A DNA stretch of 64,000 bases from Candidatus Dadabacteria bacterium (GTDB lineage: Bacteria; Desulfobacterota_D; UBA1144; Nemesobacterales; Nemesobacteraceae): NCBI GenBank assembly GCA_009840385.1, contig VXNX01000005.1:62001-126000 (forward strand), written 5' to 3'. A program made the translations under genes and the position numbers. This document shows, in pieces, positions 1 through 64,000 of the stretch. Positions within the stretch are counted from its first letter, which is position 1. Every line of letters starts with the position of its first letter. Below the pieces are notes generated by a model that had not been told where the DNA came from, did no database searches, and worked only from the letters and a program-made list of their open reading frames with translations.

Positions 1-679
1 CCTGCATTATGCTCGGGGCCTTGTACCCGTCGTAACACAGCTCCGAGTAGGCAAGGTCATGTATCACCGTAAGACCCGTTTCTCGCGCCAGGTCACAGAC
101 TTTCTCGAAGAAATCAAGATCCATGACTTGTGTGGTCGGATTGTTGGGGAAGGAAAGAATGAGCACCTTGGGTTTCGGCCACACTTGCTTTATCGCCTTT
201 TCTATAGAGAGTATCAGGTCTTCTTTCTCCCCCATCGGACAACTGTGGGTGTCTCCCCTCGCTATTATTACAGAGTAGGTGTGTATGGGATAGGTGGGAT
301 CGGGAACTATCGCCATATCTCCCGGGGATAGTATTGAAAGCATCAGATGGGATATGCCTTCCTTTGAACCTATGGTAACGACGGCTTCTGAATCCGGATC
401 AAGGTCAACGTCGTACTTTCTTTTGTACCAGTCGGTTATGGCCAGACGAAGCTTGGGCAGTCCGGCGGAAGTGGAGTACCTGTGGTTTCTGGGCTCCCTA
501 ACCGCTTCGCGGAGCTTCTCCACTATATGGTCTGGCGTGGCCTGATCGGGGTTTCCCATACCGAGGTCAATTATATCTTCCCCTCTGGCGCGCGCCTGGT
601 GCTTGAGTTCGTTGACTACGCCGAGCACATAAGGGGGAAGTCGGTTTATGAGGGAGAAATTATATTGCGGCCGGTCCAT
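1..679 (-). CDS. Class I PLP aminotransferase (alanine / LL-diaminopimelate type), 3' end outside window
   Basis: The first 226 residues are visible when the minus strand is read from the ATG at 679; the gene runs off the left edge. Fold-type I landmarks are in place: an N-terminal INRLPPYV segment, GMGNPD near residue 40, the SFPNNPT motif at 177-182, and HDLAYSEL at 207-214, whose Asp and Tyr contact PLP. The Schiff-base lysine lies beyond the edge. This N-terminal pattern is the one seen in AlaC-like alanine transaminases often labelled LL-diaminopimelate aminotransferase; substrate cannot be decided from half a protein. It diverges from rlpA across about 130 bases. No clear Shine-Dalgarno precedes the start. 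Confidence 0.85.
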
Positions 680-797
680 AGGTGTCTGCCTGTTTTTTGC
701 TGGCAGTATTTTATTATAACCGCTTATAATCTCAAGATTGCGGCTGGTGGAACGGGTATTTCCAGCATGTCAGTGTCTTCTAGAGAATCCGTTATGG

Positions 798-803
798 TAA
801 AAT
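798..803 (+). promoter_or_regulatory. Extended -10 promoter of rlpA, start codon at or next to the transcript start
   Basis: TAAAAT with TG one base upstream (795-796) is an extended -10 element. Only 8 bases separate it from the rlpA ATG at 812 and no ribosome-binding site is seen, so the mRNA may be leaderless. No good -35 box is visible. Confidence 0.4.
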
Positions 804-811
804 AAAATCTT

Positions 812-1477
812 ATGATCTGGATCAGATTTGCTGTTTTGCTAGCGTTTTTTGCGGTCGGTTGCTCTTTTTCTTCAGGTCTCCCGAGGTGGGAAAGCCGGGA
901 TTTTCATCGGCCAAAGTCGACGGATACCATACAGTACGGCAAGGCTTCCTGGTATGGGGACAAGGAACATGGCAAGAGGTCCGCAAGTGGCGAGGTATTC
1001 AACAGAAATGCCTACACTGCGGCGCACAAGGAGCTTCCTTTTGGTACCGTCGTACGTGTTACCAATCGCGAGAATGGCAGGCAGGTAAAGGTCAGGATAA
1101 ATGACAGGGGTCCTTACATAGGGGACAGGGTGATAGATCTCTCATACGCGGCCGCGAAGTCCATCGGACTTATCAGAAGTGGTGTTGCGGAGGTAAAAAT
1201 AGAGGTATTGTCGACGCCCTCTGAAAGGTCAGAAAGTCTTTTCGTCTCTCTCTACACAGTCCAGGCCGGCTCTTTTCGAAGCAAGGCGGGGGCTAATGAA
1301 CTCAAAAGAAAGCTCTCGCGTGTCACGGACGAGGAGGTGAGAGTGGAATCTTTTGCCTTTGAGGGGGATACTTATTACAGGGTGAGGGTGGGCAGATTCA
1401 AGAAAAGGAAAGACGCCGAGACGCTTCGCGTAGTTTTGAGAAAGCGGGGATACTCAGCCAGAATATATGTTGAGTGA
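812..1477 (+). CDS. rlpA: RlpA-family septal ring lytic transglycosylase, lipoprotein with SPOR domain
   Basis: 221 residues. The signal peptide ends in a lipobox with Cys17 (FAVGC), so the protein should be lipid-anchored in the envelope. A double-psi beta-barrel domain starts at GKASWYG (43-49) and contains the conserved NDRGP (97-101). A C-terminal SPOR domain (about 145-221) is expected to bind denuded septal peptidoglycan. The family cleaves or remodels glycan strands lacking stem peptides during division. It stands alone between a divergent aminotransferase and the panBCD operon, which starts 33 bases downstream. Confidence 0.93.
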   Translation: MIWIRFAVLLAFFAVGCSFSSGLPRWESRDFHRPKSTDTIQYGKASWYGDKEHGKRSASGEVFNRNAYTAAHKELPFGTVVRVTNRENGRQVKVRINDRGPYIGDRVIDLSYAAAKSIGLIRSGVAEVKIEVLSTPSERSESLFVSLYTVQAGSFRSKAGANELKRKLSRVTDEEVRVESFAFEGDTYYRVRVGRFKKRKDAETLRVVLRKRGYSARIYVE

Positions 1478-1510
1478 TTCCCCGCGGTTTCGAAAAAGAG
1501 ATAGAGTCGA

Positions 1511-2314
1511 ATGATGAAGAAGCTGAGAACAACTGATTTTCGCAAAATGAAAGAGAGTGGCGAGAAAATCGCCATGATAACGGCGTATGACGCTACAGTC
1601 GCCGCGATAGTGGATGCGGCGGGAGTTGACGTGGTCTTGGTCGGGGATTCTCTCGGCAACGTGGTTCAGGGTCTTGAAGATACGCTTTCCGTTACGCTTG
1701 ATGAGATGATTTATCACACGAAAATTGTTTCAAGGGGTGTGGCGCGGGCACATTTGTGCTCGGATATGCCCTTTCTTTCCTATCAGAAATCCCCCGAAGA
1801 TGCCATAGAGAGCGCCGGAAGGCTTTTAAAAGAAGGACAAGCGGAGTCAGTCAAGCTCGAGATTAACGAGGAGTACGTTGATACCGTGTATCGCATCCAG
1901 AAGGCCGGGATTCCCGTTGTTGCCCATATAGGGCTTTGTCCCCAGTCCGTTCACGTAATGGGTGGTTACAAAGTGCAGGGATGTCTTTCGGGTGAACGCG
2001 AGGAGCTTTTGAATCTTGCCAAGTCCTGTGAGCAGGCAGGCGCTTTCATGATAGTTATTGAAAGCGTTCTGTCGGCAGTGGCCGGAGACATCACCGAGAG
2101 TCTTGAGATACCGACTGTCGGAATAGGTTCTGGGGCGGATTGCGATGGACAGGTGCTTGTTGTAAACGACATGATAGGACTCACGCCGGAGCCGCTTCCC
2201 AAGTTCGTCAAAAAATACGCGGAGGTCGCGGAGACAATCTCCGATTCGACGAAGAAATACGTGGAAGACGTAAAAAAGGGAACGTTCCCCTCGCAGGAGC
2301 ACTCTTATGGATAG
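1511..2314 (+). CDS. panB: 3-methyl-2-oxobutanoate hydroxymethyltransferase
   Basis: 267 residues, the usual PanB length. It transfers a hydroxymethyl group from methylene-tetrahydrofolate to 2-oxoisovalerate to make ketopantoate, the first committed step of pantothenate synthesis. The TIM-barrel signature is present: ITAYDA (23-28) and VGDSLGNVVQG (44-54) with Mg-binding Asp46. Two ATGs (1511, 1514) are adjacent and either could start it. It is the first gene of a tight panB-panC-panD operon and overlaps panC by 8 bases. Confidence 0.97.
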   Translation: MMKKLRTTDFRKMKESGEKIAMITAYDATVAAIVDAAGVDVVLVGDSLGNVVQGLEDTLSVTLDEMIYHTKIVSRGVARAHLCSDMPFLSYQKSPEDAIESAGRLLKEGQAESVKLEINEEYVDTVYRIQKAGIPVVAHIGLCPQSVHVMGGYKVQGCLSGEREELLNLAKSCEQAGAFMIVIESVLSAVAGDITESLEIPTVGIGSGADCDGQVLVVNDMIGLTPEPLPKFVKKYAEVAETISDSTKKYVEDVKKGTFPSQEHSYG

Positions 2315-3164
2315 CGCAGAGTCGCTTTCCGTGCTTAACCGCCCTTACGAGATGAAGGAGGTTTCCGATGCCTGCAAGAAAGCACGTAAAAAACTAGGCT
2401 TTGTTCCCACTATGGGAGCTCTGCACCAAGGGCATATCAGTCTCATTGAGAAGGCGGTGGAAAGAGCGGATGTGACGGTCGCAAGTATTTTCGTCAATCC
2501 CACGCAGTTCGGACCCGGTGAGGACTTCGACCGTTATGAAAGGGACTATGAAGGCGATATAAAGAAACTTGAGCATTGTGGCGTAGACTACCTGTTTTAT
2601 CCGGATGTAAGCGATATTTACCCCGGCGGCTTTGAAACCACGGTTTCAGTGGGAAATCTCGGGAATTGTCTCTGTGGTCCTTTCAGGCCGGGGCATTTTG
2701 ACGGGGTGGCAACGGTTGTACTTAAGCTTTTTAACGTTGTCCGCCCGGATTTTGCGGTGTTCGGAAGAAAGGATTACCAGCAGCTTAAGATCATCCAGAA
2801 AATGGTGCGGGATTTCGATATGGACATTGAAATAGTGGAAATGCCTATAATACGAGAACCGGATGGACTTGCGATGAGTTCAAGAAACGCTTATCTGAGT
2901 GCTGAACAGAGAATCAGGGCGGCTGCGGTAAACAAAGCCCTGCGCGAGGTCGGGGAGAAATTCAAAAGCGGTTGCGATGATTGCAGAATTCTGCTTAGCG
3001 AGGCGAATCGGGTATTGCGCATGGCACAAATTAATGATATTGATTATATTGAGATAAGAGACCCAGAAACCCTTGAGCTCCGGCACAGAGTTGTGGAAGG
3101 CGATCTGGTGGCCTTAGCCGTTAGGGTGGGCGATACTAGGCTTATCGATAATACTGTGCTTTAA
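2307..3164 (+). CDS. panC: Pantothenate synthetase
   Basis: 285 residues. It condenses pantoate and beta-alanine using ATP through a pantoyl-adenylate. The HIGH-type ATP motif is visible in PTMGALHQGH (34-43), and the KMSKS-like loop appears as AMSSRN. The start ATG lies inside the last codons of panB, which implies translational coupling. Its beta-alanine substrate is made by the next gene, panD. Confidence 0.97.
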   Translation: MDSAESLSVLNRPYEMKEVSDACKKARKKLGFVPTMGALHQGHISLIEKAVERADVTVASIFVNPTQFGPGEDFDRYERDYEGDIKKLEHCGVDYLFYPDVSDIYPGGFETTVSVGNLGNCLCGPFRPGHFDGVATVVLKLFNVVRPDFAVFGRKDYQQLKIIQKMVRDFDMDIEIVEMPIIREPDGLAMSSRNAYLSAEQRIRAAAVNKALREVGEKFKSGCDDCRILLSEANRVLRMAQINDIDYIEIRDPETLELRHRVVEGDLVALAVRVGDTRLIDNTVL

Positions 3165-3174
3165 GAGGTTGGTA

Positions 3175-3567
3175 ATGCAAAGAGTACTCCTGAAATCCAA
3201 GATACACAGAGTTACGGTTACCGATGCCGAACTAGATTACGAGGGGAGTCTTACGCTTGATAGGAATCTCATGGACGCGGCGGATCTGTTTCCCTATGAA
3301 GAGGTTCACATTTTCAATTTGACCAATGGTCACCGTTTTTCGACTTACGTGATTGAAGGCCTAAGAGGTTCAAACACGGTCTGTGTAAACGGTGCGGCTG
3401 CACATCTTGCGAGGAAAGGCGACTGCCTTATAATAGCGGATTTTGCAATCTATGATGAAGAACAGAGCAAGACACACAGACCCAAGCTTATATACGTGGA
3501 TGAGATGAACAATATAATCAGCATAAAATCCGGGATTAACGGTCTAAAACTTGCGACCGACGGGTAA
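3175..3567 (+). CDS. panD: Aspartate 1-decarboxylase proenzyme
   Basis: 130 residues from the ATG at 3175. I prefer this to the TTG at 3169 because AGAGG at 3164-3168 is then correctly spaced and the family normally begins MxRxxLxxKIHR. The enzyme converts aspartate to beta-alanine and uses a pyruvoyl group formed by self-cleavage. The cleavage site YEGS places Gly24-Ser25 exactly where the family has it. Last gene of the panBCD operon. Confidence 0.96.
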   Translation: MQRVLLKSKIHRVTVTDAELDYEGSLTLDRNLMDAADLFPYEEVHIFNLTNGHRFSTYVIEGLRGSNTVCVNGAAAHLARKGDCLIIADFAIYDEEQSKTHRPKLIYVDEMNNIISIKSGINGLKLATDG

Positions 3568-3621
3568 CTCTCCCGTATTCCGGGCAGAATCCACGTAAGA
3601 CTTTGCCGATTGAGAGCGTGT

Positions 3622-3650
3622 TTGACATACCTAGCTCCTGTAGTTACATT
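3622..3650 (+). promoter_or_regulatory. Sigma70-type promoter of the nucleotidyltransferase pair
   Basis: TTGACA (3622-3627), 17 bases, TACATT (3645-3650). It would give a leader of about 110 bases before the ATG at 3768. The leader contains an inverted repeat (AGTGAA near 3676 with TTCACT near 3700). The rest of the gap from 3568 to 3767 shows nothing else. Confidence 0.5.
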
Positions 3651-3767
3651 AGGATTCCAGAGGGTGTTGGAGAAGTGAAGCGTTGTGCTTAGTGCTTTTC
3701 ACTGAGCCTATGGTTTGCACTTCGCGATTCTACCGGCGTATGGCCGTCTATTTAAGAAATCTGATTT

Positions 3768-4550
3768 ATGAAAGCTATAATACTCGCAGCGGGAAGGGGA
3801 ACTAGGCTATATCCCTACACTCACGACAAGCCCAAATGTCTTCTTGATATTGGGAACATATCCATACTTGAGCACCAGATAAACCTTATAAGGGACTGCG
3901 GCATAAACGAAGTCGTTATTGTCGTGGGTTTCGGTTTCGAGAGAGTGGAGGATTTCCTGAGAAGCTACGACGGCTTGGGAATGAGGATCAACACTCTTTA
4001 CAATCCTTTTTACCAGTCCACAAACAGTCTTGTGTCTCTGTGGATAGCCAGAAGCGAATTTGATGAAGATCTGGTGGTCATGAACGGAGACGACGTCTAC
4101 GAGATAGGGGTTTTGGACAAGGCGCTTTCGGTAAGGGATGAGAAGATCTGTCTTCCCATAAAAAAGAGGCCTCGCTACGAGAGGGAAGACATGAAGGTGG
4201 TTGTCGACGACAGCAGGATCACAAAGATCAGCAAGGAAATATCAAACGGTGAAGCTTCGGCCGAGTCGGTCGGCATAAGAGTATTCAGGGATACGGGGGT
4301 TGAGCTGCTGAAAAGAGCGGTTGAAGAGGAAATGAGGAATCCCGGAGCTGAGGGGAAATGGTATATATCCTCGATACACAGGCTTATAAGCAAGGGATAT
4401 AAGATCAAGCCCTTGGATATCGGCGAGCTTTACTGGATGGACGTTGACTGTCCAATGGATCTTTTCAGGGCGAGGAAGCAGGCTGACAATTTCTTGAAGA
4501 AGGAATACCGCGTGCCAAGTCTTCTGAGGGTTGTTGACTCCTCTGAATAA
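3768..4550 (+). CDS. Sugar- or alcohol-phosphate nucleotidyltransferase (LicC/RmlA-like)
   Basis: 260 residues with a complete NTP-transferase core: LAAGRGTRLYP (6-16) and KPK at 21-23, followed by the DxD-like NGDD near residue 107. The TNSLVSLWIAR stretch near 86-96 resembles LicC/PntC-type cytidylyltransferases that activate choline phosphate or related small alcohols. It lies 6 bases before a CDP-alcohol phosphotransferase gene whose own N-terminal nucleotidyltransferase domain looks inactive. I infer that this protein makes the CDP-activated substrate for that partner. The identity of the alcohol is unknown. No strong ribosome-binding site is visible. Confidence 0.8.
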   Translation: MKAIILAAGRGTRLYPYTHDKPKCLLDIGNISILEHQINLIRDCGINEVVIVVGFGFERVEDFLRSYDGLGMRINTLYNPFYQSTNSLVSLWIARSEFDEDLVVMNGDDVYEIGVLDKALSVRDEKICLPIKKRPRYEREDMKVVVDDSRITKISKEISNGEASAESVGIRVFRDTGVELLKRAVEEEMRNPGAEGKWYISSIHRLISKGYKIKPLDIGELYWMDVDCPMDLFRARKQADNFLKKEYRVPSLLRVVDSSE

Positions 4551-4556
4551 TCTGCC

Positions 4557-5906
4557 ATGAAAAACGCTATCGTACTTTGTTCTGGCACGGGAACAAATGG
4601 TGAGGATCTGTCCGAATTTCCGAGTGAATCGATAGCGCAAGTCCCCCAACTCAAAAGAATCATAATAAATTGCCAGCGTGTCGGGGTCGAGCAGTTTCAT
4701 ATCATTACCGACAACGCGGGTTTTCTGAAAAACCTTCTTATAGATGATCCGAGGATTACATCGGACATAAACTGGGTCTTGCCCGGAGAGTCCGTGTCGA
4801 TAGATTCGGAGAGAGTACTTGTTCTAGAATCTTCCCTTGTTGTTACGAATGCAGCTTCTCTTGAGAAATTCGTTCGTGATTCGGTTGACTGTCGAGAAGA
4901 CGAGATTTCCGTCCTGGTTAACAAGGGTGCTGATCCTGTTATCGGTATGGACAGGGAAACAGGTTACGTAAATAGGTATTTCGGAGGAGGGAGTGGTGTT
5001 TTAGGCGCTTTTTCCATAAATTCCACGGAAGTTACCACAGTTCTTTCGGCCACCGGGCTTGATACCTGGCTTGACGAAGAGGCTAAACGGCACCGCATGA
5101 GAATCTTCGGCGGCGACAGTGGATATTGGTACCGTCTTTCTGATACGGCAGAATCTCGAAAAGAAGCGGAAAGAATCATCTTTTCTCACGTAGGTAAAAC
5201 GGCTACGGGATGGATAGCCAGAAATATAAACGGCAGGATGTCTCTTCCCCTGAGCAAGCTTCTGATAAGAACGTCTCTTACACCTAACGCGGTAAGCGTT
5301 CTGATTAACCTGATCGGGGTGCTCTGCGGCCCGTTTTATGCTCTTGGCCATCCGGTGCTCGGAGCTCTTTTCATGCAGGTGGCAACCGTTTTGGACAGAT
5401 GTGACGGGGAAGTTGCGAGAATAAAGCTTATGGAGACCAAGAAGGGACAGTGGGTTGATACGATAAGTGACCAGTTCACCGTGCTTTCTTTTCTGATCGG
5501 AGTTCCTGTTGGGTATTACCTTCAGACCGGAAGCACCGTTGCGGTCGTGCTCGGAAGCTACAACGTCATCGTTTTCATCCTGTTTCTGATATGGTCGTTT
5601 TACTTTTTGATAAAGTACACGAATTCCGGCAGTCTGGTTGCCTACTTTGAAGTTGACAAGCACATTGATCCCGAGGAACTCTCCTTCCTGAGAAAGCTGA
5701 TTGCCCGAATGCGTCCCTTGGGGAGGAGGAATTATTATTCGGCCATATTAGTCCTCATAGCGATAATCGGAGGAAACTCCCTCGTTCTTTTCGCTACATC
5801 TTTTACACTGACTCTCTTTTTGCTGCATCAGCTTGAAGATGTTGTAAGGATTTTCCGTCTTGGAAAACCCGAAGAGGTTTTTCATGAAGAAACGGAACAG
5901 AGTTAA
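4557..5906 (+). CDS. Degenerate nucleotidyltransferase domain fused to CDP-alcohol phosphatidyltransferase
   Basis: 449 residues. The C-terminal half (about 235-440) is a polytopic CDP-alcohol phosphatidyltransferase with a perfect DGxxARx8GxxxDxxxD motif: Asp283, Gly284, Ala287, Arg288, Gly297, Asp301, Asp305. The N-terminal half (1-210) has the layout of the nucleotidyltransferase domain in bifunctional inositol-1-phosphate cytidylyltransferase/DIPP synthases. Its signature loop, however, reads CSGTGTNGEDLSEF and lacks the Arg and the PK pair, so catalysis there is doubtful. The intact enzyme upstream probably substitutes. The product could be a phosphodiester lipid or solute. Confidence 0.82.
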   Translation: MKNAIVLCSGTGTNGEDLSEFPSESIAQVPQLKRIIINCQRVGVEQFHIITDNAGFLKNLLIDDPRITSDINWVLPGESVSIDSERVLVLESSLVVTNAASLEKFVRDSVDCREDEISVLVNKGADPVIGMDRETGYVNRYFGGGSGVLGAFSINSTEVTTVLSATGLDTWLDEEAKRHRMRIFGGDSGYWYRLSDTAESRKEAERIIFSHVGKTATGWIARNINGRMSLPLSKLLIRTSLTPNAVSVLINLIGVLCGPFYALGHPVLGALFMQVATVLDRCDGEVARIKLMETKKGQWVDTISDQFTVLSFLIGVPVGYYLQTGSTVAVVLGSYNVIVFILFLIWSFYFLIKYTNSGSLVAYFEVDKHIDPEELSFLRKLIARMRPLGRRNYYSAILVLIAIIGGNSLVLFATSFTLTLFLLHQLEDVVRIFRLGKPEEVFHEETEQS

Positions 5907-5942
5907 TCCAGAAGCAATACAGTCCGGTTCCCAACTGGGGTA

Positions 5943-5962
5943 AGAGCATGCTTTTTGCTCTG
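5943..5962. terminator. Weak inverted repeat between convergent genes
   Basis: AGAGCA and TGCTCT pair around a short T-rich loop. It lies between the plus-strand CDP-alcohol transferase and the minus-strand symporter operon. No long U-tract follows on either strand, so a terminator role is tentative. Confidence 0.25.
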
Positions 5963-5979
5963 TTTCTGCGCTGTGATAA

Positions 5980-6078
5980 TTATTTGGGATTTCTGTGGAA
6001 TTTTATAAGACAGAAAGAGAGAAGAGACAGGACGCTCGCCCAAGAAATGAACATGAAGAGTGCAGAAGCAAAATCCAT
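5980..6078 (-). CDS. MetS-like small subunit of the adjacent NSS-family symporter
   Basis: A 32-residue protein. Its ATG shares one base with the symporter stop codon (TAATG) and is preceded by a strong GGAGG inside the symporter's last codons, so it should be translationally coupled. The peptide starts [13 protein letters not shown], has one hydrophobic helix of about 22 residues and ends in a basic tail (KFHRNPK). Single-helix proteins of this size, encoded directly after neurotransmitter:sodium symporters, are known as MetS-type small subunits required by methionine/alanine importers. The assignment rests on size, topology and position. Confidence 0.75.
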   Translation of the reverse strand: MDFASALFMFISWASVLSLLSFCLIKFHRNPK

Positions 6079-7634
6079 TATTTTTCCCTCCTACCGGCAA
6101 TATAAACCATAGCTGACAGAAAGACAAACAACCCTACAATATAAAGCCTAGCGAACCAGATGTTCCAGCTGCTCGCTCCGATTATTGAAGGCAGGCTGGT
6201 GTATCCCCACCAGCATATGAGAATCAGAAGGAAAAACGGCGTCAGGTATTTCAGAATGTAGTAAAAAACACGTGGAGCTTTTATGAATCCGCCAGAATTT
6301 ATCTCATTCCAGGCCTTCTCGGATCCGAATACCCACATGAACATCACTATTTCGATGAATCCGAATACGACAAGCATTATAGTGCCGGCCCAGAAATCCC
6401 ATTCATCAAGAACCTGACTTATCAGTATCACGGGCAGTACGCTTACTATTATTATCAGCATGGTGTATACGACCGCCCTTTCTCTTGAGATGCTGAATTC
6501 ATCCTGGAGGAAAGTTACTACTGGATAAGCTATAGCTACGGACGAAGTCATGCCGGCGAAAAACAGGAGAAAGAACCACAAAAATCCGAAAATTCTCCCC
6601 ACTTCAACGCCTCCCAGGCTTCCCGAAATGCTGGCGAACACGGCGGGGAGGCTTACGAATCCCAAGCTGAAAGCGCCTGACTGCGCTACTGTGACCACGC
6701 TTGCTACTCCGAAAAACGCTACCGCCGCCGGAATGGCTATCGAGCCCCCAAGAACTATCTCCGCCGTTTCGTTGAGGGTTGCAGAAGTCAGACCGCTTAG
6801 CGTTACATCATCGTCGATCTTTATGTAAGACGCGTACGCCACTATCGCCCCGAAAGCCAGACTCAGCGTGAAAAAGATTTGCCCGGCCGCCGCTATCCAT
6901 ACCTTCGGGTTTTTAAGAGCTTCGAAGTCCGGATTCCAGAGAAAATTAAGGCCTTCGATCGCCGTTCCGTAATCAGTTTTAAGCGTCAGAGTTTTTACTA
7001 CTAGTATTATCGCCAGAACAAACAGCAGGGGAAGGGCGTACTTGACGAATATCTCTATGCCTCCAGATATTCCTTTTAGCATGATGTAGAAGTTTGCGGC
7101 GATTGTGATTACAAAAGCTGTAATAGCCATTTTGGAAGGGGAAAGAAGGACTCCGTCTCCCGCACCGAGATAGTTGGCAAGAAAACTGCTGTAAGGCTTT
7201 ACATACTCCGCAGCGTTTGAAACCGACCCAGGGTCAAGACTGGGATTACTTCCCAAGAGAAAGTGCAGGGCGTATCCCAAAGTCCAGGACTCGATGTAAA
7301 CATAGTAGATTGTTACAACAAGGGGTATCCAGAGTCCTATAACGCCAAGGATTCTGGAAACGGGACTTTTCCAGAAGAGATTGAAGATCGCGGGAGTTGT
7401 TCCGTGCCCGCGGGACCCTCCGTACCTTCCCATTCCCCATTCCATCCACATGATGGGGATCCCTATCATGATAAATGCTATGAAATAGGGGATCATAAAA
7501 GCGCCGCCACCGTTTTCCGCGGCCTGCGTGGGAAATCTGAGGAAGTTGCCAAGACCTATGGCGTTGCCTGCCATGGCTAAAATCAGACCAGTCTTGGTTG
7601 CCCAAGCGTCCCTGCTGTTAGGGTTCTTTTTCAT
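6078..7634 (-). CDS. Neurotransmitter:sodium symporter family amino-acid transporter
   Basis: 518 residues with about 12 predicted membrane helices. The LeuT-fold helix 1 signature [13 protein letters not shown] is near residues 23-35 and is followed by GGGAFMIPY; these line the sodium and substrate sites. Family members import hydrophobic or small amino acids such as methionine, alanine, leucine or tryptophan with sodium. The substrate cannot be assigned. The overlapping small gene downstream suggests the MetP/MetS arrangement. It diverges from the dksA-like gene at 7798. No obvious Shine-Dalgarno precedes the ATG. Confidence 0.93.
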
Positions 7635-7724
7635 TTCGGAAGGGCTAGAATCAAAAAAGCTATATTATCACCAAGGCGGAGGATATGGCAAGATAAAAAG
7701 CTTTAAGTGTTGAAACTAGTAGTA

Positions 7725-7752
7725 TTGACAAAACGAATAATGATTTTATCTT
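7725..7752 (+). promoter_or_regulatory. Promoter of the dksA-like gene
   Basis: TTGACA (7725-7730), 16 bases, TATCTT (7747-7752), about 45 bases before the GTG start. Confidence 0.4.
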
Positions 7753-7797
7753 AATTCTCCCTAGAAAATCTGAACTTCAATCACGAGAGGAGTCAGC

Positions 7798-8256
7798 GTG
7801 CCCAGAGTAAAGAAGAAACAAACCGAAAAACCCCCTGCGAAAAAAAGTTCTTCTGCAGCGACCGCCACAAAGGCCAAGTCGAGGAGAACCAATCCCAAGA
7901 AGTATACCAAGAGGTTTCTTGCTCAGATGACGGCGATGCTCAAGGAGATGAGAGAGGAACTGCTTGAAGACGTGACCAGGTCAATGAGAGAGGAATCGGA
8001 CCACCTGCGTTTCAACGTAGGAGATTTCTACGACCATGCATCAGAAGACAGGCAGAGAGAGCTTGCCCTTACGCTCTCAAACAGGGAACGCAGCAAGCTA
8101 CATCAGATAGATGATGCTCTAAAGAGAATTGAAAACGGTGAATACGGCTTCTGCGAGGTTACCGGGGAAAAGATAGGGGAAGAGAGACTAATTGCCATGC
8201 CCTTTACGAAACTGAGCGTCGAGGCTCAGGAGGAAATCGAAAGGGGAGATTACTGA
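7798..8256 (+). CDS. DksA/TraR-family protein with a degraded zinc finger
   Basis: 152 residues starting with GTG at 7798, preceded by GAGAGGAG at suitable spacing. A basic Lys/Ala-rich tail (1-35) precedes the coiled coil. The coil tip has the DxxDxA pattern (Asp76, Asp79, Ala81) that DksA inserts into the RNA polymerase secondary channel. The globular domain keeps the zinc-finger frame but only the first cysteine, Cys119; the other three positions are Thr122, Ser140 and Ala143. Cysteine-poor DksA paralogues such as Pseudomonas DksA2 work without zinc. A four-cysteine paralogue is encoded at 10257. Its 3' end overlaps mtnA's by 7 bases. Confidence 0.88.
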   Translation: MPRVKKKQTEKPPAKKSSSAATATKAKSRRTNPKKYTKRFLAQMTAMLKEMREELLEDVTRSMREESDHLRFNVGDFYDHASEDRQRELALTLSNRERSKLHQIDDALKRIENGEYGFCEVTGEKIGEERLIAMPFTKLSVEAQEEIERGDY

Positions 8257-9299
8257 TTTTCCCTTTTAAGCCTGCCGAGAGATTTAGTGTAGGGTTTTTT
8301 GAACAGACCGACTTCAGTTATTAGGCATTCAATATTGTCGGCTGGTGTAATATCAAACGCGGGATTGATCGCGTTTACTTCGGCGCTTATCCGTTTTCCG
8401 TCTATGTGTGTTACCTCTTCGGGGTTTCTTTGCTCGATTATAATATCCTCTCCGCTTGAACATTCGTTATCTATTGTTGAAGTGGGAGCTGCCACGTAGA
8501 AAGGGATCCCGTGATGCTTCGCCAGGATTGACAGGGAATATGTCCCTATCTTGTTTGCCGTATCTCCGTTTGAAGCTACTCTGTCGGCTCCGACCACGAC
8601 CGAATCAACAACCCCCTTGCTCATCAGATGTCCGGCCATGCTGTCGGTTATCAAACGGACCGGAATGCCGTCCCGCTCAAGCTCCCAAGTGGTAAGTCTT
8701 GCTCCCTGAAGAACCGGTCTTGTCTCTGATGATATTACGCTTATGTTCTTGCCTTGGCGAAAGGCCGATCTTATTACCCCTAGAGCTGTTCCGTAACCTG
8801 CGGTGGCAAGTCCTCCGGCATTGCAGTGCGTCAGGACAACAGAGTTGTCTTTTATGAGTTCCGATCCGTTCTCCCCGATCTGCATGCATGTCCTGAGGTC
8901 TTCTTCCTGTATGTTAATTGCTTCAGTTATAAGAAGCTCCTTGATTTTTTCCACTTTCTGGCCCCTGCATTCTGAGATCAATCTGTTCATCCTGCCGATG
9001 GCCCAGAACAGATTTACGGCTGTCGGTCGCGTCAGGGCCAGATGCTCCGATATGGTTTTCATGCGCTCCGCGAATTCTTCGTAAGAAGAATCGTTGCTGA
9101 CGCTCGTGGCCCCGAGAGCCATTCCCATGGCGGCTGCTATCCCTATAGCCGGAGCCCCCCTGATAACCAGATCTCTGATGCATTCTGCCACCTCTTCAAA
9201 CTTTGCGCATTCAACATAGGCTTCCTCACCGGGAAGCTTTCTCTGGTCAATCATTAAAACCCTGTTGTTTCTCCACTCTATCGTTTTAAAGGAGTTCAT
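8250..9299 (-). CDS. mtnA: S-methyl-5-thioribose-1-phosphate isomerase
   Basis: 349 residues from the ATG at 9299, which overlaps the prmA stop as ATGA. The longer reading frame starting at 9347 lies inside prmA and is not needed. The protein converts methylthioribose-1-phosphate to methylthioribulose-1-phosphate in methionine salvage. The eIF2B-related fold signature RGAPAIGIAAAMG is near residues 48-60, and the catalytic Cys/Asp region is present (NAGGLATAGYGTALG; VVGADRVASNGD). No other methionine-salvage gene is in the window. Confidence 0.95.
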   Translation of the reverse strand: MNSFKTIEWRNNRVLMIDQRKLPGEEAYVECAKFEEVAECIRDLVIRGAPAIGIAAAMGMALGATSVSNDSSYEEFAERMKTISEHLALTRPTAVNLFWAIGRMNRLISECRGQKVEKIKELLITEAINIQEEDLRTCMQIGENGSELIKDNSVVLTHCNAGGLATAGYGTALGVIRSAFRQGKNISVISSETRPVLQGARLTTWELERDGIPVRLITDSMAGHLMSKGVVDSVVVGADRVASNGDTANKIGTYSLSILAKHHGIPFYVAAPTSTIDNECSSGEDIIIEQRNPEEVTHIDGKRISAEVNAINPAFDITPADNIECLITEVGLFKKPYTKSLGRLKRENQ

Positions 9300-10183
9300 T
9301 TCTTTGGCTTCCTCGTTCTCTTTAGACTGAAGAGAAGTCCTGCCCACCCACTCTCGACCTTCTCACTAACCATATCATACCCCGAGTTTCTGTATATCCC
9401 GGCTATCTCCTGTTTATCGCTTGCCTGTATTCCGGACACTATAAGGTACCCCATGGGGAAAAGCCTCTCTTTTAAACTGTTTTTCATTGAGATGAGGGTA
9501 TCTCTGGAAGTGTTGGAAACAATCACGTCGAATTTCTTTAGCGTACAGTATGCAGAACCACACCAGACTTTTACCCTGTCGGAAGTTCCGTTTGCAGCGG
9601 AATTCGAGATGGTCTCTCTTGCGGCCTTGAAATCTATGTCTGCGCAAAACGAAACACCCGCCCCCAGTTTAATTGAGCAGATTCCCAGAATACCGCTTCC
9701 GCAGCCGACATCAAAAACGGAACATCCGGGGTGTTCCCCAATGATTTCATCCAGATAACTTATGCATATCCTAGTTGTTTCGTGGTGTCCGGTGCCAAAG
9801 GCGTTTCCTGGATTTATTTCAACTACCTCGGTTCCTTGCTCCGCCTGGTAGTGTTTTTCCCAAGGAGGTTTGATGACTATCCGGCGACTTGCCCTTACAG
9901 GTTTCAAGTAGGATTTCCATCCTTCCCAGTCTGCCTGTTTGATGTATCGAGTGGTGAACCGTACGGCCTCGGCGTTTTCGTCAAGCAGCGCCAAGAACTC
10001 TTTTACCGTCGTTATGACTCCCGCGATATCCGTTTTTTCCTCAAAATACGCATGAATTAGCAGTTTCCCGTGTTCTCCTTGCTCCTCGCTTACGGCTCCG
10101 GCCTCAAGACCCAAAAGCAGATCCGAAACAGATGCGGCCATCTCCTTGGGCAACTCGATCGTAAGTCTCTTCATTCTCGACAT
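9296..10183 (-). CDS. prmA: Ribosomal protein L11 methyltransferase
   Basis: 295 residues. It trimethylates ribosomal protein L11 using S-adenosylmethionine. The substrate-recognition domain occupies about 1-110. The class I methyltransferase core follows, with NPGNAFGTGHHETT near 124-137, SAM motif VFDVGCGSGILGI and the catalytic-loop SNTSRD in place of the usual N-I/L-L. The first Met (10183) is likely the start because a promoter sits immediately upstream; Met4 is an alternative. Coupled to mtnA by an ATGA overlap. Confidence 0.92.
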   Translation of the reverse strand: MSRMKRLTIELPKEMAASVSDLLLGLEAGAVSEEQGEHGKLLIHAYFEEKTDIAGVITTVKEFLALLDENAEAVRFTTRYIKQADWEGWKSYLKPVRASRRIVIKPPWEKHYQAEQGTEVVEINPGNAFGTGHHETTRICISYLDEIIGEHPGCSVFDVGCGSGILGICSIKLGAGVSFCADIDFKAARETISNSAANGTSDRVKVWCGSAYCTLKKFDVIVSNTSRDTLISMKNSLKERLFPMGYLIVSGIQASDKQEIAGIYRNSGYDMVSEKVESGWAGLLFSLKRTRKPKK

Positions 10184-10189
10184 GGCAGA

Positions 10190-10219
10190 TAATTAATTAT
10201 ATTCGGTGCGCCTAGTCAA
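10190..10219 (-). promoter_or_regulatory. Promoter of prmA-mtnA abutting the start codon
   Basis: On the minus strand: TTGACT (10219-10214), 18 bases, TAATTA (10195-10190), then 6 bases to the prmA ATG. No ribosome-binding site is seen, so the message may be leaderless. It lies back to back with the dksA promoter at 10221-10249. Confidence 0.45.
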
Positions 10220-10220
10220 A

Positions 10221-10249
10221 TTTACAAAGAAAGCACGGGTATATATAAT
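10221..10249 (+). promoter_or_regulatory. Near-consensus promoter placing the dksA transcript start on its ATG
   Basis: TTTACA (10221-10226), 17 bases, TATAAT (10244-10249). The ATG at 10257 is 7 bases after the -10 box, the usual distance to a transcription start. No Shine-Dalgarno exists, so a leaderless mRNA is the simplest reading. Confidence 0.65.
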
Positions 10250-10256
10250 ATTTGCC

Positions 10257-10616
10257 ATGAAGGCAGAAACTAGGGAGACCGTAAGAACCATCCTGATTCA
10301 GAAGATGTCCGATATATTGGGCATTGCCTACAATACTGTTGATAGGATGAGCAAGGGATCCAACTCTTTCCCCGATCCCCTTGACAGGGCTCTGTCCGAG
10401 TCGAACAGAGTTCTTGAACTGAGGGAAAGGGACAGGGAGAGAAAGCTGCTTCGGAAAATACGCGACGCCCTTGCAAGGCTTGAAAACGGTTCCTATGGAA
10501 TCTGCGAGGTGTGTGAAGAGGAGATCTCGGAGCAGAGACTGATCGCAAGGCCGGAGACTACTCTTTGCATAGAGTGCAAGGAAGAGCAGGAAGATATTGA
10601 AAAGAAGTTCGGCTAG
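10257..10616 (+). CDS. dksA: DksA/TraR-family protein with complete C4 zinc finger
   Basis: 119 residues from the ATG at 10257; an upstream in-frame GTG (10206) would overlap the promoter and is rejected. The zinc finger is complete: Cys83, Cys86, Cys104, Cys107. DPLDRA (40-45) matches the coiled-coil-tip Asp-Asp-Ala pattern needed to modulate RNA polymerase with ppGpp. It is shorter than E. coli DksA (151 residues). It diverges from prmA; the cysteine-poor paralogue lies 2.5 kb upstream. Confidence 0.9.
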   Translation: MKAETRETVRTILIQKMSDILGIAYNTVDRMSKGSNSFPDPLDRALSESNRVLELRERDRERKLLRKIRDALARLENGSYGICEVCEEEISEQRLIARPETTLCIECKEEQEDIEKKFG

Positions 10617-10619
10617 CTG

Positions 10620-11078
10620 TTAATTCTCAAGAATCATAGTTCCGCTGAGCAGGTTTAGCATAGACTCCTTGGTTATTTTCCACCGCCCCAAGACCTTCGA
10701 CAAGTTAATAACCTCTTTGGCTTTATACGTCATCGAATAGCCATCTATCTTCACGTCAATTGAAGACAGTATCATCACCCTTGCGTTTGTTCCGTTGATA
10801 TATATGTATCTTTCGGGCTCACTGAATGATACCTTGTCAATGACGGATACGTGATCCCTGAATCTGTTCACAAGTTTCTGCTTGTCAATTACCTCTTCTC
10901 CAGAGGTTATCCTGTAATCTTCGTGTATGCACTCCGAATAAATTTCGGGGTCTTTTAGTTCGAAGGCACTGGTCCTCTTGTCAAGAAGCATATTTATCTT
11001 GTCTTCATCAGAAGACCCGCAGGACGCGAGAAAGATAACCGCGACCAGATATGCAAGCAGCTTGTATGTTCTGATCAT
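10620..11078 (-). CDS. Small NTF2-like (SnoaL-type) lipoprotein of unknown role
   Basis: 152 residues. The signal peptide has a lipobox ending at Cys20 (FLASC), so the protein should be membrane-anchored. The mature part has the alpha+beta rhythm of NTF2-like domains, with an N-terminal helix (KINMLLDKRTSAFELKD) followed by YSECIHEDYRITSG and several strands. Such domains bind small ligands or act as scaffolds. No catalytic residues can be assigned. It ends 3 bases from the dksA stop (convergent) and lies downstream of bamD on the same strand. Confidence 0.6.
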   Translation of the reverse strand: MIRTYKLLAYLVAVIFLASCGSSDEDKINMLLDKRTSAFELKDPEIYSECIHEDYRITSGEEVIDKQKLVNRFRDHVSVIDKVSFSEPERYIYINGTNARVMILSSIDVKIDGYSMTYKAKEVINLSKVLGRWKITKESMLNLLSGTMILEN

Positions 11079-11191
11079 GTCTGTTTTATCGTTTGGTCGA
11101 ACCGACGCGCACAGTCGGAGAATTTATCGTGCCGTTGAGTTCATGAGCTGGATTGTTTGTCCCCAGCCACGGGGAAAGATTTTTCCAGTCA

Positions 11192-11878
11192 CTAGGATGA
11201 CTGCTCGGATAACTTTTCTTGAGTCTCTAAGAGAAGCTCTCTGGCTTTTTCTGTATATTCGGTGTCGGAGTAATTTTCCAGAACGTTTTTATATCTTTGC
11301 GCCGCGGCCTCGTAGTTTTTTTTCCTCTGGTAGAACTTCCCTATGTAGATTTCTCTTTCCGCGAGTAATTTTCTGGATTTCTCGATCTTTTCATGCGTTT
11401 GCTCAGCGTATGGGGAGTCGGGGTAGGTTTTATTGAGCAAAGTGAACCACTTTATCGCATTAAGCGGCTTCGAGTGATTTCTGTCCTTTCCCGATTTCAT
11501 TTTATAGTAGGAGAGTCCGAGTCGATACATCGCGTAATCAAGTTCTTCGTGACCTGGATGGTTGGTTATGAAATTTTCGTATTCTTCGGCGGCTAGGGTG
11601 TATTCCTTTTTTTTGAAATAGACATCACCGCTTCTCAGTTCGGCTAGTGCGGCGTACTTTGTATAAGGGTAGCGGATCTGTATTTCTTTCAGTATGTCGA
11701 ATACTTTGTCGTAATTTGTTCCGCCGAATATCCAGGGAAAACCACTTTCCTTGTTAAGTTCTTCGACCACTTCGTTGTTAAGTTGCTCCGCTGTTCCTTC
11801 GTAGATTGCTTTCTTTCCCCCGCAGGAAACCACAAGGAGCAAAGCAACGATAACTAGTAATCTTGCCGGGTTTTTCAT
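11192..11878 (-). CDS. bamD: Outer membrane protein assembly lipoprotein BamD
   Basis: 228 residues. The signal peptide ends in VVSC with lipid-modified Cys19. Tetratricopeptide-like repeats fill the mature protein: AALAELRSGDVYFKKKEYTL, a DYAMYRLGLSYYKM segment, and the terminal NYEAAAQRYKNVLENYSDTE. This is the YfiO/BamD pattern. BamD works with BamA to fold beta-barrels into the outer membrane. It is monocistronic or cotranscribed with the lipoprotein downstream (113-base gap). Confidence 0.92.
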   Translation of the reverse strand: MKNPARLLVIVALLLVVSCGGKKAIYEGTAEQLNNEVVEELNKESGFPWIFGGTNYDKVFDILKEIQIRYPYTKYAALAELRSGDVYFKKKEYTLAAEEYENFITNHPGHEELDYAMYRLGLSYYKMKSGKDRNHSKPLNAIKWFTLLNKTYPDSPYAEQTHEKIEKSRKLLAEREIYIGKFYQRKKNYEAAAQRYKNVLENYSDTEYTEKARELLLETQEKLSEQSS

Positions 11879-11884
11879 GACTCA

Positions 11885-11914
11885 ATATTGTTTGGGAAAT
11901 TGTTTCTGTGTCAA
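11885..11914 (-). promoter_or_regulatory. Promoter of bamD close to the start codon
   Basis: On the minus strand: TTGACA (11914-11909), 18 bases, CAATAT (11890-11885), then 6 bases to the bamD ATG at 11878. No Shine-Dalgarno is visible. Another candidate leaderless start. Confidence 0.45.
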
Positions 11915-12001
11915 CACACCTTCAAGTGAGCATCTTCGGGAGCGTTTCTCACACTCAATAAAAAGAATTCCCTTGGTTTTCAAATAAAAGTTCTCCGCAG
12001 G

Positions 12002-12721
12002 TCAGGTGATTTTCTGTCCCGGTTCAAGGGCAACTACCGTCAGAGAATCCATGTCCTTGGTCAGCGTTTTCAATTCATCCGGGGTTCCCACGAGAAGCGG
12101 AAAGGTTTCGTAGTGCATAGGAACGACCCATTTCACGTTGAGCAGTCTGCATGCGTACGATGCTTCAAGCGGGGACATCGTGAAGAGATCTCCGATGGGA
12201 AGCATTGCCAGTTCCGGTTTGTATATTTCCGATATAAGTTTCATGTCACCGAAAATGTTGGTATCTCCGGCGTGGTATATTGCGTAATCATTTTCAAATT
12301 TTATTACGTAACCTACAGGTTCCCCGCCGTAAATAACCGTTCCGTCTTCCTCTTTAATGCTGCTGCTGTGCTGAGCGTGGGTCACTGTGAACCTTATCCC
12401 GTCTATAACAACGTTGCCTCCCTTGTTGCACGGCATGCAGTTCTCAACCCCCTTTGAGCTCAGCCAGTCGCAGATTTCCCAGTTAGCCACAACCTTGGAG
12501 TTGTATTTCCTGTAAAGGGGAATCACGTCGCTTATATGGTCAAAATGCCCGTGCGAGACTGTTATAATGTCAATGTGGCCGACTTCACGGAGTTGCTCCG
12601 GGCACGAGGGATTTCCTTGGATCCACGGATCAAGCATCACCGTTTTGCCACCGGGTGATTTTACCAAGAAAGTGGAATGTCCAAAGTAGGTTATTTCTAT
12701 TCCGTTATTCAGTATTTCCAT
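12002..12721 (-). CDS. Metallo-beta-lactamase-fold hydrolase (UPF0173 type)
   Basis: 239 residues. The zinc-binding HGHFDH motif is at 57-62, with GHSTFLV near the N-terminus and further ligands at THAQHSS and HAGDTN. Length and order match the UPF0173 family of metal-dependent hydrolases, whose substrates are not established. The start at 12721 is supported by GAGGGGAG six bases upstream. It stands alone and diverges from serS. Confidence 0.88.
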   Translation of the reverse strand: MEILNNGIEITYFGHSTFLVKSPGGKTVMLDPWIQGNPSCPEQLREVGHIDIITVSHGHFDHISDVIPLYRKYNSKVVANWEICDWLSSKGVENCMPCNKGGNVVIDGIRFTVTHAQHSSSIKEEDGTVIYGGEPVGYVIKFENDYAIYHAGDTNIFGDMKLISEIYKPELAMLPIGDLFTMSPLEASYACRLLNVKWVVPMHYETFPLLVGTPDELKTLTKDMDSLTVVALEPGQKIT

Positions 12722-12887
12722 TACGCGCTCCCCTCATCAATGTTTTTTCGGGCTTATCTATCCGGTTATTAAACCCGAAAAGAACCTTTTGTGCAAAGTT
12801 GCAAACTGTTTGAAAATATCGGCTGTGAGTGTACATTAGACACCTGACTTTTTGTTTCTTCAGGTTCTTGCGGAGCGTGTGTTCTAA

Positions 12888-14168
12888 ATGCTGGATCCCA
12901 AATTAATTGAGCGAAATATCGATCTTGTGGGCGAAAAACTCGCTACCAGAGGGTTTGACACCGATCTTTCGGAATTTGCCGTACTGAATTCCCGTAGAAA
13001 AGAGATAATACAGAAGGTCGAGGCCCTTGAACACCGGAGAAACGAGGGTTCAAAGAAGGTAGGCACTCTTAAGAGATCGGGGGATGAAGACGAGCTTTCG
13101 AGACTTCTTCCGGAACTCAAGGCCCTCTCCGAAGAGATAAAGGATCTCAATGAGAAGAAAACCGAGGCGGAGATGCTTCTCAGGGAATTTCTCCTGAACG
13201 TTCCCAACATGCCCGACTCCTCGGTTCCCGAAGGGCCCGACGACACGGCGAACGTTGAGATAAGAAAGTGGGGAGAACCCCGGGATTTTGACTTTGAGGT
13301 AAAAGATCACGTGTTGCTTGGGGACGAGCTTGACATACTGGACCTTCCGAGGGCTACGAAGATCGCGGGCGCGCGATTTGCGCTTTACAAGAATGCAGGC
13401 GCGCGGCTTGAGAGGGCACTTATAAATTTCATGCTAGATGTTCATACCAAGCAGCACGGGTACACAGAAGTTCTCACTCCCTTCGTAGCCAACACCGAGA
13501 GTCTTACGGGGACGGGAAATCTTCCCAAGTTCGAAGAAGATCTTTTCAAACTGAGCGATACGGATTATTACATGGTTCCCACTGCCGAGGTTCCGGTTAC
13601 AAACATTCACCGCGACGAAATAATTCCCGCAGAGATGCTTCCGATTAAATACGTGGCCTACACTCCGTGCTTCAGGAAGGAAGCGGGTTCCTACGGAAAA
13701 GACGTGCACGGAATAATAAGGCAGCACCAGTTCAACAAGGTGGAACTTGTGCGTTTTGCTAACCCGGAGAACTCATACGAGGAGCTTGAGACGCTGACCG
13801 CCGATGCCGCTAAGATTCTCGAGCTTCTCGGTATTCCTTACAGGGTCGTTGTTCTTTGCACAGGGGACATGGGATTTTCTTCGGCCAAGACTTATGATCT
13901 TGAAGTGTGGGTGCCGAGCGAAGGCAGATACAGGGAAATATCATCCTGCAGCAATTTTGAGGCGTTTCAGGCAAGGCGGGCTAACATAAGGTACAGGAAA
14001 TCAAAGGGATCCAAGCCGTCCTATCTTCATACCCTTAATGGTTCTGGTGTGGCCGTGGGCAGGGCTCTTCTGGCGATTCTTGAGAATTTTCAGACCGAAG
14101 AAGGAACCGTAGAAATTCCCGAGGTGCTGGTTCCCTACATGGATGGCATCAAGGTTATAAGCCGGTAA
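12888..14168 (+). CDS. serS: Seryl-tRNA synthetase
   Basis: 426 residues, full length. The N-terminal helical hairpin that grips the long variable arm of tRNA-Ser covers about 28-105. Class II motif 2 ([13 protein letters not shown]) and motif 3 ([17 protein letters not shown]) are present. Convergent with frr. Two of its tRNA substrates are in this window (UGA at 23030, GCU at 49334). Confidence 0.97.
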
Positions 14169-14180
14169 TCCGTGCGGTTC

Positions 14181-15505
<1,325 letters not shown>

Positions 15506-16102
15506 TCATTCGCCCAGTTGGTATCTTACGAACCTTTTTACAACTATGTTTTCGCCGATTTTTGCTATCAGATTGTTTACGAGGTCTACGATTTTTATTT
15601 TAGGATCTCTTATATATGGCTGCTCAAGAAGACATATTTCCTCGAAAAACTTGTTTATTCTTCCCGCAACCATTTTTTCTGCTATATTCTCGGGTTTTCC
15701 CGATTCCATAGCTTCCGCCTTGAGGATCCGCTTTTCATTTTCTATTTCTTCTTCTGAAACTTCTTCCTTTCTTACGTAGACCGGATTGTTTGCCGCTATC
15801 TGCATAGCGACTTCCCTGCAGAGATTCTGAAATTCATCGTTTCTGGCCACAAAATCCGTTTCACAGTTAACCTCGAGCATTACGCCGATCTTGCCGCCTG
15901 CGTGAACGTATGAGGAAATAATTCCCTGATCGGTTTTTCTGGTAGTTTTTTTAGATGCTTTCGCAACGCCTTTTATTCTCAGGATCTCAGTCGCTTTTTC
16001 GAAATTCCCCTCGGTTTCCACAAGCGCGTTCTTACAGTCAAGAAAAGGAGCACCCGTCTTTTCTCTCAAATCCTTTACCATTGCTGCTTTGATCTCAGCC
16101 AT
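15506..16102 (-). CDS. tsf: Elongation factor Ts, short form
   Basis: 198 residues. It catalyses GDP/GTP exchange on EF-Tu. The N-terminal UBA-like domain with TGAPFLDCKNAL (16-27) and the core GKIGVMLEVNCETDFVARN are present. Like the short forms of cyanobacteria, chloroplasts and Thermus, it lacks much of the second core domain of the roughly 280-residue E. coli protein. Two bases separate it from rpsB. Confidence 0.96.
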   Translation of the reverse strand: MAEIKAAMVKDLREKTGAPFLDCKNALVETEGNFEKATEILRIKGVAKASKKTTRKTDQGIISSYVHAGGKIGVMLEVNCETDFVARNDEFQNLCREVAMQIAANNPVYVRKEEVSEEEIENEKRILKAEAMESGKPENIAEKMVAGRINKFFEEICLLEQPYIRDPKIKIVDLVNNLIAKIGENIVVKRFVRYQLGE

Positions 16103-16104
16103 TT

Positions 16105-17025
16105 CTAGTCCTCTTTTTTATCTTCTGTATTCTCTGACATTTCCTTCTGCGCCTGGGCGTTTTCACTTTCGGAAGATTCCGAAATCGCTACCGAAACGAA
16201 ATCTTCCCCCTCATCATCAGATTCGGCTTCCTTGAAAACGAACACTTTCCTTTCTACCACTACGCCCTCAAGACTGTCTTTTTCTACCTGTTCAACCTCC
16301 CCACTGACCAGTTTTTCCTGATATATGTGATTTCCCTCGATACAGGCATCCGCTATTTTTGAAGTGAACAGCTTTATCGCCCTTATGGCGTCATCATTGC
16401 TTGGAATCGGATAATCCGCGTTCGCGGGATCGCAGTTCGTATCAACGATCGCTATGACCGGTATCGACAGATTTCTCGCTTCTTTTATGGCTATATGTTC
16501 TTTTTTGGTGTCTACGACGAAAATAGCGTCGGGAACCTGCTTCATGCCCACTATTCCGCCCAGAAGTCCCTCTAGCTTTACTATCTCTCTTCTCAGGTTT
16601 TTCGCTTCTTTTTTCGGAAGCAGCTCCATCTGTCCATCTTCTTCAAGCCTTTTTAGTTCCAGCAGATAATCAACCCTTGAGCGTATCGTGTTGAAATTTG
16701 TAAGGGTTCCGCCCAGCCAACGCGTGTTTATGTAAGGCATGTTGCACCGGAGCGATTCTTCCTCGATTATTCCCCGGGCCTGTTTCTTGGTTCCCACCAA
16801 CAAAACGGTTCCTCCGTCCGCCGCCGTGTCTTTCACGTAGTTAAACGCTCTGTTAAAGAGGGTGACGGTCTGCTGAAGGTCGATTATGTGAATGCCGTTT
16901 CTTGCTCCGAAGATAAAGGATTTCATTTTCGGATTCCAGTGGCTTTTCTGATGTCCGAAATGTACCCCCGCTTCGAGCAGGCTTTTCATGCTGAGTTTTT
17001 CGCTAACTGCGGCTTCTTCTGTCAT
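16105..17025 (-). CDS. rpsB: 30S ribosomal protein S2 with acidic C-terminal extension
   Basis: 306 residues from the ATG at 17025, chosen because GGAGG lies 8 bases upstream; the reading frame extends further upstream without need. S2 hallmarks are [14 protein letters not shown] and [11 protein letters not shown]. The conserved fold ends near residue 235. The remaining 70 residues are rich in Glu/Asp/Ser and probably disordered. First gene of the rpsB-tsf-pyrH-frr operon. Confidence 0.96.
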
Positions 17026-17060
17026 TAAATATCCTCCGAATTCCTTTTGCAAATCAGGTT

Positions 17061-17089
17061 TTAATACCAGAAAAACGATTATTAATCAA
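17061..17089 (-). promoter_or_regulatory. Promoter of rpsB-tsf-pyrH-frr
   Basis: On the minus strand: TTGATT (17089-17084), 17 bases, TATTAA (17066-17061), about 36 bases before the rpsB start codon. Confidence 0.5.
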
Positions 17090-17146
17090 GTTGTTGGGTA
17101 TGATAATGTTCCATATCAACAATGCCGGAAGCTTGAAGAAGACAAG

Positions 17147-18037
17147 ATGAAATACCTTGTAATAGCAAATCCCGAGGCGGGCACAAAAACGCTTGACACA
17201 ACGCTTGAACAGGTCCGTAGCGCTTTTGAAGCAAGAGAAATTATCCATGAAGTGAGACTTACCCAATTCCCAGGGCACGCCGCGAAGATTGCCGCAGAAG
17301 GGCTCAGTGAAGGATTTACCCACATGATTTCTCTTGGAGGGGACGGTACGTCAAGCGAGATCGTAAGTTCAATCCGCGATACCGAAACTGTTTTCGGAAT
17401 TATTCCAGGAGGCAGTGGAAACGATTTCCCGAAGGCCGCCGGCATTCCGCTTGATACGCAAGCGGCTGTAGACAATATTTTTTCGGGCCGGCCGAGAAAA
17501 GCCGATGTGGCCTTTGTTGACGAAAAATGTTTTATAAACGGTTTTGGGGTCGGGATGGACGGTGCCGTGGCGCACGATTTCGGGGAGCTTGGCCTCAGGC
17601 GTCTTGGTTCTTTCGGCTACATTGTTGGAGCGGTAATTGAGGCGTTCCGGTTTCAGGGGTTTGTCTCCAAAGTGGATGGGGAAGTTGGTACGGCGTCCGC
17701 GACAGGCAGAAAACTGCTTCTTTTCGGAGCCTCGAACGGTCCTTTTCAGGGTGGGAAATTCAATCTGGCCCCCGGGGCCGACATATTCGACGGGCATCTC
17801 GATATCCATATAATAAGTGACATGCATCCGATTGGAAGGCTTTTTAAGATACAGAAGGTGCTTGAGGGCCGTCACGAGGGACTTCGGGAGGTCAGCATTG
17901 TGAGAGTGAAGCAACTAAGGTTCGAAACCTTTACGGATCTTCCGGCGCACATGGACGGGGAGATATTCACTCTTCGTTCCGGAAAGCACTCTATACGGAT
18001 TGGAGAGCAGAGAGTAAACATTATAGTTCCCGCGTAG
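17147..18037 (+). CDS. Diacylglycerol kinase-like lipid kinase (YegS/BmrU family)
   Basis: 296 residues from the ATG at 17147; the frame is open upstream to 16988 but that part crosses the rpsB promoter and start. The catalytic-domain motif GGDGTSSEI is at 64-72, with PGGSGNDFPKA following, and NP-AG near the N-terminus. The family phosphorylates diacylglycerol, ceramide or related lipids. It lies 47 bases before plsC, consistent with phospholipid turnover. The substrate is not decided. Confidence 0.88.
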   Translation: MKYLVIANPEAGTKTLDTTLEQVRSAFEAREIIHEVRLTQFPGHAAKIAAEGLSEGFTHMISLGGDGTSSEIVSSIRDTETVFGIIPGGSGNDFPKAAGIPLDTQAAVDNIFSGRPRKADVAFVDEKCFINGFGVGMDGAVAHDFGELGLRRLGSFGYIVGAVIEAFRFQGFVSKVDGEVGTASATGRKLLLFGASNGPFQGGKFNLAPGADIFDGHLDIHIISDMHPIGRLFKIQKVLEGRHEGLREVSIVRVKQLRFETFTDLPAHMDGEIFTLRSGKHSIRIGEQRVNIIVPA

Positions 18038-18084
18038 TACGGACAGCCCGGGGGTTGTTTACGTGACACGCAAGAGTAGCGTTA

Positions 18085-18810
18085 ATGAAGAAGGCAAGAA
18101 GCATTCTGGCGATAATTCTTTTTTCCTTGTTTACTGCATTCTGGGGCTGTGTAGGAATTGTGGTATCGCTTTTGGCCAACAGGCATCTTATAAAATGCTC
18201 AGTGCGGCCTTGGGGAAAAACGGTTCTCTGGGCCTGCGGAGTGCGGCTTGACGTAGAGGGGACTGAAAACCTCCCGGATGGCCCCTCCATGGTGATGTTC
18301 AACCACCAGAGTTCCCTCGACATACCTGTTTTCTCCGCGGTGCTGCCTTTCGAATGGAAGGCCGTTATGAAGAATGAGGTTGCCTCGATTCCTTTTGTCG
18401 GCTGGGTATGCACTCTGAGCGGACATTATTTTGTCGCTAGGGACGGTTCGGTCGGAGATACGAACAGAGTCCGGGAAATCGTAAGGAAAATAAGGAAGGG
18501 GCCTTCGGTGATTATAGCCCCCGAGGGCACGAGAAGCGAGGACGGAACTTTGCTTCCTTTTAAGCAGGGCGGTTTTCTTATGGCCTCGCTTTCAAGGGTG
18601 CCGGTCGTGCCGATGATCATATGGGGAGGCAAGGATGTAAGAAAAAAGGGTTCCTACGAACTTAATACCGACAGGAATATTGTAGTTAGAATCCTTCCCC
18701 CTATAGATACAGCAAGCTTTCCAAAGGGAAAAGAAGGTGGCGAAAAACTTGAGAGTGTTGTTCGGGAAGGGATGCTTCGCGAGATTGAAAAAATCCGTAG
18801 CAAGCGTTAA
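18085..18810 (+). CDS. plsC: 1-acyl-sn-glycerol-3-phosphate acyltransferase
   Basis: 241 residues. An N-terminal hydrophobic helix (5-32) anchors the enzyme. The HX4D catalytic motif is His74-QSSL-Asp79 and the phosphate-binding PEGTRS lies near 148-153. It acylates lysophosphatidic acid to phosphatidic acid. It follows the lipid kinase gene on the same strand and probably shares its transcript. Confidence 0.93.
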   Translation: MKKARSILAIILFSLFTAFWGCVGIVVSLLANRHLIKCSVRPWGKTVLWACGVRLDVEGTENLPDGPSMVMFNHQSSLDIPVFSAVLPFEWKAVMKNEVASIPFVGWVCTLSGHYFVARDGSVGDTNRVREIVRKIRKGPSVIIAPEGTRSEDGTLLPFKQGGFLMASLSRVPVVPMIIWGGKDVRKKGSYELNTDRNIVVRILPPIDTASFPKGKEGGEKLESVVREGMLREIEKIRSKR

Positions 18811-18908
18811 ACTCTAGGTTGTCCGGACTGGTTGGAACTTTCGTTTGCTCTGTTTTGTTTGCCCCTGTACCTGTATTCTGATACGGGTTGTGTGAGGTTG
18901 TCTTTTTT

Positions 18909-20564
18909 ATGAACGGTTATCAGGGAATTGCAGACTTGGATCTGCATACCATAGCGGCGCTTGCCGGAATGCCGAAGATAAAGAATCTGGTAAATCCCAA
19001 GAATCCGGCTGAGATGTCGGAGCGGGTCACGGTGACCTTCAAGCCGCTTCCGAAGAATTACCGGCAGACCGAGATAAGCGCGTACAGGGAAAGACTCAGA
19101 AACTCGCTACTCAGTAACGGGGTGAACGTTATTTCCTGGGAAGACGCAACAACCGAGGACAGCTCTTACGGAATGTTCTCGAAGCTTATGGGACTTAGGT
19201 CCGTTAAGCGGAAGGTGAATGCCGTAATAGACGTTAAAAAGAAGCTGTCTCCGATCAGATGGTTTCTGAGCAAGATAGCGGAGAATATCTACAGACTTGC
19301 CAGAAAAGACAGCCTTTCCGTCAGCAGCATACTCAAAATGAGTGGCTGGGCAGACGATTTCACGGTGGGCTATCTTCAGGATCCTTACAACACTCAAGTT
19401 ATAACGATAATGTCTCTTGACCCTGAGTTTGAGAACGAGGATACGGCCTATGATGAAAAGATTTCCATAGGGCTGAAAAACCTGATAGCCAACATGTCGG
19501 AGATCGTGATAGGGGTTTCACACAGCAAGTTCGGGATAACGAACATGAATCTGTCCGATTCCATCTACGCCCACAATCAGCTTGATGATTTCGTGCTCTA
19601 TTCGCTTATTCCGAAGATATACGCTCCGATAAAACCGCCCATCCTGACGCGTTTTGCCGTAAGCGAGTACGACCCGCAGGAATTTGAATACGCAAGGAAA
19701 CTGTCTGCTCTTGGGGCTGATCTCAAAAGTACCGATCTTTTTCCCGCAGGATCAAAATTTGTGGACGCGATAAAGCGCCTATCGCACAGGGACGTGGCGA
19801 ACAAGATACTTGACGGAAGAACCGGAGTTTCATACGGCTTCATAGCGCTTGCCGAACCTCCCGGATACGTTGGGGACAAATACATTGACGAGGATATGTG
19901 GAATTCCCTGCAGGAAATTCCAAATTACAACCCTGACGAGGTAAGGGCAGCTTCAAATGACAGGTGGTATGTTAAGACCATTCCTGGTGACAGGACCGTA
20001 TATCAGCAGGTTCCAGACATATGGATTGTCACCTCAAGGTCAGGATGTGATAAGACAAACCTGAATCCGGATTCAGACATAGTCAGAATCGGCCTTGTAA
20101 AGGGGAAACTTCATCTTGAGATACCGAGAGGAGTCGATCTGGGAAGAAAGGACATAAGACCGTCTTTTGACACTTACGTAATACTCGCCCAGGCGCTTTC
20201 CTCCGCTCTTTACGCCCCTTCTCTTATCGAGAAGGAAATGTCGATTCTACATTTCCACGGCTATCCTGATCCATGCTGGTTTGGTGTGAGCGAACACCAC
20301 GCCGGAGCCCAGAACCCCTCTCTTCCCTGCGGCACCGTGGAAGCTGCTCTTCTTAACTATTCTGCGGTTTACGAGACCGCGACCAAAAATGGCAGCGACA
20401 TAAAGCTTCTATGTCTCGTTGAATCGGATCATGGAGTTAACGTTCTCGGGCCCGACAGAGAATATCTTGTGCAAAGGCTTCATGCGGGTTCAAGCGAGGG
20501 TCGTATCCTCCTTGGTGGGAAATATCTTCCCATGCTTAAGCAGCAAAGCGTCGCATCACAGTAG
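18909..20564 (+). CDS. Large protein of unknown function with a Cys/His-rich C-terminal motif
   Basis: About 551 residues from the ATG at 18909; an in-frame GTG at 18888 would add seven residues. I do not recognise the family. It has no signal peptide or membrane segment. The N-terminal third is basic and mixed helical. The best-looking functional segment is near residues 450-485: HFHGYPDPCW, then EHHAGAQNPSLPCGTVEAAL, which combines four His and two Cys in a Gly/Pro-rich setting. That suggests metal or nucleophile chemistry, unproven. It lies between plsC (about 100 bases) and a dehydrogenase gene 12 bases downstream, so it may be cotranscribed with the oxidoreductases. Confidence 0.7.
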   Translation: MNGYQGIADLDLHTIAALAGMPKIKNLVNPKNPAEMSERVTVTFKPLPKNYRQTEISAYRERLRNSLLSNGVNVISWEDATTEDSSYGMFSKLMGLRSVKRKVNAVIDVKKKLSPIRWFLSKIAENIYRLARKDSLSVSSILKMSGWADDFTVGYLQDPYNTQVITIMSLDPEFENEDTAYDEKISIGLKNLIANMSEIVIGVSHSKFGITNMNLSDSIYAHNQLDDFVLYSLIPKIYAPIKPPILTRFAVSEYDPQEFEYARKLSALGADLKSTDLFPAGSKFVDAIKRLSHRDVANKILDGRTGVSYGFIALAEPPGYVGDKYIDEDMWNSLQEIPNYNPDEVRAASNDRWYVKTIPGDRTVYQQVPDIWIVTSRSGCDKTNLNPDSDIVRIGLVKGKLHLEIPRGVDLGRKDIRPSFDTYVILAQALSSALYAPSLIEKEMSILHFHGYPDPCWFGVSEHHAGAQNPSLPCGTVEAALLNYSAVYETATKNGSDIKLLCLVESDHGVNVLGPDREYLVQRLHAGSSEGRILLGGKYLPMLKQQSVASQ

Positions 20565-20576
20565 TTTTCAGCGCAA

Positions 20577-21485
20577 ATGAATGAAATAAGTCCCGAACAA
20601 AGTTCGATAGGGTGGATAGGAACGGGGATCATGGGTGCGCCCATGTGCGGACATCTTGTTCGTGCCGGATACCGCGTTTTTGTTTTCAATAGAACTAGGG
20701 AAAAGGCTAGGGAACTGCTGAGTGAAGGTGCCATCTGGTGCGACTCTCCCGCCGAGGTTGTCCGCCAAGCCGACGTTATCTTTACCATTGTCGGTTATCC
20801 GGATGACGTAAGAGAAGTATATTTCGGTAGCGAGGGTCTTCTGATTGAGCCCGGGCCCGGTCGCGTCTTCGTCGATATGACCACGACCGAACCGACTCTT
20901 GCAAGAAAGATATACGAAAAGGCGTCTGGCTTCGGCAGCGCTTCCTTGGACGCCCCGGTCTCCGGGGGAGATGTGGGTGCCGTAAAGGGAGAACTTTCAA
21001 TAATGGTCGGGGGAGACGAGGAAGTCTTTGGTTCGGTAAAGCCGCTTCTGGATCTTCTAGGAAAAAACATCGTGTACCAGGGGAAAGCGGGTTCCGGTCA
21101 GCACGCGAAGATGTGCAACCAGATCACGGTAGCGGGAGTAATGATAGGGATATGCGAGAACTTGATGTACTGTCAGAGGGCAGGGCTGGATCCTCATACA
21201 ATGCTTCGCTCCGTAGGGAGTGGCGCGGCATCAAGCTGGCTTCTGAACAATCTTGGCCCTAGGATAATGGACGGGGATTTCGACCCGGGCTTTTTCGTCG
21301 AGCACTTCATAAAGGACATGGAGATTGCTCTTGGCGAATCGCAGCGTATGGGAATTGATCTTCCTGGGCTTGCCCTTGTTAAATCCCTTTATGAAAGGGC
21401 AAGTGCCCTTGGGCACGGAAGGCTTGGAACGCAGGCGCTTTTACTCGCGCTTGATGATCTCTGCGGAGATGAAAACCGCAACTGA
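20577..21485 (+). CDS. NAD(P)-dependent beta-hydroxyacid dehydrogenase (3-hydroxyisobutyrate dehydrogenase family)
   Basis: 302 residues. The Rossmann nucleotide-binding loop GTGIMGAPM is at 15-23. The family signature DAPVSGGDVGAVKG and the catalytic-lysine segment GSGQHAKMCNQ are both present. Relatives reduce or oxidise 3-hydroxyisobutyrate, tartronate semialdehyde or succinic semialdehyde; the substrate is open. It follows the unknown protein by 12 bases and precedes a YhdH/AcuI-type reductase by 12, which suggests one transcript. Confidence 0.9.
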   Translation: MNEISPEQSSIGWIGTGIMGAPMCGHLVRAGYRVFVFNRTREKARELLSEGAIWCDSPAEVVRQADVIFTIVGYPDDVREVYFGSEGLLIEPGPGRVFVDMTTTEPTLARKIYEKASGFGSASLDAPVSGGDVGAVKGELSIMVGGDEEVFGSVKPLLDLLGKNIVYQGKAGSGQHAKMCNQITVAGVMIGICENLMYCQRAGLDPHTMLRSVGSGAASSWLLNNLGPRIMDGDFDPGFFVEHFIKDMEIALGESQRMGIDLPGLALVKSLYERASALGHGRLGTQALLLALDDLCGDENRN

Positions 21486-21497
21486 AGGAGGTTTCAA

Positions 21498-22496
21498 ATG
21501 AGTTCTGATAGCTTCAAGGCAATGGTTGTAAGCAGAACCGAAGATGGAGAATTTACGAGGAAAGTCGCAACCAGACAAATTGACAGCCTGCCCGACGGGG
21601 AAGTGCTGTTAAACGTAAAATATTCATCCCTGAACTATAAGGATGCGCTTTCTGCCATAGGAAACAGGGGTGTTACGAAAAATTACCCTCACACTCCAGG
21701 TGTTGACGCCGCTGGCGTGGTTGAAGATTCGAAGAGCGGGGAATTTGAGCCCGGAGATAAGGTAATAGTGCATGGCTACGATCTGGGAATGGATACCTCC
21801 GGGGGATTCGGACAATACGTGAGGGTTCCGGCCGAATGGGTAGTTAACCTGCCTGAGGGACTCGATCTCAAAGAGTCAATGATGTACGGAACCGCGGGTT
21901 TTACCGCGGCGCAATCCGTGCTGAGGATTGTTGAAGGCGGAGTAGGACCGGAGGACGGAAAGATTCTCGTAACCGGGGCGACGGGAGGGGTCGGCAGCAT
22001 GGCCGTTGCTATTCTGGGAAAAGCCGGCTACAGCGTGACGGCTTCCACTGGAAAACCCGAACAGGGACGGTTTCTGGCGGACCTGGGAGCGGAGGAAGTC
22101 ATCGGGAGAGAGGATTTGACCGATCCTTCGGGCAGATTGTTGCTTAAGGGACAGTGGGCCGGGGCGGTTGATACCGTGGGCGGAGAAATGCTTGCCACCG
22201 CTATTAAGTCCACGAGACAGAGAGGCGTTGTAACCACATGCGGCAACGTTGCTTCCCATGAGCTCAATATAAACGTTTATCCGTTTATATTGAGGGGGAT
22301 TACGCTCGTGGGCATAGATTCGGCGAGCTGCCCGATGAAAAGAAGAAGACTCGTATGGGAAAAGATGTCAGGCGAGTGGAAGCTTGATATTCTTGAGCGG
22401 ATGTGCAGGACTGTTTCCCTTGAGGATCTCGACCCCGAGATAGACGTTATACTGAAAGGCGGTCAGGTTGGGAGAGTTGTAGTTGATCTTTCCTGA
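21498..22496 (+). CDS. YhdH/AcuI-type medium-chain reductase (acryloyl-CoA reductase family)
   Basis: 332 residues, preceded by a strong AAGGAGG. The medium-chain dehydrogenase fold without catalytic zinc is evident: SSLNYKDALSAIGNRG (52-67), PHTPGVDAAGVV, and NADP-binding VTGATGGVGSMAV. The YhdH/AcuI branch reduces acryloyl-CoA with NADPH in propanoate and DMSP metabolism; other members are annotated as quinone oxidoreductases. Paired with the upstream beta-hydroxyacid dehydrogenase, a role in short-chain acid metabolism is plausible but not shown. Confidence 0.9.
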   Translation: MSSDSFKAMVVSRTEDGEFTRKVATRQIDSLPDGEVLLNVKYSSLNYKDALSAIGNRGVTKNYPHTPGVDAAGVVEDSKSGEFEPGDKVIVHGYDLGMDTSGGFGQYVRVPAEWVVNLPEGLDLKESMMYGTAGFTAAQSVLRIVEGGVGPEDGKILVTGATGGVGSMAVAILGKAGYSVTASTGKPEQGRFLADLGAEEVIGREDLTDPSGRLLLKGQWAGAVDTVGGEMLATAIKSTRQRGVVTTCGNVASHELNINVYPFILRGITLVGIDSASCPMKRRRLVWEKMSGEWKLDILERMCRTVSLEDLDPEIDVILKGGQVGRVVVDLS

Positions 22497-22557
22497 AAAA
22501 AACATGTACTTTAAGCACAGAAATGTTTTCATGGTTAAAATTTTTAGGAGGATGACG

Positions 22558-22992
22558 ATGAGCAGGATATTTCTTTTGTCTTTCATAGCTGTGGCGGTGT
22601 CGTGGAACGTGGCTTTTGCCGAAAAGCATTTTTCCGAGTCTCCTCCTGGTGCCAAGGTGTATATAATTTCCCCGAAAGACGGTCAGGTTGTCAGTAAGAC
22701 CTTTACGGTGAGGTTCGGACTGGTAAATATGGGAGTTGCTCCGGCCGGAGTCAAGCTTCCAAATACTGGGCACCACCATCTGTTGATCGATCTTGATAAT
22801 CTTCCTGACATGGAAAAACCTCTTGCTTTTAGTGAAAACGTAATGCACTTCGGAGGTGGGCAGACGGAAACAGAGATAACCCTTGCTCCCGGGAAACATA
22901 CCCTGCGTTTGCTGCTAGGCAATTATTTGCACATACCACATAAACCTCCCGTGCTTTCAGAGAAAATAACTGTTACAGTGAAAGATCAGTGA
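22558..22992 (+). CDS. Secreted DUF4399 protein
   Basis: 144 residues from the ATG at 22558, six bases after AGGAGG (22546-22551); the ATG at 22552 has no room for the ribosome site. A cleavable signal peptide ends at AFA. The rest is one DUF4399 domain with its invariant segments VYIISPKDGQVV, GVAPAGVK, NTGHHHLLID and FGGGQTETEI. Function is unknown; the HHH cluster may bind metal. It is 61 bases after the YhdH-like gene. Confidence 0.88.
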   Translation: MSRIFLLSFIAVAVSWNVAFAEKHFSESPPGAKVYIISPKDGQVVSKTFTVRFGLVNMGVAPAGVKLPNTGHHHLLIDLDNLPDMEKPLAFSENVMHFGGGQTETEITLAPGKHTLRLLLGNYLHIPHKPPVLSEKITVTVKDQ

Positions 22993-23011
22993 AGCGCGTC
23001 TGGTTTATCTG

Positions 23012-23017
23012 TATAAT
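23012..23017 (+). promoter_or_regulatory. -10 box of tRNA-Ser(UGA)
   Basis: TATAAT lies 12 bases before the tRNA. The -35 region is not convincing. Confidence 0.4.
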
Positions 23018-23029
23018 CTGATTTTTGCC

Positions 23030-23112
<83 letters not shown>

Positions 23113-23209
23113 CAACAATTTATGGAAACCATGTTTCTCTGTCTTCGTAGACAAGAAACCTAGTATCGCAAAACCCATCCTAGTATCCGGGTGTTTGCTG
23201 AGTGACAGT

Positions 23210-24043
23210 ATGCTTGGAAAGTTTTTCGTGGTCTCTACCCCGATAGGAAATCTTGAAGACATAACTTTGCGGGCTGTGAACATTCTTAAAGATTGTGACG
23301 TTATAGCGTGCGAGGATACGAGAAATACAAAAAAACTTCTGGCCCGCTACGGGATTAAGACCTCGCTCACAAGTTATCATGAACATAACGAAGTTGAAAA
23401 GTCCCCCAAGCTGCTTGAAAAACTCAAAGAGGGTAAAAACGTGGCGCTTGTCTCGGATGCCGGAACTCCTTCGGTTTCCGACCCGGGTTGGAGGCTTGTG
23501 AATCTCTCAATTGAAAACAATATAGAGGTAATTCCCATACCCGGTCCTTCGGCTGTTCTCTCTGCGCTTGTTGTTTCGGGACTTCCCACAGACAGTTTTC
23601 TTTTTCTCGGGTTTTTTCCAAGAACCGCTAGCAAAAAGAAAGAGCTTCTAAAGGATATAAAGCACTACCCCTATACCTTAGTTTTCTATGAGTCTGCCAG
23701 AAGGCTCTCGGGCACCTTGAGCGTTCTGCTGGAAGTCCTTGGCGAGAGGAATATATGCGTCGCAAGAGAAATGACAAAACTCTATGAAGAGGCTATTCGG
23801 GGATCAGTTTCTGAAGTGATTTCCATTCTCTCGGATAGGGGGTCTATCAAAGGAGAAGTGACAGTTGTTCTGGAGGGCAGAAGGGAAGGGCAGAAGGAAA
23901 TCTCAAAGGAAGAAATGCAAAAGACTCTGCGTGCGATGAAAGAGCGCGGGGTTGCTCTCAGCGACGCTGTCCGCACGGTCTGCGAATCCTCCGGGGAATC
24001 AAAAAACAGCGTATACAGAATGGCCCTGGCAATCTGGAGATAG
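23210..24043 (+). CDS. rsmI: 16S rRNA (cytidine-1402-2'-O)-methyltransferase
   Basis: 277 residues from the ATG at 23210; a TTG at 23195 is in frame but less likely. RsmI methylates the ribose of C1402 in the decoding centre. The family pattern is clear: VSTPIGNLEDITLRA at the N-terminus, CEDTRNTKKLL, VSDAGTPSVSDPG and PGPSAVLSALVVSGLP. It follows tRNA-Ser(UGA) and is convergent with the zinc-ribbon gene 4 bases downstream. Confidence 0.96.
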   Translation: MLGKFFVVSTPIGNLEDITLRAVNILKDCDVIACEDTRNTKKLLARYGIKTSLTSYHEHNEVEKSPKLLEKLKEGKNVALVSDAGTPSVSDPGWRLVNLSIENNIEVIPIPGPSAVLSALVVSGLPTDSFLFLGFFPRTASKKKELLKDIKHYPYTLVFYESARRLSGTLSVLLEVLGERNICVAREMTKLYEEAIRGSVSEVISILSDRGSIKGEVTVVLEGRREGQKEISKEEMQKTLRAMKERGVALSDAVRTVCESSGESKNSVYRMALAIWR

Positions 24044-24047
24044 CAAG

Positions 24048-24215
24048 CTACTTTTGTTTTGAGCGCTTATCAGCTATTGAGCCGCTTACCTTTACCTGTT
24101 TTTCCATTTTTGATTTTTTCCCCACGGCCTCGGCCTGAATATTCGACTTACATGACTCGCATATAAAGTCAGGAGATGGCTTGCCGCACACAGTGCACTT
24201 TTTCTCTTTAGTCAT
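24048..24215 (-). CDS. 55-residue zinc-ribbon protein
   Basis: Starts at the ATG at 24215, preceded by AGGAGG at good spacing. The N-terminal half is a treble-clef/ribbon-like knuckle pair, CxxC at 7-10 (CTVCGK) and CxxC at 19-22 (CESC). The C-terminal half is Lys/Ser-rich and probably flexible (KKSKMEKQVK). No function can be assigned; tiny zinc ribbons often bind nucleic acid or tether to larger complexes. It lies directly downstream of the gshB-gatC-gatA group (83 bases) and ends 4 bases from the rsmI stop. Confidence 0.75.
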   Translation of the reverse strand: MTKEKKCTVCGKPSPDFICESCKSNIQAEAVGKKSKMEKQVKVSGSIADKRSKQK

Positions 24216-24297
24216 AACCCGTCCTCCTGTTTCGGGAAAAGAGTTCTATATTTCGATAATAACATGTTTTTCCGCCGACGTGTATGCCGAGCTGCGA

Positions 24298-25761
24298 TTA
24301 TCCAAGTGGGGAGACTTCTTTTTCGTACCATTTCGTGCTCTGCTCGTAGGCGTACGCGGCATTGAGCACCGTCTGCTCGTCAAACGGTTTTCCCATTATC
24401 TGAAGTCCTATCGGAAGCCTCTCGGAGCTGAATCCGCAGGGAATCGATATTCCCGGCAGTCCCGCTATATTGCAGGGGATGGTGAGTATGTCGGACAGAT
24501 ACATTTTCAGTGGGTCGTCTGTTTTCTCACCGATTCTGAAGGCGGTTTCAGGAGAAGTGGCGCTCGCTATGACGTCAACTTTTTCCCACGCATCCTCGAA
24601 ATCCCTTATTATGAGGGTTCTTGCCTTCTGTGCTTTTAGGTAATAGGCATCGTAATAGCCCGTGGAAAGGGCGTAGGTTCCAAGCATTATCCTTCTTTTC
24701 ACCTCATCTCCGAATCCTTCTGAGCGACTTCTGAAAAAAAGATCTCTGAGGGTCTCTGCTTCTTCGCAACGGTAGGTGTATCTTACCCCGTCGTATCTGG
24801 CGAGATTCGAGCTTGCCTCCGAGGGGGCTATTATATAGTAGGTTGAGACCGCGTACCGGGAGTGAGGAAGTGAAATCTCCACGATTTGTGCTCCTAGTGT
24901 CTCAAGTTCGGCAATAGCTTCTCGCACGGATTTTTCCACCTCGGGGTCCATGCCCGAAACGAAGTATTCCTTCGGTATGCCTACCCGGAGCCCCTTTATG
25001 TCTGTGCTGAGCGCGTCTGCGTAATTGGCAGCCGGGAGATTTACGGATGTTGAGTCCAGAGGGTCATGGCCCGCTATGGAAGAAAGAATTACGGCTGCGT
25101 CCTCCACCGTTTTCGTAAGCGGTCCCGCTTGGTCAAGGGAAGAGGCAAAAGCGATCATGCCGAAACGGCTTACCCTTCCATAAGTGGGCTTCATTCCTAC
25201 TACTCCGCAAAGCGAACCGGGCTGCCTTATGGAGCCTCCGGTGTCCGTTCCTACTGACGCGACACACAGGTTTGCCGCCGTCGCGGCAGCGCTGCCCCCG
25301 CTTGATCCTCCTGGGACCCTTTCGGTATCCCAAGGGTTTTTTACCGGTCCGAAGTGGGATGTTTCGTTTGAAGATCCCATGGCGAATTCGTCCATGTTGT
25401 TCTTTCCGAGTATTACCGAACCGCTTGCCGTGAGTTTTTCGGCCACGGTGGAATTATAGGGGGAGACAAAATCCCGCAGCATCTTCGACCCGCAGGTAGT
25501 CCGCGAGTCTTTTGTCACGAAGATATCCTTAAGCGCTATGGGAACTCCATGGAGAGGGCCTAGGTAATTTCCTTTGGATATTTCTTTTTCGGCCTTTCGT
25601 GCAGTCTCGACGGCTGCTTCTTCCCAGACGGTTATGTATGAGTTTATTTTCCCGTCATGGGTGGATATGCGCTTTAGGAAAAGTTCAGTGAGTTCTACCG
25701 GGGAAGCTTCTCTTTTTTCTATCAGCGCCGCTGTCTCTTTTATGGTTCTTGGAAGGGACAT
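24298..25761 (-). CDS. gatA: Aspartyl/glutamyl-tRNA amidotransferase subunit A
   Basis: 487 residues. This amidase-signature enzyme releases ammonia from glutamine for tRNA-dependent amidation. The Ser-cisSer-Lys triad is present: Lys in [10 protein letters not shown], Ser in [11 protein letters not shown], and Ser in [12 protein letters not shown]. gatC lies 4 bases upstream; gatB is not in the window. Confidence 0.97.
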
Positions 25762-25765
25762 CGGG

Positions 25766-26062
25766 CTAGCTCTGATCCTCTATGACTTTGGGAACCGTGA
25801 AAAAACCGTCCTCTTTACTTGGTGCGTTACTAAGGGCTTCTTCGGTTGTTATGGTCTGATTCACCCGGTCTTTTCGAAAAGGGATTGAGAGTTCGAGCAC
25901 GTGCGATGTGGGTTCGACGTTTTCCGTGTCGAGTTCGGCAAGATCTTCTATGTGGACGAGGATATCTCCAAGCTGGCGTGTGAATTTCGAGAGCGTCTCT
26001 TCATCGAATTCTAGCCTTGCGAGTTCGGCTGTGGTTAGCACGTCCTTTTTTGATATCTTCAT
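25766..26062 (-). CDS. gatC: Aspartyl/glutamyl-tRNA amidotransferase subunit C
   Basis: 98 residues from the ATG at 26062, preceded by AAGGA. This is the usual size. Typical segments are [14 protein letters not shown] and [15 protein letters not shown]. GatC stabilises the GatA-GatB complex. The frame extends upstream into gshB without significance. Confidence 0.94.
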
Positions 26063-26102
26063 GTTTGAAATCCTTATGCGGGCCTTTCTCTCGGAGTCGT
26101 TT

Positions 26103-27062
26103 TTAACTGTTCGCGGGAGGCCTGCAGATAATGTCCTCCGCAAAGTCGACTATCTGCGATTCAAGCTTTACCCCGCTGAAAAAATTTATTTCCTGAACGC
26201 ATGTAGGGCTCGTGGTGTTGACTTCGGTCAGATACCCTCCGACTATGTCGATTCCAACTAGGTAAAGCCGGTCCTCCATGAGTTTTTGTCGAAGACCGTC
26301 GCATATTTCCAGGTCTCTTTTCGTAAGCGTGGTTTTTTCGGGATGTCCTCCGGAGTGAAAATTGCTTCTGAATTCTCCCTTCGCGGCTACCCTCATCACG
26401 GCTCCTATGGGCTGGCCGTTTAGAATTATAACCCTTTTATCTCCTTCGGAGACCTCCCTTATAAATTTCTGGGCCATCACGTAGGTCTGCCCGAAATCCG
26501 TTATGCTCTCGAGTATCACGTTGAGGTTAGGGTCCTCGGTCCTTACGAGGAAAATTCCTTCCCCGCCGTAACCGTCAAGCGGTTTTACCACCATTTCGTT
26601 GCCTGTCTGGGAAAGAAACTCCCTGAGCTTTTTGATGTCTTTTGAAACCAGTGTCGGGGGTATATAATCGGCGAAATTGAGGCTGTACATTTTCTCGTTC
26701 GATTCCCTTATTCCGGCCGGATGGTTGATCACGCACGTTGCGGATTCGTCAACCCTGCTGAGTATGTAGGTTGAGTAGATGTAGTCCATGTTGAAAGGGG
26801 GGTCTTTCCTCATCCATACAACGTCGAAGTCGTCAAGCGGAGAAGTTTCCGTGGAACCCTTAGCGTAGTAATCGCTTTTCCTCTCAAGGCGAAGTTCTGT
26901 TGAATCCGCCCATGCCCTCGAGTCCTTGACGAAAAGATTTTGAATCTCGCAGTAGCGGATATCATGCCCTCTCGCTTGGCATTCGAGCATTATGACGAAG
27001 GTGGTGTCCTTATTTATGTTTATGGACTCGATCGGGTCCATTACGAAAAGCATTTTCGACAT
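26103..27062 (-). CDS. gshB: Glutathione synthetase
   Basis: 319 residues with the prokaryotic GshB layout. The N-terminal segment MLFVMDPIESININKDTT is diagnostic, and the ATP-grasp core shows MVVKPLDGYGGEGIF and a terminal EVNTTSPTCVQEI. It ligates gamma-glutamylcysteine and glycine. The partner gshA is not in the window. It precedes gatC by 40 bases. A TATAGA eight bases before the ATG may be its promoter. Confidence 0.95.
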   Translation of the reverse strand: MSKMLFVMDPIESININKDTTFVIMLECQARGHDIRYCEIQNLFVKDSRAWADSTELRLERKSDYYAKGSTETSPLDDFDVVWMRKDPPFNMDYIYSTYILSRVDESATCVINHPAGIRESNEKMYSLNFADYIPPTLVSKDIKKLREFLSQTGNEMVVKPLDGYGGEGIFLVRTEDPNLNVILESITDFGQTYVMAQKFIREVSEGDKRVIILNGQPIGAVMRVAAKGEFRSNFHSGGHPEKTTLTKRDLEICDGLRQKLMEDRLYLVGIDIVGGYLTEVNTTSPTCVQEINFFSGVKLESQIVDFAEDIICRPPANS

Positions 27063-27144
27063 GCTGATACTCTATACAAAATAGTATTGGCGGACAACAT
27101 CCCGGCGAGGAGAGAAGTGGCTCAGACGGCCTTGAAAAATCCAG

Positions 27145-28017
27145 TTATCCGAAAAATGACAACAGCTCTGCGGAAGTCTCTTGGGGTTTTTCCTCTGGGA
27201 GAAAATGGCCGCAGTCAAGCGGTTTCCCTGAAACGTTGAGCGCTTTTTTTCTCCATACTTCAAGCACATCGTAGGTTCTGTGAATGAACCCCTTTTTTCC
27301 CCAGAGAGCGAGAAGCGGACACGTTATTTTAGCGTCCGAGTCTTCTTCGTCGTGAGCAATATCTATGGAGGCCGCGGCCCTGTAGTCTTCGCAACTCGCG
27401 TGGACAGCGCGCGGGTCGCTGAAACAACGTACGTACTCTTTCACGGCCTCGGGATGGAACTTAGCTCCGGGGGCGCTCCAGCGTCTGAGTTTTTCAAGAA
27501 GATAGTATTCCGGGTCCGCCCCTATCATTTTCTCTGGGAGTCCGTCGGGCTGGATAAGGAAAAACCAGTGATAGTAACCCGTGGCAAAATGGCGGTCGGC
27601 GGTTTCAAACATGTGGTGGGTAGGAGCTATATCCATGACGCAGGCCTTCCGGACCTTCTCAGGGTGATCAAGGCACATGCGGTGAAGTACCCTTGCTCCC
27701 CTGTCGTGTCCAGCGACGTAGAATTCACGAAATCCTAAATCTTTCATCACGGAGACCATGTCCGCTGCCATGGCTCTTTTCGAATAATTTGAATGATCTT
27801 CTTTCCCGGTAGGCTTGGAGCTGTCTCCATAACCCCGAAGATCGGGACACACCACCAGAAAGTTCGAGGCGAGCATACCTGCTACCTCGTGCCACATGAT
27901 GTGGGTCTGCGGGTAGCCATGGAGGAGAAGTAGAGGTTCTCCTTTTCCTCCACAAACAGTGTTTATCTCGATTCCATTAATCTGGATTCTGCGTTTTTTA
28001 AAATCCTCACCGAACAT
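27145..28017 (-). CDS. Alpha/beta hydrolase of the haloacetate dehalogenase type
   Basis: 290 residues. The nucleophile-elbow sequence GHDRGARVLHR places Asp105 as nucleophile, as in haloacetate dehalogenases and epoxide hydrolases. Arg106 and Arg109 match the carboxylate-binding arginines of fluoroacetate dehalogenase; Asp129 fits the acid and the C-terminal DCGHF the base. The halide-pocket pair His150-Trp151 is also present. These residues favour fluoro/haloacetate dehalogenase over epoxide hydrolase. It lies 82 bases upstream of gshB on the same strand. Confidence 0.85.
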   Translation of the reverse strand: MFGEDFKKRRIQINGIEINTVCGGKGEPLLLLHGYPQTHIMWHEVAGMLASNFLVVCPDLRGYGDSSKPTGKEDHSNYSKRAMAADMVSVMKDLGFREFYVAGHDRGARVLHRMCLDHPEKVRKACVMDIAPTHHMFETADRHFATGYYHWFFLIQPDGLPEKMIGADPEYYLLEKLRRWSAPGAKFHPEAVKEYVRCFSDPRAVHASCEDYRAAASIDIAHDEEDSDAKITCPLLALWGKKGFIHRTYDVLEVWRKKALNVSGKPLDCGHFLPEEKPQETSAELLSFFG

Positions 28018-28082
28018 GTCTTCAGATATTTTAATTGAATCGAAGGGTTATTCACAGTAAACGGACAGGTAGTATCTGTTAT

Positions 28083-28111
28083 GTGAAATAAGGGAAACTC
28101 CCACATATATT
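28083..28111 (+). promoter_or_regulatory. Promoter of nfi ending close to its start codon
   Basis: GTGAAA (28083-28088), 17 bases, TATATT (28106-28111), then 8 bases to the ATG. No ribosome-binding site is visible; the transcript may be leaderless. Confidence 0.4.
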
Positions 28112-28119
28112 CTGGTGCT

Positions 28120-28830
28120 ATGAGTTCTACGGGCGACTTGATAAAAGACCTTGACGTGCTTTATTCTGCGGAACCTCCGTCCATTAAGGAAGCTTTTCGT
28201 ATTCAGAAAGAGCTTTCACAGAGGGTTGTACGAACCGCTAAGGCGAAGCGTATTAGCACGATTGCCGGCGCCGATATCGCTATCTGCGTTAGGGAGAAAA
28301 AGCTTGTCTGCGGAATAATTCTTTTTTCCTATCCCGAACTTGAAGAGATCGAGAGGGTGTGGACTGTGTCGGATGAGGTGTTCCCTTATGTCCCGGGGCT
28401 TCTTGGTTTCAGGGAAGCTCCTTGTGTCATAAAGACCTTCGGTAAGCTTCGAGAGCGCTGTGACATGATTATGATAGATGGACACGGCCTTGCTCATCCA
28501 AGAGGTTTTGGCCTTGCTTGTCACGTAGGGGTTCTGCTAGATATTCCGGCAGTTGGTGTCGCTAAAAAATGTCTTTACGGAACTTTTGTGGAACCGGGAC
28601 TCAAAAAAGGTGAAAAGGCGTTAATAAGGGGGAAGAACCGCAATATCGTCGGCGTCGCTTTGAGAACTAGGGATAGAGTGAAGCCGGTTTTCGTATCTGT
28701 TGGGAACAGAACCGACCTTGATACGGCTGTTATGATTGCTCTTGAGTGCTCCCGGGGCCTTAGGATTCCCGAGCCTACCAGACTTGCCGATAAATACGTC
28801 GCTTCGCTAAAGAGACAAGCTCGTGGGTAA
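28120..28830 (+). CDS. nfi: Endonuclease V (deoxyinosine 3' endonuclease)
   Basis: 236 residues. It nicks DNA one base 3' of deaminated adenine. Family landmarks are AGADIAI with catalytic Asp52, the PYVPGLLGFREAP loop, and MIDGHGLAHPRGFGLA with the second acidic residue. Monocistronic, convergent with carA. Confidence 0.95.
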   Translation: MSSTGDLIKDLDVLYSAEPPSIKEAFRIQKELSQRVVRTAKAKRISTIAGADIAICVREKKLVCGIILFSYPELEEIERVWTVSDEVFPYVPGLLGFREAPCVIKTFGKLRERCDMIMIDGHGLAHPRGFGLACHVGVLLDIPAVGVAKKCLYGTFVEPGLKKGEKALIRGKNRNIVGVALRTRDRVKPVFVSVGNRTDLDTAVMIALECSRGLRIPEPTRLADKYVASLKRQARG

Positions 28831-28855
28831 ATATCTGTCTCAACACCTTCGACGT

Positions 28856-29983
28856 TTAGGAAGAGAAATTCTCCATCATCCTGATGAAGTTTCCGAAAAG
28901 ATAGGAGGAGTCATGCGGTCCGGGCGAGGCTTCGGGGTGATACTGGACGCAGGATAGGGGATATTCCTTGTGCTCTAGTCCCTCGACGGTCTGATCGTTC
29001 AGATTTATATGGGAGATAGCGACGTTACTTTCAAGCGAATCGGGATCCACTGCGAAGCCGTGATTCTGCGAAGTTATTTCCACCTTTCCCGTTGCAAGAT
29101 TTTTAACCGGCTGGTTTCCTCCGCGGTGCCCGAATTTAAGCTTGAAAGTTTTTCCTCCGAGCGCGAGACTCAGGATTTGATGTCCCAGACAGATTCCGAA
29201 AATAGGTTTTTTCCCGATGAGTTTTCTTACGTTTTTGGAAGCGTATTTGACCGCGGCCGGGTCCCCGGGCCCGTTTGAGAGAAAAATTCCGTCGGGGTCA
29301 AAAGCCAGTATGTCCTTAGGATCTGTTTTCGACGGAAAAACCATCGTATCGCATCCAAGATCGTAAAGCTCCCTGAGGATGTTCCTCTTTATTCCGAAGT
29401 CATAGACGGCGACCCTGAATCTTTTGGAGGGTTCGGGGTCACTGTTCCTGCCGTAGCGCCACTTTCCCGTCCCTTCCTTCCATGCGTAAGGCTGCGCACA
29501 GCTTACTTCCGTCACCAAGTCGCGCCCGACTATTCCCGGCGATGATTCGACTCTTTCGATCAGAGCTTCCGGGCTTGTTTCAGCCGTTGAGATAATTCCC
29601 TTGATCGCTCCTCCGATCCGTATGATCCTTGTAAGTTCCCTTGTGTCGATTCCCTGTATGCCGGGTATTCCATGTCTTGATAGGAAGTCGCCTAGGCTTT
29701 CCTTTGATCTCCAATTGCTTGGATGATCCCAGTATTCTTTCACGACAAAACCGCTTAGGTGGGGCTTTTCTGATTCGAAATCTTCGGGGTTGATTCCGTA
29801 GTTACCTATCTCAGGATAGGTCATTACAATAATCTGACCGTTGTAAGAAGGATCCGTGAGTATTTCCTGGTAACCCGTTAAGGAAGTATTGAAAACAACT
29901 TCACCGGCTGCCTCTCCATGGGCTCCGAAGCTTGTGCCTTCAAATACTTTGCCGCCTTCAAGTGCGAGGTAAGCTTTTTTCAT
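28856..29983 (-). CDS. carA: Carbamoyl-phosphate synthase small subunit
   Basis: 375 residues. The N-terminal CPSase small-chain domain (AYLALEGGKVFEGTSFG) precedes a class I glutamine amidotransferase with nucleophile Cys in FGICLGHQIL and the distal His/Glu in QYHPEASPGP. It supplies ammonia for carbamoyl phosphate in arginine and pyrimidine synthesis. carB is not adjacent: the genes on both sides are unrelated. Confidence 0.97.
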   Translation of the reverse strand: MKKAYLALEGGKVFEGTSFGAHGEAAGEVVFNTSLTGYQEILTDPSYNGQIIVMTYPEIGNYGINPEDFESEKPHLSGFVVKEYWDHPSNWRSKESLGDFLSRHGIPGIQGIDTRELTRIIRIGGAIKGIISTAETSPEALIERVESSPGIVGRDLVTEVSCAQPYAWKEGTGKWRYGRNSDPEPSKRFRVAVYDFGIKRNILRELYDLGCDTMVFPSKTDPKDILAFDPDGIFLSNGPGDPAAVKYASKNVRKLIGKKPIFGICLGHQILSLALGGKTFKLKFGHRGGNQPVKNLATGKVEITSQNHGFAVDPDSLESNVAISHINLNDQTVEGLEHKEYPLSCVQYHPEASPGPHDSSYLFGNFIRMMENFSS

Positions 29984-30182
29984 TATTCCGGGGGTTAAAA
30001 TATATACGCCTGTGGTAATGTCAAATGCTTTATTCCCACGGAAGCCGACACGACGGGTTGAGAAATACCCTAGGGATGAAACAGGTTTATTCCAATTAGC
30101 AGATTCTGTTGTATTATTTGTGGTCTGAAAAAGCTTTTACGGCGGAAATCTCGCTACGGACCAAAGCTCGGAGAATACAGAT

Positions 30183-31970
30183 ATGAACTGGGATCTAACT
30201 TCTTATTTCCCCGAATTTCAGGGGCCAGAGTATAAAGAATTCAAAGAAAATCTTTCCGCCGGCATAAAAAGTCTTGACGAGAAGGCCTCGGCTTCTGATC
30301 CTCTTTGCGGCGAAAACCTCGAGTTCTGGAAAGATGTTTTTCTGGAAACAGAAGGCTTTATAAGTAGATATTCCCATATACGTTCTTACGTAGGGTGTCT
30401 CAGCGCTTCGGATTCTAACCGGGAGGACTACCTGCGCGAGGAGGCGGCCATCTCGCTTCTCGGCTCCGATCTCGAGAAGCTTGAAGTTCAGTTGCAAAGA
30501 GCGCTTCGGGACGCCGACGAAGACCTGATTTCAGAATTTACTTTTCTTCCGGATATAGAGTCGGCTTCCTACTACGTAAGGCGCGTCTGGCGAAATTCCC
30601 GGTTCACCATGTCTGCTCCCAAGGAAATTCTGGCCTCGGAACTGGGAGTCGACGGGATAAGCGCCTGGGGCCGGATCTACGATACCGTCTCTTCCAAGAT
30701 GACGTTTGAGATGGTCTATCCAGACGGGACAAAGAAAAGGCTTCCCATGTCCCAGAGAAGGTCGCTCATGGAGAGTCCTCATAGGGAGATACGCAAAGCC
30801 GCTTTTTCCGGCGGCAACGCGGCCTGGGAAAGTCTTGAAGACGTGGCTGCCGCGGCCATAAACGCCATATCGGGAACCAGGCATACGCTTTACAGGCACA
30901 GGGAGATTGATCATTTTCTTAACGTGGCGCTTTTTGACGCCGCAGTCTCGAAACAGACTCTGGATTCAATGATGGAGGCTATTCGGGACACAGTCGAGCT
31001 TCCAAGAAGCATACTGAGACTCAAGGCCGAGACAATGGGGCTTGACGGGGTATCGTGGTACGATCTGGGGGCTCCTATCGATCTGGGGAAGACCGGCGGG
31101 GTTGAGTGGAGCGGGGCGAAATCAATGGTTTCTGATTCCTTTTCCGCGGCTTATCCGCGCCTTGGCGATTTTTTTGACCACGTATGCCGGAGTGAATGGA
31201 TAGACTGGGAAGTAAGGGATGGGAAAAGGCCAGGGGGTTTCTGCACGGGTTCTCTTCTCACCGGAGAGTCAAGGATATTCATGACCTACAACGCCGGTGT
31301 GGGCGACATACTTACCCTAGCTCACGAGGCGGGTCACGCATTTCATTCTCACGTAATGAGAGACCTTCGTTCCTACGCTCAGTTCTACCCCATGACGCTT
31401 GCCGAAACCGCCTCGACTTTCGGGGAAATGCTGCTTGCAGAAGGACTGCTGCGCGATCCTTCGACGAGCGTTGAGGACAAGGTGCTTGTGAGGGACACGG
31501 AAGTAAATCACGGGGCCATATATCTACTCGACATCCCGGTCAGGTATGAGTTTGAAAGAAAGCTCTACGAGCGGCGTGCCGCGGGGGAACTGACCGTAAG
31601 CGAGCTAAAAGAACTTATGACCGAGACTCAGAAGGAAATTTTCGGGGACGTGCTCTTGGAATGCGATCCGTTTTTCTGGGCCTCGAAACTTCATTTCTAC
31701 ATAACGGGAGTCAGTTTCTATAATTTCCCCTACACCTTCGGCTACCTTTTGAGCAGGGCTCTTTTCGAAAAATTCAGGCAGTACGGAGAGGAATTTATTC
31801 CCGTCTACGAAGAGTTTCTCAGGCTCACGGGCTCGGATGACGCCGAGGGAGCCGTTAAGAGGTCCATTGGGGATGATATAACGAGCAAAGATTTCTGGAA
31901 AGAGGCGATCCTCACCCTTTCGCGGCCGCTTGAGGAGCTAAAAGGGCTTCTGCCCTCGGTCACTACATAA
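30183..31970 (+). CDS. pepF: M3-family oligoendopeptidase (PepF type)
   Basis: 595 residues. The zinc site HEAGHAFH (HEXXH) is near residues 380-387, with the third ligand Glu in the downstream ETASTFGE. The family cleaves oligopeptides in the cytosol. A GGAG nine bases upstream supports the ATG. Its 3' end overlaps the end of ctaB by 8 bases. Confidence 0.94.
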   Translation: MNWDLTSYFPEFQGPEYKEFKENLSAGIKSLDEKASASDPLCGENLEFWKDVFLETEGFISRYSHIRSYVGCLSASDSNREDYLREEAAISLLGSDLEKLEVQLQRALRDADEDLISEFTFLPDIESASYYVRRVWRNSRFTMSAPKEILASELGVDGISAWGRIYDTVSSKMTFEMVYPDGTKKRLPMSQRRSLMESPHREIRKAAFSGGNAAWESLEDVAAAAINAISGTRHTLYRHREIDHFLNVALFDAAVSKQTLDSMMEAIRDTVELPRSILRLKAETMGLDGVSWYDLGAPIDLGKTGGVEWSGAKSMVSDSFSAAYPRLGDFFDHVCRSEWIDWEVRDGKRPGGFCTGSLLTGESRIFMTYNAGVGDILTLAHEAGHAFHSHVMRDLRSYAQFYPMTLAETASTFGEMLLAEGLLRDPSTSVEDKVLVRDTEVNHGAIYLLDIPVRYEFERKLYERRAAGELTVSELKELMTETQKEIFGDVLLECDPFFWASKLHFYITGVSFYNFPYTFGYLLSRALFEKFRQYGEEFIPVYEEFLRLTGSDDAEGAVKRSIGDDITSKDFWKEAILTLSRPLEELKGLLPSVTT

Positions 31971-32883
31971 GGTTTCCAATGACTCTTTCCACGGGAGACA
32001 TTGATTTAATCAGTATGTCGACCACTATGCCGAGCATTATTAGAAGCATGTAGATGATTGAAGCCGAGAATGCCTTTCCATAGCCGCGGTTGGCGAAAAC
32101 GCTTCTTACTACCAGATAATTGAAATATATTCCCGCCATTGCCGCGAAAGCCGCAAAATAGACCGTGTTTGTTCCCGTAAGCCAGAGTATGAAAGTCAGG
32201 GGTATGAGGGAGAGGGAGTAGATAAGTATCAGCATGTTCGTGTACTTTGTGCCCAGGGCCACTGGAAGAACGTTTATTCCGGCTCTTTCGTAATCCTTTC
32301 TGTATTTCTGTGCGAGCACCCAGAAGTGGGGAGGTTGCCAGAGCATCATGAATATGAATACGATTATCGCGTCAAGTTGCGGGACGGGTTTTATCGCGGT
32401 GTAACCTATGAGCACTGGGAGGGCGCCCGGTATTCCCCCGAGGACGGTACCGAAAGGGGAGGTCCTTTTGAGAAAAAGGGTGTAGATTAGCGTATAGCTA
32501 AGAATCGCCAGGAGAATAAGAGCCGCGTTTACGTAGTTAAAGTAGGAAATCGATACGGTAAGGGCCACGACCATCATAAGTATCGAGATTGCCCATGCAT
32601 TCCGGTCTCCGAGGGTTCTCAGAGCTTCCACCCTTTTGTTAAGGCGGGTCATCTGCCTGTCGATTTTCTTGTCGAGCAGGTTGTTCAGAATCGCCGCTCC
32701 CCCGGCGCTGAGAAGAAGCGAGGCGACACACAGAAAAACCACCTGCCCGGAAGGGAAGGCGCGATTGGCTATCACCATCCCGGCAAGGCCCGTGAACGCC
32801 ACGCTCATGATTATTCCGGGCTTTGAGAGAATAACGGCGGAAACCGCCATGGTTCCCACAGATTTTTTCTCCGTTTCCTCCAT
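31963..32883 (-). CDS. ctaB: Protohaem IX farnesyltransferase (haem O synthase)
   Basis: 306 residues and about nine membrane helices of the UbiA superfamily. The first Asp-rich motif appears as NNLLDKKIDRQM and the second in the YRKDYERAG loop. It converts haem B to haem O for the oxidase encoded just upstream. Last gene of the oxidase operon. Confidence 0.95.
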   Translation of the reverse strand: MEETEKKSVGTMAVSAVILSKPGIIMSVAFTGLAGMVIANRAFPSGQVVFLCVASLLLSAGGAAILNNLLDKKIDRQMTRLNKRVEALRTLGDRNAWAISILMMVVALTVSISYFNYVNAALILLAILSYTLIYTLFLKRTSPFGTVLGGIPGALPVLIGYTAIKPVPQLDAIIVFIFMMLWQPPHFWVLAQKYRKDYERAGINVLPVALGTKYTNMLILIYSLSLIPLTFILWLTGTNTVYFAAFAAMAGIYFNYLVVRSVFANRGYGKAFSASIIYMLLIMLGIVVDILIKSMSPVERVIGNLM

Positions 32884-32885
32884 AT

Positions 32886-33755
32886 CTAGAAAGCTCCTTT
32901 GGTGACACTGTTTTTACTTATATACCTGAACCAGGTTAGGAGGCAGAGAGAAAGTATGAGAAGACCGATTGCGAGATGAACGGCGGTGACGTAAAAGACA
33001 AGCTTTGAGGTTACGACCAGAATTCCGAGTCCGATCTGCAGAAAAAGCAGGGCAACGGCCCATGACATGTTTTTTCGGGCTTCCTTAAGTCTTTCGGATT
33101 TTCTTGAGATAAACATTACGCCGATAAATAACACCGTAAGAAGGTAGGCGACTGTCCTGTGCGAGAAATGTGCCAGCACCTTGCCCGAAAGTTCAGGTGG
33201 AATCCAGTAGCCTAGGCAAGTGGGAAAATCAGGGCACGCGAGCCCCGCCTCCAGATGTCTTACGTATGCCCCCAGAGAGGCCTGGATGAATACAAGCACA
33301 AAAAGCGCGAAAAAAAGTCCGGCTGGACCCGAAAAATGGAAATCAGGTTTCCGCCTGACGCCGTCAAAGTACACCATGTAGAGGGTAATCGAAAATATTA
33401 TTATGGCGTTTGTGAAATGAATCGTCGTCAGATTCACGGGAAGCTTGGCGAGAACTACGATTCCCCCGAGCACTATCTGAAACAGAAGAAGCAGAACTAC
33501 CAGCAGCGGAAGTATTCTGTAATTTTTTTTGTACGCGCGGAACCTTCTGTAACACAGGATGAAAAGTACTATGGACGTTATGCCGCCTATTACTCGGTGG
33601 GAAAACTCGACGTATATGTCCCACCTGAAAGGCGGAATAATCTCCCCGTGGCAGAGCGGCCAGTCGGGACAGGCGAGTCCGGCCTTGAGTCCCGATACCG
33701 CGTTTCCCCAGATAAGAAGTATGAACAGAAGGGCTAGAGCGGTCTTTGCAAGCAT
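32886..33755 (-). CDS. ctaA: Haem A synthase (COX15/CtaA)
   Basis: 289 residues, eight membrane helices in two repeats. Each repeat carries paired His ligands and a Cys-containing loop: GLACPDWPLCHG in the first half and GLACPDFPTCLGYW in the second. It oxidises haem O to haem A. Two bases separate it from ctaB. Confidence 0.94.
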   Translation of the reverse strand: MLAKTALALLFILLIWGNAVSGLKAGLACPDWPLCHGEIIPPFRWDIYVEFSHRVIGGITSIVLFILCYRRFRAYKKNYRILPLLVVLLLLFQIVLGGIVVLAKLPVNLTTIHFTNAIIIFSITLYMVYFDGVRRKPDFHFSGPAGLFFALFVLVFIQASLGAYVRHLEAGLACPDFPTCLGYWIPPELSGKVLAHFSHRTVAYLLTVLFIGVMFISRKSERLKEARKNMSWAVALLFLQIGLGILVVTSKLVFYVTAVHLAIGLLILSLCLLTWFRYISKNSVTKGAF

Positions 33756-33770
33756 GCCTGTTTTTTATTG

Positions 33771-34079
33771 CTACTTTATTACCGGCACCCTTGTAAAGGT
33801 TTCCATTATGGTGAAACCGATGAGGAGAAAAAGCAGAAAAAGAGGATAAAGAGCGTATATCCACGTGAGCTTGTCTTCGAATTTAAGATGCATGAAATAA
33901 AGGGCGACGATTGATGCCTTTATTGAAGCTATAAACATGGCGACGACGATGTTGAGGTCGCCGAAATCGAACTTTGCGACGTATACCGTAACCGCCGTTA
34001 GGACAAACAGTGCGAGACATACTGCGGCGTATACCCGCAGACCAGTATGATGTTCCTCAGTGTGGTTGTGTGTGCTCAT
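33771..34079 (-). CDS. ctaF: Cytochrome c oxidase subunit IV
   Basis: 102 residues with three membrane helices. The central VAMFIASIKASIVALYFMHL is typical of prokaryotic subunit IV. It stabilises the oxidase core. It lies between ctaE (13 bases) and ctaA. Confidence 0.88.
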   Translation of the reverse strand: MSTHNHTEEHHTGLRVYAAVCLALFVLTAVTVYVAKFDFGDLNIVVAMFIASIKASIVALYFMHLKFEDKLTWIYALYPLFLLFLLIGFTIMETFTRVPVIK

Positions 34080-34092
34080 TTTCTTTCTCCGT

Positions 34093-34710
34093 TTACCCGA
34101 TTAAGTACAATAGCGGAAACAGGTATATCCAGATCAGGTCGACTAGGTGCCAATAAAGCCCTCCGACCTCAACCGGGGTATATCTGTTTCCTTCTTTAAA
34201 TCTTCCCTGCCAGGCCATTATTATCAGGGCGAAAATTATTCCCATTCCGATAAACACGTGAAGCATGTGAAGCCCGGTCATCATGAAGTAAAGGGCGTAA
34301 AATATGTTCGTATCGGGGAATATATGATGGTGGAACTTCGCGGTGTACTCAAAATACTTGTTTACCCCGAAGATCGCTCCGCATACGAAGGTTACAGAAA
34401 GCAGTATTATCAGCCACTTCCTGTTTCTTTTCTGCGAGGCCGACACCGCCAGAGCCATCGTGAAACTGCTGAATATGAGCACAATGGTGTTCACGGCGCC
34501 CAGAGTCACGTCCAGTTTTTTGTGCGAGTCGTAAAAGAGATCCGGGTACTTTGCCCTGAAAAGCGCGTATGCAGCGAAGAGTCCCCCGAAAAGGAGAATT
34601 TCCGTTCCGAGGAAAAGCCACATCCCGAATTTCGCCGCGTTGTGTGTTACGGTCTCCCCGAGTCCGTGTCCGTGCGCGTGGCTTTCGGCGTGTTCTACTG
34701 TGCTGCTCAT
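34093..34710 (-). CDS. ctaE: Cytochrome c oxidase subunit III
   Basis: 205 residues, five membrane helices, the short form of subunit III. FGMWLFLGTEILLFGGLF, TGLHMLHVFIGM and YWHLVDLIWIYLFPLLYL are diagnostic. It follows ctaD by 20 bases. Confidence 0.95.
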   Translation of the reverse strand: MSSTVEHAESHAHGHGLGETVTHNAAKFGMWLFLGTEILLFGGLFAAYALFRAKYPDLFYDSHKKLDVTLGAVNTIVLIFSSFTMALAVSASQKRNRKWLIILLSVTFVCGAIFGVNKYFEYTAKFHHHIFPDTNIFYALYFMMTGLHMLHVFIGMGIIFALIIMAWQGRFKEGNRYTPVEVGGLYWHLVDLIWIYLFPLLYLIG

Positions 34711-34730
34711 TTTTTGCGTTAGCCTCCGAT

Positions 34731-36338
34731 CTATTTTTTCCCGTAAGCGTAAGTCCAGTCAGTTACAGTCGGTATTTCGACAAAGTTCTCATGAGATGGG
34801 GGAGAAGGAACCTGCCACTCAAGAGAGAGAGACCCGTAAGGGTTTGACGATTCCGGCAGTTGTCCTTTTTTCCAGAACGGCAAGAGCAGGTTCACGGTCA
34901 TTATTATAATTCCGAGCCCGAGTATCCACGATCCGTAGGTCGAAAGGGAATGATAGGATATGTACTCGGCGGGGTAGGTCGCGTATCTTCTGGGCATTCC
35001 CTGAAAACCCATGAAGAACTGCGGGAAAAACGTTACGTTGAATCCTACGAAAATCAGGAACCATGCGATTTTCGCGATCAGTTCGTTAAATACCTTTCCG
35101 AACCATTTCTGGTACCAGAAGTGAAGGGCCCCGAAAAATCCCATCACCGTCCCTCCTATCATCACGTAGTGCATGTGAGCTACTATGAAGTACGTGTCGT
35201 GCAGGTGCACGTCGACGGCTAGGGCTCCCAGATAGACTCCGGTCAGCCCGCCGACCGTGAAAAGCACTATGAAGGACAGCGCGTATAACATGGATGAATG
35301 AAAGTCTATTGATCCCTTGTACAGAGTTGCGGTCCAGTTAAACACCTTTACGGCCGTGGGGATGGCGACAAGCATGGTCAGAAATGAGAAAATCGCCGCC
35401 GCCGTTTCCGATATGCCGCTTACGAACATGTGATGCAGCCAGACGAAAAAGCTTATTATGGCTATCGCGAAGCTTGAGTACGCGATAGCCTTGTATCCGA
35501 AAATGGGTTTCCTTGCGAAAACTGGAATTATCTCCGAGATGATTCCGAAGGCCGGGATAACCATTATATAGACAGCTGGATGGGAGTAGAACCAGAAAAA
35601 GTTCTGGAAAAGTATTGGGTCCCCTCCCTTGGCCGGATCGAAAAAGCCTATGTCAAATACCCTCTCCGCTATAAGCAGAAGAAGCGTGATTCCCACAACC
35701 GGTGTCGCTAGCAGCTGCAGTATGGCGGTCGCGTAGGATGCCCATATGAAAAGCGGGAGCCTGGACCAGGTCATTCCAGGTGCCCGCAGCTTGTGTATGG
35801 TCACTATGAAGTTCATTCCGGTGAGAATCGATGAGAACCCGAGCACAAAGACCCCGAGAGTTATTAGTATTACCTTGGTGCCCGTCTGAATGCTGTAGGG
35901 AGTGTAGAACGTCCAGCCCGTGTCAGCCGGCTGCAGAAGCGCGCCGAGCAGTATTGCGGTTCCGACAAGATATATCCAGAAACTCAGCAGGTTGATTCTT
36001 GGAAACGCCACGTCTCTTGCCCCGATCATAAGCGGTATCAGGAAATTACCAAAGCTTGCTGCTATCCCTGGAACAATGAAAAAGAAAACCATCAAGGAAC
36101 CATGGAGCGTGAACGCTACGTTGTACTCCGTCGGGGTTCTGAAAAAGTCAAGCTCGGGAGTCATAAGCTCGTATCTCATCCCAAGAGCCGCCAGACCGGC
36201 AACCATGAAGAAAAACGAGATCGTGACGAGATAGAGGATCCCGATACGCTTGTGATCCGTTGTCAAAATCCACGACTTTAGACCTTTCTGGGCTAAAAAC
36301 GGTATATGCTGGGTTTGTGTCATGGCTCCGTTTGCCAT
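34731..36338 (-). CDS. ctaD: Cytochrome c oxidase subunit I
   Basis: 535 residues, twelve membrane helices. Low-spin haem a and binuclear haem a3-CuB ligands are recognisable: FTLHGSLMVFF, WFYSHPAVYIM, the HHMFVSG pair and HDTYFIVAHMHYV. It reduces oxygen to water and pumps protons across the inner membrane. Central gene of the ctaC-D-E-F-A-B operon. Confidence 0.98.
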   Translation of the reverse strand: MANGAMTQTQHIPFLAQKGLKSWILTTDHKRIGILYLVTISFFFMVAGLAALGMRYELMTPELDFFRTPTEYNVAFTLHGSLMVFFFIVPGIAASFGNFLIPLMIGARDVAFPRINLLSFWIYLVGTAILLGALLQPADTGWTFYTPYSIQTGTKVILITLGVFVLGFSSILTGMNFIVTIHKLRAPGMTWSRLPLFIWASYATAILQLLATPVVGITLLLLIAERVFDIGFFDPAKGGDPILFQNFFWFYSHPAVYIMVIPAFGIISEIIPVFARKPIFGYKAIAYSSFAIAIISFFVWLHHMFVSGISETAAAIFSFLTMLVAIPTAVKVFNWTATLYKGSIDFHSSMLYALSFIVLFTVGGLTGVYLGALAVDVHLHDTYFIVAHMHYVMIGGTVMGFFGALHFWYQKWFGKVFNELIAKIAWFLIFVGFNVTFFPQFFMGFQGMPRRYATYPAEYISYHSLSTYGSWILGLGIIIMTVNLLLPFWKKGQLPESSNPYGSLSLEWQVPSPPSHENFVEIPTVTDWTYAYGKK

Positions 36339-36357
36339 CTTTTTCTCCTTGATATTT

Positions 36358-37305
36358 CTACTTCAACGTTTTTATATACTCGATAAGAGCGGTTACTTCT
36401 TCCTCAGACAGTATACCCTTGAATGAAGGCATCGTTGGTGCGTAGCCTTTTACCATCTTTGCCTGAGGTTCGTAAATTGACTCCCTTAGATAATTTTCGT
36501 CCACAAGGACCGAGGAACCATCCTCAAGATCCTCTGTTTTCCCGTAAAGGTTCTTGAAAGTAGGCCCTATAACCTCTTTGCCGTCGATGCTGTGGCAGGC
36601 GAGACACCCTCTCTGGGAATACAGGTCCTTTCCTCTCTCCGCCGGGGATACGCTGATTGCCGCCACGGCGGCTCCGTCTTCAAGTTCGTCTCCTTTTTCC
36701 CATCTTGTGAATGCTTCCGGACTCAGGACGGTTACTTTGGCAAGCATTTGCGAGTGACCGGAACCGCAGTATTCGGCGCACAGAAGGTCAAAGGTTCCGA
36801 CCTTGGTCGGGGTGAACCAGAGCTGCTGGTAACTGCCCGGGAGAATATCCTGTTTAACGCGGAACTGCGGAACGAAAAAGCTGTGAATGACATCATCTGA
36901 CCTCATTATGAGCCTGACCGGCTTGTTCTGCTGTACGAACAGTTCGTTAAGCGATTTCTTGCCGGTGAAATACTCAAATTCCCAAAGCCACTGTTTTGCC
37001 ACGACGTTAACTTCGATTGCTTCTGGGGGAGGGTTGCGAAGTTCCTTGAAAGCTATCCATCCCCACGCGAAGATGACCATGAGCAGTATGGTCGGGATTA
37101 TCGTCCAGATGGTTTCGATGACCGGGTTGTGAGTTATGTAGGCGGTTTCCTGGTCCTCGCTTTTTCTCCTGTACTTGATTGAAAAACCTACGAGTACCGC
37201 CGAGATCAGTATGAAGAAAAATAACGATACAATCGTTACGAACAGGGTTATGTTATCAACGCTTGCGGCGAGATTAGAAGCCGATTCCGGTATCCAGGTG
37301 GACAT
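36358..37305 (-). CDS. ctaC: Cytochrome c oxidase subunit II with fused cytochrome c (caa3 type)
   Basis: 315 residues. Two N-terminal membrane helices precede a cupredoxin domain whose CuA site is visible as CAEYCGSGHSQM. A class I cytochrome c domain follows (about 225-315), with haem-binding RGCLACH and the axial Met in APTMPSF. The fusion identifies a caa3-type oxidase that accepts electrons through its own haem c. First gene of the oxidase operon, 27 bases after sco. Confidence 0.97.
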   Translation of the reverse strand: MSTWIPESASNLAASVDNITLFVTIVSLFFFILISAVLVGFSIKYRRKSEDQETAYITHNPVIETIWTIIPTILLMVIFAWGWIAFKELRNPPPEAIEVNVVAKQWLWEFEYFTGKKSLNELFVQQNKPVRLIMRSDDVIHSFFVPQFRVKQDILPGSYQQLWFTPTKVGTFDLLCAEYCGSGHSQMLAKVTVLSPEAFTRWEKGDELEDGAAVAAISVSPAERGKDLYSQRGCLACHSIDGKEVIGPTFKNLYGKTEDLEDGSSVLVDENYLRESIYEPQAKMVKGYAPTMPSFKGILSEEEVTALIEYIKTLK

Positions 37306-37331
37306 TTATGATTTACAACCTCCGCAAATAG

Positions 37332-38150
37332 TTAATGGATTTTCTTCTCTCTTCTCCACATCAAGCAGAGAAACGTTACGAGAACCGCGAGAGTTACCAT
37401 CCCTCCCGCCTTGACTACGTTGAGGGCCGCGAGTGCGTATCTTTTTCCGACCGGGTCAAACTGATAACAGAACATAAGTACCTTGTTAAGCAGCTCCGAG
37501 GAACCTATCTTTCCTTCCGAAGCTTCTATTAGCGATAACTTGAAGTTACGGGGATCATACTGAACTCCGTAGAGGTATCGCGAAATTACCCCCTCCGGCG
37601 TGAGTATCACTATTCCCGAAGGATGAGCGAACTCTTCTCCATCTTTTTTGAAGCGGAATCCCACTGAGTCGGTGAGCCTCAGTATGTTTTCCTCCGTCGC
37701 CGTGAAAAAGTGCCAGTCTCCGGCCTCCTGCGCCCCGTCTGCAAGTGCTTTTCTGTATCTTGCAGCCTTTGCGCCTATAACCTCGGGGGATTCCTCGGGA
37801 TCAAAACTCATGGTCACTACTGTGTAATCCTTGCCAGGTCTGAAGGAATCCATCTGGTTTATGACTTCCAGGACTCCGTCTGTCCCAAGAAGGCAGAGCC
37901 TTGGGCATGTGAAGTAGGCAAGACTCAGAACCACTGGTTTTTCCTGTCCGAAAAAAGAGGAAATGCTCACTGTCTTTCCGTTTTCTCCGTGAAATTCCGT
38001 GTCAAGATCGATGGAGGATGCAAGTTTCTCGTCAAAACCTATTTCCTCTACGTCATTTACGTTCGAAAGTGCGTGAATGTCTGATGTGAATGGAATCGGA
38101 AGAGCACTTGAGATACACATAACAGTGAGAAAAATGAAGAACCTCCACAT
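37332..38150 (-). CDS. SCO1/SenC-family copper chaperone for oxidase assembly
   Basis: 272 residues from the ATG at 38150, which begins a normal signal/anchor; the frame extends to 38240 with a charged leader that is less likely. The thioredoxin-like domain has the copper-binding CPRLC near residue 105-109 and the distal His in EFAHPSG. A C-terminal membrane helix (KAGGMVTLAVLVTFLCLMW) is an unusual extra anchor. It delivers copper to the CuA site of subunit II. Confidence 0.9.
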   Translation of the reverse strand: MWRFFIFLTVMCISSALPIPFTSDIHALSNVNDVEEIGFDEKLASSIDLDTEFHGENGKTVSISSFFGQEKPVVLSLAYFTCPRLCLLGTDGVLEVINQMDSFRPGKDYTVVTMSFDPEESPEVIGAKAARYRKALADGAQEAGDWHFFTATEENILRLTDSVGFRFKKDGEEFAHPSGIVILTPEGVISRYLYGVQYDPRNFKLSLIEASEGKIGSSELLNKVLMFCYQFDPVGKRYALAALNVVKAGGMVTLAVLVTFLCLMWRREKKIH

Positions 38151-38320
38151 GAAAGGAGCTGTTTTTTGGTTGTTTTTTATAAAATGAAATATGTTTGAGG
38201 ACGTAGGATAGAACAGTTTTTTCCCTTTCTCTCGTCTCAAATCGGCGTAGATTGTATCTGATGTTAACTCTCTGTCAAGAATCTGATTTCATTACGGCTT
38301 GTCTGGATTTCAGACCCTGT

Positions 38321-39403
38321 TTATTTCTTTCTAAGACAAAGAACTATGCCGATTCCGATAAAGGCCGTCAGGGTTGACGAACCTCCGTAACTGATGAAAA
38401 AAAGAGGAGTCCCGATGATGGGCATAAGTCCCGTGACCATAGCTATGTTTATCACGGCGTGCCAGAAAAGCATCGCCGCGACTCCGAGGCATGCGATCGT
38501 CGCAAAGCGGTCTTCTGAGGATGTTGCAATGTTGAGAATGAAAAGGATTATCGAGAAATACAAAAGAAGGATAAACACAGAACCCCGGAATCCCCACTCC
38601 TCGGCAATTACCGAGAATGCGAAATCTGTATGATGCGCGGGAAGAAAATTCAAGTTGGACTGCGAACCGAGAGAAAAACCTTTTCCGAAACCCATGCCGG
38701 AGCCTATCGCAATCTGGGACTGGATCGAGTTGTAGCTTATTCCGAAAGGGTCAGAGGACGTATCCAGGAAGGAATATATCCTTTCCTTCTGGTAGTCCTC
38801 GACCAGAAGATGCCAGAGCGGCACAACGGATACCAATGCTATGATTATTATTCTCAGCAGGGCTCTTCTGCTGATTCCCAGAAGAAGAATAATGCTTGAA
38901 CCTGTAAGAAGTATGGTGATCGCGGTTCCCATGTCCGGCTGAGCGATGACCGCCGCGGTAGGGAGAAACAGAAAAGCTATAGGTTTAGCGAGATCCGTCA
39001 GGCCGTAATTTTCCTTTGCGGCCACCTGGTTTGCGTAGTAATTGGCGAGCACCATTATTATCCCGATTTTAATGAATTCGGAGGGCTGAATGGAGATCGG
39101 GCCTATCTGGAACCAACTTCTTGATCCCGACACCGTTTTCCCGAATACGAAAATCAGCGCCAGCAGCCCAAGGAAAAGCAGGTAAAAGGTAAGCGAGTGC
39201 CTTTCAAGCGTTAGAGGTTTTAGCCGGCTTATGATTGCCATGGCCACCAGCCCGGCCAGAACCCATATGAGTTGTTTCTTGAATGCGCCCAGACCGTCTA
39301 GTTGAGAGATGCTGTATAGATTGACCAGTCCCGCCGCGCACAACAGGAGAATCAGCCCCAATATCCAGGAGGATCTACTCAGATTTGGCAATTCGGTTCT
39401 CAT
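38321..39403 (-). CDS. rodA: Rod-shape peptidoglycan polymerase RodA
   Basis: 360 residues from the ATG at 39403, chosen for AAGGA five bases upstream; it overlaps the mrdA end by 29 bases. Ten membrane helices of the SEDS family. Signature segments are SGSRSWFQIGPISIQPSE with the catalytic Asp region AQPDMGTAI, and FFISYGGSS near the C-terminus. It polymerises glycan strands with PBP2 in elongation. Last gene of the mreBCD-mrdA-rodA operon. Confidence 0.95.
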   Translation of the reverse strand: MRTELPNLSRSSWILGLILLLCAAGLVNLYSISQLDGLGAFKKQLIWVLAGLVAMAIISRLKPLTLERHSLTFYLLFLGLLALIFVFGKTVSGSRSWFQIGPISIQPSEFIKIGIIMVLANYYANQVAAKENYGLTDLAKPIAFLFLPTAAVIAQPDMGTAITILLTGSSIILLLGISRRALLRIIIIALVSVVPLWHLLVEDYQKERIYSFLDTSSDPFGISYNSIQSQIAIGSGMGFGKGFSLGSQSNLNFLPAHHTDFAFSVIAEEWGFRGSVFILLLYFSIILFILNIATSSEDRFATIACLGVAAMLFWHAVINIAMVTGLMPIIGTPLFFISYGGSSTLTAFIGIGIVLCLRKK

Positions 39404-41180
39404 TTCGTTCCTTCTTAAGTTTGAAATAGGTTTCAATGATCTTTCTTGCTATCGGGGCCGCTGCCACACTTCCGCTGCCCCCGTTTTCGACCAAAACGGT
39501 TACTGATATCTCCGCCGAGTCTGATGGTGCGTAAGAGGTGAACCAGGCATGGTCCATGAACCGTTTTTCAGTTGATTCAACTTGCGCCGAAACGACCTGT
39601 GCCGTCCCGGTTTTGCCTGAGATAGGTGATATTTTTGATCTTGCGTAAAATCCCGTGCCCCGTTGGGCGTGTACGGCGTCGTATAGCGCTTTTTTCAGAA
39701 AAGCCACTGACTTTTTGTCAAGTTTTTGTACCGTTCCGGTTATCCGCGGAGGTGTTTTTTTGTCTGTTTTTCTTATTTTCGGTTTGACTATGGTGCCTCC
39801 GTTTGCTATTGCGGTAGTCATCATATTTATCTGAAGAGGAGTGGTTGTTACGTATCCCTGACCTATGGCCAGCATTGCAGTTTCGCCCGGATACCATGGT
39901 TCTTTTAAGTGTTTTCTTTTCCATGCCTTGGACGGACTCACTCCGTGTTTTTCGGGAAGCTCTATTCCGGTTTCCTCTCCCAATCCGAACCTTTTCAGGT
40001 ACGGGTAGAGCCCGTCTACTCCAAGCTTCATGGAAAGTTCATAGAAGTATACGTCGCATGATTCAACAATCGCCGAGAGAAGATTCATATGGCCGTGACC
40101 TTCCTCGCGCCAGCAGTTAAAGCGTTTTCCGCTTATTAAGCGATAGCCCGGGCAATATACGGACGACTCGGGGTCCACCGTTTTTTCCTCCAGCAATGCG
40201 AAGGCCGTGATTATTTTGAGTACTGACCCAGGTGGATAGGTTCCCTCGGTTGAGCGGTTAAGAAGGGAGAAGGATTCTTTTTTCTTTCTTTTTTTGCGTT
40301 TCTCTCCCGAAATCCCTTTTGAGATATGCTCAGGGCGATAAGACGGACGACTTACCATTACCAGGATTTCCCCGTTTTTTACGTCCATTGCGACTATTGC
40401 TCCTTTCTCCTTCCCCAAGGCGTCGTTAGCGACTTTTTGCAATTGCGCGTCGATTGTGAGGTGCAAATCTTTTCCCTCGACCATTTCCTTGTTCTTCCGG
40501 GACGGCAACAATGCGGAGAGAGAATCGGAGATTACCTTTCCGTGTGCGTTGACCATGAGGTATTTAAGACCGTTTGTTCCTCTCAGTTCGTCGTCAAAGA
40601 CTTTTTCCACGCCCGTTTTTCCGACTTGGGTTCCCGCCTTGATCCGACGGTCAGCTTTTACTTCATGCGGATCGGCGATCCCTGTGTATCCAAGGAGCAC
40701 GGCGGCGGCTTCTCCGTGCGGATAGAATCTCTTGTGCCCCAATTCAAGGAATATGCCTTCTAACGCTTCTTTGTTCTTCTCAACTAGAAGGAGCTCTTCC
40801 CTGCTTATGTCCTTGGCGATTGTAACGGGGTAGAAACTTCTCATGCCCGCTATTTTTCGAAGTTTCTTAAGAAGCTCTTTCTCTGGAATGTTTATTATCC
40901 CCGAGAGCTTTTCCGCGAGACTCTCGACATCGGTTATTTCTTTCGGAAAGACACGTATGTTAAAAGACGGTTTGTTGTAGAGAATTTTCTCCCCGTTTCT
41001 GTCAAAAATGCGCCCCCTGGGAGCGGGGAGTTCAAGTACTCTCAGGATGTTTCTCTCCGAAAAACTCCTGTATTCCTCACCCTTATATATCTGGAGGTAA
41101 AACAGTCTTGCCGAGAAGACAACGAAAAACAGCACGCATAAAGAAAATGCTATAGCGAGTCTACGCTTTAGTAGTTCCAT
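39375..41180 (-). CDS. mrdA: Penicillin-binding protein 2 (elongasome transpeptidase)
   Basis: 601 residues: N-terminal membrane anchor, pedestal domain (about 45-240) and transpeptidase domain. The catalytic serine motif is PPGSVLKI (SxxK), followed by SCD and SGKTGTAQV. It cross-links peptidoglycan for sidewall synthesis as partner of RodA. Its start overlaps the mreD end by 20 bases. Confidence 0.96.
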   Translation of the reverse strand: MELLKRRLAIAFSLCVLFFVVFSARLFYLQIYKGEEYRSFSERNILRVLELPAPRGRIFDRNGEKILYNKPSFNIRVFPKEITDVESLAEKLSGIINIPEKELLKKLRKIAGMRSFYPVTIAKDISREELLLVEKNKEALEGIFLELGHKRFYPHGEAAAVLLGYTGIADPHEVKADRRIKAGTQVGKTGVEKVFDDELRGTNGLKYLMVNAHGKVISDSLSALLPSRKNKEMVEGKDLHLTIDAQLQKVANDALGKEKGAIVAMDVKNGEILVMVSRPSYRPEHISKGISGEKRKKRKKKESFSLLNRSTEGTYPPGSVLKIITAFALLEEKTVDPESSVYCPGYRLISGKRFNCWREEGHGHMNLLSAIVESCDVYFYELSMKLGVDGLYPYLKRFGLGEETGIELPEKHGVSPSKAWKRKHLKEPWYPGETAMLAIGQGYVTTTPLQINMMTTAIANGGTIVKPKIRKTDKKTPPRITGTVQKLDKKSVAFLKKALYDAVHAQRGTGFYARSKISPISGKTGTAQVVSAQVESTEKRFMDHAWFTSYAPSDSAEISVTVLVENGGSGSVAAAPIARKIIETYFKLKKERNENRIAKSE

Positions 41181-41664
41181 CCAATTTTCTCAGAAGCATT
41201 ATCATCGGAACACCGACTACTGTGTTAATGATAGCCTGATAGAGAGCTAGCTCAAGACTGAGAAACGCTGCCTGTCCACTATCTTGCTTGAACAGAAGCA
41301 ATACTAGGAACAGCAGGTGCATAAGCAGGGTTCCCGTAAAAAACGCCAGAGACAGAAGAAATGGATGGTTGCGGTCGTAATTGATATTGTGCAGGCCCAC
41401 CCGCAGCAGGAGAAACACGGCGAATCTTGTGATTGTATGAAGTCCCCAGGTTCCGGCCGAAAAAATATCCATTAGAAACCCGTTTAGCGTGGCAAGCGTG
41501 AACGGATAGGGTATTTCAGTTCTGACTGCCAGGCAGATTATGATTATCAGGTTAAGATCAGGGGTGAACTTGCCCAGAGAAGTTGTGGGAACGACTGATG
41601 TTTGGATGATGATTAATAGGAAGGATAAAAACAGGTAGAGAAAAAAAGAGAAGTTTATCCTCAT
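41161..41664 (-). CDS. mreD: Rod shape-determining protein MreD
   Basis: 167 residues, five to six membrane helices, weakly conserved in sequence as usual for MreD. TPDLNLIIIICLAVRTE and GFLMDIFSAGTWGLHT are the recognisable parts. Position between mreC and mrdA confirms the call. Confidence 0.88.
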   Translation of the reverse strand: MRINFSFFLYLFLSFLLIIIQTSVVPTTSLGKFTPDLNLIIIICLAVRTEIPYPFTLATLNGFLMDIFSAGTWGLHTITRFAVFLLLRVGLHNINYDRNHPFLLSLAFFTGTLLMHLLFLVLLLFKQDSGQAAFLSLELALYQAIINTVVGVPMIMLLRKLDGTTKA

Positions 41665-41696
41665 TAATATTCCAACTGGGTCCAGTTGGCGGAGAG

Positions 41697-42503
41697 CTAG
41701 TTAAGATGTATGAGCACCTCTTCAACCCTGCTCACATCGATTTCCGGTTTTATTATGGCCCTTTGAAGCCCTCTGTCCGACTCAACTTTTGTTACGGTTC
41801 CTATAACAATATTTTTCGGGAAAACATTGTCTTTTCCGGATGATATTACCTTGTCTCCGGCTATAACATCATCCTCTTGTTCAAGGTACTTCATAACGTA
41901 ATGGTTTCCCGCTCCAGTCACTATGCCCCGTGCGCGACTCCTCTGCACGATCGCGTCAGCGACGCTTGAGGGATTTGTCATCAGCATTACCATAGAGGTT
42001 TTTTCATTCACCGAGTGTATGGTTCCGATAGCCCTAACGTTGGTCAGCACCGGAGCTCCCTTCTTTATTCCAGAAGACGACCCTTTGTCTATTATAAGGA
42101 ATCCGGGGCCTACGACTGAGGGGCTACCCCCTATGACCCTTGCTCCCAGCATCTTCCCCTTGTGAGAGTTTTTATAATTAAGGAGGCTTCTCAATCTTTC
42201 GTTCTCAAGCCTTATTTCCGTTAGCATCAGGTTCTGGGTTTCCATTTCCTGAAGCTGTGCTTTGAGGCGGGAATTTTCAACGCTTGTATCGACAAGGTCA
42301 ATATAATGGTCCCAGTAGTATCTTACTCCATCCTTTATATGGTTTGCGAAAGCACCGGAACTGTGGTTAACGCTGAGCATTAACTTGGTAGTGTAGCTGG
42401 TCTCCCTCTTTGTCAGATCAAAAACAACGGGTAGAAGATGGATTGACGCAATTATGAGGATAAAGGATAGAAATAGCTGATTCTTGGTAAAAAACTTCCT
42501 CAT
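41697..42503 (-). CDS. mreC: Rod shape-determining protein MreC
   Basis: 268 residues from the ATG at 42503, supported by AAGGGAG. A membrane anchor (8-28) and a coiled coil (about 60-95, ENSRLKAQLQEMETQNLML) precede the periplasmic beta domains with the typical ARVIGGSPS. It scaffolds PBP2 and RodA. The gap to mreB is 214 bases. Confidence 0.93.
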   Translation of the reverse strand: MRKFFTKNQLFLSFILIIASIHLLPVVFDLTKRETSYTTKLMLSVNHSSGAFANHIKDGVRYYWDHYIDLVDTSVENSRLKAQLQEMETQNLMLTEIRLENERLRSLLNYKNSHKGKMLGARVIGGSPSVVGPGFLIIDKGSSSGIKKGAPVLTNVRAIGTIHSVNEKTSMVMLMTNPSSVADAIVQRSRARGIVTGAGNHYVMKYLEQEDDVIAGDKVISSGKDNVFPKNIVIGTVTKVESDRGLQRAIIKPEIDVSRVEEVLIHLN

Positions 42504-42717
42504 TAAGCTCCCTTCCGGTCGGGAATACTTAACCTTGATCTCTGGCAACGGGCAAAACCGTTGTCCACGCTATAACAAAAGCTGTTGCAAGGAGTTACGA
42601 AACACAAAAACCTTTTGGGCGAACACTTTAACACAAAACAGTCCAAGTTTCAAACAAAACTTAAAGTCACGGGTTAAAAAACGACTGGGATTCCTTGGAA
42701 TTCCCCCGCCGTTCATA

Positions 42718-43770
42718 TTATATAGCGACGGAATTGAGAAGTTCTATATCTTCAAGAGCTTTCCCGGAACCCATAACCACGCAATCAAGAGGCTGTTCAG
42801 CCCTTCTTATTTTGATACCGGTTTTTTGCTCTATACGATTGCGCAGTCCTTTGAGCAGCGAACCGCCTCCGGCAAGCATTATTCCCGAGTCAAAAACATC
42901 GGCGGACAGCTCCGGCGGAGTTCTCTCCAGAGTTTGCATGATTGCGTCAACTATCTGGTTTATAGTATCTTCCACGGCCTCTTCAATTTCCTGCATGTCA
43001 ATGGATAACATTGAGGGAACTCCGGAAATATTGTTTCTTCCGGTCACCTTCATTTGCGTCTTTCTGGTACTGTTTATTTCCGGTCTTATTTCCGGTAATG
43101 AGGAGAATTTTTTCTTAACTTCTTCTGCCGTCCTGTATCCAATGATTATGTTGTGATTTCTTTTCATCCACTGCTGTATGGCCTCATCCATCTTGTCTCC
43201 GCCAATTTTGATCGATCTGCTTACAACTATCCCGGACAGGGCGATAATGGCTATTCCAGTGGTACCGCCTCCTATGTCAACCACCATGTTTCCAGAAGGT
43301 CTGTGTACTTCTATCCCGGCACCTATGGCGGCGCACATTGTTTCCTCGATTAGATATACTTTCCTCGCTCCTGCAGCCTCGGCCGATTCTCTTACGGCCT
43401 TTTTCTCTACTTCGGTAATCTCAAGAGGAACCGATATTACTACTCTCGGGCGCACTAAGTTTCTTTTATTGCCGTTTGATTTCTTTATGAAGTACTCGAT
43501 CATTCTCTGGGCGGCATCAAAGTCGGCAATAACCCCGTCGCGAAGCGGCCTTATGGCCCTGATTGACCCTGGAGTTCTTCCGACCATCTCCCTGGCCTGC
43601 TGGCCTACCGCAATGAGTTTTGATCTTTGTCCCGGAATATCCTGAACGGCTACCACAGAGGGTTCGTTGGACACTACCCCCTCGCCTTTGAGGTATACGA
43701 GGGTGTTTGCAGTTCCAAGGTCAATAGCGAGATCATTTGAAAAATATTCCAGAAACCTGTCCAGTATCAT
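42718..43770 (-). CDS. mreB: Rod shape-determining protein MreB (bacterial actin)
   Basis: 350 residues. Actin-fold phosphate loops are present: DLGTANTLVY, VVDIGGGTTGIA and MLAGGGSLLKG. It forms membrane filaments that guide the elongasome. First gene of the operon. Confidence 0.98.
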   Translation of the reverse strand: MILDRFLEYFSNDLAIDLGTANTLVYLKGEGVVSNEPSVVAVQDIPGQRSKLIAVGQQAREMVGRTPGSIRAIRPLRDGVIADFDAAQRMIEYFIKKSNGNKRNLVRPRVVISVPLEITEVEKKAVRESAEAAGARKVYLIEETMCAAIGAGIEVHRPSGNMVVDIGGGTTGIAIIALSGIVVSRSIKIGGDKMDEAIQQWMKRNHNIIIGYRTAEEVKKKFSSLPEIRPEINSTRKTQMKVTGRNNISGVPSMLSIDMQEIEEAVEDTINQIVDAIMQTLERTPPELSADVFDSGIMLAGGGSLLKGLRNRIEQKTGIKIRRAEQPLDCVVMGSGKALEDIELLNSVAI

Positions 43771-43882
43771 TTTTGGTAATTACCCCTTCTTTTTCAGTTA
43801 AAACAGAACTAAACCCGAAAACACTCACCGCGCGCATCTGCAAGGCAGACGAGGCGACGACAAAACATCAATTCATCTTTCA

Positions 43883-43910
43883 ACTATAGCATTTTTTTTA
43901 AGCTATTCAA
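43883..43910 (-). promoter_or_regulatory. Promoter of the mreB operon
   Basis: On the minus strand: TTGAAT (43910-43905), 16 bases, TATAGT (43888-43883). It overlaps the end of ygfZ and would give a leader of about 105 bases. Confidence 0.45.
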
Positions 43911-44994
43911 AGCGGCTATGAAAAGGTTTTTCCCTTATTTTTACCGCGTTCGGAGTTTTATCGTCGTGTTGTTCTGCGCCGACGGTTATTTCTCCCTGAA
44001 AATCACGAAATTCCCTTCTTATATAGCCGATAGCTATATTCTTTCCGAGGGTGGGAGAGTAAGTAGAGGAGGTTATTCTCCCCACTTTTTTTCCCTTGAC
44101 CCAGAGCGTATCTCCTGGCGACGCGCAGTCATCTTGCTCGGACGCAAAATAAGCCAGATGCCAGTTTACTCTTCCTCTCCACTTTATTCTTGCTATTACT
44201 TCCTGTCCCACATAGCATCCTTTTTCGAAATCAAGGGCGTTCCATATGCCGGCTTCAATCGGTATGGTGGAGATATCCATGTCCTTTCCGTAAACGGGAA
44301 TACCGGCTTCGATCCTGAGGATCTCAAGAGCCTGCTGCCCTGAAAGTCCCGGGACCTCCGGGTTTTCCAGAAGGAGGTTCCAGATTTCCTCAGCGCTGCA
44401 GTTTTTAAAAAGGACATCAAAACCGGTTTCTCCAGTTCTGTTGAGTTTCATAACTGTTGTCTTTCCGAGGGACAGGTGATCGTATTCGTTCATCTGTCCT
44501 GTGTTAACGCCGAGGCGTTTGGTGATGAATTCCCCGCAACCGGGACCGCAAATGTGCAGAGTGCAGTAATCTTCGGTAACGTCAACCACCTCGGCTTTGT
44601 AAGAAAGCCTGAATTTGCGGAGAAGCTGCGCTATTTCCCCGCCCATGCCGGGTTCCATGTCAATGTAGACCGAGTCTTCGCTTTTAAAGACTCTCATATC
44701 CGAGATCATTTTTCCCTTCGGGGTGAGTATTGCCGCGTAGATGCCGCTCCCAGGGAGTTTTTCCTTTACGTCGTTTGTAAGCATTCCCTGCAGGAATTTT
44801 ACGTGGTCCGCTCCTGAGATCTTAAGCTTTCCTCTGCTTGAGATATCTATAATGCCCACCGAATTTCTTACGGTTTTCGCTTCTTCCGCCGGGTCACCAT
44901 AGTGTTTCGGGAGAAAAAATCCGCCCGTCTCGGCGAATACTGCTCCCCGGGCCGCGTGTCTATCGTAAAGCGGAGTTTTCTTTGCGGATTCCAT
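43903..44994 (-). CDS. ygfZ: YgfZ/GcvT-like folate-binding protein for iron-sulfur enzymes
   Basis: 363 residues. The YgfZ signature KGCYVGQEVIAR lies near 257-268, with the invariant Cys. The N-terminal half is GcvT-like (VGIIDISSRGKLKISGAD). Family members bind tetrahydrofolate and help maintain certain Fe-S enzymes such as MiaB. A radical-SAM methylthiotransferase (mtaB) is encoded 6 kb away. Upstream of mreB on the same strand. Confidence 0.9.
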   Translation of the reverse strand: MESAKKTPLYDRHAARGAVFAETGGFFLPKHYGDPAEEAKTVRNSVGIIDISSRGKLKISGADHVKFLQGMLTNDVKEKLPGSGIYAAILTPKGKMISDMRVFKSEDSVYIDMEPGMGGEIAQLLRKFRLSYKAEVVDVTEDYCTLHICGPGCGEFITKRLGVNTGQMNEYDHLSLGKTTVMKLNRTGETGFDVLFKNCSAEEIWNLLLENPEVPGLSGQQALEILRIEAGIPVYGKDMDISTIPIEAGIWNALDFEKGCYVGQEVIARIKWRGRVNWHLAYFASEQDDCASPGDTLWVKGKKVGRITSSTYSPTLGKNIAIGYIRREFRDFQGEITVGAEQHDDKTPNAVKIREKPFHSRFE

Positions 44995-45051
44995 TTGCGT
45001 CTGCGCTTCCGCGGGCGGGGTTTTGGCCGTCGCCCCCGTTTATCTTATCCC

Positions 45052-45079
45052 TTGAAAAACCACTGCCTAAATGTAGTAT
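45052..45079 (+). promoter_or_regulatory. Promoter of trxB
   Basis: TTGAAA (45052-45057), 16 bases, TAGTAT (45074-45079), about 40 bases before the start codon. Confidence 0.4.
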
Positions 45080-45117
45080 AAAGTCCTTGTTCCAAAAAGA
45101 AATTGCAGGGGTGCGAA

Positions 45118-46062
45118 GTGAGTGAACTGAGAGAAAGTTACAAGGTGGTCATAATGGGTTCCGGCCCGGCCGGTCTTACCGCGGCGCTTTACGCGGCGCG
45201 GGCGAATCTTGAGCCGCTTGTGTTTGAAGGTCCGGAAGCCGGCGGGCAGCTCACCACAACCACGGATGTTGAGAATTTCCCGGGGTTTCCGAACGGAATC
45301 ATGGGTCCTCAGCTCATGGATCTTATGAGGGAACAGTCGGAACGTTTCGGGGCGCAGTGCGTGCAAAAGGCCGTAATCTCGGTTGATTTCTCTGAAAGGC
45401 CGTTTCGCGTATCAACGGAAGATGAGCAGATACTGGCCTCCACGTTTATTATTTCTTCCGGTGCTACGGCTAGGATGCTCGGTCTACCTTCCGAACGCGA
45501 ACTTGTGGGTTACGGGGTTTCCACGTGCGCCACATGCGACGGGTTTTTCTTCAGGGACAAGGAACTTGTGGTGGTGGGGGGAGGTGACAGCGCCATGGAG
45601 GAATCCATATTTCTTACCAAGTTCGCTACCAAAGTCACGGTGATTCACAGGCGCGATAAGCTCAGGGCATCGGTGATAATGCAGCAGCGGGCCAGGGAAA
45701 ACGAAAAGATAGATTTTATCTGGAACGGTGTTGTTGAAGATGTGCTGGGTTCAAGAGAGGACGGGGTAACGGGAGTTCAGATAAAGGATGTCGTAACTGG
45801 GGAGAGTTACGTTAAGGAATGTCAGGGAATGTTCGTAGCGATCGGGCATACTCCTAACAGCGAGATTTTCAGGGGACAGCTTGAAATGGACGATAACGGT
45901 TACCTGATTACTAGAGACGGTACCTCTGAAACAAACGTTGCGGGTGTTTTCGCCGCCGGGGATATACAGGATACGAGGTACAAGCAGGCTATAACGGCGG
46001 CGGGAAGCGGGTGCATGGCGGCTATGGATGCGGAAAAATTCATAGAAGAGCATGGACTTTAG
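45118..46062 (+). CDS. trxB: Thioredoxin reductase
   Basis: 314 residues from the GTG at 45118, which has AGGGG six bases upstream; the TTG at 45103 is the alternative. FAD-binding GSGPAGLTAALYAARA is near the N-terminus, the redox-active CATCDG near residue 138, and NADPH-binding GGGDSAMEE follows. It reduces thioredoxin with NADPH. It precedes two tRNA genes. Confidence 0.96.
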   Translation: MSELRESYKVVIMGSGPAGLTAALYAARANLEPLVFEGPEAGGQLTTTTDVENFPGFPNGIMGPQLMDLMREQSERFGAQCVQKAVISVDFSERPFRVSTEDEQILASTFIISSGATARMLGLPSERELVGYGVSTCATCDGFFFRDKELVVVGGGDSAMEESIFLTKFATKVTVIHRRDKLRASVIMQQRARENEKIDFIWNGVVEDVLGSREDGVTGVQIKDVVTGESYVKECQGMFVAIGHTPNSEIFRGQLEMDDNGYLITRDGTSETNVAGVFAAGDIQDTRYKQAITAAGSGCMAAMDAEKFIEEHGL

Positions 46063-46080
46063 TCCTACCGTGTTCTGATC

Positions 46081-46110
46081 TTGGACAAAAAGTTTTTATT
46101 CGGTTATACA
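46081..46110 (+). promoter_or_regulatory. Promoter of the tRNA-Val/tRNA-Asp pair
   Basis: TTGGAC (46081-46086), 18 bases, TATACA (46105-46110). Confidence 0.4.
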
Positions 46111-46137
46111 GATTGCCTGCTTTTTTACGGTTTTTGC

Positions 46138-46212
46138 GGGCGGTTAGCTCAGCGGGAGAGCACCTGCCTTACAAGCAGGGGGTCACAGGTTCGAATCCTG
46201 TACCGCCCACCA
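46138..46212 (+). tRNA. tRNA-Val (anticodon UAC)
   Basis: Acceptor GGGCGGT / ACCGCCC. The anticodon loop CTTACAA in a CTGC/GCAG stem gives TAC. The TTCGAATC loop is present and the 3' CCA is encoded. Confidence 0.97.
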
Positions 46213-46224
46213 TCTGATTTAAAC

Positions 46225-46302
46225 GGGGCCGTAGTTCAGCCTGGTTAGAACGCTGGCCTGTCAAGCCAGAGGTCGCGGGTTCAAATCCCGTCGGTCCCGC
46301 CA
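46225..46302 (+). tRNA. tRNA-Asp (anticodon GUC)
   Basis: Acceptor GGGGCCG / CGGTCCC with one G-U pair, discriminator G and encoded CCA. The anticodon stem CTGGC/GCCAG encloses CTGTCAA, anticodon GTC. It is 12 bases after tRNA-Val. Confidence 0.97.
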
Positions 46303-46406
46303 CCCCGATTAGTAAAGTCGCAATGAATCCCGTTAAAGTCTTGGGGAGTTTTCAGCTTTTTTATGTATAGTTCTCGTATCGGGGTCCACCGCGGGAAATT
46401 CGTATC

Positions 46407-47879
46407 TTGGATATTCAAAAACAGATTGAACGGTTCAAAAAAGGTTACCCGTTCCGCAGGCTTGCTCGTCCCGCTACAGTCGGCGATGGCATAAGAAAGC
46501 TGGGAGATGATGAGTCCCGGGAGTTTCAACAGAGATACGAAGACTCTCTTTCCGAAACGAGCGTGTGCAAATTTGTTCCTGCATCTGGAGCGGCCTCAAG
46601 AATGTTTCGGGACCTCGGCATGCTTCGGGACGGTTTTTCCCCGGATGAAGCGGCCTTGGATTCCGAAGGGGAAAAGATACTTGAGAAATTTCTCTCGAAC
46701 TTAACAAAATTTCCTTTCGCGGGCCTGCTTGAAGAAAAGTTGAAAAAAGAGCTTGAGAATGTTGTCTCTTCGGGGAACCTGGAATTCATTCTCAACACCC
46801 TCCTGGGAAGTGACGGTCTGGGTTACGCGGACATTCCCAAAGGACTTGTGCCTTTCCACAGTTATGGAGAGGAGCGGAGAACGGCTTTTTCCGAACATTT
46901 CAAAGAAGCTCTAGGGTATATAATCTCGCGCGACACGGTCTCGATGCATTTCACTATTTCCCCTGCCTTTGCGGAGCGGTTCGTTCAGGAGGAAAAGGAA
47001 GCAGTTTCTCTTTTATCCTCCGAAAGGGTTTCATTTGACGTGACATACTCGGTTCAGGATCCCCAAACGGATACAATCGCGGTCACGATGGACAATGTTC
47101 CCGTCTCGGACGCCGATGGATCCCTGCTTCGAAGACCCGCTGGGCACGGAGCGCTACTTAAAAACCTGAATAAACTTTCCTGTGACTGTATTTTCGTAAA
47201 AAACATAGATAATGTTGCGAAAGAGGAACTTCTTCCCGATACCGTTAAGTGGAAAAAGACCCTCGGTGGAGTTCTTCTCTCTATCCAGAAAAGAGTTTTC
47301 CGCTACACAGAAGCTCTTTCTTCCTCTTGGACCTCGGAGGCACTTGAGCAAGAAATTATTTCCTTTTGCCGGGAAGAACTTTTCATGGACCTCTCCCGGG
47401 AACTTTCAGGACTGTCTGGAGCCGGCAGGAGGGAGTTTCTGTTTCGGATGCTTCACAGGCCTATCAGGGTATGCGGCGTCGTAAAGAACGTGGGTGAACC
47501 GGGCGGTGGTCCGTTCTGGGTGGAAGGAGGAGGGGGGGAATCCCTTCAGATAGTTGAAAGCGCGGAGGTTGACCGGGACTCTTCTTCCCAGCGGCATATC
47601 TGGGAGAGTTCAACCCATTTTAATCCCGTGGATATTGTCTGCGGAGTGAAGGATTTTAAGGGGAAGAAATTCAATCTGACCGGCTTTGTCGACCCCGAAG
47701 CCGGAATTATCACCGAAAAGACCTTTGGCACAAAGAAGATAAAGGCGCTTGAGCTCCCCGGGCTCTGGAACGGCTCCATGTCCGGCTGGATAACCGTTTT
47801 CGTTGAAGTTCCTTCCACCACGTTCAATCCCGTGAAAACCGTCTGGGATCTTCTAAAGGAGCCCCATCAGGTAAAGTAA
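46407..47879 (+). CDS. DUF4301 protein, nucleotidyltransferase-like
   Basis: 490 residues from a TTG at 46407; no better start lies nearby and the ribosome site is weak. DUF4301 landmarks are KFVPASGAASRMF (55-67), YADIPKGLVPFHSYG, FTISPAFAERF, RPAGHGALLKNLN and IFVKNIDNV. The ASGAASRM loop and NLN / KNIDN segments recall the active-site layout of UDP-sugar pyrophosphorylases, but activity is unknown. The family is best known from Bacteroidetes. It lies 36 bases before manC on the same strand, so a sugar-nucleotide role is plausible. Confidence 0.82.
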   Translation: MDIQKQIERFKKGYPFRRLARPATVGDGIRKLGDDESREFQQRYEDSLSETSVCKFVPASGAASRMFRDLGMLRDGFSPDEAALDSEGEKILEKFLSNLTKFPFAGLLEEKLKKELENVVSSGNLEFILNTLLGSDGLGYADIPKGLVPFHSYGEERRTAFSEHFKEALGYIISRDTVSMHFTISPAFAERFVQEEKEAVSLLSSERVSFDVTYSVQDPQTDTIAVTMDNVPVSDADGSLLRRPAGHGALLKNLNKLSCDCIFVKNIDNVAKEELLPDTVKWKKTLGGVLLSIQKRVFRYTEALSSSWTSEALEQEIISFCREELFMDLSRELSGLSGAGRREFLFRMLHRPIRVCGVVKNVGEPGGGPFWVEGGGGESLQIVESAEVDRDSSSQRHIWESSTHFNPVDIVCGVKDFKGKKFNLTGFVDPEAGIITEKTFGTKKIKALELPGLWNGSMSGWITVFVEVPSTTFNPVKTVWDLLKEPHQVK

Positions 47880-47915
47880 CACCCGGAAGTTTTTCCGTGG
47901 AAATCGGTTCTCAAA

Positions 47916-49268
47916 ATGCCTAGAGAAAATCTTTACTGTCTTGTTCTTGCCGGGGGACGGGGAACCAGGCTCTGGCCTCTCTCAAGAGAGTCCATGCCCA
48001 AGCAGTTCCTCAGGATAAGCGGAGATGACTCGCTTCTGCTTGGGACGCTTAAACGCGCCGCCCGTCTTGTCGCCCCGGAGAACATACAAGTTGTGCTTGA
48101 GGAAAAACAGCTTTCGCTGATCGAACAGAGTCTTCAGTCCACGGATTTTCCGGAAAAAATAAAGGTTATTACGGAGCCCGTGGGCAGAAACACCGCCCCC
48201 GCGATTCTGCTCGGGACTCTTGGGATTGCTTCTCAGGACGAAGACGCGGTGATAATGGTCTTCCCCTCAGATCATATGGTTGAGGACGACGAGAATTTCC
48301 GCGATCATGTGCGAAGAGCGGTCTCGCTTGCCGAAGATGACTACATAGTGTCTTTTGGGATCACTCCCTCAGCACCCGAGACCGGATACGGCTACATTGA
48401 GGGTGGGGAACCGCTTGGTGACGGCGGGCGTAGAATAAAAAGATTTGTTGAAAAACCCGATGCCGAGGTCGCGAGAGAATACTTGCTTTCAGGAAACTTC
48501 TTCTGGAACAGCGGAATGTTTGTTTTCCGGGCCCGGACTATGGTTGAAGAATATTCAACCCTCTGCCCCGAGATTTACGCGCCAATTCACGAAACTTTCC
48601 ACCAAGAAGTCGGCAGGGATACTTACTCCGGGCTTCCTCCCGTTCCTGTTGACCGTGCAATAATGGAGAGAACTTCGCGCGGAGCCGTGGTACCGTCTTC
48701 TTTCTCTTGGAGCGACATGGGGTCATGGAGGCTTTTTTACGAGTTTTTCCCGAAAGATTCAGAGGGCAACGTGCTTGATGGGGATGTAATCCTCAGGGAC
48801 ACGGAGAATTCTCTTGTAAGAAGCGGCTCAAGGCTTGTCTGCGTAAACGGTCTTCGAGACGTTGCGGTAATTGAAACCCAGGACGCCGTTTTTGTCTCCG
48901 ACCTTGGACGCTCAAATGAAGCGGGCGCGTTCGCGGAGAAATTAAAGGGGGAGGGCAGAGAAGAGTCAATCTATCCAATGGTAGTTCACTATCCTTGGGG
49001 CAGCAGAGAAGAAATTCAAAAAGGGGAACTCTCTAAAGTAACGAAAACGACTGTTTTTCCCGGTAAGTCGGCAAGGATGGAGAATGCCTCTCCCCAACCC
49101 CTCTGTCTGCTGGTTCTCGAAGGACAGGCTCTGATAATTGGTGATGAGGGCAATAATGAACTTGGCCCCGGGCAAACAGTTTTTCTTGAGAACGGGGCGA
49201 ACTGTTCTGTTGAAAACAGGGCGGATAGTGTTCTAATCATTCTTGAGATTTTTTCCGTTGAGAGTTAA
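47916..49268 (+). CDS. manC: Mannose-1-phosphate guanylyltransferase with degenerate isomerase/cupin domain
   Basis: 450 residues. The nucleotidyltransferase domain is intact: LAGGRGTRLWPLSRESMPKQ (11-30), PVGRNTAPAI, VFPSDH. It makes GDP-mannose from GTP and mannose-1-phosphate. The C-terminal cupin (about 352-450) keeps YPWGS and VTKTTVFPG, but the metal-ligand segment that normally reads QxHxHRxEHW is replaced by MENASPQPLCLLV. No His remains after HYPWG, so phosphomannose isomerase activity is not expected. Preceded by the DUF4301 gene. Confidence 0.92.
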   Translation: MPRENLYCLVLAGGRGTRLWPLSRESMPKQFLRISGDDSLLLGTLKRAARLVAPENIQVVLEEKQLSLIEQSLQSTDFPEKIKVITEPVGRNTAPAILLGTLGIASQDEDAVIMVFPSDHMVEDDENFRDHVRRAVSLAEDDYIVSFGITPSAPETGYGYIEGGEPLGDGGRRIKRFVEKPDAEVAREYLLSGNFFWNSGMFVFRARTMVEEYSTLCPEIYAPIHETFHQEVGRDTYSGLPPVPVDRAIMERTSRGAVVPSSFSWSDMGSWRLFYEFFPKDSEGNVLDGDVILRDTENSLVRSGSRLVCVNGLRDVAVIETQDAVFVSDLGRSNEAGAFAEKLKGEGREESIYPMVVHYPWGSREEIQKGELSKVTKTTVFPGKSARMENASPQPLCLLVLEGQALIIGDEGNNELGPGQTVFLENGANCSVENRADSVLIILEIFSVES

Positions 49269-49289
49269 AAAAAGCAAAAAAAGCGTAGT

Positions 49290-49317
49290 TTTGACTCTGT
49301 TTTCCGTTGAGTTATCA
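49290..49317 (+). promoter_or_regulatory. Promoter of tRNA-Ser(GCU)
   Basis: TTGACT (49290-49295), 16 bases, TATCAT (49312-49317), 16 bases before the tRNA. Confidence 0.45.
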
Positions 49318-49333
49318 TTTTTTCACCAAGCGG

Positions 49334-49425
49334 GGAGAGGTGGCCGAGTGGTCGAAGGCGCTCGATTGCTAATCGAGTAAGGGGTGAAAGCCCCTTCGTG
49401 GGTTCGAATCCCACTCTCTCCGCCA
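49334..49425 (+). tRNA. tRNA-Ser (anticodon GCU)
   Basis: Acceptor GGAGAGG / TCTCTCC, discriminator G, encoded CCA. The anticodon loop TTGCTAA in a CTCGA/TCGAG stem gives GCT. The long variable arm (AAGGGG..CCCCTT) is typical of serine. Confidence 0.97.
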
Positions 49426-49502
49426 TTTCCTGTTTCCATTATCAAACGATTGGTAATGCGATTTATCAGTTTAGTTGCTATCCGCACCCCAGTAATTTTT
49501 AC

Positions 49503-49530
49503 TTGACAGCAAATCTGGTTTTTTTAGAAT
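49503..49530 (+). promoter_or_regulatory. Promoter of the CzcC/TolC-type gene
   Basis: TTGACA (49503-49508), 16 bases, TAGAAT (49525-49530), within a very A+T-rich stretch. It would give a leader of about 80 bases. Confidence 0.5.
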
Positions 49531-49540
49531 TATAAATAAA

Positions 49541-49556
49541 TTTAGATAAGTCTAAA
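49541..49556. promoter_or_regulatory. Palindromic operator candidate just after the promoter
   Basis: A perfect inverted repeat, TTTAGA-TAAG-TCTAAA, lies at about +5 to +20 relative to the predicted transcript start. The position suits a repressor. The shape recalls DtxR/MntR-type metal-repressor sites but the match is loose. Confidence 0.4.
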
Positions 49557-49614
49557 ATATTTTTTTGACTATCTTAATTTCAAGCGGTCTTCATGAAGAC
49601 AGAGAGGAATAAAG

Positions 49615-50910
49615 ATGCTTTCGCAATTATGTGTGTTCTGTACAGCTGTTTTACTGGCGGGAGTTTTGTCACAGCCATTAAGAGCCGAAGAACCGCATTC
49701 GCCTAAAACTCATGAACACACTGAGTGCGTTTATAACATAGGTTCTTTACTTACTTTGTCGGATGCCATTCAAAATGCTCTGGATTATTCACCACGCATT
49801 AAATCGGCTGTTGCAGAAGTGGAAGCTGCGAAAGGTGCGGAGAACCAAGCGGGATATTTCCCGAATCCGGAAATCGTGTTTGAGGCGGGAAATCTTGCCG
49901 GCAGTGGTGAATTCGGTGGCACGGATTCGGCTGAGTTTACCTACAGCTTAACGCAGACCGTTGAGATTGGTGGTAAACGTTCGGCACGCATGAGTGCCGC
50001 GAAAGCGGCTCGTGAGGCTTCCGGTACGGCACTGATAGCTGAGCGGCTCAACCTTGAGCGCGATGTTCGTATCGCATATTTCGATGCGTTGGCCAGAGAC
50101 GAGGCGGTCAAGCTTGCGGTGGAACAGGAGCGGTTGGCCAAGGATGTTCTGGGCACTGTATCCAGACAAGTGCAGACCGCGGAAGAACCAGAGATTCAAC
50201 TGAGCAAGGCGGAAGTGGCCTATACAGCCAGTGTTGTTACGCGTGAACGAAAAGAACACGAACTGAAAATTGCCAAGAAAAAGCTTGCGAGATTATTGGG
50301 AGCCTCCACATTGGACAGTTCTCTTAACCACGCTCATTTCTTTGAACTTAAAGCCCCGGGTCCTATAGAAAACTACCGTGTTAACCTCGCCCGCATTCCC
50401 GATATGAGGCAATTTTCTTATATAAAGACCCAAAAAAAATCACTTCTGGACTTGGAGCGCGCACGGGCTATTCCGGATCCCGATTTCAGCCTTGGTGTAA
50501 GAGATTTTAAAGATAGTGGTGATCAGGCCTTTGTTCTTTCCGTCTCGCTTCCCATACCGGTTTTTAATCGGAACAGAGGGAATATTGCTAGGGCACGTGC
50601 GGAAGTTAGGCAGGCAAAAAGTAATGCTTGGCAAGCTGGATTAATTCTGGAGCAGCAACTTGCGGAGAACTGGGAGCAGTGGAGAACTTATTACTCAGAG
50701 GCGCAAAGATTGAGAACGGAACTTCTTCCATCTGCGGAAAAAGCGTTTAAATTGGCGCGCGTCGGATTTGCCGAAGGTAAATTCTCTTATCATGAAGTGC
50801 TTGACGCACAGCGCACTTTGTTTGGCGCCAGATCTCAATATTACGATTCATTGAGGCTCTATCACGCTGCTCGTGCCAACGTGGAGCGATTAGGGGCTGT
50901 GACAGAGTAA
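49615..50910 (+). CDS. CzcC/CusC-like TolC-family outer membrane efflux protein (orphan)
   Basis: 431 residues. A signal peptide (1-24, ending LRA) precedes a His-containing leader (HSPKTHEHTEC) and two outer-membrane-efflux repeats with long coiled-coil helices. Landmarks are FPNPEIVFEAGN, YSLTQTVEIGGKRSARM and SVSLPIPVFNRNRGNIARA. Such proteins form the exit duct of tripartite metal pumps. No CzcA/CusA or adaptor gene is nearby. Base composition and codon choice look more A+T-rich than in its neighbours, and it sits directly behind tRNA-Ser(GCU), so acquisition by transfer is likely. Confidence 0.88.
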   Translation: MLSQLCVFCTAVLLAGVLSQPLRAEEPHSPKTHEHTECVYNIGSLLTLSDAIQNALDYSPRIKSAVAEVEAAKGAENQAGYFPNPEIVFEAGNLAGSGEFGGTDSAEFTYSLTQTVEIGGKRSARMSAAKAAREASGTALIAERLNLERDVRIAYFDALARDEAVKLAVEQERLAKDVLGTVSRQVQTAEEPEIQLSKAEVAYTASVVTRERKEHELKIAKKKLARLLGASTLDSSLNHAHFFELKAPGPIENYRVNLARIPDMRQFSYIKTQKKSLLDLERARAIPDPDFSLGVRDFKDSGDQAFVLSVSLPIPVFNRNRGNIARARAEVRQAKSNAWQAGLILEQQLAENWEQWRTYYSEAQRLRTELLPSAEKAFKLARVGFAEGKFSYHEVLDAQRTLFGARSQYYDSLRLYHAARANVERLGAVTE

Positions 50911-50971
50911 GGAAAAAGCTAGATATACGTAAGGATAATATGGAACCGGAGATTATTCTCGAGAAAACGGT

Positions 50972-52261
50972 TTACACGGCAGTCGCATAGGCAATTTCAT
51001 TCTTTACTTCTCTTATTTTCACCTTTACTTCCGTACCGGTACTGATACTGCCTTCGGTTAGCTTGACGTTTATGTAGTTTTTCGTGGTGCAGTTTGATTT
51101 GTTTTCCACGATCGCATCAAGGGTTTTGCCGATGAACTTCCTGTAGAAATCCTCCTTTTTCGTTTTTCCGAGGGCACGAAGTTCAGCCGATCTTTCCTTT
51201 TTTACCTGCGGGGATATCTGGTCTTTCATGTTCGCCGCCGGGGTCATTTTCCTTATTGAATAGGGGAACACGTGGAAATAGGTAAGTTCCGATGCGGCCG
51301 CAACATCGCGTGAATTTTCAAACTGCTCCTGCGTTTCCCCCGGAAACCCGACCATTATGTCTGTGCCGATCGAAGCCTCCGGCAATGCACTGCGTATCGA
51401 GTCCGTGCACTTAAGGAATTGCTCGGGACTGTACCTTCTTCTCATTCTTCTCAGGACGTCTGTGTCTCCGCTTTGAAGCGCTACGTGGAAACTCGGACAT
51501 ATGACTTCGGAATCCGAGACGAAACGAATCAGTTCCTCCGTGGTATCCGCCGGGTCAAGCGAGCTAAGCCTTACTCTGCTTACGGCTCCGGACTTCTCAA
51601 TCTCCCCCAGCAGGCTAACAAGATCAGAACCAATGTCTCTCCCGTAGCTTGCCAGATGAACCCCGGTGAGAACAACCTCCTTGTAACCTCCCCGTGTGAG
51701 AGTTTTCAGCCTTGAGATCACTTCATCCGACTCCAGACTGCGGGAGCGCCCCCGCGCCCTTGGAATCACGCAGAACGTGCAAGCGTAGTTACAGCCGTCC
51801 TGTACCTTGAGAAACGCCCTTGTCCTGTCGGGGAAGAACCTGATGTCGGGAGTGTCGAACTTTCTTTTCTTCTCCTTGAAGATATCGGATATGAGAACCT
51901 TCGGCTCACTCTGAACCTCACCCCGGCGAATTGCTCCGAGAAGAGATGAGGACTTGTGGGAGTTTCCGATTACGTAGTCGACTTCCCCCATGGCAGAGAG
52001 TTGCTCCGGGGAGACCTGGGCGTAACAGCCGGTCACTATTACGACGCCTCGAGGGTTTGATCTTTTTGCCCTGTATATGTAATTCCTAGCTTCCGAGTCC
52101 GCCTTGTGCGTGACGGTGCAGGTATCTATTACGTATACGTCAGCCGGTTCGTCAAATTTTTTGTTCTTTACGAACTCGGAGGATGGCAGGTGGTTAAGCA
52201 AGGCGGCCGTGTCATACTGGTTAACCTTGCACCCCAGGGTCACGACGGAAATCCTTTTCAT
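50972..52261 (-). CDS. mtaB: tRNA t6A37 methylthiotransferase
   Basis: 429 residues. The N-terminal UPF0004 domain has TLGCKVNQYD and further cysteines for one [4Fe-4S] cluster. The radical-SAM CxxxCxxC appears as CNYACTFC. A C-terminal TRAM domain follows (VKLTEGSISTGTEVKVKI). The LGCKVN motif points to MtaB rather than MiaB or RimO. Its ATG overlaps the mnmA stop as ATGA, forming a tRNA-thiolation operon. Confidence 0.94.
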   Translation of the reverse strand: MKRISVVTLGCKVNQYDTAALLNHLPSSEFVKNKKFDEPADVYVIDTCTVTHKADSEARNYIYRAKRSNPRGVVIVTGCYAQVSPEQLSAMGEVDYVIGNSHKSSSLLGAIRRGEVQSEPKVLISDIFKEKKRKFDTPDIRFFPDRTRAFLKVQDGCNYACTFCVIPRARGRSRSLESDEVISRLKTLTRGGYKEVVLTGVHLASYGRDIGSDLVSLLGEIEKSGAVSRVRLSSLDPADTTEELIRFVSDSEVICPSFHVALQSGDTDVLRRMRRRYSPEQFLKCTDSIRSALPEASIGTDIMVGFPGETQEQFENSRDVAAASELTYFHVFPYSIRKMTPAANMKDQISPQVKKERSAELRALGKTKKEDFYRKFIGKTLDAIVENKSNCTTKNYINVKLTEGSISTGTEVKVKIREVKNEIAYATAV

Positions 52262-53334
52262 TGCATGTGAGCCTCTTTTATCCAGCCGCCACCCACCACG
52301 GTTTCGTTTCTGTAGAAAACGATTGCTTGGCCGGGCGTTACGGCTTTCTGCGGCTCCGGAAAGCTCACTGTCGCCTCCCCGTCGTCGCTGACCGTTACTC
52401 TGGATGGGACTGCGCCGTGGCGGTACCTTATTTTCGAGCGCACTTCGATCTCTCCTTCAGGAGGTTCGCTTACCCACGATAGATTTTGTGCCGTAAGGGC
52501 GTTGCTGTAGAGGTCTTTTTCTTCTCCGACCTTGACTTCGTTTCGCTCGGCGTCAATACCGACAACATACATCGGCTTTCCCTTGGCAAAACCGAGCCCG
52601 CGTCTTTGCCCTATGGTAAAGGACGCGATTCCCCGGTGTCTGGCAACGGGGTTTCCCTCCATGTCCACTATGTCTCCCCCTCTTTTTCCTCTCTCAAGAT
52701 AGGGATCGAGAAATTCTCTGTAGCTGTCCCCCGTGATGAAGCAGACGCCCATGCTCTCGGCCTTTGTGGCGACTCGGAGCCCCATGTCTTCAGCCATTTT
52801 TCTAACTTCTGTCTTCGTTTTGTCTCCCAGAGGGAAAATAAGCCTTTGAAGTTCCCTCTGACCTAGGGTGAAGAGGAAGTACGACTGGTCTTTTGTGGAA
52901 TCGACTGCCCGCTCAAGTGAGTATTCGCCGGTTTCTGCGCTGTGGGATATTCTGGCGTAGTGGCCCGTGGCGAGAAAGTCCGCATCAAGTTCGAGAGCTT
53001 TCTTCAGAAGAAAATCAAACTTCATGAACTGGTTACAGAGTACGCAGGGTATCGGCGTTTCTCCCGAATCGTACTTGCTTACGAAATCGGAAACCACGAG
53101 TTCCCTGAAGGAATCCATGTAATTTACGACGTAGTGGGGGATGCCTATCTCGTAGGCGACCCTTCTCGCGTCGCATACCTCATCCGCGGAACAGCATCCC
53201 CCTTCGCTCTCTCCGTAATCCCAAAGCTGCATGGTCATTCCTATGACTTCATGCCCCTGGGACTTAAGAAGAGCGGCCGTGGTGGCGCTGTCAACCCCTC
53301 CGCTCATAGCCACTACAATTCTCTTTCTCATCAT
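52258..53334 (-). CDS. mnmA: tRNA-specific 2-thiouridylase
   Basis: 358 residues. It thiolates U34 of tRNA-Lys, Glu and Gln. The PP-loop SGGVDSATT is at 11-19. The catalytic cysteines sit in PCVLCNQFMKF and MGVCFITG. ATG codons at residues 1 and 2 are both possible starts. Followed by mtaB. Confidence 0.96.
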   Translation of the reverse strand: MMRKRIVVAMSGGVDSATTAALLKSQGHEVIGMTMQLWDYGESEGGCCSADEVCDARRVAYEIGIPHYVVNYMDSFRELVVSDFVSKYDSGETPIPCVLCNQFMKFDFLLKKALELDADFLATGHYARISHSAETGEYSLERAVDSTKDQSYFLFTLGQRELQRLIFPLGDKTKTEVRKMAEDMGLRVATKAESMGVCFITGDSYREFLDPYLERGKRGGDIVDMEGNPVARHRGIASFTIGQRRGLGFAKGKPMYVVGIDAERNEVKVGEEKDLYSNALTAQNLSWVSEPPEGEIEVRSKIRYRHGAVPSRVTVSDDGEATVSFPEPQKAVTPGQAIVFYRNETVVGGGWIKEAHMQ

Positions 53335-53444
53335 CGCAAGGATTCTACCCTAGAAAAAAAAGCGGACAAACGGAGAAATTAGGATAAGAAAAAACAAGAG
53401 GATATTCTCAAGGCAGCCGGACTCTCTTGCCTTAATTTGTGTGA

Positions 53445-54128
53445 TCAGTTCTCCTCTCCAATTACCATCGGGGACAACCTGCCTTCGGCGGTAAGCTCCC
53501 TGTAGCAGTTACCCAACTCCGTTGGATCGTCCGGGTTGCCAAGATATTTCCTCAGCCCCTCGGCCATTGGCGTTTCCTCTCCTCCGCAACTGTCTGCGGA
53601 AAGTGTTTCTCTCGGTACAAGCACGTACGGGCACGTCACCACGGGATTGGCTTGGGTTCGTACGGCTTCACCGCTCCAGTAACCGGTAAATATAGTAGCC
53701 CCGTCGCCGATTTCATCATCGGTTCTTGAAACGACATTGAACGTTGACGGAAAGAGATTTCCATCATCGCTTTCAATCACAAAGGACGCTACAATAGTTT
53801 TCTCCACATTTCCGCCTTTGTCCTTGATAACTTTTGTTGCCCTATAGCTGAATTCCGAGTCGGGGAAAGTGGGGGTCGTGGAAACGATTTCGACATCAAG
53901 TTTCCCTGTAGATTCATCTCCCTTTAAATACACATCGGCGTTTTCGTAACCGCAATCTATCTTTAATGTATTTACCCCATCTATCTCTACCTCATAGACA
54001 CTGAGAAAAAACCCTCTCATCTCCATAAGTTCTGCCTCATTTTCGTCTTCGCAAGATGAAAGCAGGAGTAATCCCGCAAGGGAAAACACTGCTGACAAAG
54101 CCAGAGCACTGAAACTTCCTGACCGCAT
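53445..54128 (-). CDS. Lipoprotein of unknown function
   Basis: 227 residues from the ATG at 54128, eight bases after AAGGAGG. The signal peptide ends LLSSC with lipid-modified Cys26. The mature part is acidic, rich in beta-strand pattern and contains three further cysteines (IDCGYEN, TCPYV, DSCGGEE) that could form disulfides. No family is recognised. It lies alone between mnmA and a divergent permease gene. Confidence 0.7.
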   Translation of the reverse strand: MRSGSFSALALSAVFSLAGLLLLSSCEDENEAELMEMRGFFLSVYEVEIDGVNTLKIDCGYENADVYLKGDESTGKLDVEIVSTTPTFPDSEFSYRATKVIKDKGGNVEKTIVASFVIESDDGNLFPSTFNVVSRTDDEIGDGATIFTGYWSGEAVRTQANPVVTCPYVLVPRETLSADSCGGEETPMAEGLRKYLGNPDDPTELGNCYRELTAEGRLSPMVIGEEN

Positions 54129-54187
54129 GATGAATAACCTCCTTAAATATATGGAAATTCTTATTAATTCAGGTCGCATTATTTGGG

Positions 54188-54193
54188 TATAAT
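54188..54193 (+). promoter_or_regulatory. Isolated -10 box in the gap before the permease
   Basis: TATAAT on the plus strand, about 200 bases before the permease start. No convincing -35 box. The remaining leader shows no recognised riboswitch or further gene. Confidence 0.25.
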
Positions 54194-54396
54194 ATCACAT
54201 TGCAAGGGGGTGGGGTGGAAAATATTGGCGACTGGTTTTTTCTGATTTATACCGAGCAATTAAAGGGAGAGCACTCCGCACCCGAAAGTTTCTTGAGAAG
54301 GTGCACATAAGGTATTAAAGTGAGAGTAACTGCTTTGGCCTTTGTTAAAAAAGTTCCCAAAGGCGGATAGAAAATGATTTTAGGTCTTGTATAGCC

Positions 54397-55425
54397 GTGC
54401 GCACGATTTCTAAAGCAAATATTGATCAGCCTTCCTGCTGCCACACCCCTCCTCCGGGCGAACCTCTTCGAGTCAGCCGAAACCTGAAAATTTCTCTTGC
54501 GTTACTTCTCTGTCTGGTTGCCGTTTCCTTCCTGCCGCCGCTTTCGGCTCTTAATACTTCTCTGCTGGGTTATCTGAAGCTGCTTGCCATCCCGCTTATT
54601 GTGGGTTTTCTTCTGGGCGGAGCCGTAGATTATTTCGTTCCCCAGGGGTTTATATACAGGTATCTTGGCAGAACGGGGAATTCATCTCTCTTCTACGCGC
54701 TTGCTTCGGGTTTTGTAATGTCTTCCTGTTCCCATGGAATACTCGCAATAGCGATTCAAATCTACAAAAAAGGAGCAGGCGTCCCGGCGGTGATAACGTT
54801 TCTTCTCGCCTCTCCCTGGGCGAATTTCCCCGTGACCATCCTCCTTATAAGCTTTTTCGGGTGGAAGGGTGTTCTGTTCATAGTCACGGCTGGATTTATC
54901 GCGATTGTTACGGGCTTTATATTCGGAATACTTGAACGGGGCGGCTACTTGGAGAAAAATGATGTCGGGGACATAGAGGAAGGGTACGAGTGGGAGAGGA
55001 TAAAGAATTTCTCCCTCAGAGAGAGCGTCCCGGGGGTTCTCAGGGGAAGCCTCAGTCTTTCCAACATGGTTCTGTGGTGGCTTATAATCGGCCTTATTGC
55101 AGCGGTCCTGATAGACGTGTATGTGCCCGGAGAATTTTTTATGCAGTATCTTGGTCCGGACACAGGCGGCCTTTTACTTACCCTCGTAGGGGCTACCGTG
55201 ATCGAGGTTTGCAGCGAGGGAAGTTCGGTTATTGCGTTTGAGATCTACGACAAGGTCCAGGCATTTGGGAATCCGTTCGTTTTTCTGATGGCGGGGGTTG
55301 TGACCGACTATACTGAGATCGGACTTCTATGGACGAACATAGGCAGAAAAACTGCCTTACTGCTTCCAGTAGTGGCTGTCCCGCAGGTGCTTTTCTTCGG
55401 CTTTCTCTACAACGCTTTTCTCTGA
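54397..55425 (+). CDS. YraQ/ArsP-type permease (DUF318 family)
   Basis: 342 residues from a GTG at 54397 with a weak ribosome site. Eight to ten membrane helices arranged as an inverted repeat, each half carrying the family pattern: SSCSHGILAIAI in the first and EVCSEGSSVIAFEI in the second. Relatives export trivalent organoarsenicals or other metals and thiols. A cytosolic leader with a Cys-Cys pair (PSCCHTPPPGE, near 12-22) could be a metal site. It precedes tag by 18 bases. Confidence 0.82.
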   Translation: MRTISKANIDQPSCCHTPPPGEPLRVSRNLKISLALLLCLVAVSFLPPLSALNTSLLGYLKLLAIPLIVGFLLGGAVDYFVPQGFIYRYLGRTGNSSLFYALASGFVMSSCSHGILAIAIQIYKKGAGVPAVITFLLASPWANFPVTILLISFFGWKGVLFIVTAGFIAIVTGFIFGILERGGYLEKNDVGDIEEGYEWERIKNFSLRESVPGVLRGSLSLSNMVLWWLIIGLIAAVLIDVYVPGEFFMQYLGPDTGGLLLTLVGATVIEVCSEGSSVIAFEIYDKVQAFGNPFVFLMAGVVTDYTEIGLLWTNIGRKTALLLPVVAVPQVLFFGFLYNAFL

Positions 55426-55443
55426 ACCGCTGGGAGAGATAAG

Positions 55444-56025
55444 ATGCAAAGATGTCCCTGGTGCGAGAAAACCGATCTTGAGAGAGCCTACCACGACACC
55501 GAATGGGGAGTGCCCGTTTTCTCCGACGAAAAGCAGTTTGAGTTTCTGGTCCTCGAATCCGCCCAGGCGGGCCTGAGCTGGCTTACTGTTCTTCGCAAGA
55601 GGGAGAACTACAGGCGTCTTTACGACGGCTTTGATCCTGAGAAAGTCGCCGGCTACGGAGAGAAAAAGATACAGGAGCTCATGTCGGACAGCGGAATAAT
55701 ACGCAACCGCAAGAAGATAGAGGCCTCGATAAACAACGCTGCGAGGTTCCTCGAGGTACGGGATGAGTTCGGAAGCTTCTCCGATTACCTTTGGGGGTTT
55801 ACGGGTGGAGTTCCGGTTACGAACAGCTGGGAGGAACTCTCGGAAATACCCGCTTCTACGGAACTTTCAGTGGCGGTGAGTCGCGATCTAAAAAAACGTG
55901 GCTTTCGTTTCATGGGGCCCGTAATTGTCTACTCGCATCTTCAGGCGACAGGGGTGGTGAACGATCACCTGGTTTCGTGTTTTCGCTACGAAGAGATCTT
56001 GGGTTTAAGCAAGGGAATCGAATAA
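55444..56025 (+). CDS. tag: DNA-3-methyladenine glycosylase I
   Basis: 193 residues. The zinc-snap residues match E. coli Tag closely: Cys4, His17 (in YHDTEWG) and the C-terminal HLVSC. The catalytic/binding segment FLVLESAQAGLSWLTVL is intact. It excises 3-methyladenine from alkylated DNA. Its 3' end overlaps the diiron-protein gene by 21 bases, in convergent orientation. Confidence 0.95.
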   Translation: MQRCPWCEKTDLERAYHDTEWGVPVFSDEKQFEFLVLESAQAGLSWLTVLRKRENYRRLYDGFDPEKVAGYGEKKIQELMSDSGIIRNRKKIEASINNAARFLEVRDEFGSFSDYLWGFTGGVPVTNSWEELSEIPASTELSVAVSRDLKKRGFRFMGPVIVYSHLQATGVVNDHLVSCFRYEEILGLSKGIE

Positions 56026-56625
56026 CCGCATCAGGTAATCTCCGCTTTCCCTGCTGAACTGCACTATTTTCTCGATCTCTTCTTCACTAAGATTCTCTTC
56101 GACTCTTCTGACCGTTTTTTTTATCGCGAGGGAGTGCACAGGATCTTCCTTGGCGTGAACCTCTATGAAAGTTGAAGGGTCGGGAACCGTTTCTACTTCA
56201 GGGAAAATAAGCCCCGATACGTTTTCAAACAGATAGGAATGTCCGAGTATCGCAAGGGGAAACTGCTCGGCGGCGTTCTGAAGGAATTCGTCGTATTCCC
56301 TTACGATTTCCAGGCAGAAAGGATTGATCTCCTTCTCTCCGAGATCTTTTAGATCACGAAGGGCAATCTCGGCGTGTCCGAGTTCTCCCTGAGCGCAGGA
56401 ATGAAACCTTTTGCTCAGGTAAGGATCCGAGTTCTTCGTGTTTATGCTTGCCATGTTGACCGCTCTTTGACTGAGATACTCAATGATGTAGAAAGTAAGC
56501 AGAAATCTCGCATAAGTCTTCCGGGTCAGGTTTCCGGAAACGAGATTCTTTATTTCCTCTTTGTCCTTTAGCCTGCGAAGATAGGTTTTGACTTCAGTGT
56601 CAAGAAACGATTCGAGTTTTTCCAT
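56005..56625 (-). CDS. Haem-oxygenase-like diiron oxidase (iron-containing redox enzyme family)
   Basis: 206 residues, all helical. Possible iron ligands follow the HDO pattern: GELGHAEIAL gives Glu and His, and FIEVHAKEDPVHSLAI gives Glu, His, Asp and His. The fold is that of TenA/PqqC, CADD and UndA. Known members use O2 to cleave or hydroxylate small metabolites; the substrate here is unknown. It stands between tag and tRNA-Arg. Confidence 0.78.
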   Translation of the reverse strand: MEKLESFLDTEVKTYLRRLKDKEEIKNLVSGNLTRKTYARFLLTFYIIEYLSQRAVNMASINTKNSDPYLSKRFHSCAQGELGHAEIALRDLKDLGEKEINPFCLEIVREYDEFLQNAAEQFPLAILGHSYLFENVSGLIFPEVETVPDPSTFIEVHAKEDPVHSLAIKKTVRRVEENLSEEEIEKIVQFSRESGDYLMRLFDSLA

Positions 56626-56654
56626 TTTTTTCCGAAATAAAATTCAGAACGACT

Positions 56655-56682
56655 ATTATAATATAGAAATCCGTATTGTTAA
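56655..56682 (-). promoter_or_regulatory. Promoter of the diiron oxidase gene
   Basis: On the minus strand: TTAACA (56682-56677), 16 bases, TATAAT (56660-56655), about 30 bases before the ATG. Confidence 0.5.
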
Positions 56683-56752
56683 TTGTCCCTGCTGTTTCCT
56701 GGGTTGACTGCACCACTCGGCTCAGGAACCATTAGGAAACATTGCTTTTCCC

Positions 56753-56829
56753 GCGCCCGTAGCCCAACTGGACAGAGCGCTTGACTACGGATCAAGAGGT
56801 TGGGGGTTCGAATCCCTCCGGGCGCGCCA
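56753..56829 (+). tRNA. tRNA-Arg (anticodon ACG)
   Basis: Acceptor GCGCCCG / CGGGCGC, discriminator G, encoded CCA. The anticodon stem CTTGA/TCAAG encloses CTACGGA, anticodon ACG, which is normally edited to ICG. The TTCGAATC loop is present. Confidence 0.97.
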
Positions 56830-56892
56830 TTCTTCAATATTAGACGCATTTACGAATCTATCAAACGGTTTTTTCAAGGGGCGAGGTATAAC

Positions 56893-56909
56893 AAAGGGTT
56901 AATCCCTTT
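56893..56909. repeat. Perfect short hairpin downstream of tRNA-Arg
   Basis: AAAGGG-TTAAT-CCCTTT. There is no U-tract on either strand. It may help end tRNA-Arg transcription or be an operator; nothing else is recognised between 56830 and 57029. Confidence 0.3.
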
Positions 56910-57029
56910 AGCTCTAGGTTCGAAAATACAAAGTTCATCAACCGGCGTCTTTGTTCAAAAGTTCCAAGCTTAAAGGCATCGTATGCGCCAGAAGCCATTT
57001 TTGTTGACACCGGCCTTCTACCTCCACCG

Positions 57030-57248
57030 TCACGTGCTTTGGCTTATGACATAATTTTTGTTAGTAAAATAATTCATAATATTAGACACGGTCCACGCGG
57101 ATGCAGCTGACAATTGCAGGCAATCACCCAGTTCAAATGATCCGTAAACAATAACGGAAGTGAACCAAGACAAACTGGCAATCAATTGGCATAACCATTG
57201 TATACTTATATTAGCCTTAACTTTTTTCTGAACTAATTCTTCTTGCAT
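57030..57248 (-). CDS. Small two-helix membrane protein coupled to the flavoprotein
   Basis: 72 residues. Its ATG overlaps the flavoprotein stop as TGATG, so the two should be cotranslated. A charged N-terminus (QEELVQKKVK) precedes two hydrophobic segments, about 17-37 (WLCQLIASLSWFTSVIVYGS) and 44-60. No family is recognised. The coupling suggests it anchors or partners the flavoprotein. A+T-rich like its partner and unlike the surrounding genes. Confidence 0.65.
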   Translation of the reverse strand: MQEELVQKKVKANISIQWLCQLIASLSWFTSVIVYGSFELGDCLQLSAASAWTVSNIMNYFTNKNYVISQST

Positions 57249-58366
57249 CAGCAAACACACTCCTCTCCGCAGCAGCTCAAATCATCTAGGTAGAGACCTT
57301 CATTACGATATGGCTCAAGCAGCGTTGTATCCATACCCAATCGTTTTCCAATTGCATTAGCGACAACACCAAACCTCTGCCGATACTTATAAATAAAACA
57401 AAAAATAAGATCATCATGACGAACTTGTGGACCAACGAGAAACAATCCAGGAGTTTTGGTTGATTCATCCTGCTCATTCAGCAAACAATAAGCTTTATTT
57501 TTTTCCCAATTAAACAAGTCTTTAATGACGACCAAACTACTTTTAAATCCTGTTGCCAAAATGGGTGGTGTGGCACTTTGATAAGGCAATGATTTGCCTC
57601 TGACGTAAATCAAATACTTGCCCTGCTCCAACCTTATCTCCCTAACCATGGATTTACCAACAAGCTCAATCCTATTATAAGTCATTTCTTGCTTCAGCCT
57701 CTCCAACGTAAAAGGCGATAAGTTTTCACTTGGGTCAGTTGTTTTTTTACTCCAACGCGCATCGCGGTCTAATACACGAACCTTTTTGCCCAATCGACTT
57801 AAATGGATAGCTGCGTCAATGCCACTCTCATAACCGCCGATAATATAAATTTCATCGCCTTTAACGTGTTCCCAGCTTTTCACTCGGCTGTTATGCAGAC
57901 ACAATTCAGCACCTGGAATAGAATTTGTATTCGGGTATTGAAATTCTCCGGCCGCCCAAATCAAAAAGCGAGACTCTATCGGCTTTCCTTCAGTAATGTG
58001 AACCTTAAAAGAACCTTCAGAATAAAGCACCTTCTCCACATTTGCATGTTCAATAACCGGCAAATCAAAATATTCTGATACAGCTCTTAAATACAGCGCA
58101 TACTCCTTGCCGGTAGGGTGTTCCTTTCGAAGCATATATGCTGGCGAGGTTCCGGATATAACCGCATTAAGGTCAAGATGACCATAAAAATTAGTTGTAA
58201 ATGAGGGGGTTAAGAGTTGCATTTCCTTCGGCCATTTGTCGAAAGTCGCGCCGACTTCTTCTCTCTCAAGAACAGTCATTCGCTTTATACCCAAGTCCTT
58301 AAGCATAGCAGCAACCCCTATCCCCGCCGGACCGGCTCCAACAACAACAACATCAAATTGTCTCAT
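57248..58366 (-). CDS. FAD/NAD(P)-dependent oxidoreductase with cysteine-rich tail
   Basis: 372 residues. The N-terminal dinucleotide fold VVVGAGPAGIGVAAML binds FAD and a second one, IYIIGGYESGIDAAIHL, binds NAD(P). The layout resembles CzcO/YpdA-type flavoproteins. The last residues are CCGEECVC: four cysteines in eight positions, suitable for metal or redox chemistry. The gene is clearly more A+T-rich than flanking genes and lies between tRNA-Arg and the zinc locus, which suggests horizontal transfer. Substrate unknown. Confidence 0.83.
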   Translation of the reverse strand: MRQFDVVVVGAGPAGIGVAAMLKDLGIKRMTVLEREEVGATFDKWPKEMQLLTPSFTTNFYGHLDLNAVISGTSPAYMLRKEHPTGKEYALYLRAVSEYFDLPVIEHANVEKVLYSEGSFKVHITEGKPIESRFLIWAAGEFQYPNTNSIPGAELCLHNSRVKSWEHVKGDEIYIIGGYESGIDAAIHLSRLGKKVRVLDRDARWSKKTTDPSENLSPFTLERLKQEMTYNRIELVGKSMVREIRLEQGKYLIYVRGKSLPYQSATPPILATGFKSSLVVIKDLFNWEKNKAYCLLNEQDESTKTPGLFLVGPQVRHDDLIFCFIYKYRQRFGVVANAIGKRLGMDTTLLEPYRNEGLYLDDLSCCGEECVC

Positions 58367-58504
58367 CTCTCTAACCTCCTAACGTTTCATATTGAAAGGA
58401 TTTACTTAACGACAACTGTTTCATTGAAACATTCCTGATATAGAGCATTGATCGATACGCAGCTTTTAACGGTAACATTGAGTTGGTCCGCAAATTCCTT
58501 GCTA

Positions 58505-58512
58505 GGGCGCGC
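58505..58512. repeat. Possible attachment-site remnant matching the tRNA-Arg 3' end
   Basis: GGGCGCGC followed by AT repeats the end of tRNA-Arg (56820-56827). The two copies bracket the A+T-rich flavoprotein patch. Eight bases is short and no integrase is present, so this is only a hint. Confidence 0.25.
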
Positions 58513-58526
58513 ATAATAAACTCTTC

Positions 58527-59288
58527 TTAAGTTTTCTGACCCCAGTTCGCTATCCGAACCCCTCGTATAATCAGGGCCGTTGCGGTATATGACAGGATGA
58601 TGATCGGTCCGGCGGGCATATCAAGCGCTACGGCGAAGGCAATACCGGACAGAACCCCCGCCACTCCGCAGAGCCATGCAATAGGGTATGGCCGTTTGAC
58701 TTGTACCGCGGCCAAAGCCGGGAGTATAAGGCTTGCGAAGACTACGTAAACGCCGACCAGTTGAACCGATGAAGTGATGGCGAGAGCGAAGATCAGATAA
58801 AACCCCATGTTGTTTCGCACCTCCGGTTTGGAAAACCAGGCCAGCAGTATCAACGCGTAAATGGGCGCGTGTTTCGCTACATCTGTCCATGTCACAAACA
58901 GCATCTGTCCCGAAAGCAGGTGCTTTACCTCCTCTCCGCCGTGGGGATGATCGGCCAGCAACAGAAGCGCCAGCGATGCGGCAAGCACGAAAGTGCACCC
59001 TATGATTGCCTCCTGTCGCTCTGGCATTGCAGTTTCCACCTTGCGGAAAAACAGCCCTGCTGCGACCGCGCAACCAAGCGCTATGAACTGGATCAGCCAC
59101 GGAGACGGATCATGGATAAACATGTTGCCGACCACAAGCCCGAGGCCCGCAATCTGCGCCACCGCAAGATCAATAAAGATGATGCCGCGGCGGAGCACTT
59201 CAATGCCCAGGGGAGCGTGGGTGAGCGCAATCATGAGGCCGGCAGCCATTGCCGGCCCGATGATTTCCAGAAGTTCACCTGTTAACAT
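58527..59288 (-). CDS. znuB: Metal (zinc/manganese) ABC transporter permease
   Basis: 253 residues, about eight membrane helices of the ABC-3 family. Typical parts are THAPLGIEVLRRGIIFIDLA near 24-43 and SVQLVGVYVVFASLILPA. A DHPHGGEEVKH loop may touch metal. Its start overlaps the znuA end by 14 bases. No ATPase gene follows; the next material downstream is the A+T-rich patch. Confidence 0.92.
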   Translation of the reverse strand: MLTGELLEIIGPAMAAGLMIALTHAPLGIEVLRRGIIFIDLAVAQIAGLGLVVGNMFIHDPSPWLIQFIALGCAVAAGLFFRKVETAMPERQEAIIGCTFVLAASLALLLLADHPHGGEEVKHLLSGQMLFVTWTDVAKHAPIYALILLAWFSKPEVRNNMGFYLIFALAITSSVQLVGVYVVFASLILPALAAVQVKRPYPIAWLCGVAGVLSGIAFAVALDMPAGPIIILSYTATALIIRGVRIANWGQKT

Positions 59289-60210
59289 GATATGTTTCTT
59301 TCAACAAAGCTATAGTCCTGTCAAACAGTGCAAACAGATCGCCGCTCTGTTCGTCGCCGCCAACGGTGTAAGGAAGCACGATTGCCCTTGTCCCGGTTTT
59401 TTCCGACAACCATTCACTCGCGTCATCCGGATCGTAAGGAGTACGGATAATCACGTCCGCCGGGCTGCTTCTTAACTCTCGCAGCAGATTCTTCAGGTGA
59501 GAAGTTGTCGGCGGAATGCCGGGTTTTGGTTCAAGTGTTCCCACTCGTTTCATTCCAAGCCAGTCAATCAGATAAGTAAACGATTGATGATGAACCACAA
59601 CCGGTTTTCCTTTAAGCGCGGCAGCCTCGGATTCCCATCGGGAAATCGCAGCGCGAAAACGCGACGAAAAATCCCGGTAGCTATCCTTATAAAAAGAGGC
59701 GTTTTCAGAATCTATCCTCGAAAGGCGGTCGGCGAGAGCCTCACCCACCGTCATCAGGTTGTACGGATTCAGGTGCACGTGGGGATTGCCTTCCGGATGT
59801 ATATCTCCCATGCTGCGGTCGACCACAACCGGGACTTCAAGCATGGTGACCAGGTCTGCCGCCATAAGGTGACCGATTGAGCCGGGTTGCAGGTCTGAGC
59901 TTGCCTTCCGAACCAGAATCGGAAGCCAGCCTACCTCAAGACTTGCACCCGAGCAGAGCAGCAAGTCGGCTTTGCGCGCTTTGGATATCAGGCTAGGGCG
60001 CGCCCTTATATAGTGTGGATTCTGCACGGCCGAGGTAGCCGAAAACGCTTCCACCTTGTCACCGCCGATTTCTTGGGCCAGCGCCGCCCATTCCGGTTCG
60101 CAGGCAAATACTTTTACCTTCTCTTGATCAGAAGCGGCGAAAGCGGGGATGTGAGAAAACGGCAAAACGGCAAAAAACGCGGTTATGACCGCGAAACGTA
60201 ATATATTCAT
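59275..60210 (-). CDS. znuA: Zinc ABC transporter substrate-binding protein with borrowed signal peptide
   Basis: 311 residues, AGGAGG before the ATG. The mature protein is a cluster A-I metal receptor; ligand candidates are His in QNPHYIRA, His in GNPHVHLN, His in VVHHQSFTYL and Asp in PYDPDD. It captures periplasmic zinc for ZnuB. Residues 1-28, including the signal peptide, are almost identical at protein and DNA level to the start of the outer-membrane protein encoded at 62282. Family-like sequence begins only at KVKVFACEPEW. A degraded copy of that same segment with a different leader lies at 60655-60796. Confidence 0.92.
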   Translation of the reverse strand: MNILRFAVITAFFAVLPFSHIPAFAASDQEKVKVFACEPEWAALAQEIGGDKVEAFSATSAVQNPHYIRARPSLISKARKADLLLCSGASLEVGWLPILVRKASSDLQPGSIGHLMAADLVTMLEVPVVVDRSMGDIHPEGNPHVHLNPYNLMTVGEALADRLSRIDSENASFYKDSYRDFSSRFRAAISRWESEAAALKGKPVVVHHQSFTYLIDWLGMKRVGTLEPKPGIPPTTSHLKNLLRELRSSPADVIIRTPYDPDDASEWLSEKTGTRAIVLPYTVGGDEQSGDLFALFDRTIALLKETYHVNR

Positions 60211-60285
60211 TTTTCCTCCTTAAGTTTGAAAAGAAAACTCCACTGCCCGCACGTATGCGCGGGGAATAAAAAATCTGTTTACAGC

Positions 60286-60570
60286 TTAGGAGGAAAGGGG
60301 AGGTCCGCGAGTAATTCCCGCTTCGCAAGTGTCCCGAACGACGATAACGTCACCGAACGGCTGCGGGACGTGCTGTGCGCGGTGAAGAACACGGACTTCA
60401 CTCGTGGCGCCGGGATCTGTATAGTCCTGATACTTGGCGTTCAGGCATATCTCGCATTCAGTTCCCTCATGCTTGTGCTCCCGGGAACCGCACTCGGCTG
60501 CATGGGCAAAGGAGAGCATCTGCGCTCCCAGAAAGGCGATTGTAAGCAATAAGGAAAATGTTCTGCTCAT
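60286..60570 (-). CDS. Small secreted Cys/His protein, DUF2946-like, copy 2
   Basis: 94 residues from the ATG at 60570, chosen to match copy 1; an in-frame ATG at 60576 is also possible. A signal peptide ending AHA precedes EHKHEGTECEICL, an HxH-x4-CxxC arrangement suited to zinc or copper, and a C-terminal RGPPLSS. It is a recent duplicate of the gene at 62361 (same length, most residues conserved). It precedes znuA and shares the duplicated operator upstream. Confidence 0.75.
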   Translation of the reverse strand: MSRTFSLLLTIAFLGAQMLSFAHAAECGSREHKHEGTECEICLNAKYQDYTDPGATSEVRVLHRAQHVPQPFGDVIVVRDTCEAGITRGPPLSS

Positions 60571-60582
60571 CTGCATAGTTAA

Positions 60583-60599
60583 ATGAGAAATATTATCAT
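60583..60599. promoter_or_regulatory. Fur-family-like operator, copy 2
   Basis: ATGAGAA-ATA-TTATCAT, an imperfect palindrome whose arms extend to AAATGAGAA / TTATCATTT. It lies between the -10 region and the small secreted-protein gene and is homologous to 62658-62674. Zinc-responsive control by a Zur-type repressor is inferred from the genes it serves. Confidence 0.5.
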
Positions 60600-60603
60600 T
60601 TAG

Positions 60604-60633
60604 AGCCTACCATACGAGAAAGTACAGTGTCAA
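60604..60633 (-). promoter_or_regulatory. Duplicated promoter upstream of copy 2
   Basis: On the minus strand: TTGACA (60633-60628), 18 bases, TAGGCT (60609-60604). The -35 box is identical to the copy 1 promoter; the -10 box is weaker. Confidence 0.4.
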
Positions 60634-60654
60634 TATGTTGCACTTGGGGACGTT

Positions 60655-60796
60655 AGTTCCTCCGATTTCTTGGGCCGGTGCCGTCCATTTCGGCTTGCAG
60701 GCAAATACTTTTACCTTTGCGAAGGAATATGCCGGGGCCACGGAAAGCAGCCCCGGCAGGAGGATGGAAAGGAGAGAGAGTCGGTTAACGCTTCAT
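60655..60796 (-). pseudogene. Truncated, frameshifted znuA remnant
   Basis: Read on the minus strand, one frame gives a signal-peptide-like LLSILLPGLLSVAPAYSFA followed by KVKVFACKPKWTAPAQEIGG, which parallels the start of mature ZnuA (KVKVFACEPEWAALAQEIGG). The ATG at 60796 is in a different frame and meets TAA after three codons; the matching frame has TGA upstream and no start. Homology stops near 60655, just before the duplicated promoter. It lies directly behind the outer-membrane protein gene, the place znuA presumably held before the duplication. Confidence 0.8.
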
Positions 60797-60809
60797 CTTA
60801 AGGTTGCTC

Positions 60810-62282
60810 TTAGTATTTATGCGCGGCGTGGGCACCTATGCTCATTATGTACTGGAGCAGGAACTGGTTGTCGCTTAGGTCCTCTCCCAGTTTTTCGTGA
60901 TTGTACTGAAGGCGTATGCGGGAGAACTCGCTGTTTGACCAGTCTCCCATGACCGCTACCGCGTAAGGATCGTGATCTATCCCAGAATCCTCGGGAGAGT
61001 ATATCTGGGAATAGCGGGCGCCGATTCTCCATTTCGGCGAGAACTTGAAAACCCCTTGCGCGTACCATCCGTGGCTTCCTCCGTCGAGGTGCTCTTCGTG
61101 GACCTCGCCTCCTTCCTCAAGAGTGTAGACGCCTTCTTCGTCACGCCAGAAATACTCACCCTGGAGAAGCACCTCTTTCTGGTGGTTATTTCCAGTGGGG
61201 GCCCAAACGTAGCGAAAATCAACCGCGTAAAGCCTCGTGTCACCCGTGAACATGCCGGCGGCGAAGAACTCCCCGAGATTCTCCCCGTGTTCGTCTTCGT
61301 GTTCGTGTTCATGCTCGTCTTCGTGCTCATGTTCGTCTTCGTGTGCATGCTCGTCTTCGTGCTCATGTTCGTCTTCGTGCGCATGCTCGTCTTCGTGTCC
61401 ATGTCCGCCGCCGCGACCGCTTGCCTCTCCGTCAAGCAGATAGCCCCCGATTCTCCAGGATGAATTCTCTCCTATGTCACCGCCTACCCGCAGGAAGGCG
61501 CTGAACGAGTTTATGTCGCTACCCTCAGCCCCTGCAAACGGGAAATCGTCTCCGCGGAAAATACCGCCTCCCGCCTCGACATAGAAGTCGGTCGGAAGCA
61601 CGTATGAAATCTGCGCTCCGGTATCATTAAAGGCCTTGTCGAGAAACACCCTGTAAGGCAAGGGGCGATCGGCGAAATCGTCAGCGTGGGCGTGATGCTC
61701 GTTCATGTATCCCAGAGTCCAGAACGCGCGGCCCATTCTTATGGTCGCGCCCGTTGGAAGCCCGAAACCTGGAAGGGTCTCTACGTATGCTTCCTCAAGC
61801 TCGATCTCGACCCCGTCTCCATGGTCTGCAAGAGCCGTGGTTATATGGCCGTAGAATTTATGGTCAACACTTGTCGAAAAATTAAGTTCGGTTTCCCCAA
61901 GAGATATTCCTTCCGCCCCACGTTCCCCCTCGTGTCCCAGGACGAACCCGGGAATTTCGCCCTCATCCGAAGAAAAGGCGGCGAATCGTCCGCCCAGTAT
62001 CGCTCCGATTGAAGGGTTGAGGCTCCTGTCGTAAATGGCTCTGCCTGGGTAGACGCTATCCTTGCTCTTTGAGTAAGTCGTTTTGGCCTGAGATGCTTCG
62101 GTTTCCATCTCGGCGAGCTTTTCTTCCATCTTTAAAATCCGGTTCTCATATTCCGATCTCATCTCTTGTATCTCCTTCTTTAAGGCTTCTACCTCCTGGT
62201 CGGAAGCGGCGAAAGCGGGGACATGAGAAAACGGCAGAACGGCAAAAAACGCGGTTATGACCGCTAAACGTAATGTATTCAT
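60810..62282 (-). CDS. Outer-membrane beta-barrel protein with coiled coil and His-rich loop, zinc-linked
   Basis: 490 residues. A signal peptide ending AFA is followed by a coiled coil (about 30-65, EVEALKKEIQEM onward) and a barrel that begins near residue 80. The layout resembles porin-like proteins with a periplasmic coil. Residues about 292-332 form a loop built of His, Glu and Asp repeats (HEDEHAHEDEHEHEDE pattern), encoded by a tandem DNA repeat. Such a loop can gather zinc at the cell surface. It is second in the locus, behind the Cys/His secreted protein and before the znuA remnant. Confidence 0.82.
   Translation of the reverse strand: MNTLRLAVITAFFAVLPFSHVPAFAASDQEVEALKKEIQEMRSEYENRILKMEEKLAEMETEASQAKTTYSKSKDSVYPGRAIYDRSLNPSIGAILGGRFAAFSSDEGEIPGFVLGHEGERGAEGISLGETELNFSTSVDHKFYGHITTALADHGDGVEIELEEAYVETLPGFGLPTGATIRMGRAFWTLGYMNEHHAHADDFADRPLPYRVFLDKAFNDTGAQISYVLPTDFYVEAGGGIFRGDDFPFAGAEGSDINSFSAFLRVGGDIGENSSWRIGGYLLDGEASGRGGGHGHEDEHAHEDEHEHEDEHAHEDEHEHEDEHEHEHEDEHGENLGEFFAAGMFTGDTRLYAVDFRYVWAPTGNNHQKEVLLQGEYFWRDEEGVYTLEEGGEVHEEHLDGGSHGWYAQGVFKFSPKWRIGARYSQIYSPEDSGIDHDPYAVAVMGDWSNSEFSRIRLQYNHEKLGEDLSDNQFLLQYIMSIGAHAAHKY
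61286..61404. repeat. In-frame tandem repeat encoding the His-rich loop
   Basis: About three copies of a 36-base unit, itself made of 18-base half-units, encode HAHEDEHEHEDE and variants. Being a multiple of three, unit gain or loss would change loop length without frameshift. Confidence 0.75.
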
Positions 62283-62299
62283 TTTTTCCTCCTTGAATT

Positions 62300-62333
62300 A
62301 AAAAAAACGCTGCTCCCCGCTTATATGCGCGGG
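62300..62333 (-). terminator. Hairpin with T-run between the small secreted protein and outer-membrane protein genes
   Basis: On the minus strand CCCGC (62333-62329) pairs with GCGGG (62320-62316) and a run of eight T follows at 62307-62300. It could attenuate transcription into the outer-membrane protein gene. A similar stem without the T-run lies at 60246-60263. Confidence 0.4.
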
Positions 62334-62360
62334 AAACCCTAAAAAAACCTCTTTACTTCT

Positions 62361-62645
62361 TTAGGAGGATAGGGGAGGTCCGCGGGTGATTCCCGCGTCA
62401 TAAGTGTCCCAAACGATGATAACGCCAATGGGTGGCTGCGGGACGTACTGTGCGTGGCGAATAAGACAAACCCCGCTTGTGACGCCGGAACTTGCGCAGT
62501 CCTGATATTTGGCGCTCAGGCAGATCTCGCAGGCAGTTCCCTCATGCTCGTGTTCCAATGAACCGTACTCGGCCGCATGGGCAAAGTAGAGCATCTGTGC
62601 TCCCAGAAAGGCGATTGTCAGTAATAAGGAAAGTGCCTTGGTCAT
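62361..62645 (-). CDS. Small secreted Cys/His protein, DUF2946-like, copy 1
   Basis: 94 residues. The signal peptide ends AHA, followed by EHEHEGTACEICL (HxH-x4-CxxC) and a C-terminal RGPPLSS as in DUF2946 members. The motif suggests periplasmic metal binding; no activity is known. First gene of the zinc locus, downstream of a promoter/operator. The paralogue at 60286 arose from it or vice versa. Confidence 0.75.
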   Translation of the reverse strand: MTKALSLLLTIAFLGAQMLYFAHAAEYGSLEHEHEGTACEICLSAKYQDCASSGVTSGVCLIRHAQYVPQPPIGVIIVWDTYDAGITRGPPLSS

Positions 62646-62657
62646 CCGCGTTGTTAA

Positions 62658-62674
62658 ATGAGAAAGATTCTCAT
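62658..62674. promoter_or_regulatory. Fur-family-like operator, copy 1
   Basis: Perfect palindrome ATGAGAA-AGA-TTCTCAT. It covers the expected transcript start of the zinc locus, so a bound repressor would block transcription. Zur is the likely regulator given the target genes; Fur cannot be excluded. Confidence 0.55.
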
Positions 62675-62676
62675 CT

Positions 62677-62706
62677 AGTATGCCATAAGGGAAAGTATCG
62701 TGTCAA
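62677..62706 (-). promoter_or_regulatory. Promoter of the zinc locus
   Basis: On the minus strand: TTGACA (62706-62701), 18 bases, CATACT (62682-62677), with the operator immediately downstream. Confidence 0.5.
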
Positions 62707-62861
62707 TATGTATGTAAGTGAAGTTGTGAAGTTTTCGGTTTCGTCACGGCGGAATTTTATTTTTCTACCGGAATCCGGGAAAAGCCTAGGCTGATGGGCT
62801 AGTTGAGTATCCTTGCTGTTTGAGTAACATTACCGCCACACATCGATTTTCGGAGGCTAAA

Positions 62862-63863
62862 TTGAGTTCAAGACCTATTCTGGTTACAGGGGACCGACCG
62901 ACAGGAAAGCTTCATCTGGGCCATTTGGTAGGTTCGCTTCAAAACCGCATCAGGTTCCAGAGCGAATACGAATGTTTCTTTCTGGTCGCCAACCTCCACA
63001 TGCTGACCACGCATTACGACAGGGCCGTTGAGGTAGAGGAAAACACGATCGAGATGGTGTGTGACTGGCTTTCGGTGGGAATGGACCCTGAGTGCTCGGT
63101 TTTCTACGTGCAGTCTCAGGTGCCTCAGATAACTGAACTCTCAACCATACTCTCGATGCTTTGTCCCCTGCCGAGGCTCCAGAGAATCCCCACCCTGAAG
63201 GAGAAAATTCAGGATATGGGGGTGGGGGACAACTATTCGGCCGGACTTTTGGGATACCCTGTGCTAATGGCGGCTGACATACTGATGTTCCGGGCGACCA
63301 AGGTTCCCGTGGGCGAGGACCAGTTGAGCCACGTTGAACTCACGAGGGAGCTTGCCAGGAGGTTTAATTTTCTCTACGGCGACTACTTCGGGGAACCTGA
63401 ACCGCTTATAAGCGAAGCGTCGCGCCTCGTGGGCACTGACGGAAACAGGAAGATGAGCAAGAGTCTTAACAACTGCATATACCTTAGCGACAGCGAGAAG
63501 GAAGTCGAGCAAAAGGTAAGAAGTATGTATACGGACCCGAAGAGAATAAGAGCCGATATACCGGGTACGGTGGAAGGCAACCCGGTTTTTATCTACCACG
63601 ATCTTTTTAACGACGATGCCGCGGAGGTCGAGGACCTCAAGGACCGCTACAGGACCGGAAACGTCGGGGACGTAGAGGTGAAGAAGAAACTCGCCCGCGC
63701 CATAAATCTTCTCCTTGAACCCATCAGGGAAAAAAGGGCGCAGTACGAAAAAAGAACGGACGAGGTTAGGGACATACTCCGCGAGGGGACTCTCAGGGCA
63801 AAACGGATAGCGGAAGAGAACATGGAGGAGATAAAGGAGAGGGTGGGTCTTTTCCGTACGTAG
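62862..63863 (+). CDS. trpS: Tryptophanyl-tRNA synthetase
   Basis: 333 residues from the TTG at 62862, chosen because GGAGG (62852-62856) is five bases upstream; an in-frame TTG at 62820 lacks such a site. Class I motifs are KLHLGH (HIGH) near 15-20 and RKMSKSLNN. The GDRPTG and MAADILMF segments are typical of TrpS. Confidence 0.96.
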
Positions 63864-63877
63864 GGGTCGAGTGTTTG

Positions 63878-63905
63878 TTGACAGAAACGCCATCTATTCT
63901 ATATC
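63878..63905 (+). promoter_or_regulatory. Possible promoter of the gene leaving the right edge
   Basis: TTGACA (63878-63883), 16 bases, TATATC (63900-63905). No riboswitch fold is recognised in the leader. Confidence 0.35.
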
Positions 63906-63963
63906 CTGCTTAAAGAAACTGTTTGTATTTATGACGTTTTTAGCTATGGAAGGAATATGAGAA

Positions 63964-64000
63964 ATGAACTCAATTGAAGAAATTATTGAGGACGTAAAAC
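63964..64000 (+). CDS. Start of a probable 3,4-dihydroxy-2-butanone-4-phosphate synthase (RibB/RibBA), truncated by window edge
   Basis: Only 12 residues are visible, MNSIEEIIEDVK, after GGAAGGA. The SIEEIIEDVK start closely resembles the first residues of RibB/RibBA (FDSIEEAIEDIR). Too little sequence for certainty. Confidence 0.4.
   Translation, partial: MNSIEEIIEDVK

Follow-up and report, generated by a model that had tools for sequence, protein, structure and literature searches.

The last two genes of a ZnuA-ZnuB metal-uptake operon in Candidatus Dadabacteria encode a flavoprotein and a coupled microprotein, which we interpret, with a probability of roughly 0.55, as a module for metal starvation, in which a flavoprotein whose cysteine tail is conserved is combined with a membrane-partner slot, filled here by the microprotein. 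The pair was studied in a stretch of 64,000 nucleotides, referred to below as the window. An undescribed membrane-associated redox module had been suggested in the preliminary description of this DNA, and this suggestion is supported within the limits of the Pfam and NCBIfam family libraries; a search of the literature found no text that names either the pair or the microprotein family.

The operon and its two terminal proteins

Both open reading frames of the preliminary description, a flavoprotein ending CCGEECVC and a 72-residue protein joined to it by TGATG, were confirmed, and ORF analysis of the window places the flavoprotein stop and the small-gene start within the same TGATG. The two genes are co-directional with those for the ZnuA-like and ABC-3 proteins and are therefore the distal genes of the series orf94-OMP490-orf96-znuA-znuB-flavo-small (Table 1). 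No ZnuC ATPase was found in this operon, and the best candidate in the genome (C9, 36% identity) has no ZnuB-like gene in the 3.7 kb examined with it.

Table 1. Features of the operon and of its surroundings in the window.
Feature	Position	Strand	Evidence
tRNA-Arg(ACG), downstream of the small gene, on the opposite strand	56753..56829	+	neighbour conserved in relatives
72-aa microprotein, predicted helical hairpin; stop ends at 57030, ATG at 57248	57030..57248	-	ORF, AF2
Flavoprotein, FAD/NAD(P)-binding oxidoreductase, 372 aa, tail DDLSCCGEECVC	57248..58366	-	Pfam Pyr_redox_3, PDB 3d1c
ZnuB-flavoprotein gap; contains the second GGGCGCGC (58505-58512)	58367..58526	-	
ABC-3 metal permease (ZnuB-like), upstream of the flavoprotein	58527..59288	-	Pfam ABC-3, E 2.1e-17
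ZnuA-like periplasmic metal-binding protein	59275..60210	-	Pfam ZnuA, E 1.9e-37
96-aa CEICL protein, first gene of the proximal transcription block	60286..60576	-	ORF; conserved in the genus
Fur-family-type palindrome AATGATAATATTTCTCATT, directly upstream of orf96-znuA-znuB-flavo-small	60582..60600	-	exact match
490-aa outer-membrane-type protein (OMP490), His/Glu-rich stretch	60810..62282	-	ORF; co-conserved with ZnuA/ZnuB

The segment 60286-62645 is a duplicated unit, with CEICL proteins of 96 and 94 aa, each behind a Fur-type palindrome (60582 and 62657); a single-copy form of this unit, without the flavoprotein pair, was found in four other znu operons of the genus. OMP490, which adjoins ZnuA and has a nearly identical 30-residue signal peptide, contains a repeated HEDEHAHEDEH stretch that is likely to be a metal-binding loop. 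On the other side of the pair, at 54397-55425, two genes before the tRNA region, lies a permease of the ArsP_1/SaoE-like type, which is conserved in the genus, carries a CCHTPPPG stretch near its N-terminus and scores below the specific NCBIfam cut-offs.

The flavoprotein matches the Pfam Pyr_redox_3 model with an E-value of 1.7e-92, and the structure closest to it is PDB 3d1c, both in sequence (E 2.6e-65, residues 2-372) and in fold (TM 0.88/0.91); 3d1c is also ranked first by Foldseek, followed by YpdA. By this full-length sequence and fold match and by its C-terminal CCxxxCxC, the flavoprotein belongs to the 3d1c-type family. The tail pattern recurs as CCEVSCTC in the S. aureus protein itself (NP_373108.1, 'flavin-containing putative monooxygenase'), whose PDB entry title reports no function. 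We know of no small partner gene of the S. aureus protein; its relative on an S. arlettae plasmid is followed by a 'nucleoside recognition domain' gene and not by a microprotein. In the AF2 model (pLDDT 90.9) the parts of low confidence are the loop 58-61 and the last four residues, 369-372, the latter fitting a mobile C-terminal tail. C323, C366, C370 and C372 are invariant in an alignment of 40 rows, C366 falling to at least 90% once plasmid rows are added; the tails are altered in the flavoproteins of Klebsiella and Verrucomicrobia, and the first cysteine of the tail pair is missing in some from Chloroflexota. In idea, the cysteine tail is comparable to those of MerA or thioredoxin reductase.

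Membership in two characterized families was rejected. The score against the ArsO model (NF040505) is 57.9 bits, with a cut-off of 425, and that against the YpdA/Bdr model (TIGR04018) is 94.8 bits, with a cut-off of 339.9. YpdA/Bdr shares the two-Rossmann FAD/NADPH fold (TM 0.69-0.76), but it carries Cys14 where Ala14 is nearly invariant in the family described here, and the cysteine tail of the query is disordered in the model. This likeness in fold, the nearest after 3d1c, to a bacillithiol disulfide reductase, together with the conservation of C323 and the tail cysteines, is what speaks for a stand-alone thiol reductase acting on low-molecular-weight or protein disulfides, which would be induced by metal starvation because the loss of zinc exposes thiols, and which the microprotein would only anchor or stabilise, replacing no transporter. 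An excerpt of PMC6591457, however, identifies the active cysteine of YpdA as Cys14 in GGGPC14G, precisely the position taken by alanine here, and with a TIGR04018 score so far below the cut-off we find a reductase of this kind rather unlikely. Weak matches to the Lys_Orn_oxgnase and FMO-like Pfam models, along with the ArsO-like match far below its cut-off, might instead indicate a flavin monooxygenase working on a small metabolite, e.g. in metallophore synthesis, with the microprotein as an export or membrane helper; yet no metallophore synthesis genes are present among the neighbours identified, the conserved terminal cysteines would be left unexplained, and we judge such a role very unlikely.

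The small protein had been described as a two-helix protein, which agrees with the AF2 model (helices 4-36 and 40-71, at a modest mean pLDDT of 69), but the window copy is clearly hydrophobic in the first helix only. Its 17-residue hydropathy maximum on the Kyte-Doolittle scale, which like the positive-inside rule is general background, amounts to 1.62 in helix 1 vs 0.68 in helix 2, while the medians over 46 members of the family are 1.53 and 1.27, respectively. The N-terminus contains on average 4.2 K/R residues and the loop has K/R in just one of the 46 members, which fits an inward-facing N-terminus. The family, whose members range from 60 to 100 aa, is predicted from sequence to reside in the membrane, though with its weakly hydrophobic second helix the window copy could be a peripheral hairpin. 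Ten residues are invariant in the 46-row alignment (Q21, A24, S25, W28, S31, D42, Q45, A48, W52 and N56), and the polar ones among them, spread along both helices, would argue against mere anchoring; such a set exceeds the needs of an anchor and in this respect, too, disagrees with a stand-alone thiol reductase. Scans of the 46 members against Pfam and NCBIfam gave chance-level matches only, so the family is unnamed in both, and no GTPase or Gate domain was detected in them by Pfam beyond chance level. A PDB profile search with the family likewise stayed at chance level (best E 0.15, mostly importin-alpha segments).

Partners of the flavoprotein in other genomes

One scan of genome contigs yielded 62 flavoprotein loci, eight of them in the genus of the window or collinear with it. 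The microprotein was found directly downstream of the flavoprotein in 50 of the 62, from Chloroflexota to Poseidoniales archaea, and the coupling that the preliminary description had proposed to seek in other genomes is therefore strongly supported. In 43 of the 50 loci a start codon of the small gene and the flavoprotein stop overlap; the exact start is uncertain, since the first start codon at or after a point 12 bases ahead of the stop was accepted. Among the 12 loci without the microprotein, three are cut by a contig end (L048, L065 and L071). The place of the microprotein is taken by a FeoB-like protein in four (L040, L046, L047 and L062) and by a transporter of the SBF family in another four (L066-L069), assigned through a Pfam match in L067 and through clustering in the remaining three; L057 has a different small protein there that looks hydrophobic. 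At five plasmid loci that were inspected, the microprotein is absent downstream (0/5).

Within the phylum of the window (57 genomes), the flavoprotein is present in 18 genomes, the microprotein in 17, and both in 15; the exceptions G032, G039 and G042 combine the flavoprotein with a FeoB-like partner. In G054 the small gene persists without the flavoprotein, directly behind an apparent TonB-dependent receptor (L148, around 5847-6014), and G044 contains a relic that joins the initial residues of the flavoprotein in-frame to the end of the microprotein (L150, around 5058-5186). A second sample, 200 genomes from the phylum of L055 (by title a Gemmatimonadota MAG), was searched with the microprotein profile; the microprotein was found in nine, with the flavoprotein alongside in 9/9 (L177, at a contig end, shows just the tail) and ZigA upstream in 8/9. 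The profile search alone thus gave 26 small genes, accompanied by the flavoprotein in 15/17 cases in the window's phylum and in 9/9 in the second sample.

The position behind the flavoprotein is occupied by different proteins in different lineages. Bacillota, Enterobacterales, haloarchaea, one cyanobacterium and some of the MAG lineages have a FeoB-like GTPase-Gate protein as the partner, and four alphaproteobacterial loci have the SBF-type transporter. The hairpin is the partner in the window and in lineages that include marine and sponge ones and extend from Chloroflexota to Poseidoniales. These FeoB-like ('nucleoside recognition') proteins of zinc clusters resemble the microprotein in lying downstream of the same flavoprotein, but they are about 390-560 aa long, have GTPase and Gate domains in the two that were scanned, and are not detectably similar to it in sequence. 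With the FeoB-like protein of G032 as the query, the 57 genomes of the phylum were searched, and so were 49 genomes that contain other loci; these represent 49 of the 62 loci, after removal of those of the genus, of the sister family and those cut by contig ends. The protein was not detected in any of the 55 genomes that have flavoprotein plus microprotein (15 + 40), and was detected in 7/12 with the flavoprotein and without the microprotein (3/3 + 4/9), counts that are not independent, as the partner types follow lineages, and that include many incomplete MAGs. Four more genomes of the phylum, lacking this flavoprotein, gave matches of 26-29% that resemble ordinary FeoB. The gene order in L020, flavo-C11-small-HisI, parallels flavo-C11-FeoB-like-HisI in G032, and in L020 a duplicate of the flavoprotein tail, 26 codons long, stands before the small gene, as though the junction that couples the two genes had been preserved.

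Given that the microprotein bears no recognisable likeness to the FeoB-like protein, the case for a shared slot rests on position and exclusivity, and with lineages that are not independent and MAGs that are incomplete we infer it without a p-value. We hold it with moderate confidence that the microprotein and the FeoB-like protein share a partner slot, and the former may act as a working substitute for the latter. The transporter-like nature of the partner genes elsewhere also runs counter to a flavoprotein acting alone as a thiol reductase. We found nothing pertinent in the literature on FeoB-like proteins together with Zur.

Other genes recur near the pair. A conserved protein of roughly 180-200 aa with a QQxWxxGxD motif adjoins the flavoprotein or small gene at L020 (7234-7788) and L141 (3576-4124) and is also present at L043, L045, L047, L052, L054 and L059; a Pfam scan of one member gave no match. 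At L041, L049 and L053 the small gene is followed by a further FAD-NAD(P)-binding protein (NAD_binding_9 in the single copy scanned).

Age and origin of the pair in the genus

The region had been regarded as a transferred, A+T-rich patch that begins behind tRNA-Arg(ACG) and is closed by a repeat of the tRNA 3' end. Its composition is indeed foreign: the GC content is 0.421 for the flavoprotein gene and 0.361 for the small gene, vs 0.488 for the window, and when codon usage was computed, the flavoprotein had the lowest GC3 of the 50 long ORFs of the window (0.379; mean 0.547, sd 0.052), and no other of these ORFs had a codon score as deviant. The tRNA and both copies of GGGCGCGC, the first at 56820-56827, are present as described, but their meaning as island boundaries did not survive comparison. 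The octamer occurs five times in the window vs 1.85 expected (at least five in 5 of 100 shuffles), and in all nine relatives with the same arrangement it is missing from the ZnuB-flavoprotein gap. A possible peptide frame in that gap was also dismissed, as the frame is not conserved in relatives.

The pair is found at the position seen in the window in 9 of the 13 genomes of the genus (G000, G002, G003, G005, G007, G008, G009, G010 and G011, counting G009, where the locus is split across two contigs, and G005, where the adjacent ZnuB is broken). The contig of G012 stops just past tRNA-Arg. G001 and G006 lack the pair, and G004 has it in a different cluster, with tRNA-Arg and the znu operon on separate contigs and unrelated genes beyond; no clean empty junction was found among the genus genomes. 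A recently arrived genomic island at tRNA-Arg, bounded by the 8-base direct repeat, would account for the low GC, the codon usage and the patchy occurrence in the genus. It is nevertheless extremely improbable and was rejected, for the repeat is common in the window and 0/9 relatives with the pair keep it at the far boundary, the location is the same in most of the genus, and no recognisable integrase or other mobility gene exists among the ORFs of at least 60 aa listed between 56830 and 58526.

Other parts of the transfer proposal, namely foreign composition and codon usage, patchiness and the tree, did hold. Two contigs labelled Rhodothermales carry a flavoprotein copy of 81% identity whose GC is below that of its own surroundings, and these copies are sister to the clade of the window in the flavoprotein tree (98/90), which is not cleanly congruent with the phyla; the flavoprotein of G004 groups with Chloroflexota at weak support (94/52). 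The shared place in nine of the 13 genomes means that any transfer must be old, and the most foreign codon usage of the window ORFs, taken with the two genomes that lack the pair, makes an old horizontal movement plausible; any direction assigned to it would be a deduction. One contig labelled Candidatus Poribacteria (L014) is collinear with the genus of the window, has a flavoprotein about 94% identical and is probably misbinned.

Metal context and a possible mechanism

A link to metal, merely called conceivable in the preliminary description, turned out to be much stronger, through zinc neighbours and Zur boxes. At least one recognised zinc-starvation gene lies within about 6 kb at 27 of the 54 loci outside the genus: COG0523/ZigA at 22, a Fur/Zur family gene at 17, ZnuA, ZnuB and HisI at five each, and CysS, FolE2, S14 and L33 at one each. 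At the other 27 no recognised zinc gene was seen in the stretch examined, several of these loci lying on short contigs, and for loci of 12 kb or more the count is 15/32. All nine annotated plasmid regions have zinc-starvation neighbours, and seven of them a Gate/FeoB-like gene downstream. Six exact Zur boxes, TGTTATANTATAACA, are spread over four of the 50 regions (L029, L034, L037 and L135) vs none in 40 dinucleotide shuffles, and with up to two mismatches there are 25 vs 9 in simple shuffles; the Zur and Fur consensus patterns behind this search are general knowledge. In L034 and L037, which have no further recognised zinc gene in the vicinity, the exact box precedes the flavoprotein by about 60 bases; Klebsiella and Pantoea have imperfect boxes 34-39 bases upstream. 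Across the relatives, the association of the module with zinc is well supported.

Expression in S. aureus points in the same direction. In the table rows examined in PMC5480029, calprotectin induces S. aureus SA2368 (COG0523), SA2369 (hypothetical) and SA2370 (FAD oxidoreductase) 43-, 83- and 152-fold, respectively, and SA2370 is likely the 3d1c protein. An excerpt of PMC7174638 names the flavin-containing monooxygenase MSMEG_5022 among regulated genes. The COG0523/ZigA zinc-starvation clusters outlined in part of PMC2770081 (Haas et al. 2009) have a neighbourhood of COG0523, Zur and zinc-independent paralogues in common with the loci studied here, and the consulted portion of its main text mentions neither this flavoprotein nor its partner.

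In the window itself the metal may be a different one. The palindrome AATGATAATATTTCTCATT, an exact match where 0.14 are expected at up to three mismatches, recurs in relatives within the genus and looks nearer to a Fur than to a Zur box, and ZnuA and ZnuB of the window score below the zinc cut-offs of NCBIfam, so that iron or manganese is possible as the metal of this operon. In that case the module would have moved out of a zinc setting and into an operon under Fur control, with a box that differs from the exact Zur boxes seen in sister lineages. On the other hand, sister-family loci with ZnuA-flavo-small stand beside Zur and have Zur boxes, and within the same genus G004 keeps the pair in a cluster Zur-COG0523-HisI-flavo-small-ZigA; we think a switch to iron or manganese unlikely.

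For the metal-starvation module, the likeliest mechanism would be a redox-linked hand-off of zinc. Its first part would be a soluble NAD(P)H:FAD oxidoreductase of the 3d1c family, with a mobile cysteine tail and the invariant C323 in its C-terminal part, and its second an integral-membrane partner, either FeoB-like or SBF-type or, as here, a helical hairpin of 60-100 aa. Under starvation for zinc (or a related metal) the flavoprotein would dock on the membrane partner and use NAD(P)H to keep the cysteine tail reduced, and the reduced tail, a putative metal-binding site, would accept the metal as it enters and deliver it to a metallochaperone, e.g. ZigA/COG0523. It is quite improbable, though conceivable, that a multimer of hairpins forms a pore which does the job of the 390-560-aa FeoB-like transporter, its path lined by the in-helix Gln, Ser, Trp, Asp and Asn, with the NAD(P)H-reduced tail pulling zinc through or off.

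The structure of this flavoprotein family has been solved since 2008, under a title that assigns no function, and its putative S. aureus member showed the top calprotectin induction among the rows examined in PMC5480029. The analysis adds a widespread microprotein family that is missing from Pfam and NCBIfam, and the link to zinc starvation, the cysteine tail and the interchangeable membrane partners together turn an orphan oxidoreductase into a testable hypothesis of metal uptake.
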